Below the pieces are notes generated by a model. The model searched no databases. It saw only the letters and a program-made list of their open reading frames with translations, and was not told the origin of the DNA. Made by a program: the position numbers and the translations under genes. From Anaerolineales bacterium (GTDB taxonomy: Bacteria > Chloroflexota > Anaerolineae > Anaerolineales > Villigracilaceae): a DNA stretch of 44,116 nt. The DNA lies in NCBI GenBank assembly GCA_014860805.1, contig JACZJB010000029.1:1-44116 (forward strand). The letters run 5' to 3'. This document shows, piece by piece, positions 1 through 44,116 of this stretch (positions are counted from its first letter, which is position 1; every line of letters starts with the position of its first letter).

Positions 1-141
1 GAGATGGTGATGCCGGGCGACAACGTCAACCTGACCGTGGAATTGATCGTGCCTGTGGCTCTTGAACAGGGTTCCAAGTTCGCCATTCGTGAAGGCGGTC
101 TGACCGTCGGTGCGGGTGTCGTTACCAAGATCATCGAGTAA
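1..141 (+). CDS. tuf: Elongation factor Tu, C-terminal end (partial)
   Basis: The window opens inside this gene; the last 46 codons and a TAA stop are present. The peptide carries the conserved end of EF-Tu domain 3 ([32 protein letters not shown]). EF-Tu is the GTPase that delivers aminoacyl-tRNA to the ribosome. rpmG starts 20 bases downstream, so the two genes are probably cotranscribed, and the order tuf-rpmG-tRNA-Trp-secE-nusG is common in bacteria. The start and GTPase domain lie outside the window. Confidence 0.95.
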
Positions 142-161
142 TCAGAAAGTAAGGTAGTAAG

Positions 162-332
162 ATGGCTTCCAAGAAGAAGGATGTCCGCCCGGTCATTACG
201 CTTCAGTGCAATGACTGCAAAGAGCGGAATTACACCACCGAGAAGAATCGCCGCAACGATCCAAACCGGTTGGAGTTCAACAAGTACTGTTCGCGCTGCA
301 GGAAGCACACAGTACATCGCGAAACGAAGTAG
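162..332 (+). CDS. rpmG: 50S ribosomal protein L33
   Basis: This 56-residue protein starts [10 protein letters not shown] and matches L33. It has two zinc-ribbon knuckles, CNDC and CSRC, so it is the zinc-binding (C+) form of L33, and the family residues [12 protein letters not shown] lie between them. L33 sits near the E site of the large subunit. It lies between tuf and tRNA-Trp, its usual place in many phyla. Confidence 0.95.
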
Positions 333-337
333 TTTTA

Positions 338-361
338 AGGGTGAGGATAAAACCTCACCCT
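338..361 (+). other. RNA hairpin between rpmG and tRNA-Trp
   Basis: AGGGTGAGG pairs perfectly with CCTCACCCT across a 6-base loop. No T-run follows, so it is more likely a processing or stability element for the rpmG/tRNA transcript than a terminator. The role is inferred. Confidence 0.4.
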
Positions 362-366
362 ACCTT

Positions 367-439
367 AGGCCAGTGGCTCAATTGGCAGAGCTCTCGTCTC
401 CAAAACGAGCGGTTGTGGGTTCAAGTCCTACCTGGCCTG
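367..439 (+). tRNA. trnW: tRNA-Trp (anticodon CCA)
   Basis: The acceptor stem AGGCCAG (367-373) pairs with CTGGCCT (432-438), followed by discriminator G. The anticodon stem CTCGT/ACGAG encloses loop CTCCAAA with anticodon CCA at 400-402. The T-arm contains GGTTCAAGTCC. The terminal CCA is not encoded. The position upstream of secE is typical for trnW. Confidence 0.95.
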
Positions 440-450
440 CCTGAGGCAAC

Positions 451-482
451 AACGCCGTCCTCATAAGAGCAGGCGGCGTTTT
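451..482 (+). terminator. Possible terminator/attenuator after tRNA-Trp
   Basis: AACGCCG (451-457) pairs with CGGCGTT (474-480), with additional pairing of CCT and AGG inside, followed by TTTTAG. It could end the tuf-rpmG-tRNA transcript or partly attenuate read-through into secE. No separate promoter for secE is evident. Confidence 0.5.
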
Positions 483-512
483 AGCCGTAAAATGAAAGTA
501 AGGAGTATTGCC

Positions 513-731
513 TTGGCTGAGAAAGCAAAGAAAGTCAAGAAAACAGAAAACGCTATTCAGCGTTACTTTCGTGAAACCACGGGAGAACTTCGTAAAGTGA
601 GCTGGCCTACCTGGCCCGAAGCAAGACGCCTGACAGCCCTTGTTTTAGCTGTGATGGTTGTCGTGGGTCTTTTCCTTTGGGTAGTGGATTTATTTGCCGG
701 CAATCTGTTGAATTTGGTGCTTGGCATTTAG
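513..731 (+). CDS. secE: Preprotein translocase subunit SecE
   Basis: SecE is the small essential subunit of the SecYEG channel in the inner membrane. The protein has a basic N-terminus, the SecE signature FRETTGELRKVSWPTWPEA, then a single membrane helix (about TALVLAVMVVVGLFLWVVDL). I place the start at TTG 513 because AAGGAG at 500-505 stands at proper distance before it. An in-frame ATG at 492 lies upstream of that SD and would leave the SD inside the gene. From TTG the product has 72 residues, normal for a one-helix SecE. nusG follows 17 bases downstream. Confidence 0.93.
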   Translation: MAEKAKKVKKTENAIQRYFRETTGELRKVSWPTWPEARRLTALVLAVMVVVGLFLWVVDLFAGNLLNLVLGI

Positions 732-748
732 TTTGAATTGAGGATCTG

Positions 749-1441
749 ATGGATTTACCGGAACCGCAAGAGCAAATGGAACAGGAACCGATGGAAGAAA
801 CAACCGAGGAGCAGATTGCTCCTGCGGATGATTCCGCTTCTTCATCAGAACCGACGCCTGCTCCCACCTCCGAGACGCAGATCCCCACCGATTTGCCTCC
901 CGTTGAGGCAGTTGTTGAAGGTCCCGCCTGGTATGTGATTCATTGTTATTCGGGTTACGAAAACAAAGTCCGCCACAACCTTGAACAGCGCATTGAGACC
1001 ATGGGCATGAAAGATAAGATCTTTGACGTGGTCATTCCCACACAGGAAGAGATCGAAGTCAAGGATGGCAAACGCCGTACCGTGGAGCGTCATATCTTCC
1101 CCGGGTATGTGCTTGTGAACATGGCTCTCTCTGAAGATTCCTGGTATGTGGTTCGAAACACTCCCGGTGTGACAGGCTTCGTGGGAATGGGAAATAACCC
1201 TACACCCCTGCGCCCCGAGGAAGTTGCTCAAATCGTCAAACGCATGGAAGCTGAAGCGCCCACTGTTAAAGTCACATATAAGGTGGGTGAGCGCGTGCGT
1301 ATTGTGGATGGTCCTTTCAACGATTTTCGCGGTGTGGTTTCCGAAATTGATATGGAACGCACCAAAGTCCGTGTGATGGTAAGTTTCTTTGGACGCGAAA
1401 CGCCCGTTGAGCTGGACTTCCTGCAGGTAGAGAAAAGTTAA
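749..1441 (+). CDS. nusG: Transcription termination/antitermination protein NusG
   Basis: NusG binds the RNA polymerase clamp and links it to Rho or the ribosome. Residues from about 58 form the NGN domain (WYVIHCYSGYENKVRHNLE; IFPGYVLVNM; VRNTPGVTGFVG). The C-terminus is the KOW domain (VGERVRIVDGPFNDFRG). The first roughly 50 residues are a Glu/Pro/Gln/Thr-rich acidic extension absent from E. coli NusG, so the 230-aa product is longer than the usual 175-185. GAGG lies just before the ATG. It follows secE, as in most bacteria. Confidence 0.96.
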   Translation: MDLPEPQEQMEQEPMEETTEEQIAPADDSASSSEPTPAPTSETQIPTDLPPVEAVVEGPAWYVIHCYSGYENKVRHNLEQRIETMGMKDKIFDVVIPTQEEIEVKDGKRRTVERHIFPGYVLVNMALSEDSWYVVRNTPGVTGFVGMGNNPTPLRPEEVAQIVKRMEAEAPTVKVTYKVGERVRIVDGPFNDFRGVVSEIDMERTKVRVMVSFFGRETPVELDFLQVEKS

Positions 1442-1453
1442 TTAGACAGTAGC

Positions 1454-1502
1454 AGGCTTCCGTTAAGCCTGATGCGGTGGGAGGGTCTCCCAAATGACCC
1501 GC
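1454..1502 (+). promoter_or_regulatory. Putative L1-binding leader of rplK
   Basis: The nusG-rplK spacer holds hairpin AGGCTT/AAGCCT (1454-1470) and a second structure: GCGGT (1474-1478), inner stem GGGAG/CTCCC (1479-1491) and closing ACCCGC. The motif GGTGGGAGG...CTCCCAAATGACC recalls the L1 stalk of 23S rRNA, which L1 mimics use for feedback control of rplKA. The element ahead of rplA (1959-1993) shares GTGGGAGG...ACCAC. The assignment is by resemblance. Confidence 0.5.
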
Positions 1503-1528
1503 TAAAACCACGAAGGAGTTAAGTAAAA

Positions 1529-1954
1529 ATGGCAAAGAAGTTAAAAGCAATCGTTCGTTTGCAGCTTGAGGCTGGCAAGGCAAATCCTGCGCCTCCCGTC
1601 GGTCCTGCGCTGGCAAGCCATGGTATCAACATCATGGCCTTCTGTAAGGAATACAATGCCCGTACATCCAATCGTCAGGGCGAGGTTCTTCCTGCGGAAA
1701 TCACCATCTACACCGATGGTTCGTTTACGTTTGTGTTGCGCACTCCGCCCGCTGCAGTTTTGCTTCGCAAAGCCGCCAAGGTTGAGAAGGGTTCCGGCGT
1801 TCCCAATAAGGAAAAGGTTGGCAAGGTGACCCGCGCTCAGGTGAAGGAGATCGCTGAGTTGAAGATGAAAGATCTCAACGCGATCAACATTGAAGGCGCA
1901 ATGAAGCAGGTTGAAGGTACAGCCCGCTCGATGGGTATTGTAGTAACCGATTAA
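1529..1954 (+). CDS. rplK: 50S ribosomal protein L11
   Basis: The 141-residue protein is full length for L11. The N-terminal domain has [19 protein letters not shown]-type sequence with the usual Pro-Pro helix start, and the C-terminal rRNA-binding domain ends with [19 protein letters not shown]11 forms the GTPase-associated centre with 23S rRNA and the L10/L12 stalk. SD GAAGGAG lies 9 bases before the ATG. rplA follows. Confidence 0.97.
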
Positions 1955-1958
1955 TTTT

Positions 1959-1993
1959 GTGGGAGGATGGCTTGCGCTGTCCGCTTGCACCAC
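1959..1993 (+). promoter_or_regulatory. Putative L1-binding leader of rplA
   Basis: GTGGGAGG (1959-1966) and ACCAC (1989-1993) bracket a short hairpin immediately ahead of the GGAGG SD of rplA. The same sequence pattern is found upstream of rplK. By analogy with known L1 autoregulation this could be an L1-binding site; it is not proven from sequence. Confidence 0.4.
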
Positions 1994-2003
1994 GGAGGAT
2001 AAA

Positions 2004-2720
2004 ATGACTACCAAACACGGAAAGAAATATACGGCGGCTGCCGCCAAAGTTGAAGTTGACAAGGTGTATTCCGCCCGCGAAGCTGTTGCTCTCGCGAAGG
2101 AAACCTCAATCACCAAGTTCGATGCGACAATTGAAGTTCACATGCGCACCACGCTTGACTCACGCCAGGCGGATCAGCAATTGCGCGATGTGGTGGTGCT
2201 TCCGCACGGCCTCGGCAAGACAGTCCGCGTGCTTGTCTTTGCCCAGGGCGAAGGTGCCGCAGCGGCTCGTGCAGGCGGAGCTGATCTTGTTGCCGATGAC
2301 GACGAGACCATGAAGAAGATCGAAAGCGGCGCTCTTGATTTTGATGTTGCCATTGCCACCCCCGATGCAATGGGTAAGGTAGGTCGCTTGGGTCGTATCC
2401 TTGGTCCCCGCGGTCTTATGCCGAACCCGAAAGCTGGTACAGTGGTTGCTGCTCAGGATATGGAACGTGCCATCAAAGAAGCAAAAGCCGGCCGCGTAGA
2501 ATATCGCCTCGATAAGACCAATAATATTCACGTTTCCATCGGCAAGGCTTCTTTCTCTGCTGATAAACTGTATGAAAACTATGTAGCTTTGGTGGATGCG
2601 GTTAACAAATCCCGCCCATCCGGCGCGAAGGGTAACTTTGTCAAGCGCATTACCGTTACCTCCACCATGGGACCTGGCGTAAAAGCCGATCCTAACGAAC
2701 ATATGCAAGGTGCCGAGTAG
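2004..2720 (+). CDS. rplA: 50S ribosomal protein L1
   Basis: The product has 238 residues, near the usual 230. It starts MTTKHGKKYTAAAAKV and shows L1 signatures in the second domain (GKVGRLGRILGPRGLMPNPKAGTV) and the end NFVKRITVTSTMGPGVK. L1 binds the mobile L1 stalk of 23S rRNA and commonly represses its own operon. I place the start at ATG 2004, with GGAGG at 1994-1998. The frame is open further upstream to a GTG at 1959, but that codon is part of the leader hairpin. Confidence 0.96.
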   Translation: MTTKHGKKYTAAAAKVEVDKVYSAREAVALAKETSITKFDATIEVHMRTTLDSRQADQQLRDVVVLPHGLGKTVRVLVFAQGEGAAAARAGGADLVADDDETMKKIESGALDFDVAIATPDAMGKVGRLGRILGPRGLMPNPKAGTVVAAQDMERAIKEAKAGRVEYRLDKTNNIHVSIGKASFSADKLYENYVALVDAVNKSRPSGAKGNFVKRITVTSTMGPGVKADPNEHMQGAE

Positions 2721-2739
2721 CAATACTCGTTTATCCCTA

Positions 2740-2893
2740 AAATTCCACTTCGCCGATGAAGGCGGGTGTCCCAGCAATGGGACTTAATTTCCTGCTCAGG
2801 TGGAGACTACTAGCATATTTCGGTGCTTTATTGCACTGGTTCCCTTTGGGAATTGCGAAAAGTCTTTGCCTGCGTTAAGTGGCAAAGACTTTT
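2740..2893 (+). promoter_or_regulatory. L10 leader with attenuator-like hairpin upstream of rplJ
   Basis: The 197-base space before rplJ is structured. Near its 3' end is a perfect 13-bp stem: AAAAGTCTTTGCC (2858-2870) pairs with GGCAAAGACTTTT (2881-2893) around TGCGTTAAGT, followed by ATATT and then the SD. The stem, the loop bases and the position match the conserved 3' hairpin of L10 leaders, where the L10/L12 complex binds rplJ mRNA. The 5' boundary is approximate. Confidence 0.75.
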
Positions 2894-2917
2894 ATATTGA
2901 AAGGAGGTGAAAAACCT

Positions 2918-3448
2918 TTGGCAATTTCTAAACAACGCAAGGAAGAAGTGCAGGCTCGTTATGCAGATTGGGTCAAGCGCAGTGAAGCAGTGATCCTTGT
3001 GGAATACAGCGGCGCAAACATGAAGTCCATCGATGCGATCCGCGCGAAGATCCGTGAAACTGGCGGCGAATTCCACATCGTAAAGAACACACTTGCCCGC
3101 CGCGTATTTGCAGAGCATGGTATGGAATTTCCTGCCGACTATCTCGTAAAATCCACGGCTATCTCGTTTGCGTTCAAAGACCCGGCTTCCACAGCGAAAG
3201 CATTGACCGATGCGACAAAAGGCAATGAGTTCGTGAAAGTAAAAGGCGGTTTGATGGGCGGCAAGTCTTTGAGCCCGGCGCAAGTGAAAGCCCTTTCGGA
3301 TATGCCCCCGCTGCCCGTCATGCGCGCGACGTTGCTCGGCGTTTTGCAGGCCCCCGCCGGCAAACTCGTCCGCACGCTGGCAGAGCCCGCACGCGGTCTC
3401 GCGGCTGTCATCCAGGCACACGCAGAAAGCGCACAGGCTTCGGCCTAG
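2918..3448 (+). CDS. rplJ: 50S ribosomal protein L10
   Basis: L10 anchors the L7/L12 stalk dimers to 23S rRNA. I use TTG 2918 as the start: AAAGGAGGTG (2900-2909) precedes it at good distance and the product then begins MAISKQRKEEVQ, as L10 proteins do. A GTG at 2879 in the same frame would lie inside the leader hairpin. The 176-residue protein has EYSGANMKSIDAIRAKIRE and the usual C-terminal alanine-rich helix for L12 binding. rplL follows. Confidence 0.95.
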   Translation: MAISKQRKEEVQARYADWVKRSEAVILVEYSGANMKSIDAIRAKIRETGGEFHIVKNTLARRVFAEHGMEFPADYLVKSTAISFAFKDPASTAKALTDATKGNEFVKVKGGLMGGKSLSPAQVKALSDMPPLPVMRATLLGVLQAPAGKLVRTLAEPARGLAAVIQAHAESAQASA

Positions 3449-3506
3449 CTTTCAATTATCCTCGCGGGGTTTTCCCGCAGGAATGTTCAAATTCAAAAAC
3501 TATTAC

Positions 3507-3523
3507 TTAGCAAGGAGTGCTAA
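3507..3523 (+). promoter_or_regulatory. rplL Shine-Dalgarno displayed in a hairpin loop
   Basis: TTAGCA and TGCTAA form a perfect 6-bp stem whose whole loop is AGGAG, the SD of rplL. The ATG lies 3 bases beyond the stem. The sequence shows this directly; an influence on the high translation rate of rplL is inference. Confidence 0.55.
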
Positions 3524-3526
3524 ACA

Positions 3527-3910
3527 ATGTCTGACAAGCTCGAAAAACTCGTGGAAGAACTCTCCACACTTTCCGTCCTCGAGGCGGCTGATCTCGTGAA
3601 GAAGCTCGAAGAGAAGTGGGGCGTTTCCGCCGCCGCTCCCGTAGCCGTTGCTGCTGTTGGTGGTGGCGCTGCCGCCTCCGCTGAACCTGTCGAAGAGAAG
3701 ACCGAGTTCGATGTGGTCATCAAGGACGCTGGTGCCAAGAAGATCGATGTCATCAAAGTCATCCGTCAATTGACCAGCCTCGGCCTCGGCGAAGCCAAAA
3801 CCCTCGCTGAAACCGCTGGCGGCAAGATCCTCACCGCTGTTGGCAAAGATGCCGCTACCGACGCCAAGAAGAAGCTCGAAGAAGCTGGCGCCGTCATCGT
3901 CGTCGAATAA
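3527..3910 (+). CDS. rplL: 50S ribosomal protein L7/L12
   Basis: The 127-residue protein has the N-terminal dimerisation helices ([20 protein letters not shown], then [13 protein letters not shown]), an Ala/Val/Pro hinge, and the globular C-terminal domain ([30 protein letters not shown]). L12 dimers recruit translation GTPases. The gene ends the ribosomal cluster: a strong terminator follows instead of rpoB. Confidence 0.97.
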
Positions 3911-3924
3911 TTTTCGGAAAGAAC

Positions 3925-3960
3925 AAAAGAGACCGTCCGCAAGGATGGTCTCTTTTTGAT
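3925..3960 (+). terminator. Intrinsic terminator of the rplJL transcript
   Basis: AAAAGAGACCGTCC pairs with GGATGGTCTCTTTT (one G-T pair) around loop GCAA, and the T-run forms the 3' end. It lies 15 bases after the rplL stop. Confidence 0.92.
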
Positions 3961-4009
3961 TTAACGCCTCTTTCTTGTCCCAGCTTGATTCTGAGACGAA
4001 ATACCTTTT

Positions 4010-4435
4010 CTACACTGTATATCGTTTGTTCCAACTGTCCGGGAAGGTAAGCCCATTACCATAGACAAAGCGAATAAGCTGACCGTGATGCTGAATTTCA
4101 TGCTCGAGGAGGTTGAAGGCAAGGTCAGCCTGTGTATCGGTCAGGCTTGTAAAACTGATTTTACCCAGTTGCTGATAGGTTGCTTCGAGGGCAACCAGCA
4201 CAGAATCTTTGACATGTGGCTCTGCGAGGCTGCAAGAGAAACCCTGCCACCCGCCGGCCAGAACTGCCTTGATGTAGCTTTCACGTGCTCCTACAATGCA
4301 CCAAAGTTGACCTGATATTCGATTCGATGCGATATTAGGCAAATCTAGGCGCAGTGATTTTTCATCAAGATGGGTGACAAGGTCATGCGTCAGTTTGAAT
4401 GCCCGCTCTAATTTTTCCTTTAATATCTTGTCCAT
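4010..4435 (-). CDS. DinB-like superfamily protein
   Basis: The 141-residue protein looks like the DinB/YfiT-like four-helix metalloenzyme fold. An N-terminal helix leads to ISGQLWCIVGARESYIKAVL, and the C-terminal helix carries EHEIQHHGQLIRFVYGNG, the typical histidine-rich metal-binding segment. Members are thiol-dependent S-transferases or of unknown activity; the substrate cannot be told here. It lies downstream of lexA but behind a terminator, so it is probably expressed apart from it. DinB-fold genes are common stress genes, but no LexA-type site was seen in front of it. Confidence 0.7.
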   Translation of the reverse strand: MDKILKEKLERAFKLTHDLVTHLDEKSLRLDLPNIASNRISGQLWCIVGARESYIKAVLAGGWQGFSCSLAEPHVKDSVLVALEATYQQLGKISFTSLTDTQADLAFNLLEHEIQHHGQLIRFVYGNGLTFPDSWNKRYTV

Positions 4436-4450
4436 GGATATATCCTTAAT

Positions 4451-4484
4451 AAAATACAGCCTGTAAATTTACAGGCTGTATTTT
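4451..4484 (-). terminator. Perfect 34-bp palindrome, terminator of lexA
   Basis: AAAATACAGCCTGTAAA and its exact complement TTTACAGGCTGTATTTT form a 17-bp stem with A/T-runs at both ends. It stands 8 bases beyond the lexA stop and before the DinB-like gene. Confidence 0.85.
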
Positions 4485-4492
4485 ATTCGTTT

Positions 4493-5170
4493 TTAGTTAT
4501 ATCGGTCAACTTTGCGTATGACCATCACCACTTTTCCTTTGATCTCAAGCGCTTCGGTCTTTTTGAGCATGATCGGTTTCATGGTTGGATTGGCAGGCTG
4601 CAAACGGTAGCCATCTTTTTCCTTGAAATAATACTTGAGCGTGGTTTCGTTGCGATCTGAAAGCCAGACAGCCACCATATCGCCGTTGCGTGCTTCCTGT
4701 GCAGGCTTGAGAATAACGATATCTCCGTCATTGATCATGGCATCGATCATTGATTCTCCCTGGACCTTCAGGGCAAACAGGTCCTTGCCTTTTTCCCTGG
4801 TTGGCATAAGGGACATGGCGACTTCAATCGAATCTTCAGCGGTGAAGGTGTTGAAATCAGTGGAGGGGATTGGAATGGGTTCACCAGCTTGAATGACACC
4901 AGCCAGCGGCACACGGAGCATATCACCGAGCGGGGTGTTGCCAGTCAGGCGCATTCCGCGTGAGATCTTGCGGTCACGTTCGATGTGACCTGATTTTTCA
5001 AGCTGGTCGAGGTAATAATTCACCACGGAGGTGGACGAAATATCACAATGCTCGCCGATCTCGCGGATTGAAGGGGGGTGTTTGTGTTCGCGTTGATAGG
5101 AAGCAATAAAATCCAGAATTCTCTGGTGACGCTCGCCTAAACCTTTGCTTTTTCTAACCATCATCATCAT
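4493..5170 (-). CDS. lexA: LexA repressor
   Basis: LexA represses SOS genes and is inactivated by RecA-stimulated self-cleavage. The N-terminal winged HTH covers about residues 10-72 (RILDFIASYQREHKHPPSIR, TSVVNYYLDQLEKSGHI). The C-terminal S24 protease domain has the cleavage site Ala95-Gly96 in IQAGEP, catalytic Ser140 in GESMID and Lys179 in ETTLKYY. Length 225 is slightly above the usual 200-215. The gene starts with four consecutive ATG codons; AGGAGG lies 8 bases before the first. Its promoter contains a LexA-type box, pointing to autorepression. Confidence 0.95.
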   Translation of the reverse strand: MMMMVRKSKGLGERHQRILDFIASYQREHKHPPSIREIGEHCDISSTSVVNYYLDQLEKSGHIERDRKISRGMRLTGNTPLGDMLRVPLAGVIQAGEPIPIPSTDFNTFTAEDSIEVAMSLMPTREKGKDLFALKVQGESMIDAMINDGDIVILKPAQEARNGDMVAVWLSDRNETTLKYYFKEKDGYRLQPANPTMKPIMLKKTEALEIKGKVVMVIRKVDRYN

Positions 5171-5230
5171 TTTGGGGCCTCCTGCCAGATTTCTGGCACG
5201 GTGAGCATTCTTCGCTCATTTGTGCTAGGA

Positions 5231-5259
5231 ATGATAACCGAACGCCTGTTCTGTGTCAA
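5231..5259 (-). promoter_or_regulatory. lexA promoter with LexA box in the spacer
   Basis: On the minus strand TTGACA (5254-5259) and TATCAT (5231-5236) are separated by exactly 17 bases. The spacer contains the palindrome GAACAGGCGTTC (5240-5251), which fits the GAAC-N4-GTTC pattern of Gram-positive-type LexA boxes. A repressor bound there would block RNA polymerase directly. Confidence 0.85.
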
Positions 5260-5286
5260 GGCTGTGACGATGTCAGAATTTGAGGG

Positions 5287-6273
5287 TTACACCCAGGTGC
5301 GGCGGCGCATCCAGAAGAACATAAAGACCGGGGTGAGCAGCATCAGGCCCAAGGTCCCATAAAAGATCGTGGGCATGGTCCAGCTTTCGTAGGGTGGATT
5401 TGCGGCGAAGAAGTTCATCCCAAAGAAGCCTGTGACAAAAGTCAACGGCATGAAAAGGGTGGTGATGATGGTGAGGGTCTTCATGATTTCATTCATGCGA
5501 TTGTTGATGACGGAGAGGTAGGTGTCCAGGGCGCCGCCGACGAGGTCGCGCAGGCTTTCATTGACATCGTGCAGGCGGACGAGGTGGTCGTAAATATCGC
5601 GGAAGAAGATGCGGTCTTTGCGGTCGATGACCTGGTAATCGTCGCGCGCCATTTTATTAAGCACTTCACGTTGGGGGAGCAGGATGCGGCGCATGGCAAG
5701 CAGGACACGTTTTAATGTGAATAGTCTTGTGAGCGTTTCTGAACTGGGGCGGTCAAAGACTTGATCTTCGATGATGTCTATTTCATCGTCGATCTTCTCA
5801 ATGATCGGCATGTAGTCCATTACGATTGCATCTATGATCTTGTATAACAGGTGGTCTGCGCCATCTCGCGCATACCGTGGATCGCGCTGGCTGGCATTCC
5901 ATGTTTCATCTATGGATGGCACGGGGTTGTCATGGTGAGTGATTACATAATTCCTGCCGAGGAAGATATCCAATTCGTCAATTTCCGTATCCCAGGGTTC
6001 GGCGGCTTTTATCAGGTGCATATAGTTTAGGACGATGTAAAGATAATCGCCCCAATCGTCTATTTTGGGGGCGTGCGTTTCTTCCAGAGCGTCGTCTATG
6101 GCGAGAGGGTGGAACCCAAACCCTTTCAGAATGGGAAGGGATGCTTCAGATGATTCTGATGTGAAATCTACCCAGAGCAAACCTCTTCGGTCCCGTAGGA
6201 GGCGAGGGAATTCGGATGGGGAAATATCAGTGCGGACGGGCTTGCCAGGGGCAAAAAAGAGTGATCGGATCAA
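5287..6273 (-). CDS. corA: CorA-family magnesium/divalent cation transporter
   Basis: CorA forms pentameric Mg2+ channels. The 328-residue protein has the cytoplasmic alpha/beta domain (DDALEETHAPKIDDW, YLYIVLNYMH), the long stalk helix, and two C-terminal membrane helices with the signature GMN at about 285-287 in FVTGFFGMNF, ending in a basic tail RRRTW. I choose TTG 6273 as start, giving MIRSLFFAPGKPVR; GGAGG stands 6 bases upstream. The longer frame to 6324 would put that SD inside the gene. It is transcribed towards lexA, in the same direction. Confidence 0.93.
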   Translation of the reverse strand: MIRSLFFAPGKPVRTDISPSEFPRLLRDRRGLLWVDFTSESSEASLPILKGFGFHPLAIDDALEETHAPKIDDWGDYLYIVLNYMHLIKAAEPWDTEIDELDIFLGRNYVITHHDNPVPSIDETWNASQRDPRYARDGADHLLYKIIDAIVMDYMPIIEKIDDEIDIIEDQVFDRPSSETLTRLFTLKRVLLAMRRILLPQREVLNKMARDDYQVIDRKDRIFFRDIYDHLVRLHDVNESLRDLVGGALDTYLSVINNRMNEIMKTLTIITTLFMPLTFVTGFFGMNFFAANPPYESWTMPTIFYGTLGLMLLTPVFMFFWMRRRTWV

Positions 6274-6362
6274 GTTTGACCTCCAAAAAGGCGGATTCTT
6301 TACTATTTTCAAGCACAAAGTCAATTATCTTTAACGAGATATTGAAAATATTAAATTGATAC

Positions 6363-6390
6363 TTGACAAAATTGAAAAAATGTCTATAAT
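6363..6390 (+). promoter_or_regulatory. Strong housekeeping promoter of the DUF2089/DUF4097 operon
   Basis: TTGACA (6363-6368) and TATAAT (6385-6390) with a 16-base spacer, in an AT-rich stretch, both perfect consensus hexamers. Transcription would start about 70 bases before the first gene at 6470. Confidence 0.9.
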
Positions 6391-6469
6391 TTTATTAGAA
6401 ACGTAGAGAAAATATTGATTTTTTGGATTTGGTGATTGTTTTCCTTTTGTTTACTAATGGAGAAGTACC

Positions 6470-6706
6470 ATGAACAATTTTCAGACCGATGATTTGCTTA
6501 ATATGGCCAAAGAGAAAAATCAGGAAGACGTTGATTCTCAATTATTCCTGAAAGCCACGCAACTTAATGGGACGCGCTGGCTGGCTGCTCTTGGCGCCTG
6601 GATGGTCGCAAAAGGCGAAAAAATACAGGCTCGTTATACTACATCTTTGCGGCCAAACCGGCTGGGACTTCCATTAAATAAGATCAAAAAAGCCAGAGCC
6701 CATTAA
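6470..6706 (+). CDS. Small hypothetical protein, first gene of the operon
   Basis: The 78-residue protein is not recognised. It has an acidic N-terminal half, a short amphipathic or weakly hydrophobic stretch (LNGTRWLAALGAWMVAKGE, about residues 32-51) and a basic, Pro-containing C-terminus. GGAGAAG lies 6 bases before the ATG, and a consensus promoter lies upstream, which supports real expression. It precedes the DUF2089 gene by 51 bases. Confidence 0.65.
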   Translation: MNNFQTDDLLNMAKEKNQEDVDSQLFLKATQLNGTRWLAALGAWMVAKGEKIQARYTTSLRPNRLGLPLNKIKKARAH

Positions 6707-6757
6707 TCATACAAAATATAACTCACAAAGTCGTCATCTCATAGGAGAAATAAAGCC

Positions 6758-7138
6758 ATGCGACCAGCGCCTACCATCTGCCCGATCTGCCAATCTGAAT
6801 TGGAAGTTGCCCGATTACACTGCAACTCGTGCGATACATCCATTGAGGGTCATTTCGCAATGGGGCAGTTCTCAAATTTAACCCCCGAGCAAATGGAATT
6901 CATATTCACCTTTGTACGCTGTGAAGGCAAGATCAACCGCATGGAGCAGGAACTCGATTTATCCTACCCGACCATTCGCAATCGACTGCACGAGGTAATC
7001 CGCGCCCTGGGGTATGAACCCGGCAAGGACGAATCTGTTGAGATCAACGCTGAAATCAGAAGCAGTGCCATTGCCGACCTTGAGGCTGGCAAGATCACTG
7101 CGGATCAAGCCATGCGCATTCTGCGCGGTGAGGAGTAA
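6758..7138 (+). CDS. DUF2089 family protein, probable transcriptional regulator
   Basis: The 126-residue protein starts with a zinc ribbon, CPIC at residues 8-11 and CNSC at 22-25, then the DUF2089 helical domain (LTPEQMEFIFTFVRCEGKIN, LSYPTIRNRLHEVIRALGY) that looks like a sigma-4/HTH unit. The last 30 residues (SAIADLEAGKITADQAMRIL) form a short SHOCT-like helical hairpin also found in three downstream proteins. The family sits beside DUF4097 and SHOCT genes in many Gram-positive-like genomes and is thought to regulate them. The next ATG follows after 3 bases. Confidence 0.85.
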   Translation: MRPAPTICPICQSELEVARLHCNSCDTSIEGHFAMGQFSNLTPEQMEFIFTFVRCEGKINRMEQELDLSYPTIRNRLHEVIRALGYEPGKDESVEINAEIRSSAIADLEAGKITADQAMRILRGEE

Positions 7139-7141
7139 ACC

Positions 7142-8245
7142 ATGTCTAAAACCATTTCTGCAGGTCATACACCAAAGATCATGATTGAGTCCATCGGCGG
7201 CGATCTCAGCCTTGTCGGTTGGGAAGGGGATGAGATCCTCTTCAAAGCCGACGAAGAGGAAATGCACACAAGTCAGGATGGCGACCAGGTCAATGTTTCT
7301 TGCGGTGACGATCTTTCCCTGCGTGTCCCAAAATCTTCCTCCATATTTATTGGAAGTATTGGCGGAGACGCTTCCATTCGCAGTTTGGTCGGAGATATTG
7401 AATTAAAAGAAATTGGCGGGGATCTTTCCATGCGCGACGTGAATTCCGTTTCCATAGACACGGTTCGTGCGGACTTTAGCCTGCGCGGCGCGAAAGGAAA
7501 TTTGTTCATCAAAAACGCCAACAGCGATGTATCCATCCGCGATGTGGACGGGCATGTAACCTTGGAAACCGTTGCTGACGACCTGGCACTGCGCGATGTG
7601 CGCGGCAATGTCAACGCGAAGGTGGCTGAGGATATCGTCATGTATTTGAACCCGCAGGCTGGTAACACATATTCTGTTACGGCAGGCGATGACATTTTGC
7701 TGGTGATGCCCCCGAAGGCGAATGCAACGTTGACCCTCAATGCCGATGAGATCGATATTGACTGGAAAGGTATTGAAAATGATGAAGAAGCCACCAGCCG
7801 CGTTGTCACACTGGGCGACGGCTCCGCAACAATTAATTTAAGCGCAGGCGGAGATATCCGTGTAAGCAATCAAGCGGACGCTGGGGAATCGGCTGAAGAC
7901 TTTGGCAACTTTGCAGGCATGGGCATGGACTGGTCTGGTTTTGGCGAACGCATCTCACGCCGTGTGGAGGCTGCGACTCAACGTGCCCAGCGTAAAGTGG
8001 AGGAGGCCGCCCGCCGCATTGAGCACAAGGCACGTGATGCAGAACGGCGTGCTAGCGGCCGCGGCAGAGGCTTTTTGGAAGTTGGCCGATGGAACTGGGA
8101 TTTTGCTCCCCGGGGCGTGCCGATGTCTCCCAAATCTCAAGCCTCCGATGAAGAACGACTTGCCATCTTGAAGATGCTTCAGGAAAAGAAGATCACTGCC
8201 GAAGAAGCAGATAAATTATTAGCCGCGTTGGAAGGAGGCTCTTAA
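7142..8245 (+). CDS. DUF4097 beta-helix protein with C-terminal SHOCT-like domain
   Basis: The 367-residue protein is built of repeated short beta segments (IESIGGDLSLVGWEG, IGSIGGDASIRSLVGDIELK, IGGDLSMRDVNSVSIDTV), as in DUF4097 adhesin-like beta-helices, over about residues 10-245. An Arg/Ala/Glu-rich helical part follows (about 260-305) and the C-terminus is a SHOCT-like hairpin (EERLAILKMLQEKKITAEEA). No signal peptide is visible. Firmicute relatives with this combination, such as LiaX/YvlB-type proteins, act in cell-envelope stress defence; a like role here is inference. The stop shares its last A with the next ATG. Confidence 0.85.
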   Translation: MSKTISAGHTPKIMIESIGGDLSLVGWEGDEILFKADEEEMHTSQDGDQVNVSCGDDLSLRVPKSSSIFIGSIGGDASIRSLVGDIELKEIGGDLSMRDVNSVSIDTVRADFSLRGAKGNLFIKNANSDVSIRDVDGHVTLETVADDLALRDVRGNVNAKVAEDIVMYLNPQAGNTYSVTAGDDILLVMPPKANATLTLNADEIDIDWKGIENDEEATSRVVTLGDGSATINLSAGGDIRVSNQADAGESAEDFGNFAGMGMDWSGFGERISRRVEAATQRAQRKVEEAARRIEHKARDAERRASGRGRGFLEVGRWNWDFAPRGVPMSPKSQASDEERLAILKMLQEKKITAEEADKLLAALEGGS

Positions 8246-8871
8246 TGTCATCCGAAGAGCGCAAGAAGATTTTACAAATGGTGGCAGATGGAAAGATCAG
8301 TGCGGATGAAGCCGCCACGTTAATGCGCGCATTGGACGACTCTGCCGAAGAGGAGATCGAAATCGTTGGCGAGGCATCAGGAATGGGCGGGGAAAGAAGC
8401 GATGGGCCGGAGTTCGATCAAGTTCGCAGGCGTGCCAATCGCTTTTCTAGCGCATTCCTTTGGATCGGAGTCATCTTCACTGTTTTGAGTGCATGGGCGA
8501 TGTTTGGCATTCAACAAAATGCAGGCACCAACTTTTGGTTTTATTGCATGAGCATGCCGCTCTTCCTTGGAATTTTATTTACAGCGATGGGCGCAGGCAG
8601 CAGGACTTCCCGCTGGATGTATGTGAACGTGGATCGCACCCGCTCGAAGGATTCAGACGGGCCCCGCAATATTACAATTGCGCTTCCGCTCCCGCTCGGG
8701 CTTGCCAGCTGGTTTCTGAGAAATTTCGGCAGCCGAATCGATAAGCTGAAAAATACGAACGTGGACGAAATCATACAGGCGATTGCAATGGCAAAGAATA
8801 TGACCGAGCCGTTGATCGTGCATGTGGATGATGCGGATGATGGTGAAAGAGTGCAGGTCTTTATAGGATAA
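8245..8871 (+). CDS. SHOCT-like membrane protein
   Basis: The 208-residue protein starts with the SHOCT-like hairpin (SSEERKKILQMVADGKISAD). Two membrane helices follow at about 70-90 (SSAFLWIGVIFTVLSAWAMF) and 100-118 (FYCMSMPLFLGILFTAMGAG). The soluble C-terminal domain (WMYVNVDRTR, ITIALPLPLGL, NVDEIIQAI, DDGERVQVFIG) resembles the body of the protein at 10201-10587, so the two are paralogs and this one has a membrane insertion. Its ATG overlaps the preceding TAA, which implies translational coupling. Confidence 0.75.
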   Translation: MSSEERKKILQMVADGKISADEAATLMRALDDSAEEEIEIVGEASGMGGERSDGPEFDQVRRRANRFSSAFLWIGVIFTVLSAWAMFGIQQNAGTNFWFYCMSMPLFLGILFTAMGAGSRTSRWMYVNVDRTRSKDSDGPRNITIALPLPLGLASWFLRNFGSRIDKLKNTNVDEIIQAIAMAKNMTEPLIVHVDDADDGERVQVFIG

Positions 8872-8874
8872 AAA

Positions 8875-10143
8875 ATGGAAACGATTAAAAAGAAACCTTT
8901 ATTAAGTGGATTGCTGATCCTGTTCTTAACGGCAATGGTCTTTGCCAACATCGGCGGGAGCATGTATGGCTCGCTGATGCCGCTTTATCTTAAAGACCTG
9001 GATGCTTCGATCACGCAGATCGGGCTGTTCTTTACGCTTTCACAGATCGTGCCTTTGCTGCTGCAAATTTTAGGCGGATGGGTTTCCGATACGCTGGGGC
9101 GCCTGCGCGCGATTGCGATTGGCAGCGTATTCGGAGTGATCGGCTTCATCCCCCTTGTCCTGGCGGATACCTGGCAGTGGCTTTTGCTGGCAGTGGCGAT
9201 TGGCGCTGTCGCCCGTTCGCTGGTTGGACCGAGTTTCGACGCCTTCATTGCGGAACACTCCAGCGAAGAGAATCGCGGCAAGGTCTTTGGTATTTCGCAG
9301 GCAATCTTCATGATCGTCTCCGTGCTGGGACCTCCGCTGGGCGGGTGGATGGCTGGCGCGTATGGTTTTAAGATCATGTTATTGGCGGCGGGTATTTTCT
9401 ACTTTATCGCGATGATCATGCGCTTGAGCATGGCGCGCGAGGCTGCAAAAACCGCCACTGCAAAGACAGAGAAACTTTCGTTCAGCAGCTTGAAGACCAA
9501 TCTGGTTTCGATGTTTGGGCTGGTCTTTTCAGGCGGACTCATCACCTGGATGCTGGTGACGGATGGAATGCGTGATATTTCCTTCCAGTTTTCAGAAAAC
9601 CTTTTCCCTGTTTATATGCAGGAGATCGGTGGACTTTCCCTTCAACAGATTGGCTGGGTCATGTCATTCTTTGGTATGGCGATGATGGCAACCACCATCC
9701 CCGTCGGCTGGCTTTCAGACAAAGCTGGGGAGCGGGTGGGGATTGCGCTCGGAATGGTGTTGATGTCCAGCGCGTTGTTTGTTCTGGTCAATATCCCTGC
9801 CGGCAACCAGTGGATGTATTACCTCGGATGGGGATTGGCTGGCATGGGCGCGGGCGTTTCGGCTCCTGCGTACCAATCATTGATCAGCAAGGCAGTACCC
9901 CAGAAAAATCGCGGTATGGCGTTTGGTTTATTCAGTACCAGTTTGGGAATTTTCTCCCTGCCCGCCCCATGGATCGGCGCGCAGATGTGGGACCGTGTCG
10001 GCCCAACGTTTCCTTTTACTGTAACTGCGGTCGTTTTATTGTTATCTGTGATTCCGATTTGGATCAAGTTCAAACTCCCCAAGGATGGGGTAAAAGTAAC
10101 GGAAGAATCAGCGGATGAGAATTTATCCGTTGTGACAGGCTAA
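8875..10143 (+). CDS. MFS transporter
   Basis: The 422-residue protein has about 12 hydrophobic helices and the MFS loop motifs, GGWVSDTLGRLRAI after helix 2 and VGWLSDKAGERVG in the second half. The end is hydrophilic. Substrate cannot be told; drug or metabolite efflux is common for such proteins. It starts 3 bases after the preceding stop, with a weak AGGA in front, inside the SHOCT operon, so it may be induced together with it. Confidence 0.88.
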   Translation: METIKKKPLLSGLLILFLTAMVFANIGGSMYGSLMPLYLKDLDASITQIGLFFTLSQIVPLLLQILGGWVSDTLGRLRAIAIGSVFGVIGFIPLVLADTWQWLLLAVAIGAVARSLVGPSFDAFIAEHSSEENRGKVFGISQAIFMIVSVLGPPLGGWMAGAYGFKIMLLAAGIFYFIAMIMRLSMAREAAKTATAKTEKLSFSSLKTNLVSMFGLVFSGGLITWMLVTDGMRDISFQFSENLFPVYMQEIGGLSLQQIGWVMSFFGMAMMATTIPVGWLSDKAGERVGIALGMVLMSSALFVLVNIPAGNQWMYYLGWGLAGMGAGVSAPAYQSLISKAVPQKNRGMAFGLFSTSLGIFSLPAPWIGAQMWDRVGPTFPFTVTAVVLLLSVIPIWIKFKLPKDGVKVTEESADENLSVVTG

Positions 10144-10200
10144 AATAAATGGATTCCGGATTTGGAGTTGGACTCCGAATGAACGGTAAAGGAGATAAAC

Positions 10201-10587
10201 ATGGCAAACAGCGAAGAAAGAATGAAGATCCTGAAGTTGATCGAAGAGGGAAAGATCAGCGCGGATGAAGGTTCAAAACTGCTTGCGGCGTTAAGCGATA
10301 CGCGCCGTGGCATTCCCACACCTCCACGCCCGCCTGGGGTGGGCGGTGGAGCGCGCTGGCTGCGCGTCCGTGTAACGGATGTCCGCACAGGTCGCTCGAA
10401 GGCTTCCGTACAAATTCCGCTTGCGCTTGTGGATGCGGGCATGAAGATCGGCGCCCATTTTGCCCCCGAAGTACAAGGCGTGGACATGAGCAACGTGATG
10501 GAAGCCCTGCGTGCAGGCGTGACAGGCAAGATCATCGATGTTGTTGACGAGGAAGACGGCGAACACGTTGAGATATTTGTTGAATAA
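10201..10587 (+). CDS. SHOCT-like protein, soluble paralog
   Basis: This 128-residue protein begins NSEERMKILKLIEEGKISAD, the fourth SHOCT-like hairpin of the cluster, then a Pro/Gly linker and a domain (WLRVRVTDVRTGRSKASVQI, SNVMEALRAG, EEDGEHVEIFVE) matching the C-terminal domain of the 8245 protein. GGAG lies 9 bases upstream of the ATG. No membrane segment is present. It is probably the last gene of the operon. Confidence 0.75.
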   Translation: MANSEERMKILKLIEEGKISADEGSKLLAALSDTRRGIPTPPRPPGVGGGARWLRVRVTDVRTGRSKASVQIPLALVDAGMKIGAHFAPEVQGVDMSNVMEALRAGVTGKIIDVVDEEDGEHVEIFVE

Positions 10588-10739
10588 ATCAGCCTGAAAG
10601 GCGAGTGTGAAATGACATTTTACTTTTATAAACTGTTGCAGTAGCCTGGAACTTGATGTGCGTGGATAATGCCTGGTTTTTCAACTCGGGCTTGTCTTCT
10701 TTACATTTATAGTATCTGATAAAAACAAGGAAACCATTC

Positions 10740-12095
10740 ATGGAAGAAACATCCACTAAACGCCCCAGCGGCATGTTCGGCTTTACCATTGTCTGGATCG
10801 GTCAGATCGTGTCCGTGCTTGCCAGCGCAATGAGTCAGTTTGGCCTCACTATTTTCATGTTCCAAAAAACGGAAAGCGCCACCGCGCTTGGGTTGATGCA
10901 GGTATTCTTCATCACTCCGTTTCTGATCATTTCACCGATTGCCGGCGTAATGGTCGACCGTCACAACCGAAAGATGATGATGATGGTCAGTGACCTCGGT
11001 GCAGGCATTGCCACCGTTGTGATTCTCATCTTCCAATCTTTGGGGATTCTGGAATTCTGGCATTTGTATTTTGCGTCCATCATTTATGGTCTTGGCATGG
11101 CCTTTCAATGGCCTGCCTATTCTGCCGCCATCACCACCATGGTTCCAAAAGAACAATATGGGCGCGCCAATGGCATGATGTCCCTGATTGAAGCGGGACC
11201 GGGCGTTGTTGCCCCATTACTCGCCGGCGCATTACTTCCCATTATTGGTTTGACCGGTATCCTGATTTTCGATGTTGTCACCTTTTTGTTCGCCATCGGC
11301 GCCTTGCTGGTCGTGTATATTCCGCAGCCTCCGCGCACAGAGGAAGGTGCAAAAGGACAGGGCAGTGTTTGGAAGGAAGCCGCTTATGGCTTTCAATATA
11401 TCTTTTCCCGTCCGAGTTTGCTTGGTTTGCAGCTGATCTTTTTTGCCGGCAACCTTTTTGCCGGCATCGGTTTTACCCTGCTTGCCCCGATGGTTCTCTC
11501 GCGGACTGCAAATGACAGCCTCATGCTTGGTTCAGTGCAAACGGCGGGCGCGGTCGGAGGGTTGATCGGCGGGATTATCATGAGCGCCTGGGGGGGCTTC
11601 AAACGCCGCGTGCATGGCGTTTTGGCGGGTTGGGCAATTTCCGGGCTTGGCATGGCAATTTTCGGCTTGGTCGGAGGCTTGCCCATCTGGATCACAGGCA
11701 TCATTATTACGGCTCTCGTCGGACCTTTGGTCAATGCATCCAATCAAGCTATCTGGCAGGCAAAAGTTGCGCCAGATGTGCAAGGACGCGTCTTTTCTGC
11801 CCGCCGCCTGATTGCCTGGTTTACCAACCCCATCTCCCCGATCATTGCAGGCACCCTGGCAGATTTTGTGCTTGAACCGCAAATGCGCGTGGCTGACAGT
11901 TCGCTCGCTCAAACATTTGGCTGGCTGTCTGGTACCGGTCCCGGTGCAGGGATGAGTTTGATTATTTTCTTCTGCGGCTCGCTGAGCATTTTGGTTGGGC
12001 TGGCTGGATATTTCATCCCCGCCATTCACAATGCAGAGACTATTCTTCCCGACCACGATCAACTTCCAAAAGCGGATGCTGTTCCTGCGGATTAA
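10740..12095 (+). CDS. MFS transporter (enterobactin-exporter-like branch)
   Basis: The 451-residue protein has about 12 membrane helices, with FTIVWIGQIVSVLASAMSQF in helix 1 and GVMVDRHNRKMMMMVSD as the loop 2-3 MFS motif. The layout is that of the MFS_3 efflux branch (EntS-like; macrolide efflux is another possibility). The C-terminus is Pro/Asp-rich. A 152-base gap and a weak AAGGA SD separate it from the SHOCT operon; an own promoter is possible but not clear. A strong terminator follows. Confidence 0.88.
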   Translation: MEETSTKRPSGMFGFTIVWIGQIVSVLASAMSQFGLTIFMFQKTESATALGLMQVFFITPFLIISPIAGVMVDRHNRKMMMMVSDLGAGIATVVILIFQSLGILEFWHLYFASIIYGLGMAFQWPAYSAAITTMVPKEQYGRANGMMSLIEAGPGVVAPLLAGALLPIIGLTGILIFDVVTFLFAIGALLVVYIPQPPRTEEGAKGQGSVWKEAAYGFQYIFSRPSLLGLQLIFFAGNLFAGIGFTLLAPMVLSRTANDSLMLGSVQTAGAVGGLIGGIIMSAWGGFKRRVHGVLAGWAISGLGMAIFGLVGGLPIWITGIIITALVGPLVNASNQAIWQAKVAPDVQGRVFSARRLIAWFTNPISPIIAGTLADFVLEPQMRVADSSLAQTFGWLSGTGPGAGMSLIIFFCGSLSILVGLAGYFIPAIHNAETILPDHDQLPKADAVPAD

Positions 12096-12102
12096 ATTGA
12101 CG

Positions 12103-12136
12103 AAAAGACGGGCGATAAAGATCGCCCGTCTTTTTT
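12103..12136 (+). terminator. Intrinsic terminator after the MFS gene
   Basis: AAAAGACGGGCGAT pairs fully with ATCGCCCGTCTTTT around AAAG, followed by a run of six T. Confidence 0.93.
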
Positions 12137-12152
12137 GATTCTCGCCTCTTTC

Positions 12153-12683
12153 TTAATCTGAAATCTGAATAGCGTACCTGAACATTTCCATCCCGAAATA
12201 GGATGCGCTCCGCGTAAACACAAGCCCGCTTTTTTCCAACACGCGCTGTGAAGCGATATTTTCAGGGTCTGTCAACCCGATGATCTCTTTCAGCCCAACT
12301 CGCTTTAATCCGAATCGAACGATCGCGCTGGCAGATTCTGTGGCGTAGCCTTTCCCCCAAAAATCTCTGCTAAATAAATAACCTACTTCTGTTTCATCTG
12401 TATCAGGCAGGTACTCCAGTCCACTCCAGCCGATGATCTGGCCGGTCTCGCGCAGTATTGCCGCCCAATGTCCATAGTTGAATTTTCGCCAATGGGCTGC
12501 TTGATATTGAATATATCTCTCCACCTTTTCCATCGGCCACGCATCCCTTGACGGAAAATAGCGAAGGATATCAGGTTCCTGCACGATATTGAACAAGGCT
12601 TCGCGGTCACTCAAGGTGAATGGTCGCATCACAAGCCTGCCTGTCGTGATCATTGGAATTTTAGGCTGGGTTTCCATGTTCAT
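12153..12683 (-). CDS. GNAT acetyltransferase, RimJ/RimL type
   Basis: The 176-residue protein begins with the family pattern ITTGRLVMRPFTLSDREALF. It keeps GWSGLEYLPDTDETEVGYLF, the acetyl-CoA binding segment FWGKGYATESASAIVRFG and the end NIASQRVLEKSGLVF. Such enzymes acetylate protein N-termini or small amines; the substrate is unknown. It is divergent from the panE-like gene; no clear SD precedes the ATG, and TATATT stands 10 bases upstream. Confidence 0.88.
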   Translation of the reverse strand: MNMETQPKIPMITTGRLVMRPFTLSDREALFNIVQEPDILRYFPSRDAWPMEKVERYIQYQAAHWRKFNYGHWAAILRETGQIIGWSGLEYLPDTDETEVGYLFSRDFWGKGYATESASAIVRFGLKRVGLKEIIGLTDPENIASQRVLEKSGLVFTRSASYFGMEMFRYAIQISD

Positions 12684-12750
12684 CTCATCGTGTAATATAC
12701 TTAAACCGGACTTCTATATTGTATAACACTACATTGGCACTGGAGAAAAT

Positions 12751-13680
12751 ATGAAAATAGTGATTTTTGGTTCAGGAGGCGTCGGCGGATATTTTGGCGG
12801 CAGACTTGCTCTTGCAGGAGAAGATGTGACGTTTATTGCCCGCGGCGCACATCTCGCTGCAATAAAAGAATCAGGTTTACGCGTTGATTCGATTGGCGGC
12901 GATTTTGTAGTGCGCCCTGCCAAAGCGACGGATTCTCCGCAGTCCATCGGCGCCGCGGACTTAATCATCCTTGCCACCAAAGCCTGGCAATTAGATTCGG
13001 CCATCGAGCAGATGAAACCTCTGGTAGGGGATAACACAATGATTCTTCCGCTGCTCAATGGCATGGAGCACATGGATACATTGCTCTCCGCATTTAAACC
13101 TAACCATGTGCTGGGCGGGTTATGCCGTATCAGTTCTTTTGTCGCCGCGCCGGGACATATCCGCCATGTGGGTGTGCCGCCTTTTATTGCCTTTGGTGAA
13201 TTGGATAATTCCAAAAGCGCGCGTGTTGACTCGCTGCGTGAAATGTTTACAAAGATAAATGGTGTTACTGTGGATATTCCCGCAGATATCAACACCGCCA
13301 TGTGGGAGAAATTCATTTTCATCTCAGGCACGAGCGGAGTCGGCGCATTTACCCGCCAGACGATTGGGCAATTTCGCGCCAACCCGGAAACCCGCGCCAT
13401 GCTCGTCAATGCCCTGGAGGAAACCGCAGCCGTTGCCCGCGCTCGCGGTGTCCCACTGGCGGCGAATTTTGTTGCGGATACAATGCAGCGAATTGATACG
13501 ACCCAGCCTGATGTGATGGCATCGATGCAAAAGGATATGATGGAAGGACGACCTTCTGAATTGAATGAGCAGACCGGTGCAGTTATCCGCATGGGGCGGG
13601 CAGTAGGAGTTCCAACTCCTACCCATGAAACAATTTACGCAAAACTGCTTCCGTTGGAAAACAAGGCACGGGGTTTGTAG
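12751..13680 (+). CDS. panE: Ketopantoate reductase PanE/ApbA family
   Basis: The family reduces 2-dehydropantoate to pantoate with NADPH, a step to coenzyme A. The Rossmann motif GSGGVGGYFGGRLA lies at residues 7-20. The middle has ILATKAWQLDSAIEQMKP and LLNGMEHMD, and the C-terminal helical domain has MWEKFIFISGTSGVGAFTRQ with the expected lysine and DMMEGRPSELNEQTG. Length 309 is normal. GGAG lies 8 bases before the ATG. Other family members act on different oxo acids, so the substrate is probable but not certain. Confidence 0.85.
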   Translation: MKIVIFGSGGVGGYFGGRLALAGEDVTFIARGAHLAAIKESGLRVDSIGGDFVVRPAKATDSPQSIGAADLIILATKAWQLDSAIEQMKPLVGDNTMILPLLNGMEHMDTLLSAFKPNHVLGGLCRISSFVAAPGHIRHVGVPPFIAFGELDNSKSARVDSLREMFTKINGVTVDIPADINTAMWEKFIFISGTSGVGAFTRQTIGQFRANPETRAMLVNALEETAAVARARGVPLAANFVADTMQRIDTTQPDVMASMQKDMMEGRPSELNEQTGAVIRMGRAVGVPTPTHETIYAKLLPLENKARGL

Positions 13681-13701
13681 CCGAAATACACGGGAATCAA
13701 T

Positions 13702-13731
13702 AGTGCCTCTGAAGAATTCTTCAGAGGCACT
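13702..13731. terminator. Perfect 30-bp palindrome between convergent genes
   Basis: AGTGCCTCTGAAGAA and its complement form a perfect 15-bp inverted repeat between panE (+) and metK (-). T-runs are weak on both sides, so it may end transcription in both directions or only protect 3' ends. Confidence 0.55.
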
Positions 13732-13750
13732 TCACCTTTATAAGATAAAA

Positions 13751-14962
13751 CTACAACCCGGCAGCCTTTTTCAAAGCGGCGGCCTTGTCAGTGCGTTCCC
13801 AGGGGAATTCGATGTCATCGCGGCCGAAATGACCGTAGGCGGCGGTCTTGCGATAGATCGGGCGACGCAGGTCAAGGTCGCGGATGATCGCGCCGGGGCG
13901 CAGGTCAAAGTGCTCGTTGACGAGTGCAGAAATCTTTTCATCGGCGATCTTGGCAGTGCCGAAAGTCTCCACATTAACGGAGAGCGGATGAGCCACACCG
14001 ATTGCGTACGCTACTTGCACTTCCACGCGGTCAGCCAGGCCTGCGGCGACAATGTTCTTGGCAACATAGCGTGCAGCATACGCGGCGGAACGGTCCACTT
14101 TCGTGGGGTCTTTCCCGGAGAAAGCGCCGCCGCCGTGACGACCCATGCCGCCGTATGTATCCACGATGATCTTGCGGCCCGTTACGCCTGCATCACCCAT
14201 GGGACCGCCGATAACGAAGCGGCCGGTGGGATTGACGAAAACTTTCAGGTTTTTATCAACCAATCCCTCTGGCAGCGTTGGGTAAATAATATGCTCGCTG
14301 ACAAGCTCCATGATCTCGGCTTGCGAAATCTCAGGTGCATGCTGGGTGGAGATAAGGACAGTATCAATGCGCTTGGGCCTGCCCTGTGAATATTCCACAG
14401 TTACCTGACTCTTGCCATCGGGACGCAGCCAGGGGAGGGTGCCGTCTTTGCGAAGTTCGCTCAAACGGCGGGATAATTTGTGTGCCATGTAAATGGGCAT
14501 TGGCATCAGGGTGGGAGTTTCATTGCATGCAAAACCGAACATCATACCCTGGTCGCCCGCGCCGACATGTTCGATGCCGGTGTCTTTCATTTCGCCGCTT
14601 TTGTCTTCGAGCGCATGGTCTACACCCAGGGCAATATCCGCACTTTGGCTGGCGACTGCGGAAAGAACGGCACAGGTGTTTCCGTCAAAGCCTTTGTCGC
14701 TGCTGTCGTAGCCAATTTCATTTACTACCTTGCGGACGAGCTCATCAAAATTGACATATGCATTGGTGGTAATTTCACCAAGCAATGCCACGAAACCGGT
14801 CTTCACTGCAGTTTCACAAGCAACGCGGGACATTGGATCCTGCTCGAGGCAGGCGTCGAGAACTGCATCGGAAACCTGGTCGCAGATCTTATCGGGGTGG
14901 CCTTCTGTCACCGATTCTGATGTGAACATCAGGCTGGGTGAAGTCATAAAAGTATTGCTCAT
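13751..14962 (-). CDS. metK: S-adenosylmethionine synthase
   Basis: MetK makes SAM from methionine and ATP. The 403-residue protein has [20 protein letters not shown] near the start, the signature [19 protein letters not shown]-like [20 protein letters not shown], and the end [15 protein letters not shown]. All three MetK domains are complete. The AAGGAG SD is 14 bases before the ATG, just behind the riboswitch terminator. The SAM-I riboswitch upstream gives product feedback. Confidence 0.97.
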
Positions 14963-14981
14963 TTTTTGTGTTTCTCCTTAA

Positions 14982-15019
14982 GAAAATAAAATTGCCCTTT
15001 CGGCGTGAAAGGGCAATTT
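14982..15019 (-). terminator. Expression-platform terminator of the metK riboswitch
   Basis: On the minus strand AAATTGCCCTTT pairs with AAAGGGCAATTT, and TTATTTTC follows. It sits between the SAM aptamer and the metK SD, so SAM binding should favour termination. Confidence 0.88.
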
Positions 15020-15037
15020 GCATGATGCTTGTCTACC

Positions 15038-15145
15038 CTCTCATCTCCCAGAAATATATCTGTCGGATTTGGCACCATATTCAACTTTCGTTGACTGGTT
15101 GTCGAGACATCGCAGGGCCGTTCCCTCCGTCTCTCTGGATAAGAG
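15038..15145 (-). promoter_or_regulatory. SAM-I (S-box) riboswitch aptamer
   Basis: Read on the minus strand, the RNA has CTCTTATCCAGAGAGACGGA at its 5' end, then GGGAACGGCCCTGCGATG, GGCAACC-like GACAACCAGTC, the AATATGGTGCCAAATCC segment, and GGGAGATGAGAG at its 3' end. P1 pairs CTCTTATC with GATGAGAG (one G-U). These are the conserved blocks of SAM-I. The neighbour metK confirms the ligand. Confidence 0.96.
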
Positions 15146-15176
15146 CGCCTTATTGGGGCTATTGAATTGTGTCGGG

Positions 15177-15205
15177 AGTTTACCATAGCTGAAAGTGTGC
15201 GTCAA
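15177..15205 (-). promoter_or_regulatory. metK promoter
   Basis: On the minus strand TTGACG (15200-15205) and TAAACT (15177-15182) are separated by 17 bases. It lies directly between the terminator of the SUMF1-like gene and the riboswitch. Confidence 0.8.
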
Positions 15206-15244
15206 ATAAAAAGAGCCGTCAGAGAAGAAGAATCTCTGACGGCT
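15206..15244 (-). terminator. Terminator of the SUMF1-like lipoprotein gene
   Basis: On the minus strand AGCCGTCAGAGA pairs with TCTCTGACGGCT, followed by CTTTTTAT. It lies 19 bases after the stop at 15264. Confidence 0.9.
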
Positions 15245-15263
15245 TGAGAATCAACTATCCGTT

Positions 15264-16193
15264 TTAGTCTGAAGCGCAGCGGAAACCGATTTTGGGTGAA
15301 ACTTCACCGAGATATTCCTTGGAGTAAATATCCTTGGCGCTGGGGTTGGATCCTTGTACGGAAGCACGGTTGGCAAGACGGACGTCCACAAAGGCATCCT
15401 GGAACGAGCCGCCGCGGACTACGCGGTTGAAGTATTGGCTGCGTTCGCCGGGGCCGGGGGGATTCATCGTCACGCCCTGAGCATAATAATTGCCGTCATA
15501 AAAGTCATGTACCCACTCTGCCACATTGCCTGAGAGATCCAATACGCCGAACGGGCTGGCACCGGCGGGGAAACTGCCTACGCGGGTGGTGTCTCCAACA
15601 AGGTAGTTGAAGTTGCCGCGGGAGGAATCCGGTCGTTCATCACCCCAGGGATAGGTGCGGAAGTCGTCACCGCGGGCGGCTCGTTCCCATTCTGCTTCGG
15701 TGGGTAGGCGGCGCGCAGCCCAAGTGCAGTAGGTGTCGGCTTGTGCCCAGGTAACATAAACGACGGGGAAATCATTGAATTCTGCGTTATTGAAATAGGA
15801 GTCGCGAGTCTGGGATTTGAAGTACTGCGGCGGCTCACAAGCACCAGCTTGCACACATAACGTATACATGGCATTGGTGACTTCCAGTTTGTCCATCCAA
15901 AAACCCTTAAGAGTTACGTTGTGAGCGGGCTCTTCATCTTTGTTGACATCCGTATCCATGCCGCCCATACGGAAGGTTCCATCAGGAATGTAAACCTGAG
16001 GCATGCCGTCCACGGAGGATGCTCGCTCCTGGCCAGCTTCGCCGCCTTGTTCGGCGGGGGCATTAATAGCCGGGGGAGTGTTGGTGGGGAAGGCGGTAGG
16101 AAGCGGAATTGCAGTTGGCTCTGCCTGCCCGCCCATTTGACAAGCCGAGAGGAACAAAATCAAGGCCATCACGATCGGAAAGAATTTTTTCAT
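15264..16193 (-). CDS. SUMF1/FGE-fold lipoprotein
   Basis: The 309-residue precursor has a lipoprotein signal, a hydrophobic core to LFLSAC with lipobox Cys at 18, then a Thr/Pro-rich linker. From about residue 68 the SUMF1 (FGE-sulfatase) fold is clear: IPDGTFRMGGMD, DKLEVTNAMY, RLPTEAEWERAARGD, YPWGDE, LSGNVAEWV, RVVRGGSFQD, IGFRCAS. Where true formylglycine-generating enzymes have two active Cys after the RGGS motif, this protein has VDVRLANRA, so oxidase activity is unlikely and a binding role is more probable. SD GGAG is present. A paralog lies at 17118-18065. Confidence 0.88.
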   Translation of the reverse strand: MKKFFPIVMALILFLSACQMGGQAEPTAIPLPTAFPTNTPPAINAPAEQGGEAGQERASSVDGMPQVYIPDGTFRMGGMDTDVNKDEEPAHNVTLKGFWMDKLEVTNAMYTLCVQAGACEPPQYFKSQTRDSYFNNAEFNDFPVVYVTWAQADTYCTWAARRLPTEAEWERAARGDDFRTYPWGDERPDSSRGNFNYLVGDTTRVGSFPAGASPFGVLDLSGNVAEWVHDFYDGNYYAQGVTMNPPGPGERSQYFNRVVRGGSFQDAFVDVRLANRASVQGSNPSAKDIYSKEYLGEVSPKIGFRCASD

Positions 16194-16278
16194 CTTGTCT
16201 CCTTTTGTAATATGTTTCCAGTATACAAACGTAGGACTTAATACCTAATCCCCCAAAGGTAATATTTTGGTTTAAAAA

Positions 16279-16297
16279 TACGACTTTCTACGACTTT
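16279..16297 (+). promoter_or_regulatory. Direct repeat in the divergent regulator/lipoprotein promoter region
   Basis: TACGACTTT occurs twice with a 10-base period (16279-16287 and 16289-16297), directly upstream of GGTGTAAAAT. Helically phased direct repeats are typical for OmpR/PhoB-type regulators, and such a gene starts at 16383. Binding is inferred. Confidence 0.4.
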
Positions 16298-16382
16298 ATG
16301 GTGTAAAATTAGCTTACATAATTGTTAATCAGCCGTTTTTTAACGGATTTTCAAGGCTCACTATAAAATTTGGAAAGATTTT

Positions 16383-17084
16383 ATGACCATAAAATTATCT
16401 CCCATCCCGCCCAATACCCCCCGCGTCTTCATTGTTTGTGACCAGGATGCCACCGCCCCCATCTGGGGGTACATCATCCGCGAAAAGGGATTGGTGGCTA
16501 TTCTTGAAACGTCGGTTCAGCGTGCAATGGAACGCTCCATTGAGGAGATCCCCGACCTGATTGTCATTGACCTCAACGCGCCGCATTCCCAACGCATGGA
16601 ATTATGCCGCAAGTTCCGTTCGATGAGCGCCAGCCCGATCCTGTTATTCCTTCCATATAATAATGAAACCGAAATTTTGGAAGCCTATCAAAACGGAGTG
16701 GATGAATGTGTGGTCAAACCGATCAGTCCCGCCATTTTCCTTGCCAAAATTATCGCCTGGTCGCGTCGCAGTTGGACCGAGCCGATGACTCCGCGTCAGA
16801 CCGGGCGCCTGCGCCTCGACCCTTCGCATCGCTCGGCAACCGGCTCGAATAAACAGGAAATCAAACTAACCAATCTTGAGTTTCGATTGCTGCATCTCTT
16901 AATGAGCCGGCCTGGCTATGTATTTCCCGCAGAGGAGATCATTCAAACCGTGTGGGGTGCCGAAGGCGATGTGATTTTGCTTAAGAACGTTGTCTACCGC
17001 CTGCGAAAGAAATTGGAAGAAGAAGTTGGCGGTACGCAGCTTATCAAAACCTGGCCCGGCGGATATAGTTTCGTGGAAGACTAA
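16383..17084 (+). CDS. OmpR/PhoB-type response regulator
   Basis: The 233-residue protein has a receiver domain with acidic pocket Asp20/Asp22 (VCDQDA), phospho-acceptor Asp63 (IVIDLNAP) and Lys112 (CVVKPIS), so the phosphorylation site is intact. The C-terminal winged helix (about 150-233) has IKLTNLEFRLLHLLMSRPG and VYRLRKKLEEE, LIKTWPGGYSFVED. No histidine kinase gene is in the window. GGAAAG stands before the ATG and TAAAAT 13 bases upstream. Flanking lipoprotein genes are possible targets. Confidence 0.88.
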   Translation: MTIKLSPIPPNTPRVFIVCDQDATAPIWGYIIREKGLVAILETSVQRAMERSIEEIPDLIVIDLNAPHSQRMELCRKFRSMSASPILLFLPYNNETEILEAYQNGVDECVVKPISPAIFLAKIIAWSRRSWTEPMTPRQTGRLRLDPSHRSATGSNKQEIKLTNLEFRLLHLLMSRPGYVFPAEEIIQTVWGAEGDVILLKNVVYRLRKKLEEEVGGTQLIKTWPGGYSFVED

Positions 17085-17117
17085 AACGCCTCCTTCGTAA
17101 CTGTCAGTTGATTCTGT

Positions 17118-18065
17118 TCAATTGTCATCGGCGCATCTGAAGCCGATCTTTGCAGAACTCTTCCCGTAATATGCCCCATCCGTTGGCTGCGCAGATGGAT
17201 TCGGCCCTTCCAGAAAACTGCGGTTTGCCAAACGCAAGATCACCCAATCATCCTGAAAAGAACCTCCGCGAATCACGCGTAAGGTGCTAAAGACTTCGTT
17301 ATCAGCGGGTCCCGTTGGATTTTCCGACGGGGCTTTTCCATAATAATCAGGACGATAGCGATCTGCCACCCATTCCCAAACATTGCCAGCCATATCCAGC
17401 GCGCCAAACGGACTTGCGCCTTCTGCATATGAGCCTACACGAGTTGTGTCACCAACGAGATTGATCGAATTGGAATTGAATTGATTGGGCGGCTCGTCTC
17501 CCCACGGAAAATTCCTTTTGTCATCACCGCGCGCAGCGCGCTCCCACTCTGCTTCAGTGGGGAGGCGCCGTCCCGCCCATTGACAGTAGGCATTCGCATC
17601 GTACCATGCGACATGTACAACAGGATAATCCTGAAATTCTGGATTGCCAAAATATACATCGCGGTTATCCGAGCTTAGCTTTGCAGGCGGTCTGCATGTT
17701 CCCGCTTGCACGCACAGGTTATACATTCCATTGGTCACTTCTACTTGATCAATCCAGAATGCATCGAGCTTCACTTCTCGCGCTGGGAGTTCATCGCTTT
17801 CGCGGTATACGTCCATGCCGCCCATGAAGAAAGTCCCGGCGGGGACGAAGAGTTGCGTCATCCCGTCATTTGCGGAGATCTTTATGGTTTCAGGTGCTGA
17901 TGTTGCAGTTGCTGCCACTGTTGGCGGAGGGAGGATTTCAGTGGGTGCAGTGGTTACAGTTGCCTGTGGAGTTTCAGCTGCAGGCAGGGTTGGCGCGGCA
18001 GTTGGTGTAGCCTGACAGGCCGCAATGAATAGAAGGATGAAGGATAGAGTGAAATATTTTTTCAT
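17118..18065 (-). CDS. SUMF1/FGE-fold lipoprotein, paralog
   Basis: The 315-residue precursor has lipobox FIAAC (Cys17), a long Ala/Thr/Pro linker and a SUMF1 domain: FVPAGTFFMGGMD, DQVEVTNGMY, RLPTEAEWERAARGD, FPWGDEPP, DMAGNVWEWVADRY, RVIRGGSFQDD, IGFRCADD. Its active-Cys segment reads VILRLANRS, again without the cysteines of a working FGE. It is about half identical by eye to the 15264 protein and shares the pattern CVQAGxCxPP. It starts 11 bases behind the C39 gene with no SD, suggesting coupling. Confidence 0.87.
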   Translation of the reverse strand: MKKYFTLSFILLFIAACQATPTAAPTLPAAETPQATVTTAPTEILPPPTVAATATSAPETIKISANDGMTQLFVPAGTFFMGGMDVYRESDELPAREVKLDAFWIDQVEVTNGMYNLCVQAGTCRPPAKLSSDNRDVYFGNPEFQDYPVVHVAWYDANAYCQWAGRRLPTEAEWERAARGDDKRNFPWGDEPPNQFNSNSINLVGDTTRVGSYAEGASPFGALDMAGNVWEWVADRYRPDYYGKAPSENPTGPADNEVFSTLRVIRGGSFQDDWVILRLANRSFLEGPNPSAQPTDGAYYGKSSAKIGFRCADDN

Positions 18066-18076
18066 TGTTCAATTAA

Positions 18077-19312
18077 TTATTGTACGAGGCTGATGGCATT
18101 CTGTGCCTGATCTTCAAAGAAATTTGGATTGATACTGTCTGCCTTTCGCCAGGCTTTGAGCGCGCCCTCATAATCGCCTTTACGGTATAAGCCGTAGCCG
18201 TACCATAACCAGGTCTCTTCAGACATTTCTGTAACTCCGCGCGCGTAATCGGTTAATACGAGCAGATCATCATTGCGGCCGGAATGGAAATATGCAAGGA
18301 ATGGACCGAACTGATAACGGAACATGCGCAGGGGAAGCCCCAATTCGCGGGCTTTATCGTAGGCGAGGGCAGCTTCTTCATAGCGTTCGAAATAGACGAG
18401 ATTACTGCCATAATTGAACCAGGAGAATCCATCCGCGGAGTCAGTTGCAGTGGCGGCCTGGGATGCGGCTAATGCGTTTTGCCGATTCAGGTTCGGATCC
18501 CAGTCTGAGGCGAGCAGGGTCTTCATCTCCTCTTCAAATTGCGGGAAATACATCACCATATACACGTTGTTGAATGGTCTCCATTCTTCTTCGAGCTGGG
18601 TATAGGAGATTTTTAGGTCCGCGCCGTGATAGGAATCCTGAATGGTGAATTCCTGTGCCGCATCATCGTATCCAGTTAATAGAAGGTAATGCGCCGCCCA
18701 TAGATCGTCTGTAGGACCAAGCGCATCGCCGGGATTCAGCGAAGTGACGCTTTCTACGATAACAGGATAATTTGCCGCGAGCAGGCGTTTGAGCAGTTCA
18801 ATATTTCCGCCGACGCGATATTCGAGGTTGAGCCAGCCTGCCTGAGTGCGGACGTAGTAACGAAGCTCTTCAGGGTTGACATTGCGGTCCTGCGAGATGG
18901 GTTTGACCAGGTCGGAAATATCGCTTTGATCGCCTTCCCAGCCGTACATATGCAGCGCCATGGACAGTGTTGCGGGACCACAGTTATTGGGAGTTTGCTT
19001 CTCGTATGGGGGAGAGGTCATGAATGCTTGTGCAGGCAGCGGAGGGAAGGTGGCTGTGGGTGTGGCAGATGGAGTGAGCTGCAAGGCAATCGGCGTACTG
19101 GTCTGTGCGATTGTCGGCGTGGCTGGGATGGATGTGACAGGCAATGCCGTAGGCACCGGGCCCGGTGGATTAACTGCATTCTTTACATAGATCTGAAATA
19201 CTTCCAGTCGCCAGGAAAGGCGTGATTTTACGAAGGGAATTTGATATACCAAAACCGTCAGCAGGAGGATGCCCGCAGCGGAAATCAGGATGTTTCTGGT
19301 TTTCTTGGACAT
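18077..19312 (-). CDS. Membrane-anchored C39-like peptidase with TPR repeats
   Basis: The 411-residue protein has a short cytoplasmic start and a membrane helix (ILISAAGILLLTVLVYQIPF), then a Thr/Pro linker (about 50-90). The C39-like papain fold has Cys111 in NNCGPATLSMAL, His208 in WAAHYLLLTGYD and Asp226 in IQDSYHG, so the triad seems complete. The last 150 residues are TPR-like (WFNYGSNLVYFERYEEAALA; YGLYRKGDYEGALKAWRKA). It probably cuts peptides outside the membrane; the substrate is unknown. No SD: TACACT with upstream TG stands 7 bases before the ATG. Confidence 0.83.
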   Translation of the reverse strand: MSKKTRNILISAAGILLLTVLVYQIPFVKSRLSWRLEVFQIYVKNAVNPPGPVPTALPVTSIPATPTIAQTSTPIALQLTPSATPTATFPPLPAQAFMTSPPYEKQTPNNCGPATLSMALHMYGWEGDQSDISDLVKPISQDRNVNPEELRYYVRTQAGWLNLEYRVGGNIELLKRLLAANYPVIVESVTSLNPGDALGPTDDLWAAHYLLLTGYDDAAQEFTIQDSYHGADLKISYTQLEEEWRPFNNVYMVMYFPQFEEEMKTLLASDWDPNLNRQNALAASQAATATDSADGFSWFNYGSNLVYFERYEEAALAYDKARELGLPLRMFRYQFGPFLAYFHSGRNDDLLVLTDYARGVTEMSEETWLWYGYGLYRKGDYEGALKAWRKADSINPNFFEDQAQNAISLVQ

Positions 19313-19413
19313 GAGTGGGAGTGTACCACGCGTATATGAAACGGTTTTAAGGTAAGGAATTGCCCTCCGATTGAATCAAATACTAACATTTCCTGAATTA
19401 TCCAATTTTTGCC

Positions 19414-19443
19414 TTGACGCGGCTCTCGCTGTGAGTGTATGAT
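19414..19443 (+). promoter_or_regulatory. Promoter of the flavin reductase gene
   Basis: TTGACG (19414-19419), 18-base spacer and TATGAT (19438-19443). Initiation about 7 bases later would fall just 3-4 bases before ATG 19454, so the mRNA should have almost no leader. Confidence 0.65.
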
Positions 19444-19453
19444 GAAATTAACC

Positions 19454-19963
19454 ATGGAGAACTCAATCCGTATGACCCTTGAAGCTGAAAATTTACGCGC
19501 TGCCATGCGCGCCTGGTCTGCTGGTGTGACGGTAGTGACCGCGACCCACGAAGGCCATACACATGGCATGACCGTGAATTCGTTTACATCCATTTCGCTT
19601 GACCCTGCCCTGATCACCATTTCATTAAAGACCGGCTCACGTACGCAGGAATTGGTCGCCGCTTCGCGCGCCTTTGGTTTGACCATCCTTTCCACAGAAC
19701 AAGCTGCTATCTCGGACGTTTTTGCAGGACGTTCCACAGAGACGGAAGACCGCTTTGCCGGCCTGCAAGTGGAAACGCTGGTGACCGGCTCGCCATTAAT
19801 TACCGGCGGCCTGGCATGGCTGGACTGCCGCGTGGTGGAATCGTATCACGCCGGCATGAACACCCTGTTCATTGCCGAGGTTGTCTCAGCCCGCGAATTT
19901 GGCACAGGGCAGCCGTTGATCTATCACGATAGGAAATATTGGCAGTTGTCTCAGTTGTTGTAA
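19454..19963 (+). CDS. Flavin reductase-like FMN-binding protein
   Basis: The 169-residue protein belongs to the flavin reductase/FMN-binding split-barrel family: LRAAMRAWSAGVTVVTATHE, the FMN-binding stretch GMTVNSFTSISLDPALITIS, LKTGSRTQE, and the end LIYHDRKYWQL. It could reduce FMN/FAD with NAD(P)H for a partner oxygenase; none is nearby. I take ATG 19454 as start, because the in-frame ATG at 19439 lies within the -10 box of the promoter. AMMECR1 follows 34 bases later. Confidence 0.85.
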   Translation: MENSIRMTLEAENLRAAMRAWSAGVTVVTATHEGHTHGMTVNSFTSISLDPALITISLKTGSRTQELVAASRAFGLTILSTEQAAISDVFAGRSTETEDRFAGLQVETLVTGSPLITGGLAWLDCRVVESYHAGMNTLFIAEVVSAREFGTGQPLIYHDRKYWQLSQLL

Positions 19964-19997
19964 CCCGTGTGGAAGAGCGGTTTATCTGGAGGGCAAA

Positions 19998-20573
19998 ATG
20001 TCTCAAACCTTAACGGACGCGGAGAGGCAAACCTTGTTGCGCCTCGCACGCGAAGCCATGGAATGCGCTGTCAGGGGGAAGTCCTTGCCGCCGCTGGATG
20101 TTCACTCGCTTGCGCCAGCGTTAAATGAGAACGGCGCCTCCTTTGTCACACTGACGATTGATTCTGAACTACGCGGCTGTATCGGCGCTCTGGAAGCACA
20201 TCAACCGCTGGCGGAAGATGTGCGCGAACATGCCATTGCCGCTGCCATGCAGGACCCGCGTTTTCCCCCTGTGAGAGAAAATGAATTAAACAGGATCAAG
20301 CTTGAGGTCTCGAGGTTGACCGCTCCTCGTTTGCTGGAATATTCTTCAAGCGACGATCTGCTCAAAAAGCTGAAGCCGCACGTGGATGGAGTCATCTTGA
20401 AGGATAATTTTCGGCGCGCAACATTCCTCCCCCAGGTTTGGGAAAAAATTCCCGACCCCGCTGAATTTCTCAGCCATCTGTGCCAGAAGATGGGAGTGAG
20501 GGCGAATTTATGGCGGGAGACAAAATTACAAGTTTATGTATATCAGGTCGAAGAATTCCACGAAGCGAATTAA
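19998..20573 (+). CDS. AMMECR1 domain protein
   Basis: The 191-residue protein carries the AMMECR1 core with the invariant LRGCIGALEAHQPLAEDVRE, FPPVRENELNRIKLEVSRL, and the C-terminal GVILKDNFRRATFLPQVWE. The function of the family is not established; in many microbes the gene lies with MEMO or radical SAM genes. GGAGG lies 7 bases before the ATG. It is probably cotranscribed with the flavin reductase-like gene. Confidence 0.92.
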   Translation: MSQTLTDAERQTLLRLAREAMECAVRGKSLPPLDVHSLAPALNENGASFVTLTIDSELRGCIGALEAHQPLAEDVREHAIAAAMQDPRFPPVRENELNRIKLEVSRLTAPRLLEYSSSDDLLKKLKPHVDGVILKDNFRRATFLPQVWEKIPDPAEFLSHLCQKMGVRANLWRETKLQVYVYQVEEFHEAN

Positions 20574-20652
20574 GACAGTGCCGCTCTTTTTGCTTTCGTG
20601 CGATTTTGTTGCTGTGCTTATAAAAATATGTAACAAGCGGTAAAATCAAACC

Positions 20653-22506
20653 ATGGCTGACGAATACAAGGAAGAGCAACCCAACGATACGATTTTCCAG
20701 GATGCAGTGGAGGCTCTGCGCCGTGGGGATAAACCGCGCGCCAAGGAACTTTTTACCCTCTTGTTGAAAACGAATCAGACCAATCCAACCTATTGGATCT
20801 GGCTCAGCGCCGCCGTGGATAATTCCAAGGAGCGTATTTACTGCCTGCAAACGGCGCTCAAACTGGACCCTGAAAACGGTACAGCCAAACGAGGGTTGAT
20901 CCTGTTGGGAGCACTGGCTCCTGATGAGACCATCCAGCCATTCCCGATGAACCGTCCACGGGTGTGGGAAGATAAGTTATTGCTGGCAAACGAAAAGCCC
21001 AAGGAAAAGGGGATTCGAGCCATTGCAAAAAGTCCCGTGGTGCGCTTGATCGGCATAATGCTCATTGGCGCGGGTCTGCTCTCCGTTTTGGTATTTGGAT
21101 TCGTGCTGCCCAGCCAGACAAGAGTTGCCCCCACATTGACCAATACCCCCGGGCCTTCACCAACCTTTACAGCGACCCCAACTTTGTTTGGCTCAACCGC
21201 TGAACCGACTCGCGCTTTCATTGGACCCACTCCTTTGTGGATGCTTGTCCCTGAAACGTATACCCCGACTCCTGTTTATGTTAATACCCCGCGCTCGCCC
21301 CAATCCAGAGACCAGTATCGCGTGGCAGAACAGGCATATAAGGCTGGCGATTGGGATGCGTATATTTCCAGCATGGAGCAGATCCTTGTTCTGGAACCTG
21401 ACTCCGCCGATATTTATTATCTAATCGGCGAAGCCTATCGTTTTAAAGGCGAGACAGCCAACGCCCTGGCCGCTTATAAGGATGCCCAAAATGTAGACCC
21501 GAATTTCAGCGCGCCATACCTTGGCGAGGCACGCGTACGCCTGATGATGTCTCCCGGGTACAATGCCCAGAAGCTATTGGATGAGGCGGTTGAACTGGAT
21601 CCAAATTACGGCGAGGCATATCTCGAACGCGCAAAATACCTGATCTTGCGTAAAAAGCCTGAAGCCGCGATCGTGGATCTGAACCGTGCCGCGGCGCTGC
21701 TGCCCAACTCTCCGGATGTGTACCTTACCTATGCCAGCGCATACCTTGCCCTCGGTGAAGATGCAAGCGCGCTGGAAGCCGCAGAGAAGGCGCTCTCCAT
21801 GGACATTACCTCTCTGCCGGTGTATGAAATGCTGGGCAGGCTTTACCTTGAAAATGGACAATATCAACGCGCTGTCGAAGTGCTGGAAGTCTACACCATC
21901 TATCAACCGGAAGATGCGCTTGCGCTTGCCAGGCTTGGGCAGGGTTATTATGAGATAGGGGAGTACGAATCCGCAGTAAAGACATTGGACAGGGCGACTA
22001 CCATCAACCGCACGGGATTGCGCAAATACCTGCTCTATCGCGGTCTTGCCCACCTGGAACTTGGAAATATCGATCAGGCAGTTGAAGACCTTGAAAACGG
22101 CAAGGATGCGGATGATGAATCGTTTAATGCCAACCTTGCCATGCTGCGCGGATATTTCGCCGCGGAAAAATATGGCAGTGCCTTCCTGCAAGTGGAAGCG
22201 CTTAAATCCCTGGCAGAGACGGACGAAGAGAATGCCCTCGTGTTCTACTGGCGCGCATTGATCCAGGAAAACCGCGATGAAATCAAGGACGCGATCAAGA
22301 ATTGGAACGAATTGTTGAAGATGGATGAAGATACCATGACCGCTGAAATGCGCGATGAAGCGGAAGCCCACCTCAAAAAATTGGTACCCGCAACGGTTAC
22401 CCCCACCATGTGGACGTTAACGCCATCGCCGCGTGTCAGCGCAACCCCCGCCCGCACCCAAACACCGGCAAAGACGCCGACCCGAACACCGACGCCGACA
22501 CCATAA
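20653..22506 (+). CDS. Membrane-anchored TPR protein
   Basis: The 617-residue protein has an N-terminal TPR-like region (AVEALRRGDKPRAKELFTLL), one membrane helix at about 132-154 (RLIGIMLIGAGLLSVLVFGF), a Thr/Pro linker, and eight or more TPR units between about 215 and 580. The C-terminus is a Thr/Pro/Ala-rich tail ending TPTRTPTPTP. It probably scaffolds proteins at the outer face of the membrane; partners are unknown. The start has no SD: TAAAAT stands exactly 6 bases before ATG. A terminator follows. Confidence 0.83.
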   Translation: MADEYKEEQPNDTIFQDAVEALRRGDKPRAKELFTLLLKTNQTNPTYWIWLSAAVDNSKERIYCLQTALKLDPENGTAKRGLILLGALAPDETIQPFPMNRPRVWEDKLLLANEKPKEKGIRAIAKSPVVRLIGIMLIGAGLLSVLVFGFVLPSQTRVAPTLTNTPGPSPTFTATPTLFGSTAEPTRAFIGPTPLWMLVPETYTPTPVYVNTPRSPQSRDQYRVAEQAYKAGDWDAYISSMEQILVLEPDSADIYYLIGEAYRFKGETANALAAYKDAQNVDPNFSAPYLGEARVRLMMSPGYNAQKLLDEAVELDPNYGEAYLERAKYLILRKKPEAAIVDLNRAAALLPNSPDVYLTYASAYLALGEDASALEAAEKALSMDITSLPVYEMLGRLYLENGQYQRAVEVLEVYTIYQPEDALALARLGQGYYEIGEYESAVKTLDRATTINRTGLRKYLLYRGLAHLELGNIDQAVEDLENGKDADDESFNANLAMLRGYFAAEKYGSAFLQVEALKSLAETDEENALVFYWRALIQENRDEIKDAIKNWNELLKMDEDTMTAEMRDEAEAHLKKLVPATVTPTMWTLTPSPRVSATPARTQTPAKTPTRTPTPTP

Positions 22507-22518
22507 GAATGCTGAATC

Positions 22519-22552
22519 AAAAAGAGACTGGTTGAAACCAGTCTCTTTTTAT
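22519..22552 (+). terminator. Intrinsic terminator after the TPR gene
   Basis: AAAAAGAGACTGGT pairs with ACCAGTCTCTTTTT around TGAA. It may also serve the convergent gene ending at 22553. Confidence 0.92.
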
Positions 22553-22897
22553 TTACTTCTTTCCCGCGCGGCACTCGTCACAAGGACACAAAGCCCGCAA
22601 GTAATGCCAGTTATAGATCCCATAATCGTGACCATCCTCCCAGACGATGGTCAACGCATAAGAGCCTGTTGCCACGATGTTCGAGATCCTCGTGGAAGGG
22701 CTATCTTCCATTTGTCTGCTGAATACATCCGCATCGGGTTCGGACTTCATGTTTTCATGTCCGCCGCGGCATTGGGCACAGGGACAGGCAGCGCGCAGCA
22801 GCCCAAACGGATAAACGCTGGTATGCCCGCTGTCCCATGTGACGGTAAATTCACGCTTGCTTTTGTTGGCAGTTACGCCGGTTGGTTTTTCAGCCAT
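22553..22897 (-). CDS. DUF971 domain protein with duplicated CPC motif
   Basis: The 114-residue protein has the DUF971 fold (also found at the N-terminus of gamma-butyrobetaine hydroxylase and in Fe-S-related proteins). It consists of two matching halves: VTWDSGHTSVYPFGLLRAAC with CPCAQCRGG, and IVWEDGHDYGIYNWHYLRAL with CPCDECRAG. The cysteine clusters suggest zinc or iron-sulfur binding. I start at ATG 22897, where TTGGAG stands 11 bases upstream; the frame is open to 22936 but without an SD there. Confidence 0.8.
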   Translation of the reverse strand: MAEKPTGVTANKSKREFTVTWDSGHTSVYPFGLLRAACPCAQCRGGHENMKSEPDADVFSRQMEDSPSTRISNIVATGSYALTIVWEDGHDYGIYNWHYLRALCPCDECRAGKK

Positions 22898-22920
22898 GAT
22901 TATTTTCTCCAAATATGGAG

Positions 22921-22949
22921 ATCCTAAAGGTTTCAAAAACCTTTAGGAT
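22921..22949. other. Hairpin between DUF971 and SH3-like genes
   Basis: ATCCTAAAGGTTT pairs with AAACCTTTAGGAT around CAA. It lacks a T-run on either strand; a weak terminator or mRNA-end stabiliser is possible. Confidence 0.4.
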
Positions 22950-22961
22950 CTATTAGTTATG

Positions 22962-23435
22962 TTACGGGGATGGGATGACCGCCAGAAAATCTGCTGCAGC
23001 CCAGCCAGCGCGGGTTTCATCATACGGAGCGACGAGATACCACCAGGTGTAACCGTCTGCGGATTGGGGACCGTCTTTTACAACGAAGACTTCCGCTTCT
23101 TCCCCGCGGAAAACTGTCTCGCCGTTCAAGCCGGGCGCCAGGCGGATTCTTAATCCTTCCCCTTCCGTTCCGCTGATCTGCACATAACCGCCTACATTGA
23201 TGGCGGTCAGGTCGGGCGTGGGCGTGATGGACGGATCGTTGGTCGGGACAGCCGTTACGTTGGGCGTGTGAGTCGGGGCGGGGATCATGGTCAGGTCGGC
23301 AGGAGCAAACCCAACTTCAGGAGAGAAGCGCGGACTTGTCCAGCCGATGACGACGAGGGAGGTGAGGAGCAGGATGGCGGCGAATCCCAGAGCGCCGTAG
23401 ATCACGACGCGGGTCAGGTAGGGTCGTAGGTTCAT
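22962..23435 (-). CDS. Membrane-anchored SH3-like (SH3b) protein
   Basis: The 157-residue protein has one N-terminal membrane helix (VVIYGALGFAAILLLTSLVV, about 10-30), a Thr/Pro-rich linker and a C-terminal bacterial SH3-like domain (VQISGTEGEGLRIRLAPGLN, VFRGEEAEVFVVKDG, YTWWYLVAPYDETRAGWAA). Such domains bind cell-wall peptides or metals outside the membrane. The ATG comes one base after the stop of the lipid kinase gene, so the two are cotranscribed. Confidence 0.78.
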   Translation of the reverse strand: MNLRPYLTRVVIYGALGFAAILLLTSLVVIGWTSPRFSPEVGFAPADLTMIPAPTHTPNVTAVPTNDPSITPTPDLTAINVGGYVQISGTEGEGLRIRLAPGLNGETVFRGEEAEVFVVKDGPQSADGYTWWYLVAPYDETRAGWAAADFLAVIPSP

Positions 23436-23436
23436 A

Positions 23437-24381
23437 TCATCTCTTTGGGTCTTTCAACAATTGTAAAGCGTTTTCGGGCATCAGCACTTTGAGCGCGCGG
23501 TGCTGAATGCTGATCTCGGCAGTGTTGCCGCCGAGGACGGGGTCGCCATCCACCTGAATGGAGAAGTTCGCGTCGGACTCGATGCGCGCCCTGCGGAAGG
23601 GCAGGCGGCGGGCGTAGTCTGAGGTGAGGTGGCGGCCAGAGACAAGTTCAAAGAAATGACGAAACGCATCTGCCACGCTGTCGCCGCTCAACAGCCACAT
23701 ATCCATTTCACCGTCATCGAGCAGGGCGTCTGGTGAAATGACCGACATGCCGCCCGCATAGTGGCGAATGTTCGTGGCAACGGCGACAAGATAATGCCCT
23801 TCCACCAGTTGACCGTCTGCATAGACGCGCAGGTCCAGCCCGTGCCAGAAGGTGGCTTCCCAAACGGTGGTGGCGAAAAAGTGCGGGACGGAAAGATGTT
23901 TGAAGATGCGGTGGCGCGGTTCGATCTTGCGGATGGTTTCTGCATCCAGGCCGATGCCTGCCCACAACAAAAAGGGACGCCCGTTGCAGATGCCTACATC
24001 CACATATTGCGGCTGGACGTTCGCAAGGATCCTTGCATTCTCGCGCAGCGCTCCCCATTGCAGCCAGCTAAAGGGTTTTTGTCCCTGCTCGATTGCCCAG
24101 ACGTTGGTGGTGCCAGCAGGCAGAACCGCCAATGCCGTTTCGGTGTGGACCAATCCGCTGGCGACCTGCCCAACCGTCCCATCGCCGCCGATGGCAAAGA
24201 CTGCGTCATATTTCTCCTGCGCGGCAAGGTGGGCGGTTTGGGTGGCATGTGTGCCGCTTAACGTCTCTGCGATATCCAGGTTCCAACCCGCCTCTTTGAG
24301 CGGATGAATGATGCCGCGCACAAAACGCCCCACGGGGTACCGCCCCGCTGTTGGATTGTAGAGTAAAAGTCCCTTGCGCAT
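23437..24381 (-). CDS. Diacylglycerol/sphingosine kinase-like lipid kinase
   Basis: The 314-residue protein starts MRKGLLLYNPTAGR and has the kinase catalytic motif IGGDGTVGQVASGL, LPAGTTNVWAIEQG, and the C-terminal beta domain (YAGGMSVISPDALLDDGEMD, IQVDGDPVLGG). The family phosphorylates diacylglycerol or related lipids with ATP. I use ATG 24381; the frame is open to 24429 but TATAAT ends 6 bases before 24381, which argues for a leaderless start there. Confidence 0.88.
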   Translation of the reverse strand: MRKGLLLYNPTAGRYPVGRFVRGIIHPLKEAGWNLDIAETLSGTHATQTAHLAAQEKYDAVFAIGGDGTVGQVASGLVHTETALAVLPAGTTNVWAIEQGQKPFSWLQWGALRENARILANVQPQYVDVGICNGRPFLLWAGIGLDAETIRKIEPRHRIFKHLSVPHFFATTVWEATFWHGLDLRVYADGQLVEGHYLVAVATNIRHYAGGMSVISPDALLDDGEMDMWLLSGDSVADAFRHFFELVSGRHLTSDYARRLPFRRARIESDANFSIQVDGDPVLGGNTAEISIQHRALKVLMPENALQLLKDPKR

Positions 24382-24429
24382 GGGGGGATTATACCTGAGG
24401 GGATTCGGGAAGAGTGAAACGGGATCCAT

Positions 24430-24554
24430 ATAATATATTCATTGCGTCTAGATTCTATTTTTTTCCTATATACGATTCTTAACAAAGCTGTAAAGGAAAA
24501 ATAAAGAGAGTCAAGGTAAAATGCAAAAAATCACAAATGGGAGGGAAAATAATT
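24430..24554. other. AT-rich spacer before the toxin-like gene
   Basis: This spacer separates the divergent lipid kinase and toxin-like genes. TTAACA (about 24479) and TAAAGA form one weak promoter candidate; GGTAAAAT at 24515-24522 is another -10 candidate. GGGAGGG (24539-24545) is a strong SD for ATG 24555. Nothing else is seen. Confidence 0.45.
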
Positions 24555-27500
24555 ATGCCTTTTAACAAAAAAGACTTCATCAATCCAATTCACATCTTTC
24601 TTGCCATTTTAATTGTGGCCATTGTTTGGTTTGCACCGGTTGCAAAAACTCCAAAGGAGTCCGCTAGAAAAGAAAAACCAACTCTTCTTGAATATGCGGC
24701 CAGTCCCAGTCTTATTTTGGCGGTTCCAGAAGTTGAGGCTGGTTGTCCCAATCAATGCCAGATTAAAGTGTGTGTAGATTGGGATCCTAACCCTTGTGGC
24801 TCAAAACCCTGGGATATTGGCTGTTGTATGGCCTATGCAACGGAGTGCGACCCAGAATGCGATGTAGAACCACCTGCTAATCAATCTCCAGCAATCTCGC
24901 ATGTTCTAACCTGTAGTCAATATGGGAATAACGGCTGGTGTATTGGTAATCTTAGCCTTGACCTCTCAGCTTCTGACCCGCAAGGTTCGCAAATCATCAT
25001 CAGCGGGGATGTAAATGGGACACCCTTCATTTGTCCCGTTGGAAATACAACGTGTTCTATCCCACTCCCCGAAGGTGCCGGCAGCATAAGTTATAGAGTA
25101 GATGCAGCAGCCACTGGACTAGCAAGCAGCGGGACTACGACCTATCTATTGGATTCCTCCACACCGCAACTCGAGGGTTCAGTCAGCGGTGTGACAGGAA
25201 CCAATGGCTGGTACAGGTCAGATATAACTTTTACTGTTGGGACGAGTGATTTTGTCTCTGGGATTGCTTCTACAACTATGACTGTTGATGCCGGGTCGCA
25301 GATTCCTTACACAAATCCGATTGTGTTGTCTGATGGAATCCATACCATCACTCTTGTTGCCAGGGATAATGCAGGGCATGTAACTCAGAGTATACAAACC
25401 TTCAGTATTGATACCGTCACTCCCGTTGTGGATGTTTCTCTTTCGGGTTCAATGGGATTGAATAATTGGTATGTTTCAAATTTGACTGTGACACCTTCTG
25501 CAAGTGATTTGGGCTCAGGCATAGCTTCTTTGGAAGCGGCAGTGGATGGCGGACCATGGATATCAGCGGTTAGTGGGGAGGCCTTGGCTTTTACAGATGG
25601 CATTCACAGTATTCAATTCCGCGCAATGGATAACGCGGGCAACCTAACACAGACTGTGATACAGGAAATCAAGGTGGATACCACTACACCCGTGATTAGT
25701 TTGAAGATCAATGGTACAAGCGGAAAAAATGATTGGTTTGTTTCTAACGCAACTGTAACACCTATTGCAGACGATGTGACATCGGGAATTGCCACTCTTG
25801 AGGTAGCTACGGATGGTGCGCCGTGGGCGGCAGTCAATGAGCCCTTATTTTTCTCGGATGGTATTCATAGTTACCAATATCGTGTTACTGACAATGCAGG
25901 CAATGTTACCCAAATTCCACCTCAGCAGATCAAAATAGATACTGTATTTCCGGCCATTGCTATGGCTGGGGAGTTAAAACTGGGCGAGACCTTATACTTC
26001 GATTTGGAAGACCCAGTTATCCGTTCCAGACAGGTGAGTGGATTATGGATTAATCGTCATGTAATAGAAGATGATGATGAAAAATATAAAAAATTGACCT
26101 GGCAGGAAATTATCAGCGGGGAAAAATTCCGCGGTGAAATTTTGTGGGATGGCGTATTTGCTGATGGAATAAAAGCGAAAGCGGGTGATTATTTTATTAC
26201 CCTGAAAGTTTCTGATGCGGCAGGCAATGAAACGATGCAGAGTGCAATTGTGAAGGTTGATGCCCTAAGCTTTTTGCAAATCATCCCGCCTTTTATTCTA
26301 CCTGTCAAGGCGGTACCAAGTAATGAGTTCGCAGACCCTCCAGTATTATCTGATTCGACTTTTGGCGGGACGAATAATGGGGCAATAGGCGAGGAATCGA
26401 ACTTCATTTCCACAGGTGGGATAATCGCCCATCACCGTGAAACAGAATATGTGAAATCTGGTTTTATGCAGGGGAATCAATCTACGAGTACGCCGATCAC
26501 AAATTCCAATATTCTTTGGGGCGCTGTTGCAATTGCTACCCTTGGAGCAACCTTGGCTGAATGGCAACGCCGCCGTGAAGAAGAGGAAGCCAGAAAACGA
26601 GCCGAAGCTGCAGCACAAGAGAAGGAAGGCGGGAGTGGAAAGCAGACCCCCGGGCAGAGAGCCTACGAAAAGATGATGCGGCAGAAGCGTATTGTAGGCG
26701 AGTCACAGGCGTTATTGAATGAGAAAGCTAACGGAAAAGAAGTTGTCTACATCCCCAGCCAGAAGCTGGAGGATGAGGAAACGAACTGGTTGAAGAAACT
26801 CAACCCCGTGTATCAGTATGAGCAGCGCAAGGCAGAACTGCAGAAGAAAGCTGAATTGCAGGCGGGATTATCCGCTTATTATGAGGGTAGGAAGGCAGGG
26901 AAGGCAAAGGAAATAGGGAAACCATCGCTATTGGAAAAAGCAATCGACTGGGTGGATAAAAATCAACCAGATGCCTCCATGGGGGTAGGAGTGATTGTGG
27001 GTTTGGCGGCAATTGCTGTCACATTAGCAATTGTGGGAACGGTTACTTTACCAGTATTACTTGCTGCTGCTGGGGTTGCCGCGCTAACTGCTGGCGCTAC
27101 TGTTGCGGCAGGGACACTTGCTCTTAACCTCCACTATGATCGTCCTCCAATAACGAATATTTGGGAAAATGTACAGGCTGCGGCCATTACAGCAGCAGTG
27201 GTAAGCGGGGTAGGGCTGTTTGTTGCGGGTGGATTGTTGACTCAGGCGACGGTTTTTGCCGGTAATGCAATCGCAGGAACATGTGTGTCGAATCCCACGC
27301 TTTGCGCAAATGCAGGCACATTGCTTAACGTAGTTGATACATTAGAAGAATCATCATTGGTTTTAAAGTTAGCAGTTGAAACAGCCACAGGCAATCCTCA
27401 AGCGGGGGAGACCGCCATTGAATTACAACTGGAGCAAATGGATGGTGGTGCTCCTGGCAATTCATTGGTGACTGAATTAGGTGAAGATGCTCTTTCTCAT

Positions 27501-27929
27501 CGAGATGAAGTAGTTGAATTTCTGCAAAAAGGTCATTCTGCTGCTGATGATTGGACAAAATATGTCCCTGAATACTTTCAGGATGATGTAAAATCTGGTT
27601 TTGATGGAGATCCTATAGCAATAACTCTTGATGAAAATGTAAGTGTTTATAGATATTGGAGTGACATAGACGCGGAAAGTGGGCGCTGGACAACTTTAAA
27701 CCCAAACCATTCTCCTGAAGAGGCAAGAGCCGTTCTTGCTCTTCCAAAGGAAAACTATGCATATGGTGTAACTCAGTTCGTAATTCCAAATAATACTACT
27801 GTGTTAGTTGGGAAAGTTGCTGAACAAACATCAGCAGAGTGGTCTGGAGCATTCGCAATAGGAGGAGGCTTTCAAATCTTTATTCCTGATGATAGTGTAC
27901 TAATGAGAGTTCCTCTCTTGGAACCATAA
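24555..27929 (+). CDS. Large surface protein with Ig-like repeats and C-terminal toxin-like domain
   Basis: The 1124-residue protein starts at ATG 24555 behind GGGAGGG; an in-frame ATG at 24537 lies before that SD. Order, in residues counted from here: signal-anchor (about 13-31); Cys-rich segment (62-150); three Ig-like repeats of about 86-89 residues (25152-25409, 25410-25676, 25677-25937) sharing GxNxWYxS, SGIAS, DGIH and DNAG; a degenerate fourth; hydrophobic segments (about 650-670, 811-858, 872-909) around a Lys/Glu/Gln-rich helical part; and a final 130-residue domain (VYRYWSD, GRWTTLNP, ARAVLALPKENYAYG, VLVGKVAEQ, GGGFQIFIPDD). This final domain resembles polymorphic-toxin C-termini, most like type 46 by memory of the pattern. 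The gene fits a contact-dependent or secreted toxin, with the small gene behind it as immunity candidate. Confidence 0.7.
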   Translation: MPFNKKDFINPIHIFLAILIVAIVWFAPVAKTPKESARKEKPTLLEYAASPSLILAVPEVEAGCPNQCQIKVCVDWDPNPCGSKPWDIGCCMAYATECDPECDVEPPANQSPAISHVLTCSQYGNNGWCIGNLSLDLSASDPQGSQIIISGDVNGTPFICPVGNTTCSIPLPEGAGSISYRVDAAATGLASSGTTTYLLDSSTPQLEGSVSGVTGTNGWYRSDITFTVGTSDFVSGIASTTMTVDAGSQIPYTNPIVLSDGIHTITLVARDNAGHVTQSIQTFSIDTVTPVVDVSLSGSMGLNNWYVSNLTVTPSASDLGSGIASLEAAVDGGPWISAVSGEALAFTDGIHSIQFRAMDNAGNLTQTVIQEIKVDTTTPVISLKINGTSGKNDWFVSNATVTPIADDVTSGIATLEVATDGAPWAAVNEPLFFSDGIHSYQYRVTDNAGNVTQIPPQQIKIDTVFPAIAMAGELKLGETLYFDLEDPVIRSRQVSGLWINRHVIEDDDEKYKKLTWQEIISGEKFRGEILWDGVFADGIKAKAGDYFITLKVSDAAGNETMQSAIVKVDALSFLQIIPPFILPVKAVPSNEFADPPVLSDSTFGGTNNGAIGEESNFISTGGIIAHHRETEYVKSGFMQGNQSTSTPITNSNILWGAVAIATLGATLAEWQRRREEEEARKRAEAAAQEKEGGSGKQTPGQRAYEKMMRQKRIVGESQALLNEKANGKEVVYIPSQKLEDEETNWLKKLNPVYQYEQRKAELQKKAELQAGLSAYYEGRKAGKAKEIGKPSLLEKAIDWVDKNQPDASMGVGVIVGLAAIAVTLAIVGTVTLPVLLAAAGVAALTAGATVAAGTLALNLHYDRPPITNIWENVQAAAITAAVVSGVGLFVAGGLLTQATVFAGNAIAGTCVSNPTLCANAGTLLNVVDTLEESSLVLKLAVETATGNPQAGETAIELQLEQMDGGAPGNSLVTELGEDALSHRDEVVEFLQKGHSAADDWTKYVPEYFQDDVKSGFDGDPIAITLDENVSVYRYWSDIDAESGRWTTLNPNHSPEEARAVLALPKENYAYGVTQFVIPNNTTVLVGKVAEQTSAEWSGAFAIGGGFQIFIPDDSVLMRVPLLEP

Positions 27930-28296
27930 ATGGAGATTATATGGATGCTAATGAAAAACAAGTTTTGATAACTAACGAATTATTAAAAAAAATTGTCAAA
28001 CTTAGAAAGAGGATGGAAAATCATCCAGAGCATATGCCCTATAAAAGAGATTTGGTGAGAATCCTTGTAGATATTGAAAAAATATTGTCTAGTCAACCTT
28101 TAGATTTAGACAAACTGAGCAAGGACAAATTCGGAATTTTCAGAATGGTAACGGATAGCTCATCTTTAGAGCGTAGCGCTATCGGAAAAGAATTAATGTC
28201 TTTGCTTAATGAGCTTTATCTTTTTCTCCAAACAACCAAGGGAGAGCCTACCAGTATTGATTAGTGTGTAAACTGGTGCGCGCCAGTGTCAAAGGT
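27836..28296 (+). repeat. Direct repeat copy 1 (461 bp): toxin tail plus 107-aa gene
   Basis: This segment recurs at 30216-30676 with the same length and only scattered substitutions. It covers the last 31 codons of the toxin-like gene, the 11-base spacer, the whole 107-aa gene, and 32 bases behind it ending in CCAGTGTCAAAGGT. Confidence 0.9.
27941..28264 (+). CDS. Candidate immunity protein, copy 1
   Basis: The 107-residue all-helical, charged protein (NEKQVLITNELLKKIVKLRK; PYKRDLVRILVDIEKILSSQ; SSLERSAIGKELMSLLNELY) matches no family I recognise. Its ATG is 11 bases after the toxin-like gene and TGGAGA serves as SD. Position, size and the nearly identical second copy behind a broken toxin tail (30321-30644) are what one expects of an immunity gene, so this role is inferred from context. 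Confidence 0.65.
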   Translation: MDANEKQVLITNELLKKIVKLRKRMENHPEHMPYKRDLVRILVDIEKILSSQPLDLDKLSKDKFGIFRMVTDSSSLERSAIGKELMSLLNELYLFLQTTKGEPTSID

Positions 28297-28392
28297 ATCT
28301 ATGGCGACGACTCTTCGCAATATGAAATGGTCGGCGGCACACGTCTGAGCGAGCGTAAGACCCCCACGCGCAAAGCGTCCACGACGGGGTAG
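28264..28392 (+). pseudogene. Gene remnant, C-terminal fragment of another family
   Basis: An open stretch of 42 codons ending TAG reads KLVRASVKGIYGDDSS, QYEMVGGTRLSERKTPTRK. It is much richer in G and C than its surroundings. The pattern LVR-VxG-YGxDSxxYExxGxxRxSERK is one I associate with the C-terminus of a widespread small hypothetical family. No start or upstream part is present. It begins within the repeat end, so a junction lies here. Confidence 0.45.
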
Positions 28393-28404
28393 GGATGTAC
28401 GTAG

Positions 28405-28434
28405 AAGAAGACCGACGTGAAGTCGGTCTTCTTT
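28405..28434 (+). terminator. Hairpin within the remnant region
   Basis: AAGAAGACCGAC pairs perfectly with GTCGGTCTTCTT around GTGAA, and one more T follows. It looks like an intrinsic terminator with a short tail; it may have arrived with the GC-rich remnant. Confidence 0.55.
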
Positions 28435-28563
28435 GTTGGCTACGCAGATGTTCTGTTTGATGACATTCCGAAATTTGGATATAAAGAAATAATCTGGATG
28501 CACAAAAATGCTCAAAACAGTTTTGAATTAGTTGGAAATTCATGGGTAAGAAAAATACCTTGA
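28435..28563 (+). pseudogene. Orphan C-terminal coding fragment (possible old toxin tail)
   Basis: In one frame the stretch stays open to TGA 28561 and reads VGYADVLFDDIPKFGYKEI, then IWMHKNAQNSFELVGNSW, VRKIP. It lacks a start and is preceded by a hairpin. It ends 14 bases before the next gene at 28578, the same geometry as toxin tail and immunity gene at 27929/27941. I do not recognise the domain. Confidence 0.45.
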
Positions 28564-28577
28564 CTTGAGGAGATAAG

Positions 28578-28967
28578 ATGAATACATTCCAAGATGAAAT
28601 AGGATTTGTGATGGAAGATTTCGGTTTTTTATTTACTGAATTTGATTATAAGATCACTTATAGAAAGGAGTTTCGCAGGGATCATTATTGTATTGGATTA
28701 ACATCAAATAGCTGTGGGCTGAGAATTAAGTTTGAACGAGAATTAGCGCCTCGATGGGGCGTATTTATTGGTACCAGCTTGGAATTTGACGGGCCATTGG
28801 GAAATTGGATACCTGTGGAAAAAGCATTAAATTCCCTTGATGTTCACGTTGATTATAGTGAGTTAAGGGAGAAAAAATATTACGAACAAGTGCATGGCTC
28901 ACTTAAGATTCTGGCAAAAACAATAAGACCAATATTTGGCAAGTTGCTACATGCACCCCTCCCTTGA
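28578..28967 (+). CDS. Hypothetical protein, possible orphan immunity protein
   Basis: The 129-residue protein is not assigned to a family. TGAGGAG lies 7 bases before the ATG. The order of features, KITYRKEFRRDHYCIGLTS, SCGLRIKFEREL, a central WIPVEKALNSL and a C-terminal helix ending IRPIFGKLL, parallels the protein at 29643-30128 (FRIVYQEHEARGG, CSIGYESSNCKLGFHWGAEI, VPLFEQLVEMF), so the two look like distant paralogs. Sited behind a broken coding tail, it may be an immunity gene. Confidence 0.6.
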   Translation: MNTFQDEIGFVMEDFGFLFTEFDYKITYRKEFRRDHYCIGLTSNSCGLRIKFERELAPRWGVFIGTSLEFDGPLGNWIPVEKALNSLDVHVDYSELREKKYYEQVHGSLKILAKTIRPIFGKLLHAPLP

Positions 28968-29125
28968 TCTTTATCGAAAAATTTTTGGCCTATCCCGTTG
29001 CCATCCCCACTTGGCCTGGTAGACTATATAGTAGCTGTGGCAGTGGAAATCTGTTATGTTGCTGCTTTTATGTTTATTGTTGGAAAAACAAAAAACACCA
29101 ATTATCCGTCTATGGATGGAGGATA
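28968..29125 (+). pseudogene. Possible coding remnant continuing after the 28578 gene
   Basis: Directly after TGA 28965-28967, the same frame is open again to TAA near 29127 and reads IPLPSPLGLVDYIVAVAVE, ICYVAAFMFIVGKTKN, YPSMDGG. This hydrophobic peptide has no start of its own. It may be another displaced tail fragment, followed closely by the membrane-protein gene at 29133. Support is only the open frame. Confidence 0.3.
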
Positions 29126-29132
29126 AGTTAAG

Positions 29133-29552
29133 ATGAGATATTATGTAGTTGCTAAGAGAGTAAGTATCTCGATAATTCTCGGCTCCCTTATCACTCCATT
29201 GCTGTTTGTAATATTCAATTATTTTGAAACGATAAACACGAAAGGAATATATTATTCTCCAGTGTCTGTTTTTGAAATGCAAATGCTTTGTATCCCTTTG
29301 TTCGGATATCAACTTCCTTCTTATCTAACAGGTGGTATGCTTTTTGCAAACCTATTAAACCGTGGTTTTTTGAAATCGGCAGTTCCAACTTATATTTGGA
29401 CAGGTGTATTAGGCTGGATACTTAGTACTGGCTTGTTGTTTGTTGGCAGTATTAAACATGACCTTGCCTCTGTGCTGAGTTCCACGATTCTAGGGCTTCC
29501 TTCTCTTCTGGTTTATTACCTGTTTTTCTTATCGCCTGAATTGAAAAAATAG
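29133..29552 (+). CDS. Small four-helix membrane protein
   Basis: The 139-residue protein has about four hydrophobic segments (VSISIILGSLITPLLFVIFN; SYLTGGMLFANLL; YIWTGVLGWILSTGLLFVG; SSTILGLPSLLVYYLFFL). GGAGG stands 11 bases before the ATG. No family is recognised. Membrane immunity proteins against pore-forming toxins have this kind of layout, and its site in the toxin locus makes that one possibility. Confidence 0.6.
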   Translation: MRYYVVAKRVSISIILGSLITPLLFVIFNYFETINTKGIYYSPVSVFEMQMLCIPLFGYQLPSYLTGGMLFANLLNRGFLKSAVPTYIWTGVLGWILSTGLLFVGSIKHDLASVLSSTILGLPSLLVYYLFFLSPELKK

Positions 29553-29642
29553 AAGTAAGTCTTTCTTTTTCTCTTTGAGGCTCTTAAAAATGAAGAAAAT
29601 TACGGGTATATTCTGGTGGGGAATAGCAAGTTAGGAGATCAA

Positions 29643-30128
29643 ATGTCGCTAGATGAACTGCTTGAAATAATTCAAAAAAGTAATTTCAGAAACTTGCTAA
29701 ACAAACATGGCTTTAGAATCGTTTATCAAGAACATGAAGCGCGCGGGGGAATCCAAGATAGTTGCTCAATTGGTTACGAATCGAGTAATTGTAAGTTGGG
29801 GTTTCATTGGGGGGCGGAAATTAGCGCTGGAATGCTTGCTAGATCATCAGATTGGGAAATGGATGAATGGGTAGATTTGGGATGCATAACATCATATCTA
29901 AAGAAGACGCCGATTCGTCAAGCTATGGGGAAATTAAATCAGGCAGGAACACCTTTGCCTTACAAAGAACGATTAATCTCTGATCTTTCTGAACTTGCCG
30001 ATAAAGTTGTTCCATTATTTGAACAACTCGTTGAGATGTTTCAGGATCAAGCTGAGATTTCTCAATGGAAGCCCGAGCTGGATGCCTACATAAAAGAAGA
30101 TACGCTTTCGCGGTATCGCCTCAAGTAA
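29643..30128 (+). CDS. Hypothetical protein, possible orphan immunity protein
   Basis: The 161-residue protein begins MSLDELLEIIQKSNFRNLLN. I take ATG 29643 because TTAGGAG stands 5 bases before it; the open frame reaches GTG 29616. It has a mixed alpha/beta look with CSIGYESSNCKLGFHWG in the middle and long C-terminal helices. It resembles the 28578 protein in motif order. No family name can be given with confidence. Confidence 0.6.
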   Translation: MSLDELLEIIQKSNFRNLLNKHGFRIVYQEHEARGGIQDSCSIGYESSNCKLGFHWGAEISAGMLARSSDWEMDEWVDLGCITSYLKKTPIRQAMGKLNQAGTPLPYKERLISDLSELADKVVPLFEQLVEMFQDQAEISQWKPELDAYIKEDTLSRYRLK

Positions 30129-30147
30129 ACTCCGAGATTAATAGGTG

Positions 30148-30309
30148 ATGTCCAAACAAGAATCTGTGCCTAAGTATTGTAAGGGAAAATATGCTCGGGA
30201 ATTTCATCGCCAATTAGAGTGGTCTGGAGCATTCGCAATAGGAGGACGCTTTAAAATCTTTGTTCCTGATGATGGTGTGTTAATAAGAGCTTATCTCTTG
30301 GAACCATAA
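30148..30309 (+). pseudogene. 53-codon hybrid frame ending in a copy of the toxin tail
   Basis: From ATG 30148 a frame runs for 53 residues: an unrelated start (MSKQESVPKYCKGKYAREFH) fused to WSGAFAIGGRFKIFVPDDGV and LIRAYLLEP. The second part matches the last 30 residues of the large toxin-like protein (WSGAFAIGGGFQIFIPDDSV). The fusion point is the left end of the direct repeat at 30216. It is a truncated toxin tail left ahead of the second immunity copy, or a stand-in sequence for recombination. No good SD is seen. Confidence 0.6.
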
Positions 30310-30676
30310 ATGGAGATTCTATGGATGCTAATGAAAAACAAGTTTTGATGACTAACGAATTATTTAAAAAAATTGTCGAACTTAGAAAGAAGATGGAAAA
30401 CTATCCAGAACATATACCCTATAAAAGAGATTTGGTGAGCGTCCTTATAGATATCGAGAAAATATTGACCAGCCAGCCTTTGGATTTGGATAAACTGAGC
30501 AAGGACAAATTCGGAATTTTCAGAATGGTAACGGACAGCTCATCTTTAGAGCGTAGTGCTATTGGAAAAGAATTAATATCTTTACTTAACGATCTTTATT
30601 TTTTCCTCCAACTGATCAAGGCAGAGCCTGCCAGTATTGATTAGTGTGTAAACGGATGCACGCCAGTGTCAAAGGT
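30216..30676 (+). repeat. Direct repeat copy 2 (461 bp)
   Basis: Second copy of 27836-28296, equal in length, without gaps. It ends in the same CCAGTGTCAAAGGT, after which the two sites diverge completely. In copy 1 the tail belongs to the full gene; here the upstream part is missing. Confidence 0.9.
30321..30644 (+). CDS. Candidate immunity protein, copy 2
   Basis: The 107-residue protein differs from copy 1 by a modest number of mostly conservative changes (LKKIVKLRKRMENHPEHMP against FKKIVELRKKMENYPEHIP), and the segment DKLSKDKFGIFRMVTDSSSL is unchanged. The frame is intact, so it is under selection or recent. It could protect against a variant toxin of sister cells. Confidence 0.65.
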   Translation: MDANEKQVLMTNELFKKIVELRKKMENYPEHIPYKRDLVSVLIDIEKILTSQPLDLDKLSKDKFGIFRMVTDSSSLERSAIGKELISLLNDLYFFLQLIKAEPASID

Positions 30677-30730
30677 TTTGATGAGGCTTTAATCAAACCT
30701 TGATTTGCTGAGAAATCAGGAGTAATTAAT

Positions 30731-31348
30731 ATGCGAGACATGAACGAGCTTTGTCTGGAAATTACATGTCTGTCACAAACCTATTTGGATTTGGAAAGGT
30801 GGAGATTCCAGGAGAGCGTACGATTGAATGAGTTGAGTGATTCAAAAGTTCCCTCTGTCATATATGATTCCCAGTGGTGCAGGTTTCAAATCAAATTCGA
30901 TGGATGGGAGCCTCCTCATCAATCATTGACTTATACCATTCGTATTTATTATGGCAGGTTGCACGCCTTAAATAATAAAGGATCCATGATATGGAAAGGA
31001 GAGGAATGCTATTGTTGGCATGGTCTGTGGGGAGGGGGCGAAATACTTAATTTTTTAGATGGATTATCTCCTTCTGAGACAGCTAATCATAAAGGCTGGC
31101 CGCGATTGTTAAAACGAATTCGTGAAGCTGAACTAACTAAATCGTTAGTGGAGAAAGTCGGAGGTCAACCGGAACAAATGCTTCGAACTCATAGGCACAT
31201 CTGGGAGCATTACGGTCAACGCCTATTTGAATTGTTTGATTTGCGCCGCCCGGACTTATGGGAATATTATCGACAATTTCTCAAAGAGGTGTACGACATA
31301 AAAGGTCGAAACCCCAATGTTCAACCCCCTTTTGATCACGTTTGTTGA
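30731..31348 (+). CDS. Hypothetical protein at the end of the toxin locus
   Basis: The 205-residue protein is soluble, rich in Trp and charged residues (WCRFQIKFDGWEPPHQ, IWKGEECYCWHGLWGGGEIL, NFLDGLSPSE; long C-terminal helices). CAGGAG lies 9 bases before the ATG. No family is recognised. It directly follows the second repeat and is AT-rich like the locus, so it may be a further cassette gene. Confidence 0.6.
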   Translation: MRDMNELCLEITCLSQTYLDLERWRFQESVRLNELSDSKVPSVIYDSQWCRFQIKFDGWEPPHQSLTYTIRIYYGRLHALNNKGSMIWKGEECYCWHGLWGGGEILNFLDGLSPSETANHKGWPRLLKRIREAELTKSLVEKVGGQPEQMLRTHRHIWEHYGQRLFELFDLRRPDLWEYYRQFLKEVYDIKGRNPNVQPPFDHVC

Positions 31349-31365
31349 GTTTGTTGCAAGGGGCT

Positions 31366-32205
31366 TTAGCCCTTCTTTACTGCCGCAAACCCCAAACCGT
31401 TCGGACCTAAATGCGTCCCGATCACTGCGGTGACATTGACAAACAAAATATCACGGGGGATGGATTTTCGGGCGCGGTTCATCAATTCATTAAGCAATTG
31501 ATTGGCGCGCGGTTCGGCATTGGTATGCAGCACAGCCAGGCGTTCCATGTCGCCGATCTCAAGCAGGAACTTCAACATGCGTTCATCCGCCTGCTTTGTG
31601 GTGCGCACCGCGCCAATGGCTTTCACTTCCCCATCCTTCAACTCGATCATCGGTTTAACGGACAACAATCCACCGAGTGCGGCAATCGCGGCTGGGACTC
31701 GTCCACTGCGCTTGAGATATTCCATCGTGTCCAGCGCGGCTGAGACTTGTAACCTTTTCTTTGTCGACTCAACCGCCTCCAATGCGGACCGTAAACCTGA
31801 GTCTGCTTCCTCGGCAGCAGCCAACACCTGGAAGCCAAGTCCCAGGGATAGCGACCCGCTGTCAATGCAGGTGACTCTATCTGGAAATTCTTTTGCAGCC
31901 TGGCGCGCCACGTTGATGATGGTGGTCAATTGCGATGCGGCGTGGATGGAGATGATATGCTCACAGCCGCCAGAGAGCAGAGTCTCATACGGCGTGGCAA
32001 AATCTCCAATGGAAGGGGCGGCAGTTGTCGGCGGGGTTTGAAGCGAGGGCAGGCGGTTATAAAATTCTTCGCGGGAAATACCGGTCCCGTCTGCATATTC
32101 TTTTCCCTCCAAAACAAGGATGGTCGGTACAACCTTGATCTCATGTTGTTCGATTAAGTAGGCAGGCAGGTCGGCAGTTGAGTCTGTGACAATCCCGATT
32201 TTCAT
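31366..32205 (-). CDS. DegV family fatty-acid-binding protein (FakB-like)
   Basis: DegV/FakB proteins bind a fatty acid and present it to FakA kinase. The 279-residue protein starts MKIGIVTDSTADLP, and has LQTPPTTAAPSIGDF, SIHAASQL and the late segment VTAVIGTHLGPNGLGFA, all typical. I place the start at ATG 32205; a TTG two codons upstream is in frame. TAAACT, preceded by TGT, ends 6 bases before the ATG, so the mRNA is probably leaderless. The kinase partner is encoded at 33823-35484. Confidence 0.9.
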   Translation of the reverse strand: MKIGIVTDSTADLPAYLIEQHEIKVVPTILVLEGKEYADGTGISREEFYNRLPSLQTPPTTAAPSIGDFATPYETLLSGGCEHIISIHAASQLTTIINVARQAAKEFPDRVTCIDSGSLSLGLGFQVLAAAEEADSGLRSALEAVESTKKRLQVSAALDTMEYLKRSGRVPAAIAALGGLLSVKPMIELKDGEVKAIGAVRTTKQADERMLKFLLEIGDMERLAVLHTNAEPRANQLLNELMNRARKSIPRDILFVNVTAVIGTHLGPNGLGFAAVKKG

Positions 32206-32229
32206 ACGCAAAGTTTAACATAAAGACTA

Positions 32230-32285
32230 TGTCATTGCGAGGAGCGTTCTTGTTCCTTGCGACAAAGCAATCTCAAGCACAGCGA
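32230..32285 (-). repeat. Interspersed palindromic-type repeat
   Basis: On the minus strand the segment reads CTCGCTGTGCTTGAGATTGC followed by TTTGTCGC and CTCCTCGCAATGACA. Elements of the type GAGATTGCTTCGTCGC...CTCGCAATGAC occur as dispersed intergenic repeats in many bacteria, including Chloroflexota. A second short block, CTTCGTCGGG, follows at 32296-32305. Confidence 0.55.
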
Positions 32286-32359
32286 GAAAGGTTACTTCGT
32301 CGGGTTAAAAACCCTTTTCGTACATCGTCCCCGCAAGACATCTATCCTATACTTTCCCC

Positions 32360-32388
32360 TTGACATACTGTGCTTCACACAGTATAAT
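32360..32388 (+). promoter_or_regulatory. padR promoter with overlapping operator palindrome
   Basis: TTGACA (32360-32365) and TATAAT (32383-32388) are spaced by 17 bases. ATACTGTG (32365-32372) and CACAGTAT (32378-32385) form an 8-bp inverted repeat filling the spacer and touching both hexamers, ideal for autorepression by the PadR protein encoded 18 bases further down. Confidence 0.85.
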
Positions 32389-32405
32389 GCGGTAAAGGTT
32401 GAAAT

Positions 32406-32735
32406 ATGGCAAACACTGAATCGCTCGAAAACGTTGTACTGGAATTGAGGCGCGGGGTGATCACCCTTGCGGCGCTCAGCCAATTGGGAACCGAACAATA
32501 CGGCTACTCCCTGCTCAAACAGCTTTCCGACCTGGGCCTGGAAGTGGATCAGGGAACCTTGTATCCGCTCTTGCGCAGGCTGGAAGCGCAGGGGTTGTTG
32601 GTATCGGTTTGGAAATTGGAAGAGGCGCGCCCGCGCCGTTACTACATCATCAGCGCGGAGGGAAAGAAGATTCTCCCGAAGATGAAAAAAGAATGGGCTG
32701 GCATTGTGTCTGTAATGGATAAGATGCTGGCATAA
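32406..32735 (+). CDS. PadR family transcriptional regulator
   Basis: The 109-residue winged-HTH protein has the PadR pattern RGVITLAALSQLGTEQYGYS, VDQGTLYPLLRRLEAQGLL, ARPRRYYIISAEGKKIL. PadR proteins repress neighbouring membrane or efflux genes until a ligand or stress relieves them. The next gene, 14 bases on, encodes a HAAS-domain membrane protein, the standard companion. The promoter palindrome suggests autorepression. Confidence 0.93.
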   Translation: MANTESLENVVLELRRGVITLAALSQLGTEQYGYSLLKQLSDLGLEVDQGTLYPLLRRLEAQGLLVSVWKLEEARPRRYYIISAEGKKILPKMKKEWAGIVSVMDKMLA

Positions 32736-32749
32736 GGAAAGGAAAAACC

Positions 32750-33769
32750 ATGAACTTAATTGACCGTTACGTTGCCGAAGTCGGCAAAAACCTGCCGCTC
32801 TTGAAAGGGCGTGAGGATATTGAAAAGGAATTGCGCTCCACGCTGGAAGATATGTTGGAAGACCGCGCCTCCACCACGGGACGCATGCGCGATGAAGCGA
32901 TGGAGATCGAGTTGCTGAAGGAATACGGCTCGCCTCAAACGGTCGCCGCTACCTACAACCCGCAGCCCTATTTGATCGGCCCGAGGCTTTTCCCGTTCTT
33001 TCTGATGGTGTTGAAGATCGTCATCACTGTGCTTGTGACGGTGCTGCTGATCTTAATGGGCATCCGCGCCGTGACCGATACTCCCTTCATGGGCGCGGAG
33101 TTCGTGAACATCATCGGCAAGGGATTGGGCGGCATCGTCTCTGCGGCAATCGCGGCATTTGGCAATATCGTGCTGGTCTTTGCCATTCTTGAGCGTGTGC
33201 TGCCCGATGCGCAGATCAATGCCTTGAAAACAGATGAAGAGTGGGATCCCGCCTCTCTTGCCAATGAACCCGACCCGGATACCGTGAAGCGCGGCGAATT
33301 GATCGCGGAGATCGTCTTTACTTTCGTGGGGCTTGCCATCCTGAATTTGTATCCTGAGATTTTAGGGATGTTCGTATTCAAGGAAGGTGATACATTCTTT
33401 ATCCCCATGTTCTCGGATGCGTTCTTTAAGTTCATCCCGTGGATCAATGCGATCTTCTTCGCTGAAATCGTGCTGGATATTTACCTGCTCCGCAGCGCCT
33501 TGTGGACCTCCGTCACTCGAGTGGCCAAGATCATTATTGAAGCAGCCAGTATCGCATTGACGGTCGTCATCCTGCGCACGCCAAACATCGTCGGCTTCAC
33601 GGCGGAGTCTTTCAAAAACTTCCCTGATAGTTCCGTCAACGGCGAACTGCTGATGAAAATCTTCAATATTTCCTTCTCGATCGCTTTGGTGATTGTCATC
33701 ATTGTGGCTGGGGTCGAACTGGCAAAGGCGGCGTATGGGTTAATTCGAATGAATTACAGGACAAAGTAG
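32750..33769 (+). CDS. HAAS domain membrane protein, PadR partner
   Basis: The 339-residue protein begins with a HAAS-type helical domain (NLIDRYVAEVGKNLPLLKGR, EDIEKELRSTLEDMLEDRA, LLKEYGSPQTVAATYNP, residues 1-70). About six membrane helices follow. HAAS domains are thought to contact PadR regulators at the membrane. AAGGAAAGG precedes the ATG. Confidence 0.83.
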   Translation: MNLIDRYVAEVGKNLPLLKGREDIEKELRSTLEDMLEDRASTTGRMRDEAMEIELLKEYGSPQTVAATYNPQPYLIGPRLFPFFLMVLKIVITVLVTVLLILMGIRAVTDTPFMGAEFVNIIGKGLGGIVSAAIAAFGNIVLVFAILERVLPDAQINALKTDEEWDPASLANEPDPDTVKRGELIAEIVFTFVGLAILNLYPEILGMFVFKEGDTFFIPMFSDAFFKFIPWINAIFFAEIVLDIYLLRSALWTSVTRVAKIIIEAASIALTVVILRTPNIVGFTAESFKNFPDSSVNGELLMKIFNISFSIALVIVIIVAGVELAKAAYGLIRMNYRTK

Positions 33770-33777
33770 TCCGAAAC

Positions 33778-33820
33778 AAAAAGAGACGGTCACCTTCAAG
33801 GTGACCGTCTCTTTTTGTTT
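33778..33820. terminator. Bidirectional intrinsic terminator
   Basis: AAAAAGAGACGGTCACCTT and its complement (33798-33816) form a 19-bp perfect inverted repeat with A-run and T-run flanks, between the convergent HAAS and fakA genes. Confidence 0.92.
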
Positions 33821-33822
33821 TT

Positions 33823-35484
33823 TTACTCAATCGAAATGATGAACTGATAGTGCGGCTGTGCGCCTTCCTGCACTTCCACTTCAAGGGAGGAGTATTTCGT
33901 GCGGATCACATCCGCGATGCGGTTGGCTTCAGCATGCGACATGCCTTCGCCGTAAAAGAGGGTGACGATTTCATGCTCTGCGGCTTCGGCTTTTTCAAGC
34001 AAATCCATCACGCCCTGTTCCACGGTTTCAGCAGAGACGACAAGCTTGCCGTCTAATAGGGCGATCACCTGGCCGTCTTTGACGACCACGCCGTCAATCT
34101 CAACAGAACGGGTGGCAACGGTAATCTCACCGGTTTTCACACCGCTGATCGCTTTGGTCATTTTCTGGGCAACCGCTTCCACATCCCCGTCTGGGATGAG
34201 CGAGAGCATGGCGGCAAGCCCCTGTGGAACGGTACGAGTCGGCACCACCTGCACCTGCTTCACCGTCACGTCTTTCGCCTGGTTCGCCGCCATAATAATA
34301 TTCTTGTTATTTGGAAGAATGATGACCTTGTCGGTGGGCAGGTTCTCGAACGAACTCAAAATATCCTGTGTGGATGGGTTCATGGTCTGCCCGCCTGATA
34401 CAACCGCCGCCACACCCAAACTTGCAAAAATACGGCTCAAGCCGGCGCCCGGCGAAACCACTACTACTGCAATATTGCCGGGTTCCACCTTCGCGAAACT
34501 GATTTGCGAAGACTTTTGAATATCGTCCATTTGCGCCAGCAGGTTTTCAATCGCAACTTTCGTGACCGTGCCAATCCCCATGATGTAATCAATTGGGACA
34601 TAACGGTTCTCGGTCGGCACGTGGATGTGCATGCGATACATTCCCTCGCCCTCTCCCACCTGAATGGAAGTGCCCATCTCTTCGAGCTTGCCATAGAATG
34701 AACCTAGGTCAAGTTCGCCTTTCGGCACGAAATCCACAACCACTTCATAGTCCTGCCCCTCTTCCACTTCTTCCATCGCGCCCTGCAAATCCATCGCGGA
34801 CATGGCTTGCACCTTCATTGTCGGTGTCTCCAGCGACTCGCCATAAACATGACGCAGCATCCCTTCAAGGATAAAGAACAATCCTTTGCCGCCCGAATCC
34901 ACTACGCCCGCCTGCTTTAAGACTGGAAGAAGCTCAGGCGTCTTTTTGACTGCTTCATCCGCCGCCTTGACTGCCACTTCGAGAATCTCAAACGCATCTT
35001 TCGCGGACCCTAAAGCTGCTTCTGTTGCGAGAGCAACTTCTTTAATGACGGTTAAGATCGTCCCTTCCACAGGGCGGACAACACCCTTATAAGCCGTATC
35101 CCGCGCCTCGCCAAATGCCTTGACAAGAGTCTCCTTGTCCAGCACAGCCTTCTCGTGCACGCCGCGCGAAAATCCGCGCAGAATCTGGCTGGTGATTACG
35201 CCGGAGTTGCCGCGCGCTCCCATCAACGCCCCTTTGGAAACCGCCGCCGCCATCTCACTGAGATTGCGCGTTCCCAAATCCTTAATCTCATTCCATGCGG
35301 CTTGCAGGGTCAAAGTCATGTTTGTGCCTGTATCACCGTCCGGTACGGGAAACACATTTAAAGCATTGACAACATCCTTGTTGGTGCGGAGCCAGGTCAC
35401 ACCTGCATCGATCAGGCGTTTAAATGCCTGTCCATCAATGGGCTTCTTGCGGAGCGTTTCAACGCGAGCGGAATCGATAGCCAT
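33823..35484 (-). CDS. fakA: Fatty acid kinase FakA (DhaL/DAK2 family)
   Basis: FakA phosphorylates FakB-bound fatty acids with ATP. The 553-residue protein has the N-terminal DhaL domain with NALNVFPVPDGDTGTNM (Asp-rich nucleotide/Mg site, about 41-56), GARGNSGVITSQILRG and VDSGGKGLFFILEG, then the middle YloV domain and the C-terminal DAK1-like domain (VVVSPGAGLSRIFASLGVA, ILPNNKNIIMAANQA). The AGGAG SD lies 13 bases upstream. It follows the Asp23 gene, as in many Firmicutes-like genomes. Confidence 0.92.
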   Translation of the reverse strand: MAIDSARVETLRKKPIDGQAFKRLIDAGVTWLRTNKDVVNALNVFPVPDGDTGTNMTLTLQAAWNEIKDLGTRNLSEMAAAVSKGALMGARGNSGVITSQILRGFSRGVHEKAVLDKETLVKAFGEARDTAYKGVVRPVEGTILTVIKEVALATEAALGSAKDAFEILEVAVKAADEAVKKTPELLPVLKQAGVVDSGGKGLFFILEGMLRHVYGESLETPTMKVQAMSAMDLQGAMEEVEEGQDYEVVVDFVPKGELDLGSFYGKLEEMGTSIQVGEGEGMYRMHIHVPTENRYVPIDYIMGIGTVTKVAIENLLAQMDDIQKSSQISFAKVEPGNIAVVVVSPGAGLSRIFASLGVAAVVSGGQTMNPSTQDILSSFENLPTDKVIILPNNKNIIMAANQAKDVTVKQVQVVPTRTVPQGLAAMLSLIPDGDVEAVAQKMTKAISGVKTGEITVATRSVEIDGVVVKDGQVIALLDGKLVVSAETVEQGVMDLLEKAEAAEHEIVTLFYGEGMSHAEANRIADVIRTKYSSLEVEVQEGAQPHYQFIISIE

Positions 35485-35498
35485 GAATCACAGGTCTC

Positions 35499-35855
35499 CT
35501 AATCAGTGTCACTGATGCGCAAGCCCGCTACATGCACATTGACCGAAGTTACGCGCAGCCCCAGTGCTTTTTCCACATGGAAACGCACGGTATTTGCCAC
35601 GCTTTCTGCAACAGAATTGATGCGCGTGCCATATTCAACGATGATGTTGATGTCAATGTTGATCTCGTCACCCTTGTAATGGACGGAAATTCCACGTGAA
35701 GGTTCGCGCGTGATGCTGGATACGATCCCGTCAGCCAGGTTTTTCGGTGCCAGTCCCACCACGCCGTATGATTCCAGCGTGGCAAAATATGCAATTGTTG
35801 CCACTGCATTTGGCGAGATATGGATCCCGCCCAGAGATGTTGTGTCTTCGCCCAT
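35499..35855 (-). CDS. Asp23/Gls24 family envelope stress protein
   Basis: The 118-residue protein has the Asp23 pattern GGIHISPNAVATIAYFATLE, GVVGLAPK, GISVHYKGDEINIDINIIVE and AESVANTVRFHVEKALGLRV. The family is linked to envelope homeostasis and sits ahead of fakA-like genes in many genomes (YloU-YloV). GAGGA lies 8 bases before the ATG. Confidence 0.9.
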   Translation of the reverse strand: MGEDTTSLGGIHISPNAVATIAYFATLESYGVVGLAPKNLADGIVSSITREPSRGISVHYKGDEINIDINIIVEYGTRINSVAESVANTVRFHVEKALGLRVTSVNVHVAGLRISDTD

Positions 35856-35955
35856 AGATTCCTCGATATCTTTTCTATTATGTCTGGGTATTTGCTTTGC
35901 TGTTGGGCACCCAGTTCCAGAGTAGACTTGCCCGTTCCTATTTTAACAGCTTAAC

Positions 35956-35984
35956 TTGAAGTTGGTTGCGTTGTATGGTAAAAT
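35956..35984 (+). promoter_or_regulatory. rpmB promoter
   Basis: TTGAAG (35956-35961), 17-base spacer, TAAAAT (35979-35984) preceded by TGG, an extended -10. The rpmB ATG is about 55 bases downstream of the likely start site. Confidence 0.65.
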
Positions 35985-36045
35985 GCCCTGCCTCCAAAAA
36001 GAGGCTATTGTTCAGGAATCATTGTAAGGAAAGGAATCTCATCAA

Positions 36046-36231
36046 ATGGCTAAGTGTAACAACTGCGGCAAGGCAACCACTTTTGGACATAACCGCTCTT
36101 TTTCTCAACGTGCAACCAACCGTACGTTCAAACCCAACCTCCAGAAGGTTTCGGTGATGGAGAAGGGTCGTTTGGTCAAGAAGACGCTGTGCGCCAAGTG
36201 CATCAAAACTCTCGGTAAATCAGCGGCGTAG
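36046..36231 (+). CDS. rpmB: 50S ribosomal protein L28
   Basis: The 61-residue protein starts MAKCNNCGKATTFGHNRSFS and has the L28 segment RTFKPNLQKVSV. It has the zinc-type cysteine pairs CNNC near the start and CAKC near the end. AAAGGA stands upstream of the ATG. rpmB divergent from the Asp23-fakA pair is a known arrangement. Confidence 0.95.
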   Translation: MAKCNNCGKATTFGHNRSFSQRATNRTFKPNLQKVSVMEKGRLVKKTLCAKCIKTLGKSAA

Positions 36232-36257
36232 GTTCGTTCTTCCATTCGTCTCAAAGG

Positions 36258-36287
36258 TCACGGCGTATAACGCCGTGATTTTTGTTT
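36258..36287 (+). terminator. Intrinsic terminator of rpmB
   Basis: TCACGGCG pairs with CGCCGTGA around TATAA, followed by TTTTTGTTTT. Confidence 0.9.
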
Positions 36288-36961
36288 TAAAGCGTTGGGG
36301 ATGATGCGAGTTCTTTCAACGCCTTCACCCCTGCTGCGGTTCCTTGGGGATGTTTGAAGGCGGCATTGCCGGTGACGAATGCGTTGGCGCCGGCTTTCTT
36401 CATTAACGGAAGTGTATCAAGGTTAATACCGCCGTCCACTTCGAGGTGCGCAGACGAGCGAAGTGCGTTCAGTTTGTTGCGGATCTCTTCCACTTTGGAG
36501 ATCATTTCTGGCATAAAGGTCTGACCTGAATAGCCGGGTTTTACGCTCATTACCAAAACAAGGTCAGCCAATGGCAAGGCTGAATCCAACGCGGAAGCGG
36601 GAGTGGCTGGATTAAGGGTGATCCCAGCCTTGCACCCAAGAGATTGGATTTTCTTGACGACTTTCGGCAGGTCGGGGCAGGTTTCGACATGAACGGTGAT
36701 GTTGCTTGCTCCTGCTTTTGCAAAATCTTCGATATATTTTTCAGGCTCAGAGATCATGAGGTGCACATCCAGCGGAAGTTTGGATGCGCGTTTGCAGGCT
36801 TCCACGAAGAGCGGACCGATGGTGATGGTCGGGACGAAATGTCCATCCATGATATCCATGTGGAGCCAATCGGCACCGGCGGATTCGCAGGCGCGGATTT
36901 CTTCTGTCAGGCGGGTAAAGTCTGAGGCGATAATGGAAGGGGAGAGGAAATATTTTTGCAT
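36287..36961 (-). CDS. rpe: Ribulose-phosphate 3-epimerase
   Basis: Rpe interconverts ribulose 5-phosphate and xylulose 5-phosphate. The 224-residue TIM barrel has LSPSIIASDFTRLTEEI, ADWLHMDIMDGHFVPTITIG with metal-binding His/Asp, PLDVHLMISEPEKYI, VMSVKPGYSGQTFMPEM and LEVDGGINLDTLPLM. All catalytic segments are present. There is no SD; a terminator hairpin of the kinase gene ends 10 bases upstream of the ATG, so expression must come from read-through or a promoter within that hairpin region. Confidence 0.95.
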   Translation of the reverse strand: MQKYFLSPSIIASDFTRLTEEIRACESAGADWLHMDIMDGHFVPTITIGPLFVEACKRASKLPLDVHLMISEPEKYIEDFAKAGASNITVHVETCPDLPKVVKKIQSLGCKAGITLNPATPASALDSALPLADLVLVMSVKPGYSGQTFMPEMISKVEEIRNKLNALRSSAHLEVDGGINLDTLPLMKKAGANAFVTGNAAFKHPQGTAAGVKALKELASSPTL

Positions 36962-36971
36962 GAGGGTTCTT

Positions 36972-37010
36972 AAAACCTGACAAGTCTTTTAAGACTTGTC
37001 AGGTTTTAAA
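36972..37010 (-). terminator. Terminator of the Ser/Thr kinase gene
   Basis: AAAACCTGACAAGTCTT and its exact complement flank TT (36972-37007). On the minus strand the 3' arm ends in TTTT. It lies directly behind the kinase stop. Confidence 0.75.
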
Positions 37011-38150
37011 TTATCGAACGGGGGGATTGAATGTGAGATAGACCATCAACCAGAATGGGATGAGTCCGCCAACTGCCAAAACAGCCATCAAACCAAGTCC
37101 AACGGAGACCCAGTCAATTTCTTCGATGGCATCCATTGCATCCGTTGTAGTGGCTGGCTCGGGTACGGCTTGAGGCGCTTGTTGGGGTGGATAATACGAA
37201 GGAGGAACAGGTTCCTGCTCAACGGTCTGACTTCGTCCCTTGCCGGTAAGCCGCTCTGCAACATCTGGCTTGAGCGTAATGACAGGCTGCGATGGTGGTT
37301 CTTTTGCTGCCTGCGATTGCAGGTCTGTCAATGTGCCAAACTTGAGAAGAACGCGCCCAAGTTGATCGGCGGTGCGGTAGCGGGCGGCGGGCTCCTTTGA
37401 GAGGACTTTGGTGATGATCTCTTCAAGCGCGACCGGAATATCCGGAATGTATTCCCGGATGGGAATCGGGCGGGCAGAGATGTGCAAACGAGCGAGTTCG
37501 TCTGCGGTGGATGCAGTGAAGGGTGGCGTGCCGCTCAACAATTCGTACATGACCACGCCCAGGGAATAAACATCAGAAGCAGGCGAGGGTGGCTCACCTG
37601 CGGCTTGCTCAGGCGCAAAGTAGAGAGGCGAACCCCAAACAACGTCGGTGCGTTCGCCGGTGGCGATGGATGCGAGCGCGCGCGCAATGCCAAAGTCTGT
37701 AACTTTGAGGCGGCCATCGTTCGAGACAAGCATGTTGTGCGGTTTGACATCGCAGTGAACAAGACCCGCGCGGTGGGCATAACCGATGCCTGCGCAAGCT
37801 TGTACGAGGAGGGGAATGCCGTCCTGCACGGAAAAACGTCCCTTGTCGCGGATGAGATGTTTCAGGTCCTTGCCAGGGATGTATTCCATGACGATGTAGA
37901 GCAGGTTGTCGGCAAAGCCAAAATCATGTACGGTGACGATGTTGGGATGCGAAAGATTCGCGGCGGCACGCGCTTCCAATTTAAATTGGTTTTGGAATTC
38001 AGGATTATTTGAAAAGTCCTTGCGCAGGACTTTAATGGCAACATAGCGATCCAGCATGAGATCGCGTGCGCGATAGACATCGGCCATGCCCCCAGAGCCG
38101 AGTTGTTCGAGGAGTTGATATCTGTCGTTGAGGAGTGCGCCTTCGGTCAT
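37011..38150 (-). CDS. Membrane-bound Ser/Thr protein kinase (PknB type)
   Basis: The 379-residue protein has a complete Hanks kinase domain: LGSGGMADVYRARD, YVAIKVLRKDF with the ATP lysine, catalytic loop VHCDVKPHNML, KVTDFGIARAL, and GSPLYFAPEQAAGEP. The catalytic loop has HCD where most have HRD, so it is a non-RD kinase. A Pro/Gln-rich linker and one membrane helix (VGLGLMAVLAVGGLIPFWLM, about 350-370) follow; there are no PASTA repeats. TATAAT ends 8 bases before the ATG and there is no SD. Confidence 0.92.
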   Translation of the reverse strand: MTEGALLNDRYQLLEQLGSGGMADVYRARDLMLDRYVAIKVLRKDFSNNPEFQNQFKLEARAAANLSHPNIVTVHDFGFADNLLYIVMEYIPGKDLKHLIRDKGRFSVQDGIPLLVQACAGIGYAHRAGLVHCDVKPHNMLVSNDGRLKVTDFGIARALASIATGERTDVVWGSPLYFAPEQAAGEPPSPASDVYSLGVVMYELLSGTPPFTASTADELARLHISARPIPIREYIPDIPVALEEIITKVLSKEPAARYRTADQLGRVLLKFGTLTDLQSQAAKEPPSQPVITLKPDVAERLTGKGRSQTVEQEPVPPSYYPPQQAPQAVPEPATTTDAMDAIEEIDWVSVGLGLMAVLAVGGLIPFWLMVYLTFNPPVR

Positions 38151-38216
38151 TGAGTGAGATTATATCGTAATTCGTAATTGGACGAACAATCATGCAATCT
38201 TGCAACAAGGCGGTGA

Positions 38217-39203
38217 TTATCTTTTCGCGCTTGATCCTCTGACCATCAGCGTGCCGTTCAAAATTATGGTTTTTGGCGAGCGGGACGGCTCCCGAATGCG
38301 CTGGAATAGTAACTCCGTGGCGGTGCGTCCGATCTCTTCCGTTGGCTGCGCCATAACCGTGATGGGTGGATCCACCAATTCGCCCCAGGTGGTTTCATCA
38401 AAACCTGCCAACGCCATTTCATTGGGGATGGATACTTTTTTGTCACGCAGGGCTTGAAGCGCGCCTGCCGTTAACAAACTATTACTTGTTAGGATCGCAT
38501 CGGGATGGTCGGGTCCATTCAGCAAGCTGAGGGTTGCATCATATCCTTGTTGAATTCTTGGGGAGACAAAATAAGCTGCAACTGGGTTGAGTTGATAATC
38601 TTTGAGCGCCTTGTGAAATCCGCGGCTGCGCTCTTGACCTGTGGTGCTTACATCGCCGAATAGACCCGCCAGTTTGCGATATCCATTTTCAAGCAAGTGG
38701 ACGGTGAGGTCATACGCGGCAGAGATATTATCGAGCAGAACCATGTCAGTCTCTTTGCTTTCCACGGCGCGGTCGATGATTACAAACGGCATCTTTGTCT
38801 TGTAGGTGCTGGATGCCAGACTGAACTGCTGGGTAGGGGAAAAGATCACGCCTGCCGCGTTTTCATCGTGCAGCAGGTTCAAGTAGAGTTCTTCTTTTTC
38901 AGGGTTTTCATCTGTGTTGCACATTAGCACAGAGTAGCCTTGCTCGTACGAGGCATCCTCTACGGCTCGGCCAATGGCGGTAAAAAATGGGTTGCGAATA
39001 TCAGAAACTACCAATCCGATCTTGGCGCTTTTTTGGGCGCGTAAACTGCGGGCGATTAAATTGGGACGGTAATTGAGCTGTGCAACGGCTTCGAGCACTC
39101 GCTTGCGAGTTTCAGTTTTGATGGGGGCATTGTTGGCTAGAACCCGTGAAACTGTCGCGGTGGATACCCCGGCGGCTTTAGCTACATCTTTGATACTCGT
39201 CAT
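38217..39203 (-). CDS. LacI family transcriptional regulator
   Basis: The 328-residue protein begins MTSIKDVAKAAGVSTATVSR with the LacI HTH and hinge (NYRPNLIARSLRAQKSAKIG), then a periplasmic-binding-protein-like sensor domain (VVSDIRNPFFTAIGRAVEDA; ILTSNSLLTAGALQAL; LAGFDETTWGELVDPPITVM). Ligand unknown, probably a sugar. I use ATG 39203: TATAAT ends 6 bases before it; a TTG two codons upstream would overlap the transcript start. A LacI-type operator lies 42 bases upstream. Confidence 0.92.
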   Translation of the reverse strand: MTSIKDVAKAAGVSTATVSRVLANNAPIKTETRKRVLEAVAQLNYRPNLIARSLRAQKSAKIGLVVSDIRNPFFTAIGRAVEDASYEQGYSVLMCNTDENPEKEELYLNLLHDENAAGVIFSPTQQFSLASSTYKTKMPFVIIDRAVESKETDMVLLDNISAAYDLTVHLLENGYRKLAGLFGDVSTTGQERSRGFHKALKDYQLNPVAAYFVSPRIQQGYDATLSLLNGPDHPDAILTSNSLLTAGALQALRDKKVSIPNEMALAGFDETTWGELVDPPITVMAQPTEEIGRTATELLFQRIREPSRSPKTIILNGTLMVRGSSAKR

Positions 39204-39244
39204 AGCCAAATTATACCTTTGTGATGGGAGAAAAACACTTATGC

Positions 39245-39262
39245 TGTAATCGTTTACGATTA
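39245..39262. promoter_or_regulatory. LacI-type operator between lacI-like gene and recG
   Basis: TGTAATCGTTTACG (39245-39258) fits the LacI-family form TGTAANCGNTTACA at 13 of 14 positions with the central CG, and TAATCG/CGATTA form a longer inverted repeat to 39262. It is 42 bases upstream of the regulator start, so it is probably its own operator. Confidence 0.7.
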
Positions 39263-39326
39263 TCTAATTCCACATTCTCCCTTTTAAAACAGATTTCCCC
39301 GTCCCTCCCCATGATAAAATTGAATA

Positions 39327-41831
39327 ATGCAACCATCTCTGGAAAAACTTCGTAAATTTTTTCGCCTCGAACACGAGAATAAATATCAAAATACCGCCAT
39401 CATCGGCGGACTTGCCAAAATGCTGGATTACTGGGAAGGGGAAGCCCGCGCAGATGGAATCACCGAAGAGGTGATCCAGGCTGTCGTATCGCGTTTGCGC
39501 TCTTATGAAAAGATCAGCCCTGATGGAAGGGCTGAATCGCTCAAAGGGTTGTGGAAACGCATCGGTGAGACCTACCCCGAAGCGGGACAAAAACCGAAAC
39601 AGGCTCAACAACCACAACAGCAGAAGCCGCCTGCGCAAGAGACAAAATCTGAAAGCCGTCAGGAGTCCGCTCCGCGCCCTGCTCAGCAGCAGCAGAAGCC
39701 GCGCCAAAACCCGCCGCCACGTTCCGAAGCCGTGGTGGGAGCAAAGCATAGCCAAACGCCTGCTGCGTTGGGCGCCGCGTTGACCGTGCTGCAAGGCGTG
39801 GGTCCGCGCAACGCAGAAGCACTTGAAAAGCTTGGCTTGCAAACGCTCGGCGACATGTTGTATTACTTTCCGCGCCGTTATGAAGATTACAGCCAGCTCA
39901 AACCGATTCAGTCCCTCATGTACAACGATGTAGTCACTGTACTTGGAACCGTGCAGAGCGTGCATACCCGTCCCATTCGCGGCGGAAAATCTTCTATGAT
40001 CGAAGTCATCATTGGTGATGGCACAGGTTCGCTGCGTATTTCTTATTTCAACCAACCCTGGTTGTCCAATCGTTTCAAAGAAGGCGAGGCGATCTCCGTC
40101 TCTGGCAAGATCGATCAATACCTTGGGCGCCTTGTGATGAATAGCCCCGATTGGGAACCTGTTGAAGTTGAAAACCTGCACACGAACCGCATTGTCCCCA
40201 TTTATTCACTGACTGAGCGCATCACGCAAAAGTGGCTGCGCAATCAAATGAACAGCGTCATCACCTATTGGGCGCCCGCCGTTGTGGATGCGCTTCCCGA
40301 AACCATTCGCCGTGCCGCTCAACTCGTTTCGCTTGGCGAGGCGTTGACACAAGTCCATTTCCCTGATTCACAGGCGCGTCTTCAGCTTGCTCGTGAACGC
40401 CTTGGGTTTGACGAGATCTTCTACCTGCAAATGGGAGTGCTGCGCCAGAAACGGGATTGGAAATCGGTGGATGGCCGCCGCTTCTCTGTCTCGGACGAGT
40501 GGCTGGGCGCTCGACTAGGAGCATTGCCCTTCACGTTGACATCTGCCCAGTTAACCTCGTTCGATGACATTCGCAAAGATCTAGACTCTGGCAAGCCCAT
40601 GAACAGACTCGTGCAAGGCGATGTTGGTTCAGGCAAGACAGTTGTCGCGGCGTTGGGCGCGAGCATCGTTGTCAGTGGGGGGGCGCAAGCCGCGATCATG
40701 GCGCCGACTTCCATTTTGGCGGAGCAGCATTATCGCAACTTCATCAACCTGCTGGCAGGGGATGGCGGCATGATGCAGCAGAGTGAGATCCGCTTGTTGG
40801 TGGGCAACACAACTGAAAGTGAGAAAGAAGCGATCCGTCAGGGTTTGCAGGAAGGCTCGATCAAGATCGTCATTGGCACGCATGCGGTCATCGAGCCGGA
40901 TGTCCTTTTCAAAGATCTGCAATTTGTAGTGATCGATGAACAGCACCGTTTTGGTGTGGAACAGCGTGCCGAGCTTCGCAGCAAAGGTACAAATCCGCAC
41001 TTGCTGGTGATGACGGCTACGCCGATTCCGCGTTCGCTGGCATTGACGGTGTTTGGCGACCTCGATATTTCGGTGATCGATGTGATGCCTGAGGGACGGC
41101 AGCCTGTGACCACGTTTGTGCTTCGTCCGCAGGAACGGGAGCGTGCGTACACATTGATCCGCGGGCAGATCAAGAACGGCAATCAGGCGTTTATTGTCTA
41201 TCCGCTCATTGATGAAAGTGAGAAGATCGATGCCCGCGCGGCAGTGGATGATTTTGAAACACTATCAAAGCAGGTGTTTCCTGATTTGACACTTGGCTTG
41301 CTGCATGGACGCATGAAGCCGGGCGAAAAAGATGAAGTGATGTTGAAATTCCGTGACAAGGAGTTCGATATCCTTGTTTCGACCACCGTCATCGAAGTGG
41401 GTGTGGATGTGCCGAATTCAACCGTGATGTTGATCGAAGGCGCGGATCGTTTTGGTCTGGCGCAGCTCCATCAATTGCGCGGACGTGTGGGACGCGGCTC
41501 CGTACAGTCCACTTGTTTGCTGATCCCAACGCATGAAGACGCCACTGAGAATGAACGCCTGCAAGCGATGGCAGTTACCAACAGCGGTTTTGAACTTGCC
41601 GATCTTGATTTGAAATTGCGCGGTCCCGGTGAATTTTTAGGAACGCGTCAGGCGGGGTATGCCACGACCTTGAAGATGGCAAGCATCACCGATGTGAAGC
41701 TGATTGAAAAAGCTCGTGAACAGGCGCAAGCCTTGTTCGAGCGCGATCCTGACTTGAGTCAACCGGAACATGCCCTGCTTGCCGAAGCCTTTGAAAGATT
41801 TTGGGGCGCCGGCAAAGGGGATGTGAGTTAA
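39327..41831 (+). CDS. recG: ATP-dependent DNA helicase RecG
   Basis: RecG remodels stalled replication forks and Holliday junctions. The 834-residue protein is longer than the usual 690: residues 1-90 are an extra helical domain, 90-150 a Gln/Pro-rich linker. Then come the RecG wedge (GVGPRNAEALEKLGLQTLGD, YYFPRRYEDYS, OB fold) and the helicase core with Walker A GDVGSGKT (about 431-438), DEQHRFGVEQR (about 537), MTATPIPRSLALTVFGDLD, LHGRMKPGEKD and QLRGRVGRG. No SD; TAAAAT with upstream TGA ends 6 bases before the ATG. Confidence 0.95.
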   Translation: MQPSLEKLRKFFRLEHENKYQNTAIIGGLAKMLDYWEGEARADGITEEVIQAVVSRLRSYEKISPDGRAESLKGLWKRIGETYPEAGQKPKQAQQPQQQKPPAQETKSESRQESAPRPAQQQQKPRQNPPPRSEAVVGAKHSQTPAALGAALTVLQGVGPRNAEALEKLGLQTLGDMLYYFPRRYEDYSQLKPIQSLMYNDVVTVLGTVQSVHTRPIRGGKSSMIEVIIGDGTGSLRISYFNQPWLSNRFKEGEAISVSGKIDQYLGRLVMNSPDWEPVEVENLHTNRIVPIYSLTERITQKWLRNQMNSVITYWAPAVVDALPETIRRAAQLVSLGEALTQVHFPDSQARLQLARERLGFDEIFYLQMGVLRQKRDWKSVDGRRFSVSDEWLGARLGALPFTLTSAQLTSFDDIRKDLDSGKPMNRLVQGDVGSGKTVVAALGASIVVSGGAQAAIMAPTSILAEQHYRNFINLLAGDGGMMQQSEIRLLVGNTTESEKEAIRQGLQEGSIKIVIGTHAVIEPDVLFKDLQFVVIDEQHRFGVEQRAELRSKGTNPHLLVMTATPIPRSLALTVFGDLDISVIDVMPEGRQPVTTFVLRPQERERAYTLIRGQIKNGNQAFIVYPLIDESEKIDARAAVDDFETLSKQVFPDLTLGLLHGRMKPGEKDEVMLKFRDKEFDILVSTTVIEVGVDVPNSTVMLIEGADRFGLAQLHQLRGRVGRGSVQSTCLLIPTHEDATENERLQAMAVTNSGFELADLDLKLRGPGEFLGTRQAGYATTLKMASITDVKLIEKAREQAQALFERDPDLSQPEHALLAEAFERFWGAGKGDVS

Positions 41832-41914
41832 TTAGTTTGATAGTCCGCACGCCGACCATCTGACTAAACGATTATTTGGCTAAAGACCACTAGACGAAGG
41901 ACTATAAGACTACT
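41832..41914. repeat. Degenerate short-unit repeat before coaD
   Basis: The spacer has many variants of GACTA and GACNA: TGACTAAACGA, GGCTAAAGACCACTAGACGA, GGACTATAAGACTACT. It looks like a decayed tandem repeat of about 8-10 bases. TATAAG at 41903-41908 stands 6 bases before the coaD ATG. Confidence 0.35.
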
Positions 41915-42433
41915 ATGGTAAGAGCTTTGTTCCCCGGAACATTCGATCCGATCCACTACGGGCATATTGACATTGCCTCGCGCGCATCGAAATTATTTGA
42001 TGAAGTTGTCATGGCTGTGTACGACAAGCCGTTGAAATCTTTGATGTTCTCGCCTGAAGAACGCATCTCGTTGGTGACGGAAGCATTTAAGAGCAATCCC
42101 AAGGTCAAGGTGACAGGCTACAGCGGGTTGACGATTCAGTTCGCGCAGCAGATCGATGCGCAGGTGATCGTGCGCGGCTTGCGGGTATTCTCCGATTTTG
42201 AATTCGAGTTCCGCATGGCGCTGGCCAATCAACGCCTGGCGAAAGATGCGGTCGAGACTGTTGCCCTTATTACTGCCGAGCAGCATACCTTCCTATCCTC
42301 TTCCACAGTTCGTGAAATTGCAACGTTAAACGGCGATGTCTCCAGCATGGTTCCGTCGTATGTGGAAAAGGCATTGAAGGAAAAGGTGATCAATATGGGA
42401 GAGCAATCTCCGCCGAATGCTCTTCGTGATTAA
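41915..42433 (+). CDS. coaD: Phosphopantetheine adenylyltransferase
   Basis: CoaD makes dephospho-CoA from ATP and 4'-phosphopantetheine. The 172-residue protein has the nucleotidyltransferase motif FPGTFDPIHYGH (residues 6-17), VIVRGLRVFSDFEFEFRMA and the ISSTxxR-like FLSSSTVREIA. Length is slightly above the typical 160. In many genomes it follows rsmD behind recG; rsmD is absent here. PanE at 12751 belongs to the same pathway but is far away. Confidence 0.95.
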   Translation: MVRALFPGTFDPIHYGHIDIASRASKLFDEVVMAVYDKPLKSLMFSPEERISLVTEAFKSNPKVKVTGYSGLTIQFAQQIDAQVIVRGLRVFSDFEFEFRMALANQRLAKDAVETVALITAEQHTFLSSSTVREIATLNGDVSSMVPSYVEKALKEKVINMGEQSPPNALRD

Positions 42434-42478
42434 TCTGTGCTAGAATTGGTTATACACTTTTAACTTAACGAGTAGCCT

Positions 42479-42979
42479 ATGGACATTCTGCAGCTCATCG
42501 ACCGATTGGAAGAACTCTTCAACGACGCAAAAGCCGTGCCTTTTACGCACAACGTCATTGTGGATGAAGACAAGATGCTGGAATTAATCGACCAGATGCG
42601 AATTGCCATCCCTGAAGAGGTGAAAAAGGCACAGCAGGTTGTAGCTCAACGAGACCGTGTCATGGCTCAGGCGCAGGAAGAAGCGAATCGCACTCTTCAA
42701 ATTGCACGCGATAAAGCCGATCAATACGTCCAGAAAGATATGATCGTACAGGAAGCCCAACGCCGTGCCGAGCAGATCGTTAGCCAGGCGCGGGCCGAAG
42801 CCGAAGCCACTCGCGTGGATGCAGATAATTACGTCATTGATACGCTGATGCAGTTGCAGGATCAGATCGCGAAGTTGAGCAGTCAGGTCAGCAACGGTGT
42901 CCGCATGGTTCAGGAAGACCAGATGCGAAAAGCGGGGTCACCTGCTTCAAACAATGCTGCGGATCAAAACGAACAATAA
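42479..42979 (+). CDS. Coiled-coil protein, DivIVA/ATP synthase b-like
   Basis: The 166-residue protein is mostly helical: MDILQLIDRLEELFNDAKAV, DEDKMLELIDQMRIAIPEEV, then a heptad-rich region (AQAQEEANRTLQIARDKADQ; EAQRRAEQIVSQARAEAEAT) and a polar tail. It resembles DivIVA-type or F-type b-subunit coiled coils without a membrane helix; proteins like it are found next to coaD in related genomes by my recollection. TAGAAT with upstream TGC (about 42447) is a possible extended -10. Confidence 0.7.
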   Translation: MDILQLIDRLEELFNDAKAVPFTHNVIVDEDKMLELIDQMRIAIPEEVKKAQQVVAQRDRVMAQAQEEANRTLQIARDKADQYVQKDMIVQEAQRRAEQIVSQARAEAEATRVDADNYVIDTLMQLQDQIAKLSSQVSNGVRMVQEDQMRKAGSPASNNAADQNEQ

Positions 42980-43015
42980 AAACATCCCCGTCAATTTGAC
43001 GGGGATGTTTTTATT
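42978..43015 (+). terminator. Intrinsic terminator after the coiled-coil gene
   Basis: AAAAACATCCCCGTCAA pairs with TTGACGGGGATGTTTTT around one T (in practice a slightly larger loop), followed by ATT. It starts inside the stop codon. Confidence 0.92.
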
Positions 43016-43059
43016 AACCAACTTCTAATGGATTTTGGTTTTAATCAGATGGAAATTTA

Positions 43060-43088
43060 TTTACAGCCCATTACTTTAGAGAGATAAT
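43060..43088 (+). promoter_or_regulatory. Promoter of the AI-2E permease gene
   Basis: TTTACA (43060-43065), 17-base spacer and GATAAT (43083-43088). The ATG is 8 bases after the -10 box, so initiation would fall at or next to the start codon. Confidence 0.7.
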
Positions 43089-43096
43089 TCATACTC

Positions 43097-44116
43097 ATGT
43101 CCCCTCACTGGTCACCTTCAACAAAATATATAGTCCTTGCACTGGCTTTTGCGGCTATTATTGCGATCATTAACTTCGCGCGTCCCCTGCTTGGGCCGCT
43201 TGTCATCTCTGCGTTACTCGCATTTGTTCTTAATCCACTGGCTGAAAGACTGGCAGCCTACAGGCGGATACGGCGTGAGACCTCGGTTTTGATCGTGTAT
43301 TTGATTTTTCTCGCATTATTGATCGCAGTCCCTTCAATTATTGCTCCACTTGCCGTCAATCAGATTTTGAAACTGTCGATAGATTTGCTGGCTGTTGAAA
43401 AGCAAGTTGAAATTTTCCTGAGCCAGCCCGTATTTGGAGCGATATCCCTGCCGCCTTCCAGCCAATTTATACAAAATATCAACCAGTTCCTGCAGGATTT
43501 TATTCGTCAGGCATCCACCGGAGCATTTGACCTGTTGGGCGAAATATCTTCAAATTTGGCGTGGTTTCTGGTCGTTCTGGTTGCCACATACTATTTTCTA
43601 AAAGATAGCGCACGGCTGATCCATTGGATCGTTAACCTCGCGCCACGGGATTATCAGGATGATGTCCGCAGGTTTCTAAAGGAAATCGGCCGCATTTGGG
43701 GCGTCTTTCTGCGCGGACAGTTTATTCTGGCTTTGCTGATTGCTGTGATGACGTCCGTTTCCATGGCTGCAGTCGGGTTACGTGGAGCAATTGGAGTGGG
43801 GATTCTGGCAGGTATATTGGATATCATCCCATCTGTTGGTCCGCTTGTCGGCGGAGTCATTGCCGTGCTGGTCGCATTGATCTTTGGTTCTTCCTACCTT
43901 AATGTTTCCAATATTATTTTTGCCATTCTCGTTTTCATTATCTTTATGGTTATTCAACAAATCGAGAATATCTGGCTGCGTCCTCAAATTATGGGGCAAA
44001 CCCTTCGCTTGCATCCCGCCTTGATTTTTGTCGGCGTGATCGGCGCCCTGGTGTTATCGGGGGTGCTGGGCGCGCTTGTCATCATTCCCATCATGGCATC
44101 TGTTGCAGTCCTAGGG
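43097..44116 (+). CDS. AI-2E family transporter (partial, open at right edge)
   Basis: From ATG 43097 the frame is open for 340 codons to the window end. The peptide (YIVLALAFAAIIAIINFARP; ALLAFVLNPLAERLAAYRR; VVLVATYYFLKDSARLIHWI; GRIWGVFLRGQFILALLIAV; GILDIIPSVGPLVGG; IENIWLRPQIMGQTLRLHP) is that of the AI-2E/PerM permease family, with about eight membrane helices. Members export signals, Na+/H+ or unknown solutes. The start has no SD. Only the last few residues should be missing, as the family is about 350-400 long. Confidence 0.9.
   Translation, partial: MSPHWSPSTKYIVLALAFAAIIAIINFARPLLGPLVISALLAFVLNPLAERLAAYRRIRRETSVLIVYLIFLALLIAVPSIIAPLAVNQILKLSIDLLAVEKQVEIFLSQPVFGAISLPPSSQFIQNINQFLQDFIRQASTGAFDLLGEISSNLAWFLVVLVATYYFLKDSARLIHWIVNLAPRDYQDDVRRFLKEIGRIWGVFLRGQFILALLIAVMTSVSMAAVGLRGAIGVGILAGILDIIPSVGPLVGGVIAVLVALIFGSSYLNVSNIIFAILVFIIFMVIQQIENIWLRPQIMGQTLRLHPALIFVGVIGALVLSGVLGALVIIPIMASVAVLG

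Follow-up and report, generated by a model that had tools for sequence, protein, structure and literature searches.

Why should four neighbouring genes, encoding a regulator, a beta-helix protein, a membrane protein and a small soluble protein, all carry the same short helical hairpin? The question is raised by an operon (Table 1) on a stretch of 44,116 nucleotides from an Anaerolineales bacterium of the phylum Chloroflexota, and this whole stretch is called the window below. Proteins of the DUF2089, SHOCT-like and Toastrack kinds occur widely but are functionally dark, and to our knowledge little is known about the envelope-stress biology of Chloroflexota. The operon is compact enough for hairpin pairing, membrane anchoring and autoregulation to be studied one by one. 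With a probability of roughly 0.42, we read it as a PspA-free, Lia-like membrane-stress module of Chloroflexota that feeds MFS pumps, has no two-component system of its own and uses the hairpin as an adaptor.

Table 1. Features of the operon, with positions in the window
Feature	Positions	Strand	Basis or remark
Candidate operator zone, two dyads	6321-6354	.	aligned relatives
Near-ideal sigma-70 promoter, TTGACA-N16-TATAAT	6363-6390	+	12/12 match
78-aa orphan ORF	6470-6706	+	first gene 3' of promoter
DUF2089 regulator (zinc ribbon, HTH, C-terminal SHOCT-like hairpin)	6758-7138	+	Pfam
Hairpin type D (DUF2089 protein)	7052-7135	+	held-out profile, regex
Divergent Toastrack-like beta-helix protein, C-terminal hairpin	7142-8245	+	PF22746; one ortholog passes DUF4097
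Hairpin type T (beta-helix protein)	8150-8239	+	PF22746
208-aa membrane protein (hairpin, two TM helices, domain X)	8245-8871	+	PF22746, AF2
Hairpin type TM (208-aa protein)	8254-8343	+	PF22746
MFS exporter 1, optional member	8875-10143	+	MFS_1 191.4 bits
128-aa soluble protein (hairpin + domain X)	10201-10587	+	PF22746, AF2
Hairpin type S (128-aa protein)	10213-10302	+	PF22746
MFS exporter 2	10740-12095	+	MFS_1 110.8 bits; 152 nt downstream of 128-aa gene

The gene set and its conservation

Starting with the DUF2089 gene, successive genes are 3 nt apart, overlap by 1 nt, and are then 3 nt and 57 nt apart; all lie on the + strand. The DUF2089 protein matches PF22747 with 52.0 bits (cut-off 27.6) and PF09862 with 75.7 bits (cut-off 33.4). 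The 78-aa ORF, which 11 of the 41 loci looked at first contain (window counted), gave neither a Pfam nor an NCBIfam family at E <= 1, and no PADLOC family at E <= 0.1. A defence system was considered and rejected, since the PADLOC matches of six proteins at E <= 0.1 are marginal, namely those of the repeat protein L036 (E 0.0007 and 0.0019) and of residues 6-80 of DUF2089 (E 0.0024).

The earlier note had labelled the beta-helix protein DUF4097. The window protein itself has no match to that family (PF13349) at E <= 1, and its ortholog L149 barely passes (23.1 bits, cut-off 22.9). When eight Toastrack-like relatives were checked, L146, a second such protein in its operon, also passed, with 59.7 bits; L091, L068 and L125 stayed under the cut-off (19.8, 17.6 and 13.5 bits), and L057, L059 and L110 had no match at E <= 1. 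Across 29 aligned sequences (window counted), the column identity of the beta-helix protein averages 33%; judged by eye, the protein has neither a transmembrane (TM) helix nor a signal peptide.

The linkage between hairpin and regulator was quantified in 40 genomes of Chloroflexota representing 38 families, picked out of 129 for carrying DUF2089. They contain 91 matches to the hairpin family PF22746 (E <= 0.001), that is, 20 DUF2089 tails, 60 neighbours and 11 matches elsewhere, so that 60 of the 71 hairpins outside DUF2089 proteins lie on the same strand within 5 kb of a DUF2089 gene. A neighbouring hairpin is found in 36 of the 40 genomes, and the genome to which the window belongs has three PF22746 matches (E <= 0.001), all inside this operon. 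Both PF22746 and DUF2089 also match in the Thermus, Deinobacterium and Thermotoga control genomes. These matches tie the hairpin to DUF2089. In the same genus there is a second DUF2089 gene, followed by a different cargo, namely a hairpin joined to helical repeats; the hairpin is therefore what DUF2089 partners have in common.

All four proteins are present in 75 of 97 distinct DUF2089 loci (121 loci minus 11 without DUF2089 and 13 duplicates), a number to be read with the fact that these loci were gathered by hairpin or X searches and are thus biased toward complete ones. The window's order (DUF2089, beta-helix, membrane and small soluble protein, or D-T-M-S) is kept in 74 of the 75, and none of the 97 loci has a member on the opposite strand. 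The 22 incomplete loci are partly owing to contig ends. Two sets of relatives were used with the window added to each; one comprised 45 of 48 listed relatives and the other 39 of 60. Gene order and strand are thus conserved for the regulator, the beta-helix protein, the double-TM protein and the small soluble protein, which stay together and each carry their own hairpin type.

An MFS gene, on the other hand, is an optional member of the operon. It occurs in several positions in 61 of the 97 loci and is absent from 36; 28 of the 75 complete loci have it between the two X proteins, and in 38 of 97 loci it is the first gene recognised downstream of the small X protein. The second exporter of the window is similar to H+ antiporter and Mef models but does not reach their cut-offs (198.9 bits with TIGR00900, where 319.6 are needed). 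That a regulator, a beta-helix protein, a membrane part and an exporter form a functional set, as had been proposed, is well supported by conserved order, strand and linkage, the exporter being a frequent yet optional member.

The hairpin and its four types

The hairpin, which had been described as SHOCT-like, is real in its copies but belongs to an already named Pfam family, PF22746 (SHOCT-like_DUF2089-C). SHOCT proper, which we take to be PF09851, is a separate family and has no Pfam match at E <= 1 among the seven operon proteins. The claim that four operon proteins share the hairpin is confirmed: three exceed the curated PF22746 cut-off of 27 bits (beta-helix protein 34.8, 208-aa protein 42.2, 128-aa protein 42.3), and the fourth, the DUF2089 tail, which reaches 16.6 bits and so stays under that cut-off, scores 21.8 bits with a profile built from the other three hairpin types only. 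With this held-out profile, 110 of 111 DUF2089 tails (some from duplicate loci) score above 8.9 bits, the highest value among 2,220 shuffled tails; the training hairpins had been collected using a seed that contained the window's DUF2089 tail. A regular expression derived from the four copies matches exactly these four places in all six frames of the window. It also matches 268 of 19,121 ORFs in the 121 loci, every one already matched by the operon profiles; as a hairpin profile is among these, the overlap is a matter of agreement and says nothing on hairpins elsewhere.

By sequence similarity, the four hairpins are distinct, old types. In 73 loci, representatives of distinct hairpin sets, the nearest neighbour of a hairpin is of the same type in 285 of 292 cases (the window is absent by name and was presumably merged into an identical set). 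Could the operon then simply be a co-transcribed set of efflux genes, the hairpins being leftovers of duplication or fusion without joint function? Two MFS genes are present, and the T and TM hairpins adjoin across a gene boundary (8150-8343), as after a duplication. However, the four types have remained separate across loci of the order, and all four hairpin genes are present in 75 of 97 loci, whereas 36 of 97 lack MFS genes. The separation of the types and the linkage of most non-DUF2089 hairpins to DUF2089 over many families point to selection, and we find the leftover explanation improbable.

Whether the hairpins pair with each other is a different matter. After removing the shared divergence of the four cores, the partial correlation between hairpins is at most 0.167, with p = 0.010 for T-S and p = 0.020 for D-S (uncorrected, six pairs); the other four pairs have p values of 0.15 to 0.88, the D-T pair (0.88) showing no signal. 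Hairpin identity within loci, compared with that across loci, is clearly above permutations only for T-TM (3 of 1000), an excess which relatedness can explain; for D-T it was reached in 67 of 1000 permutations. Moreover, an oligomerisation test of one SHOCT domain on a carrier protein is described as negative in the text of Eberhardt et al. 2013 cited here (PMC3581485). The weak coevolution and this negative test count against hairpin pairing, and the hairpin-driven assembly put forward in the earlier note is something we infer rather than observe.

The same two results favour another explanation, in which every hairpin fixes its own protein separately, either on the inner leaflet or on some shared outside partner, and the proteins come together at the membrane without mutual pairing. 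Ravi et al. 2024, in the passages cited here, predict that SHOCT-like domains act as membrane anchors and not by pairing with each other (PMC11237479). Yet the 208-aa protein keeps its hairpin despite having TM helices of its own, which a pure anchor would not need, and neither the adjacency of 60 of 71 hairpins to DUF2089 nor the separation of the types sits well with independent anchoring. We regard this explanation as possible, if somewhat doubtful.

Domain X, promoter and a possible mechanism

The earlier observation that the 208-aa and 128-aa proteins share their main domain, the former with a membrane hairpin, was borne out. The AF2 model of the 208-aa protein (mean pLDDT 82) has helices at 3-14, 20-33, 55-93 and 97-119 and domain X at 124-207; that of the 128-aa protein (mean pLDDT 77) has helices at 2-16 and 21-33, followed by X as a beta-beta-alpha-alpha-beta-beta fold plus a short extra helix. 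X is a conserved domain, newly delimited here, for which we found no Pfam family. Besides PF22746, the members searched (19 + 16, with the first 25 of 34 matched families listed for the second set) gave weak Pfam matches among the families listed, the best at E 0.0016 in the TM proteins. There was no PDB sequence relative above chance, and with whole-protein models no Foldseek match at E <= 0.001 and a VIA-align Z of at most 4.0 over X. Two matches to de novo TIM barrels were rejected, as they rest on repeats of ~7-bit matches. Judged by these searches, X is without a Pfam family or a clear PDB match among the families listed. The 128-aa protein has no plasmid relatives at E <= 0.01 in 72,556 records.

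In 63 of 67 relatives of the 208-aa protein (4 without two clear TM peaks were excluded), the mean number of R+K is 3.57 before TM1, 0.30 in the loop and 2.43 after TM2; therefore both ends of the protein are probably cytoplasmic (N-in/C-in). This consistent charge pattern also bears on the idea that the hairpin serves nucleic-acid or RNA-polymerase handling, all four proteins being co-regulators of the DUF2089 HTH and membrane stress being irrelevant. DUF2089 does carry an HTH, and nucleic-acid binding is among the hypotheses once raised for SHOCT (PMC3581485, in the text cited here), but one partner is a double-TM protein and MFS genes are frequent companions, so that we give this idea little credit.

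The promoter type of the window recurs within 300 nt 5' of DUF2089 in 62 of 80 loci without the 78-aa ORF (shuffled sequences: mean 1.3, highest 4 in 30 shuffles); the 80 include five second-system loci, all with the pattern, and without them the count is 57 of 75. Where the 78-aa ORF is present, 24 of 25 rows have it 5' of that ORF, a count that includes three duplicate pairs; phylum-wide it lies 5' of 20 of 37 DUF2089 genes. Further upstream, in 51 aligned regions, two dyads are centred about 15 and 36 nt 5' of the -35 box, with palindromy of 0.52 and 0.49 against a background of 0.32. A free dyad search gave 5.68 upstream, slightly above shuffles (mean 5.26, highest 5.50 in 20 shuffles), and 4.71 downstream, which is not above shuffles (mean 4.63, highest 5.03). 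Fixed-centre dyads at the -10 region also stand out (e.g. +25, 0.444 against 0.329 expected from columns), and the top dyad centre, +3, merely coincides with the aligned -35 box (0.556 against 0.563). As an operator, the candidate dyads are suggestive at most. An UP element would occupy the same place.

How might such a module work? Under our main reading, the hairpin would be an adaptor that gathers the four proteins at the membrane's inner face. As the anchor, the 208-aa protein would have both hairpin and X on the cytoplasmic side; the platform would be the beta-helix protein, and the small X protein would compete with the membrane X protein. The DUF2089 protein, held by hairpin pairing, would be released or reshaped upon membrane disturbance and would then alter transcription from the strong promoter at 6363, raising the operon and the MFS pumps; membrane stress as the signal is suggested by analogy. 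A more specific and, to us, unlikely version is a one-component switch made of type-specific two-helix clips, in which the terminal hairpin of a zinc-ribbon HTH regulator tethers it to a beta-helix platform and to a double-TM anchor, a soluble twin of the anchor competes, efflux pumps are controlled without kinase or PspA, and the logic is reused with the helical-repeat cargo in a second locus.

Comparison with known systems

With the PSP system (PspA/PspC) the operon would share a presumed envelope-stress role. We found no PspA (PF04012) match at E <= 0.001 in the 96.8% complete genome, in which two PspC ORFs lie on other contigs, and no PspC or two-component Pfam families among the seven operon proteins tested. 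Like SHOCT, the hairpin is a short two-helix end domain with many cargoes.

LiaX and YvlB of enterococci and B. subtilis, as described in the portions of PMC10269926 and PMC12791056 cited here, combine a helical part and a Toastrack beta-helix in one protein, as is the case here, and are encoded in operons with membrane proteins, tied to peptide antibiotics or envelope stress. In LiaX, which works with LiaFSR, the helical part is N-terminal, whereas the hairpin of the beta-helix protein is C-terminal. The LiaX precedent that had been suggested is accordingly a loose one, the model NF038025 scoring 8.7 bits against a cut-off of 350.

The closest precedent is the DUF2089-Toastrack context, which is already described by Ravi et al. 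2024 (PMC11237479): in the passages cited here, DUF2089 is a zinc ribbon, an HTH and a SHOCT-like domain encoded beside Toastrack genes, and lia-like signalling is proposed for this context, filed under PspA-free ones. Those passages do not contain domain X, the set of four hairpins, the conserved promoter with its candidate dyads or the second DUF2089-hairpin system; the exact operon may be in the supplement. While the companions in the four-gene context given there are LiaI-LiaF-TM, B-box or PspC, the operon described here has two X-domain proteins, four hairpins and MFS pumps.

The shared hairpin and domain X

The host genome (4.23 Mb in 274 contigs, 96.8% complete) carries the operon as listed in the table. 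The earlier note had placed a SHOCT-like hairpin in four of its proteins, at the C-terminus in two and at the N-terminus in the other two, and our analysis bears this out for every protein and every terminus. A regular expression derived from the four copies matches at exactly those four sites in six frames of the window. The hairpin is Pfam PF22746 (SHOCT-like_DUF2089-C), and three of the four proteins score above the cut-off. Since the DUF2089 tail falls below it (16.6 bits, cut-off 27), we trained a profile on hairpins of the remaining three types alone, without DUF2089 tails; it gives this tail 21.8 bits and places 110 of 111 DUF2089 tails above the best of 2,220 shuffles (8.9 bits), a test that is not fully independent because the training hairpins came from a seed including the window's DUF2089 tail. 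AlphaFold2 predicts two helices in the 128-aa protein (residues 2-16 and 21-33) and in the 208-aa protein (3-14 and 20-33).

Features of the operon and of the downstream riboswitch (window coordinates)
Feature	Position	Strand	Remark
Perfect promoter	6363-6390	+	start of operon
78-aa orphan ORF	6470-6706	+	first gene
DUF2089	6758-7138	+	C-terminal hairpin, type D
Beta-helix (Toastrack-like) protein	7142-8245	+	C-terminal hairpin, type T
208-aa membrane protein (TM-X)	8245-8871	+	N-terminal hairpin, type TM
MFS exporter	8875-10143	+	
128-aa protein (small soluble X)	10201-10587	+	N-terminal hairpin, type S
Second MFS gene	152 nt downstream of 128-aa protein gene	+	
ORF resembling S-adenosylmethionine synthetase by eye	13751-14962	-	ordinary arrangement with SAM riboswitch
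SAM riboswitch RF00162	15038-15145	-	81 bits; upstream of ORF 13751-14962

Judged by sequence, the hairpins fall into four types and are not one repeated tag. The nearest neighbour is of the same type for 285 of 292 hairpins (73 distinct loci), and mean identity is 0.60 (D), 0.71 (T), 0.60 (TM) and 0.84 (S) inside the types, as against 0.36-0.58 between types across loci. In 75 loci, position 9 is acidic in 70 of the 75 D hairpins and mostly Met or Leu in the other types, while position 8 is mostly Glu, Ala or Asp in D and mostly Lys or Arg in T and S. These differences would fit heterotypic pairing, though they are only a hint. Two X proteins (the TM-X protein of locus L065 and the one at 6305 in L149) carry two tandem hairpins and are natural test cases for hairpin-hairpin packing.

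The 208-aa and 128-aa proteins share an unnamed C-terminal domain, X, predicted by AlphaFold2 as beta-beta-alpha-alpha-beta-beta. Besides PF22746, Pfam gave only weak matches on the X proteins (19 + 16 members), NCBIfam none above cut-off on the two window proteins, and the PDB nothing convincing in sequence or fold searches. The 128-aa protein is 98% identical to a protein in the Anaerolineales record JAEURE010000031.1, which makes an Anaerolineales (Chloroflexota) origin of the window very probable. The hairpin and domain X of the 208-aa protein are probably cytoplasmic, because its two predicted TM helices have positive flanks and a loop almost without charge.

Linkage and conservation of the set

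As the 121 loci described below had been found via the hairpin or X, we made a less biased survey starting from DUF2089, which has a match in 129 of 201 genomes (200 evenly drawn Chloroflexota genomes and the window's). Forty of the 129, one per family and three from the window's family, were scanned whole for PF22746. At E<=0.001 this gave 91 matches, not all of them above the curated cut-off. Of these, 20 belong to the tails of the DUF2089 proteins themselves, 60 to other genes no more than 5 kb away and always on DUF2089's strand, and 11 to other places in the genomes. Thirty-three matches fall no more than 260 nt from the HTH. We counted the 20 at distances of 19-52 nt as part of DUF2089 and the 13 at 120-229 nt as neighbours, since in each of the 13 the open frame differs in length from that of DUF2089; separate ORFs were seen where the locus sequence was examined. 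DNA within 5 kb of DUF2089 is an estimated 0.5 Mb of roughly 150 Mb, so less than one neighbour hairpin is expected by chance. A neighbour hairpin is found in 36 of the 40 genomes (32 listed by distance, and G073, G128, G174 and G206 from the 260-nt bin), and the distance measure gives none in G124, G141, G157 and G230. The typical partners across these families are Toastrack-like proteins, whose hairpin is mostly C-terminal but in a few cases N-terminal, and X proteins, whose hairpin is N-terminal.

Within the genus and order, 37 of 41 genomes (the window's counted) contain PF22746. We gathered 121 loci: the window, 40 from genus and order genomes, and 80 from GTDB genomes (the best 80 of at least 339 relatives), which, judged by title and taxonomy, are Chloroflexota, except two titled only "uncultured bacterium". 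Removing 11 without DUF2089 and 13 duplicates leaves 97. All four proteins are present in 75 of these, and in 74 of the 75 the order DUF2089, Toastrack-like, TM-X, X is kept, with none on the opposite strand. MFS genes (phmmer against three MFS queries, E<=1e-20) occur in 61 of the 97 loci. Counted among recognised genes, an MFS gene is the nearest one before DUF2089 in 16 of the 97 and the nearest one after the small X protein in 38, and it separates the two X proteins in 28 of the 75 complete loci. The pumps are therefore frequent but replaceable parts. Seven loci (L118, L119, L120, L121, L133, L135, L146) have a second Toastrack-like protein before or after the X proteins, mostly hairpin-tagged; the L133 copy has no hairpin.

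Four loci of the same genus (L036, L040, L045, L050) and a fifth from the same order (L062) contain a second system. In these a second DUF2089 gene precedes a gene whose product has the hairpin at its N-terminus (34.2 bits to PF22746 in L036, 35.1 in L062) together with helical-looking repeats of roughly 26 residues; Toastrack gave no match to it. The hairpin is the feature common to these partners of DUF2089 and those in the window.

The control region

The promoter pattern TTGACN-N16-18-TANNNT is found in the 300 nt ahead of DUF2089 in 62 of the 80 loci that lack the 78-aa ORF; 30 shuffles gave 1.3 on average and 4 at most. Where that ORF is present, the pattern lies upstream of it in 24 of 25 rows (counting three duplicate pairs; the remaining row has no upstream sequence), and phylum-wide it precedes 20 of 37 DUF2089 genes. 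The 78-aa ORF is present in a subset of loci, in some of which another MFS gene intervenes before DUF2089; no family was found for it (Pfam and NCBIfam E<=1, PADLOC E<=0.1).

Upstream of the -35 box there are two dyad centres, at -15 and -36, 21 nt apart. The A+T-richness here has a simple alternative explanation, an UP element. Palindromy at the centres is 0.52 and 0.49 against an average of 0.32, and both exceed the expectation from column composition (0.46 and 0.41, sd 0.024), as do further centres near the -10 box. We regard the dyads at -15 and -36 as candidate DUF2089 operators. A AAAATATTTTG-like dyad is seen in the promoter region of several of the five second-system loci.

A possible switch and known systems

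The anatomy of the operon suggests a switch without a kinase. Starting from the observed architecture, linkage and promoter conservation, and from the topology given by prediction and charge, the hairpins would join a TM-X anchor, a beta-helix platform, a soluble X competitor and the DUF2089 regulator, which together would act on the strong promoter driving the operon and its pumps. Within this scheme we infer the hairpin pairing, the DNA target, the signal and the direction of regulation. Two points count against pairing: the hairpins coevolve only weakly, with no signal between D and T, and a SHOCT domain tested in PMC3581485 failed to oligomerise the protein that carried it. Elsewhere in the genome there are two small PspC ORFs (L223, L224); no PspA was found there.

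Ravi et al. 2024 (PMC11237479) describe a DUF2089-Toastrack context. In the open-access literature consulted on DUF2089, SHOCT-like and Toastrack, neither the X proteins nor this operon is described. According to Table 4 of PMC7332713, the enterocin DD14 locus also has a DUF2089 family protein, in the company of membrane proteins and an ABC exporter.
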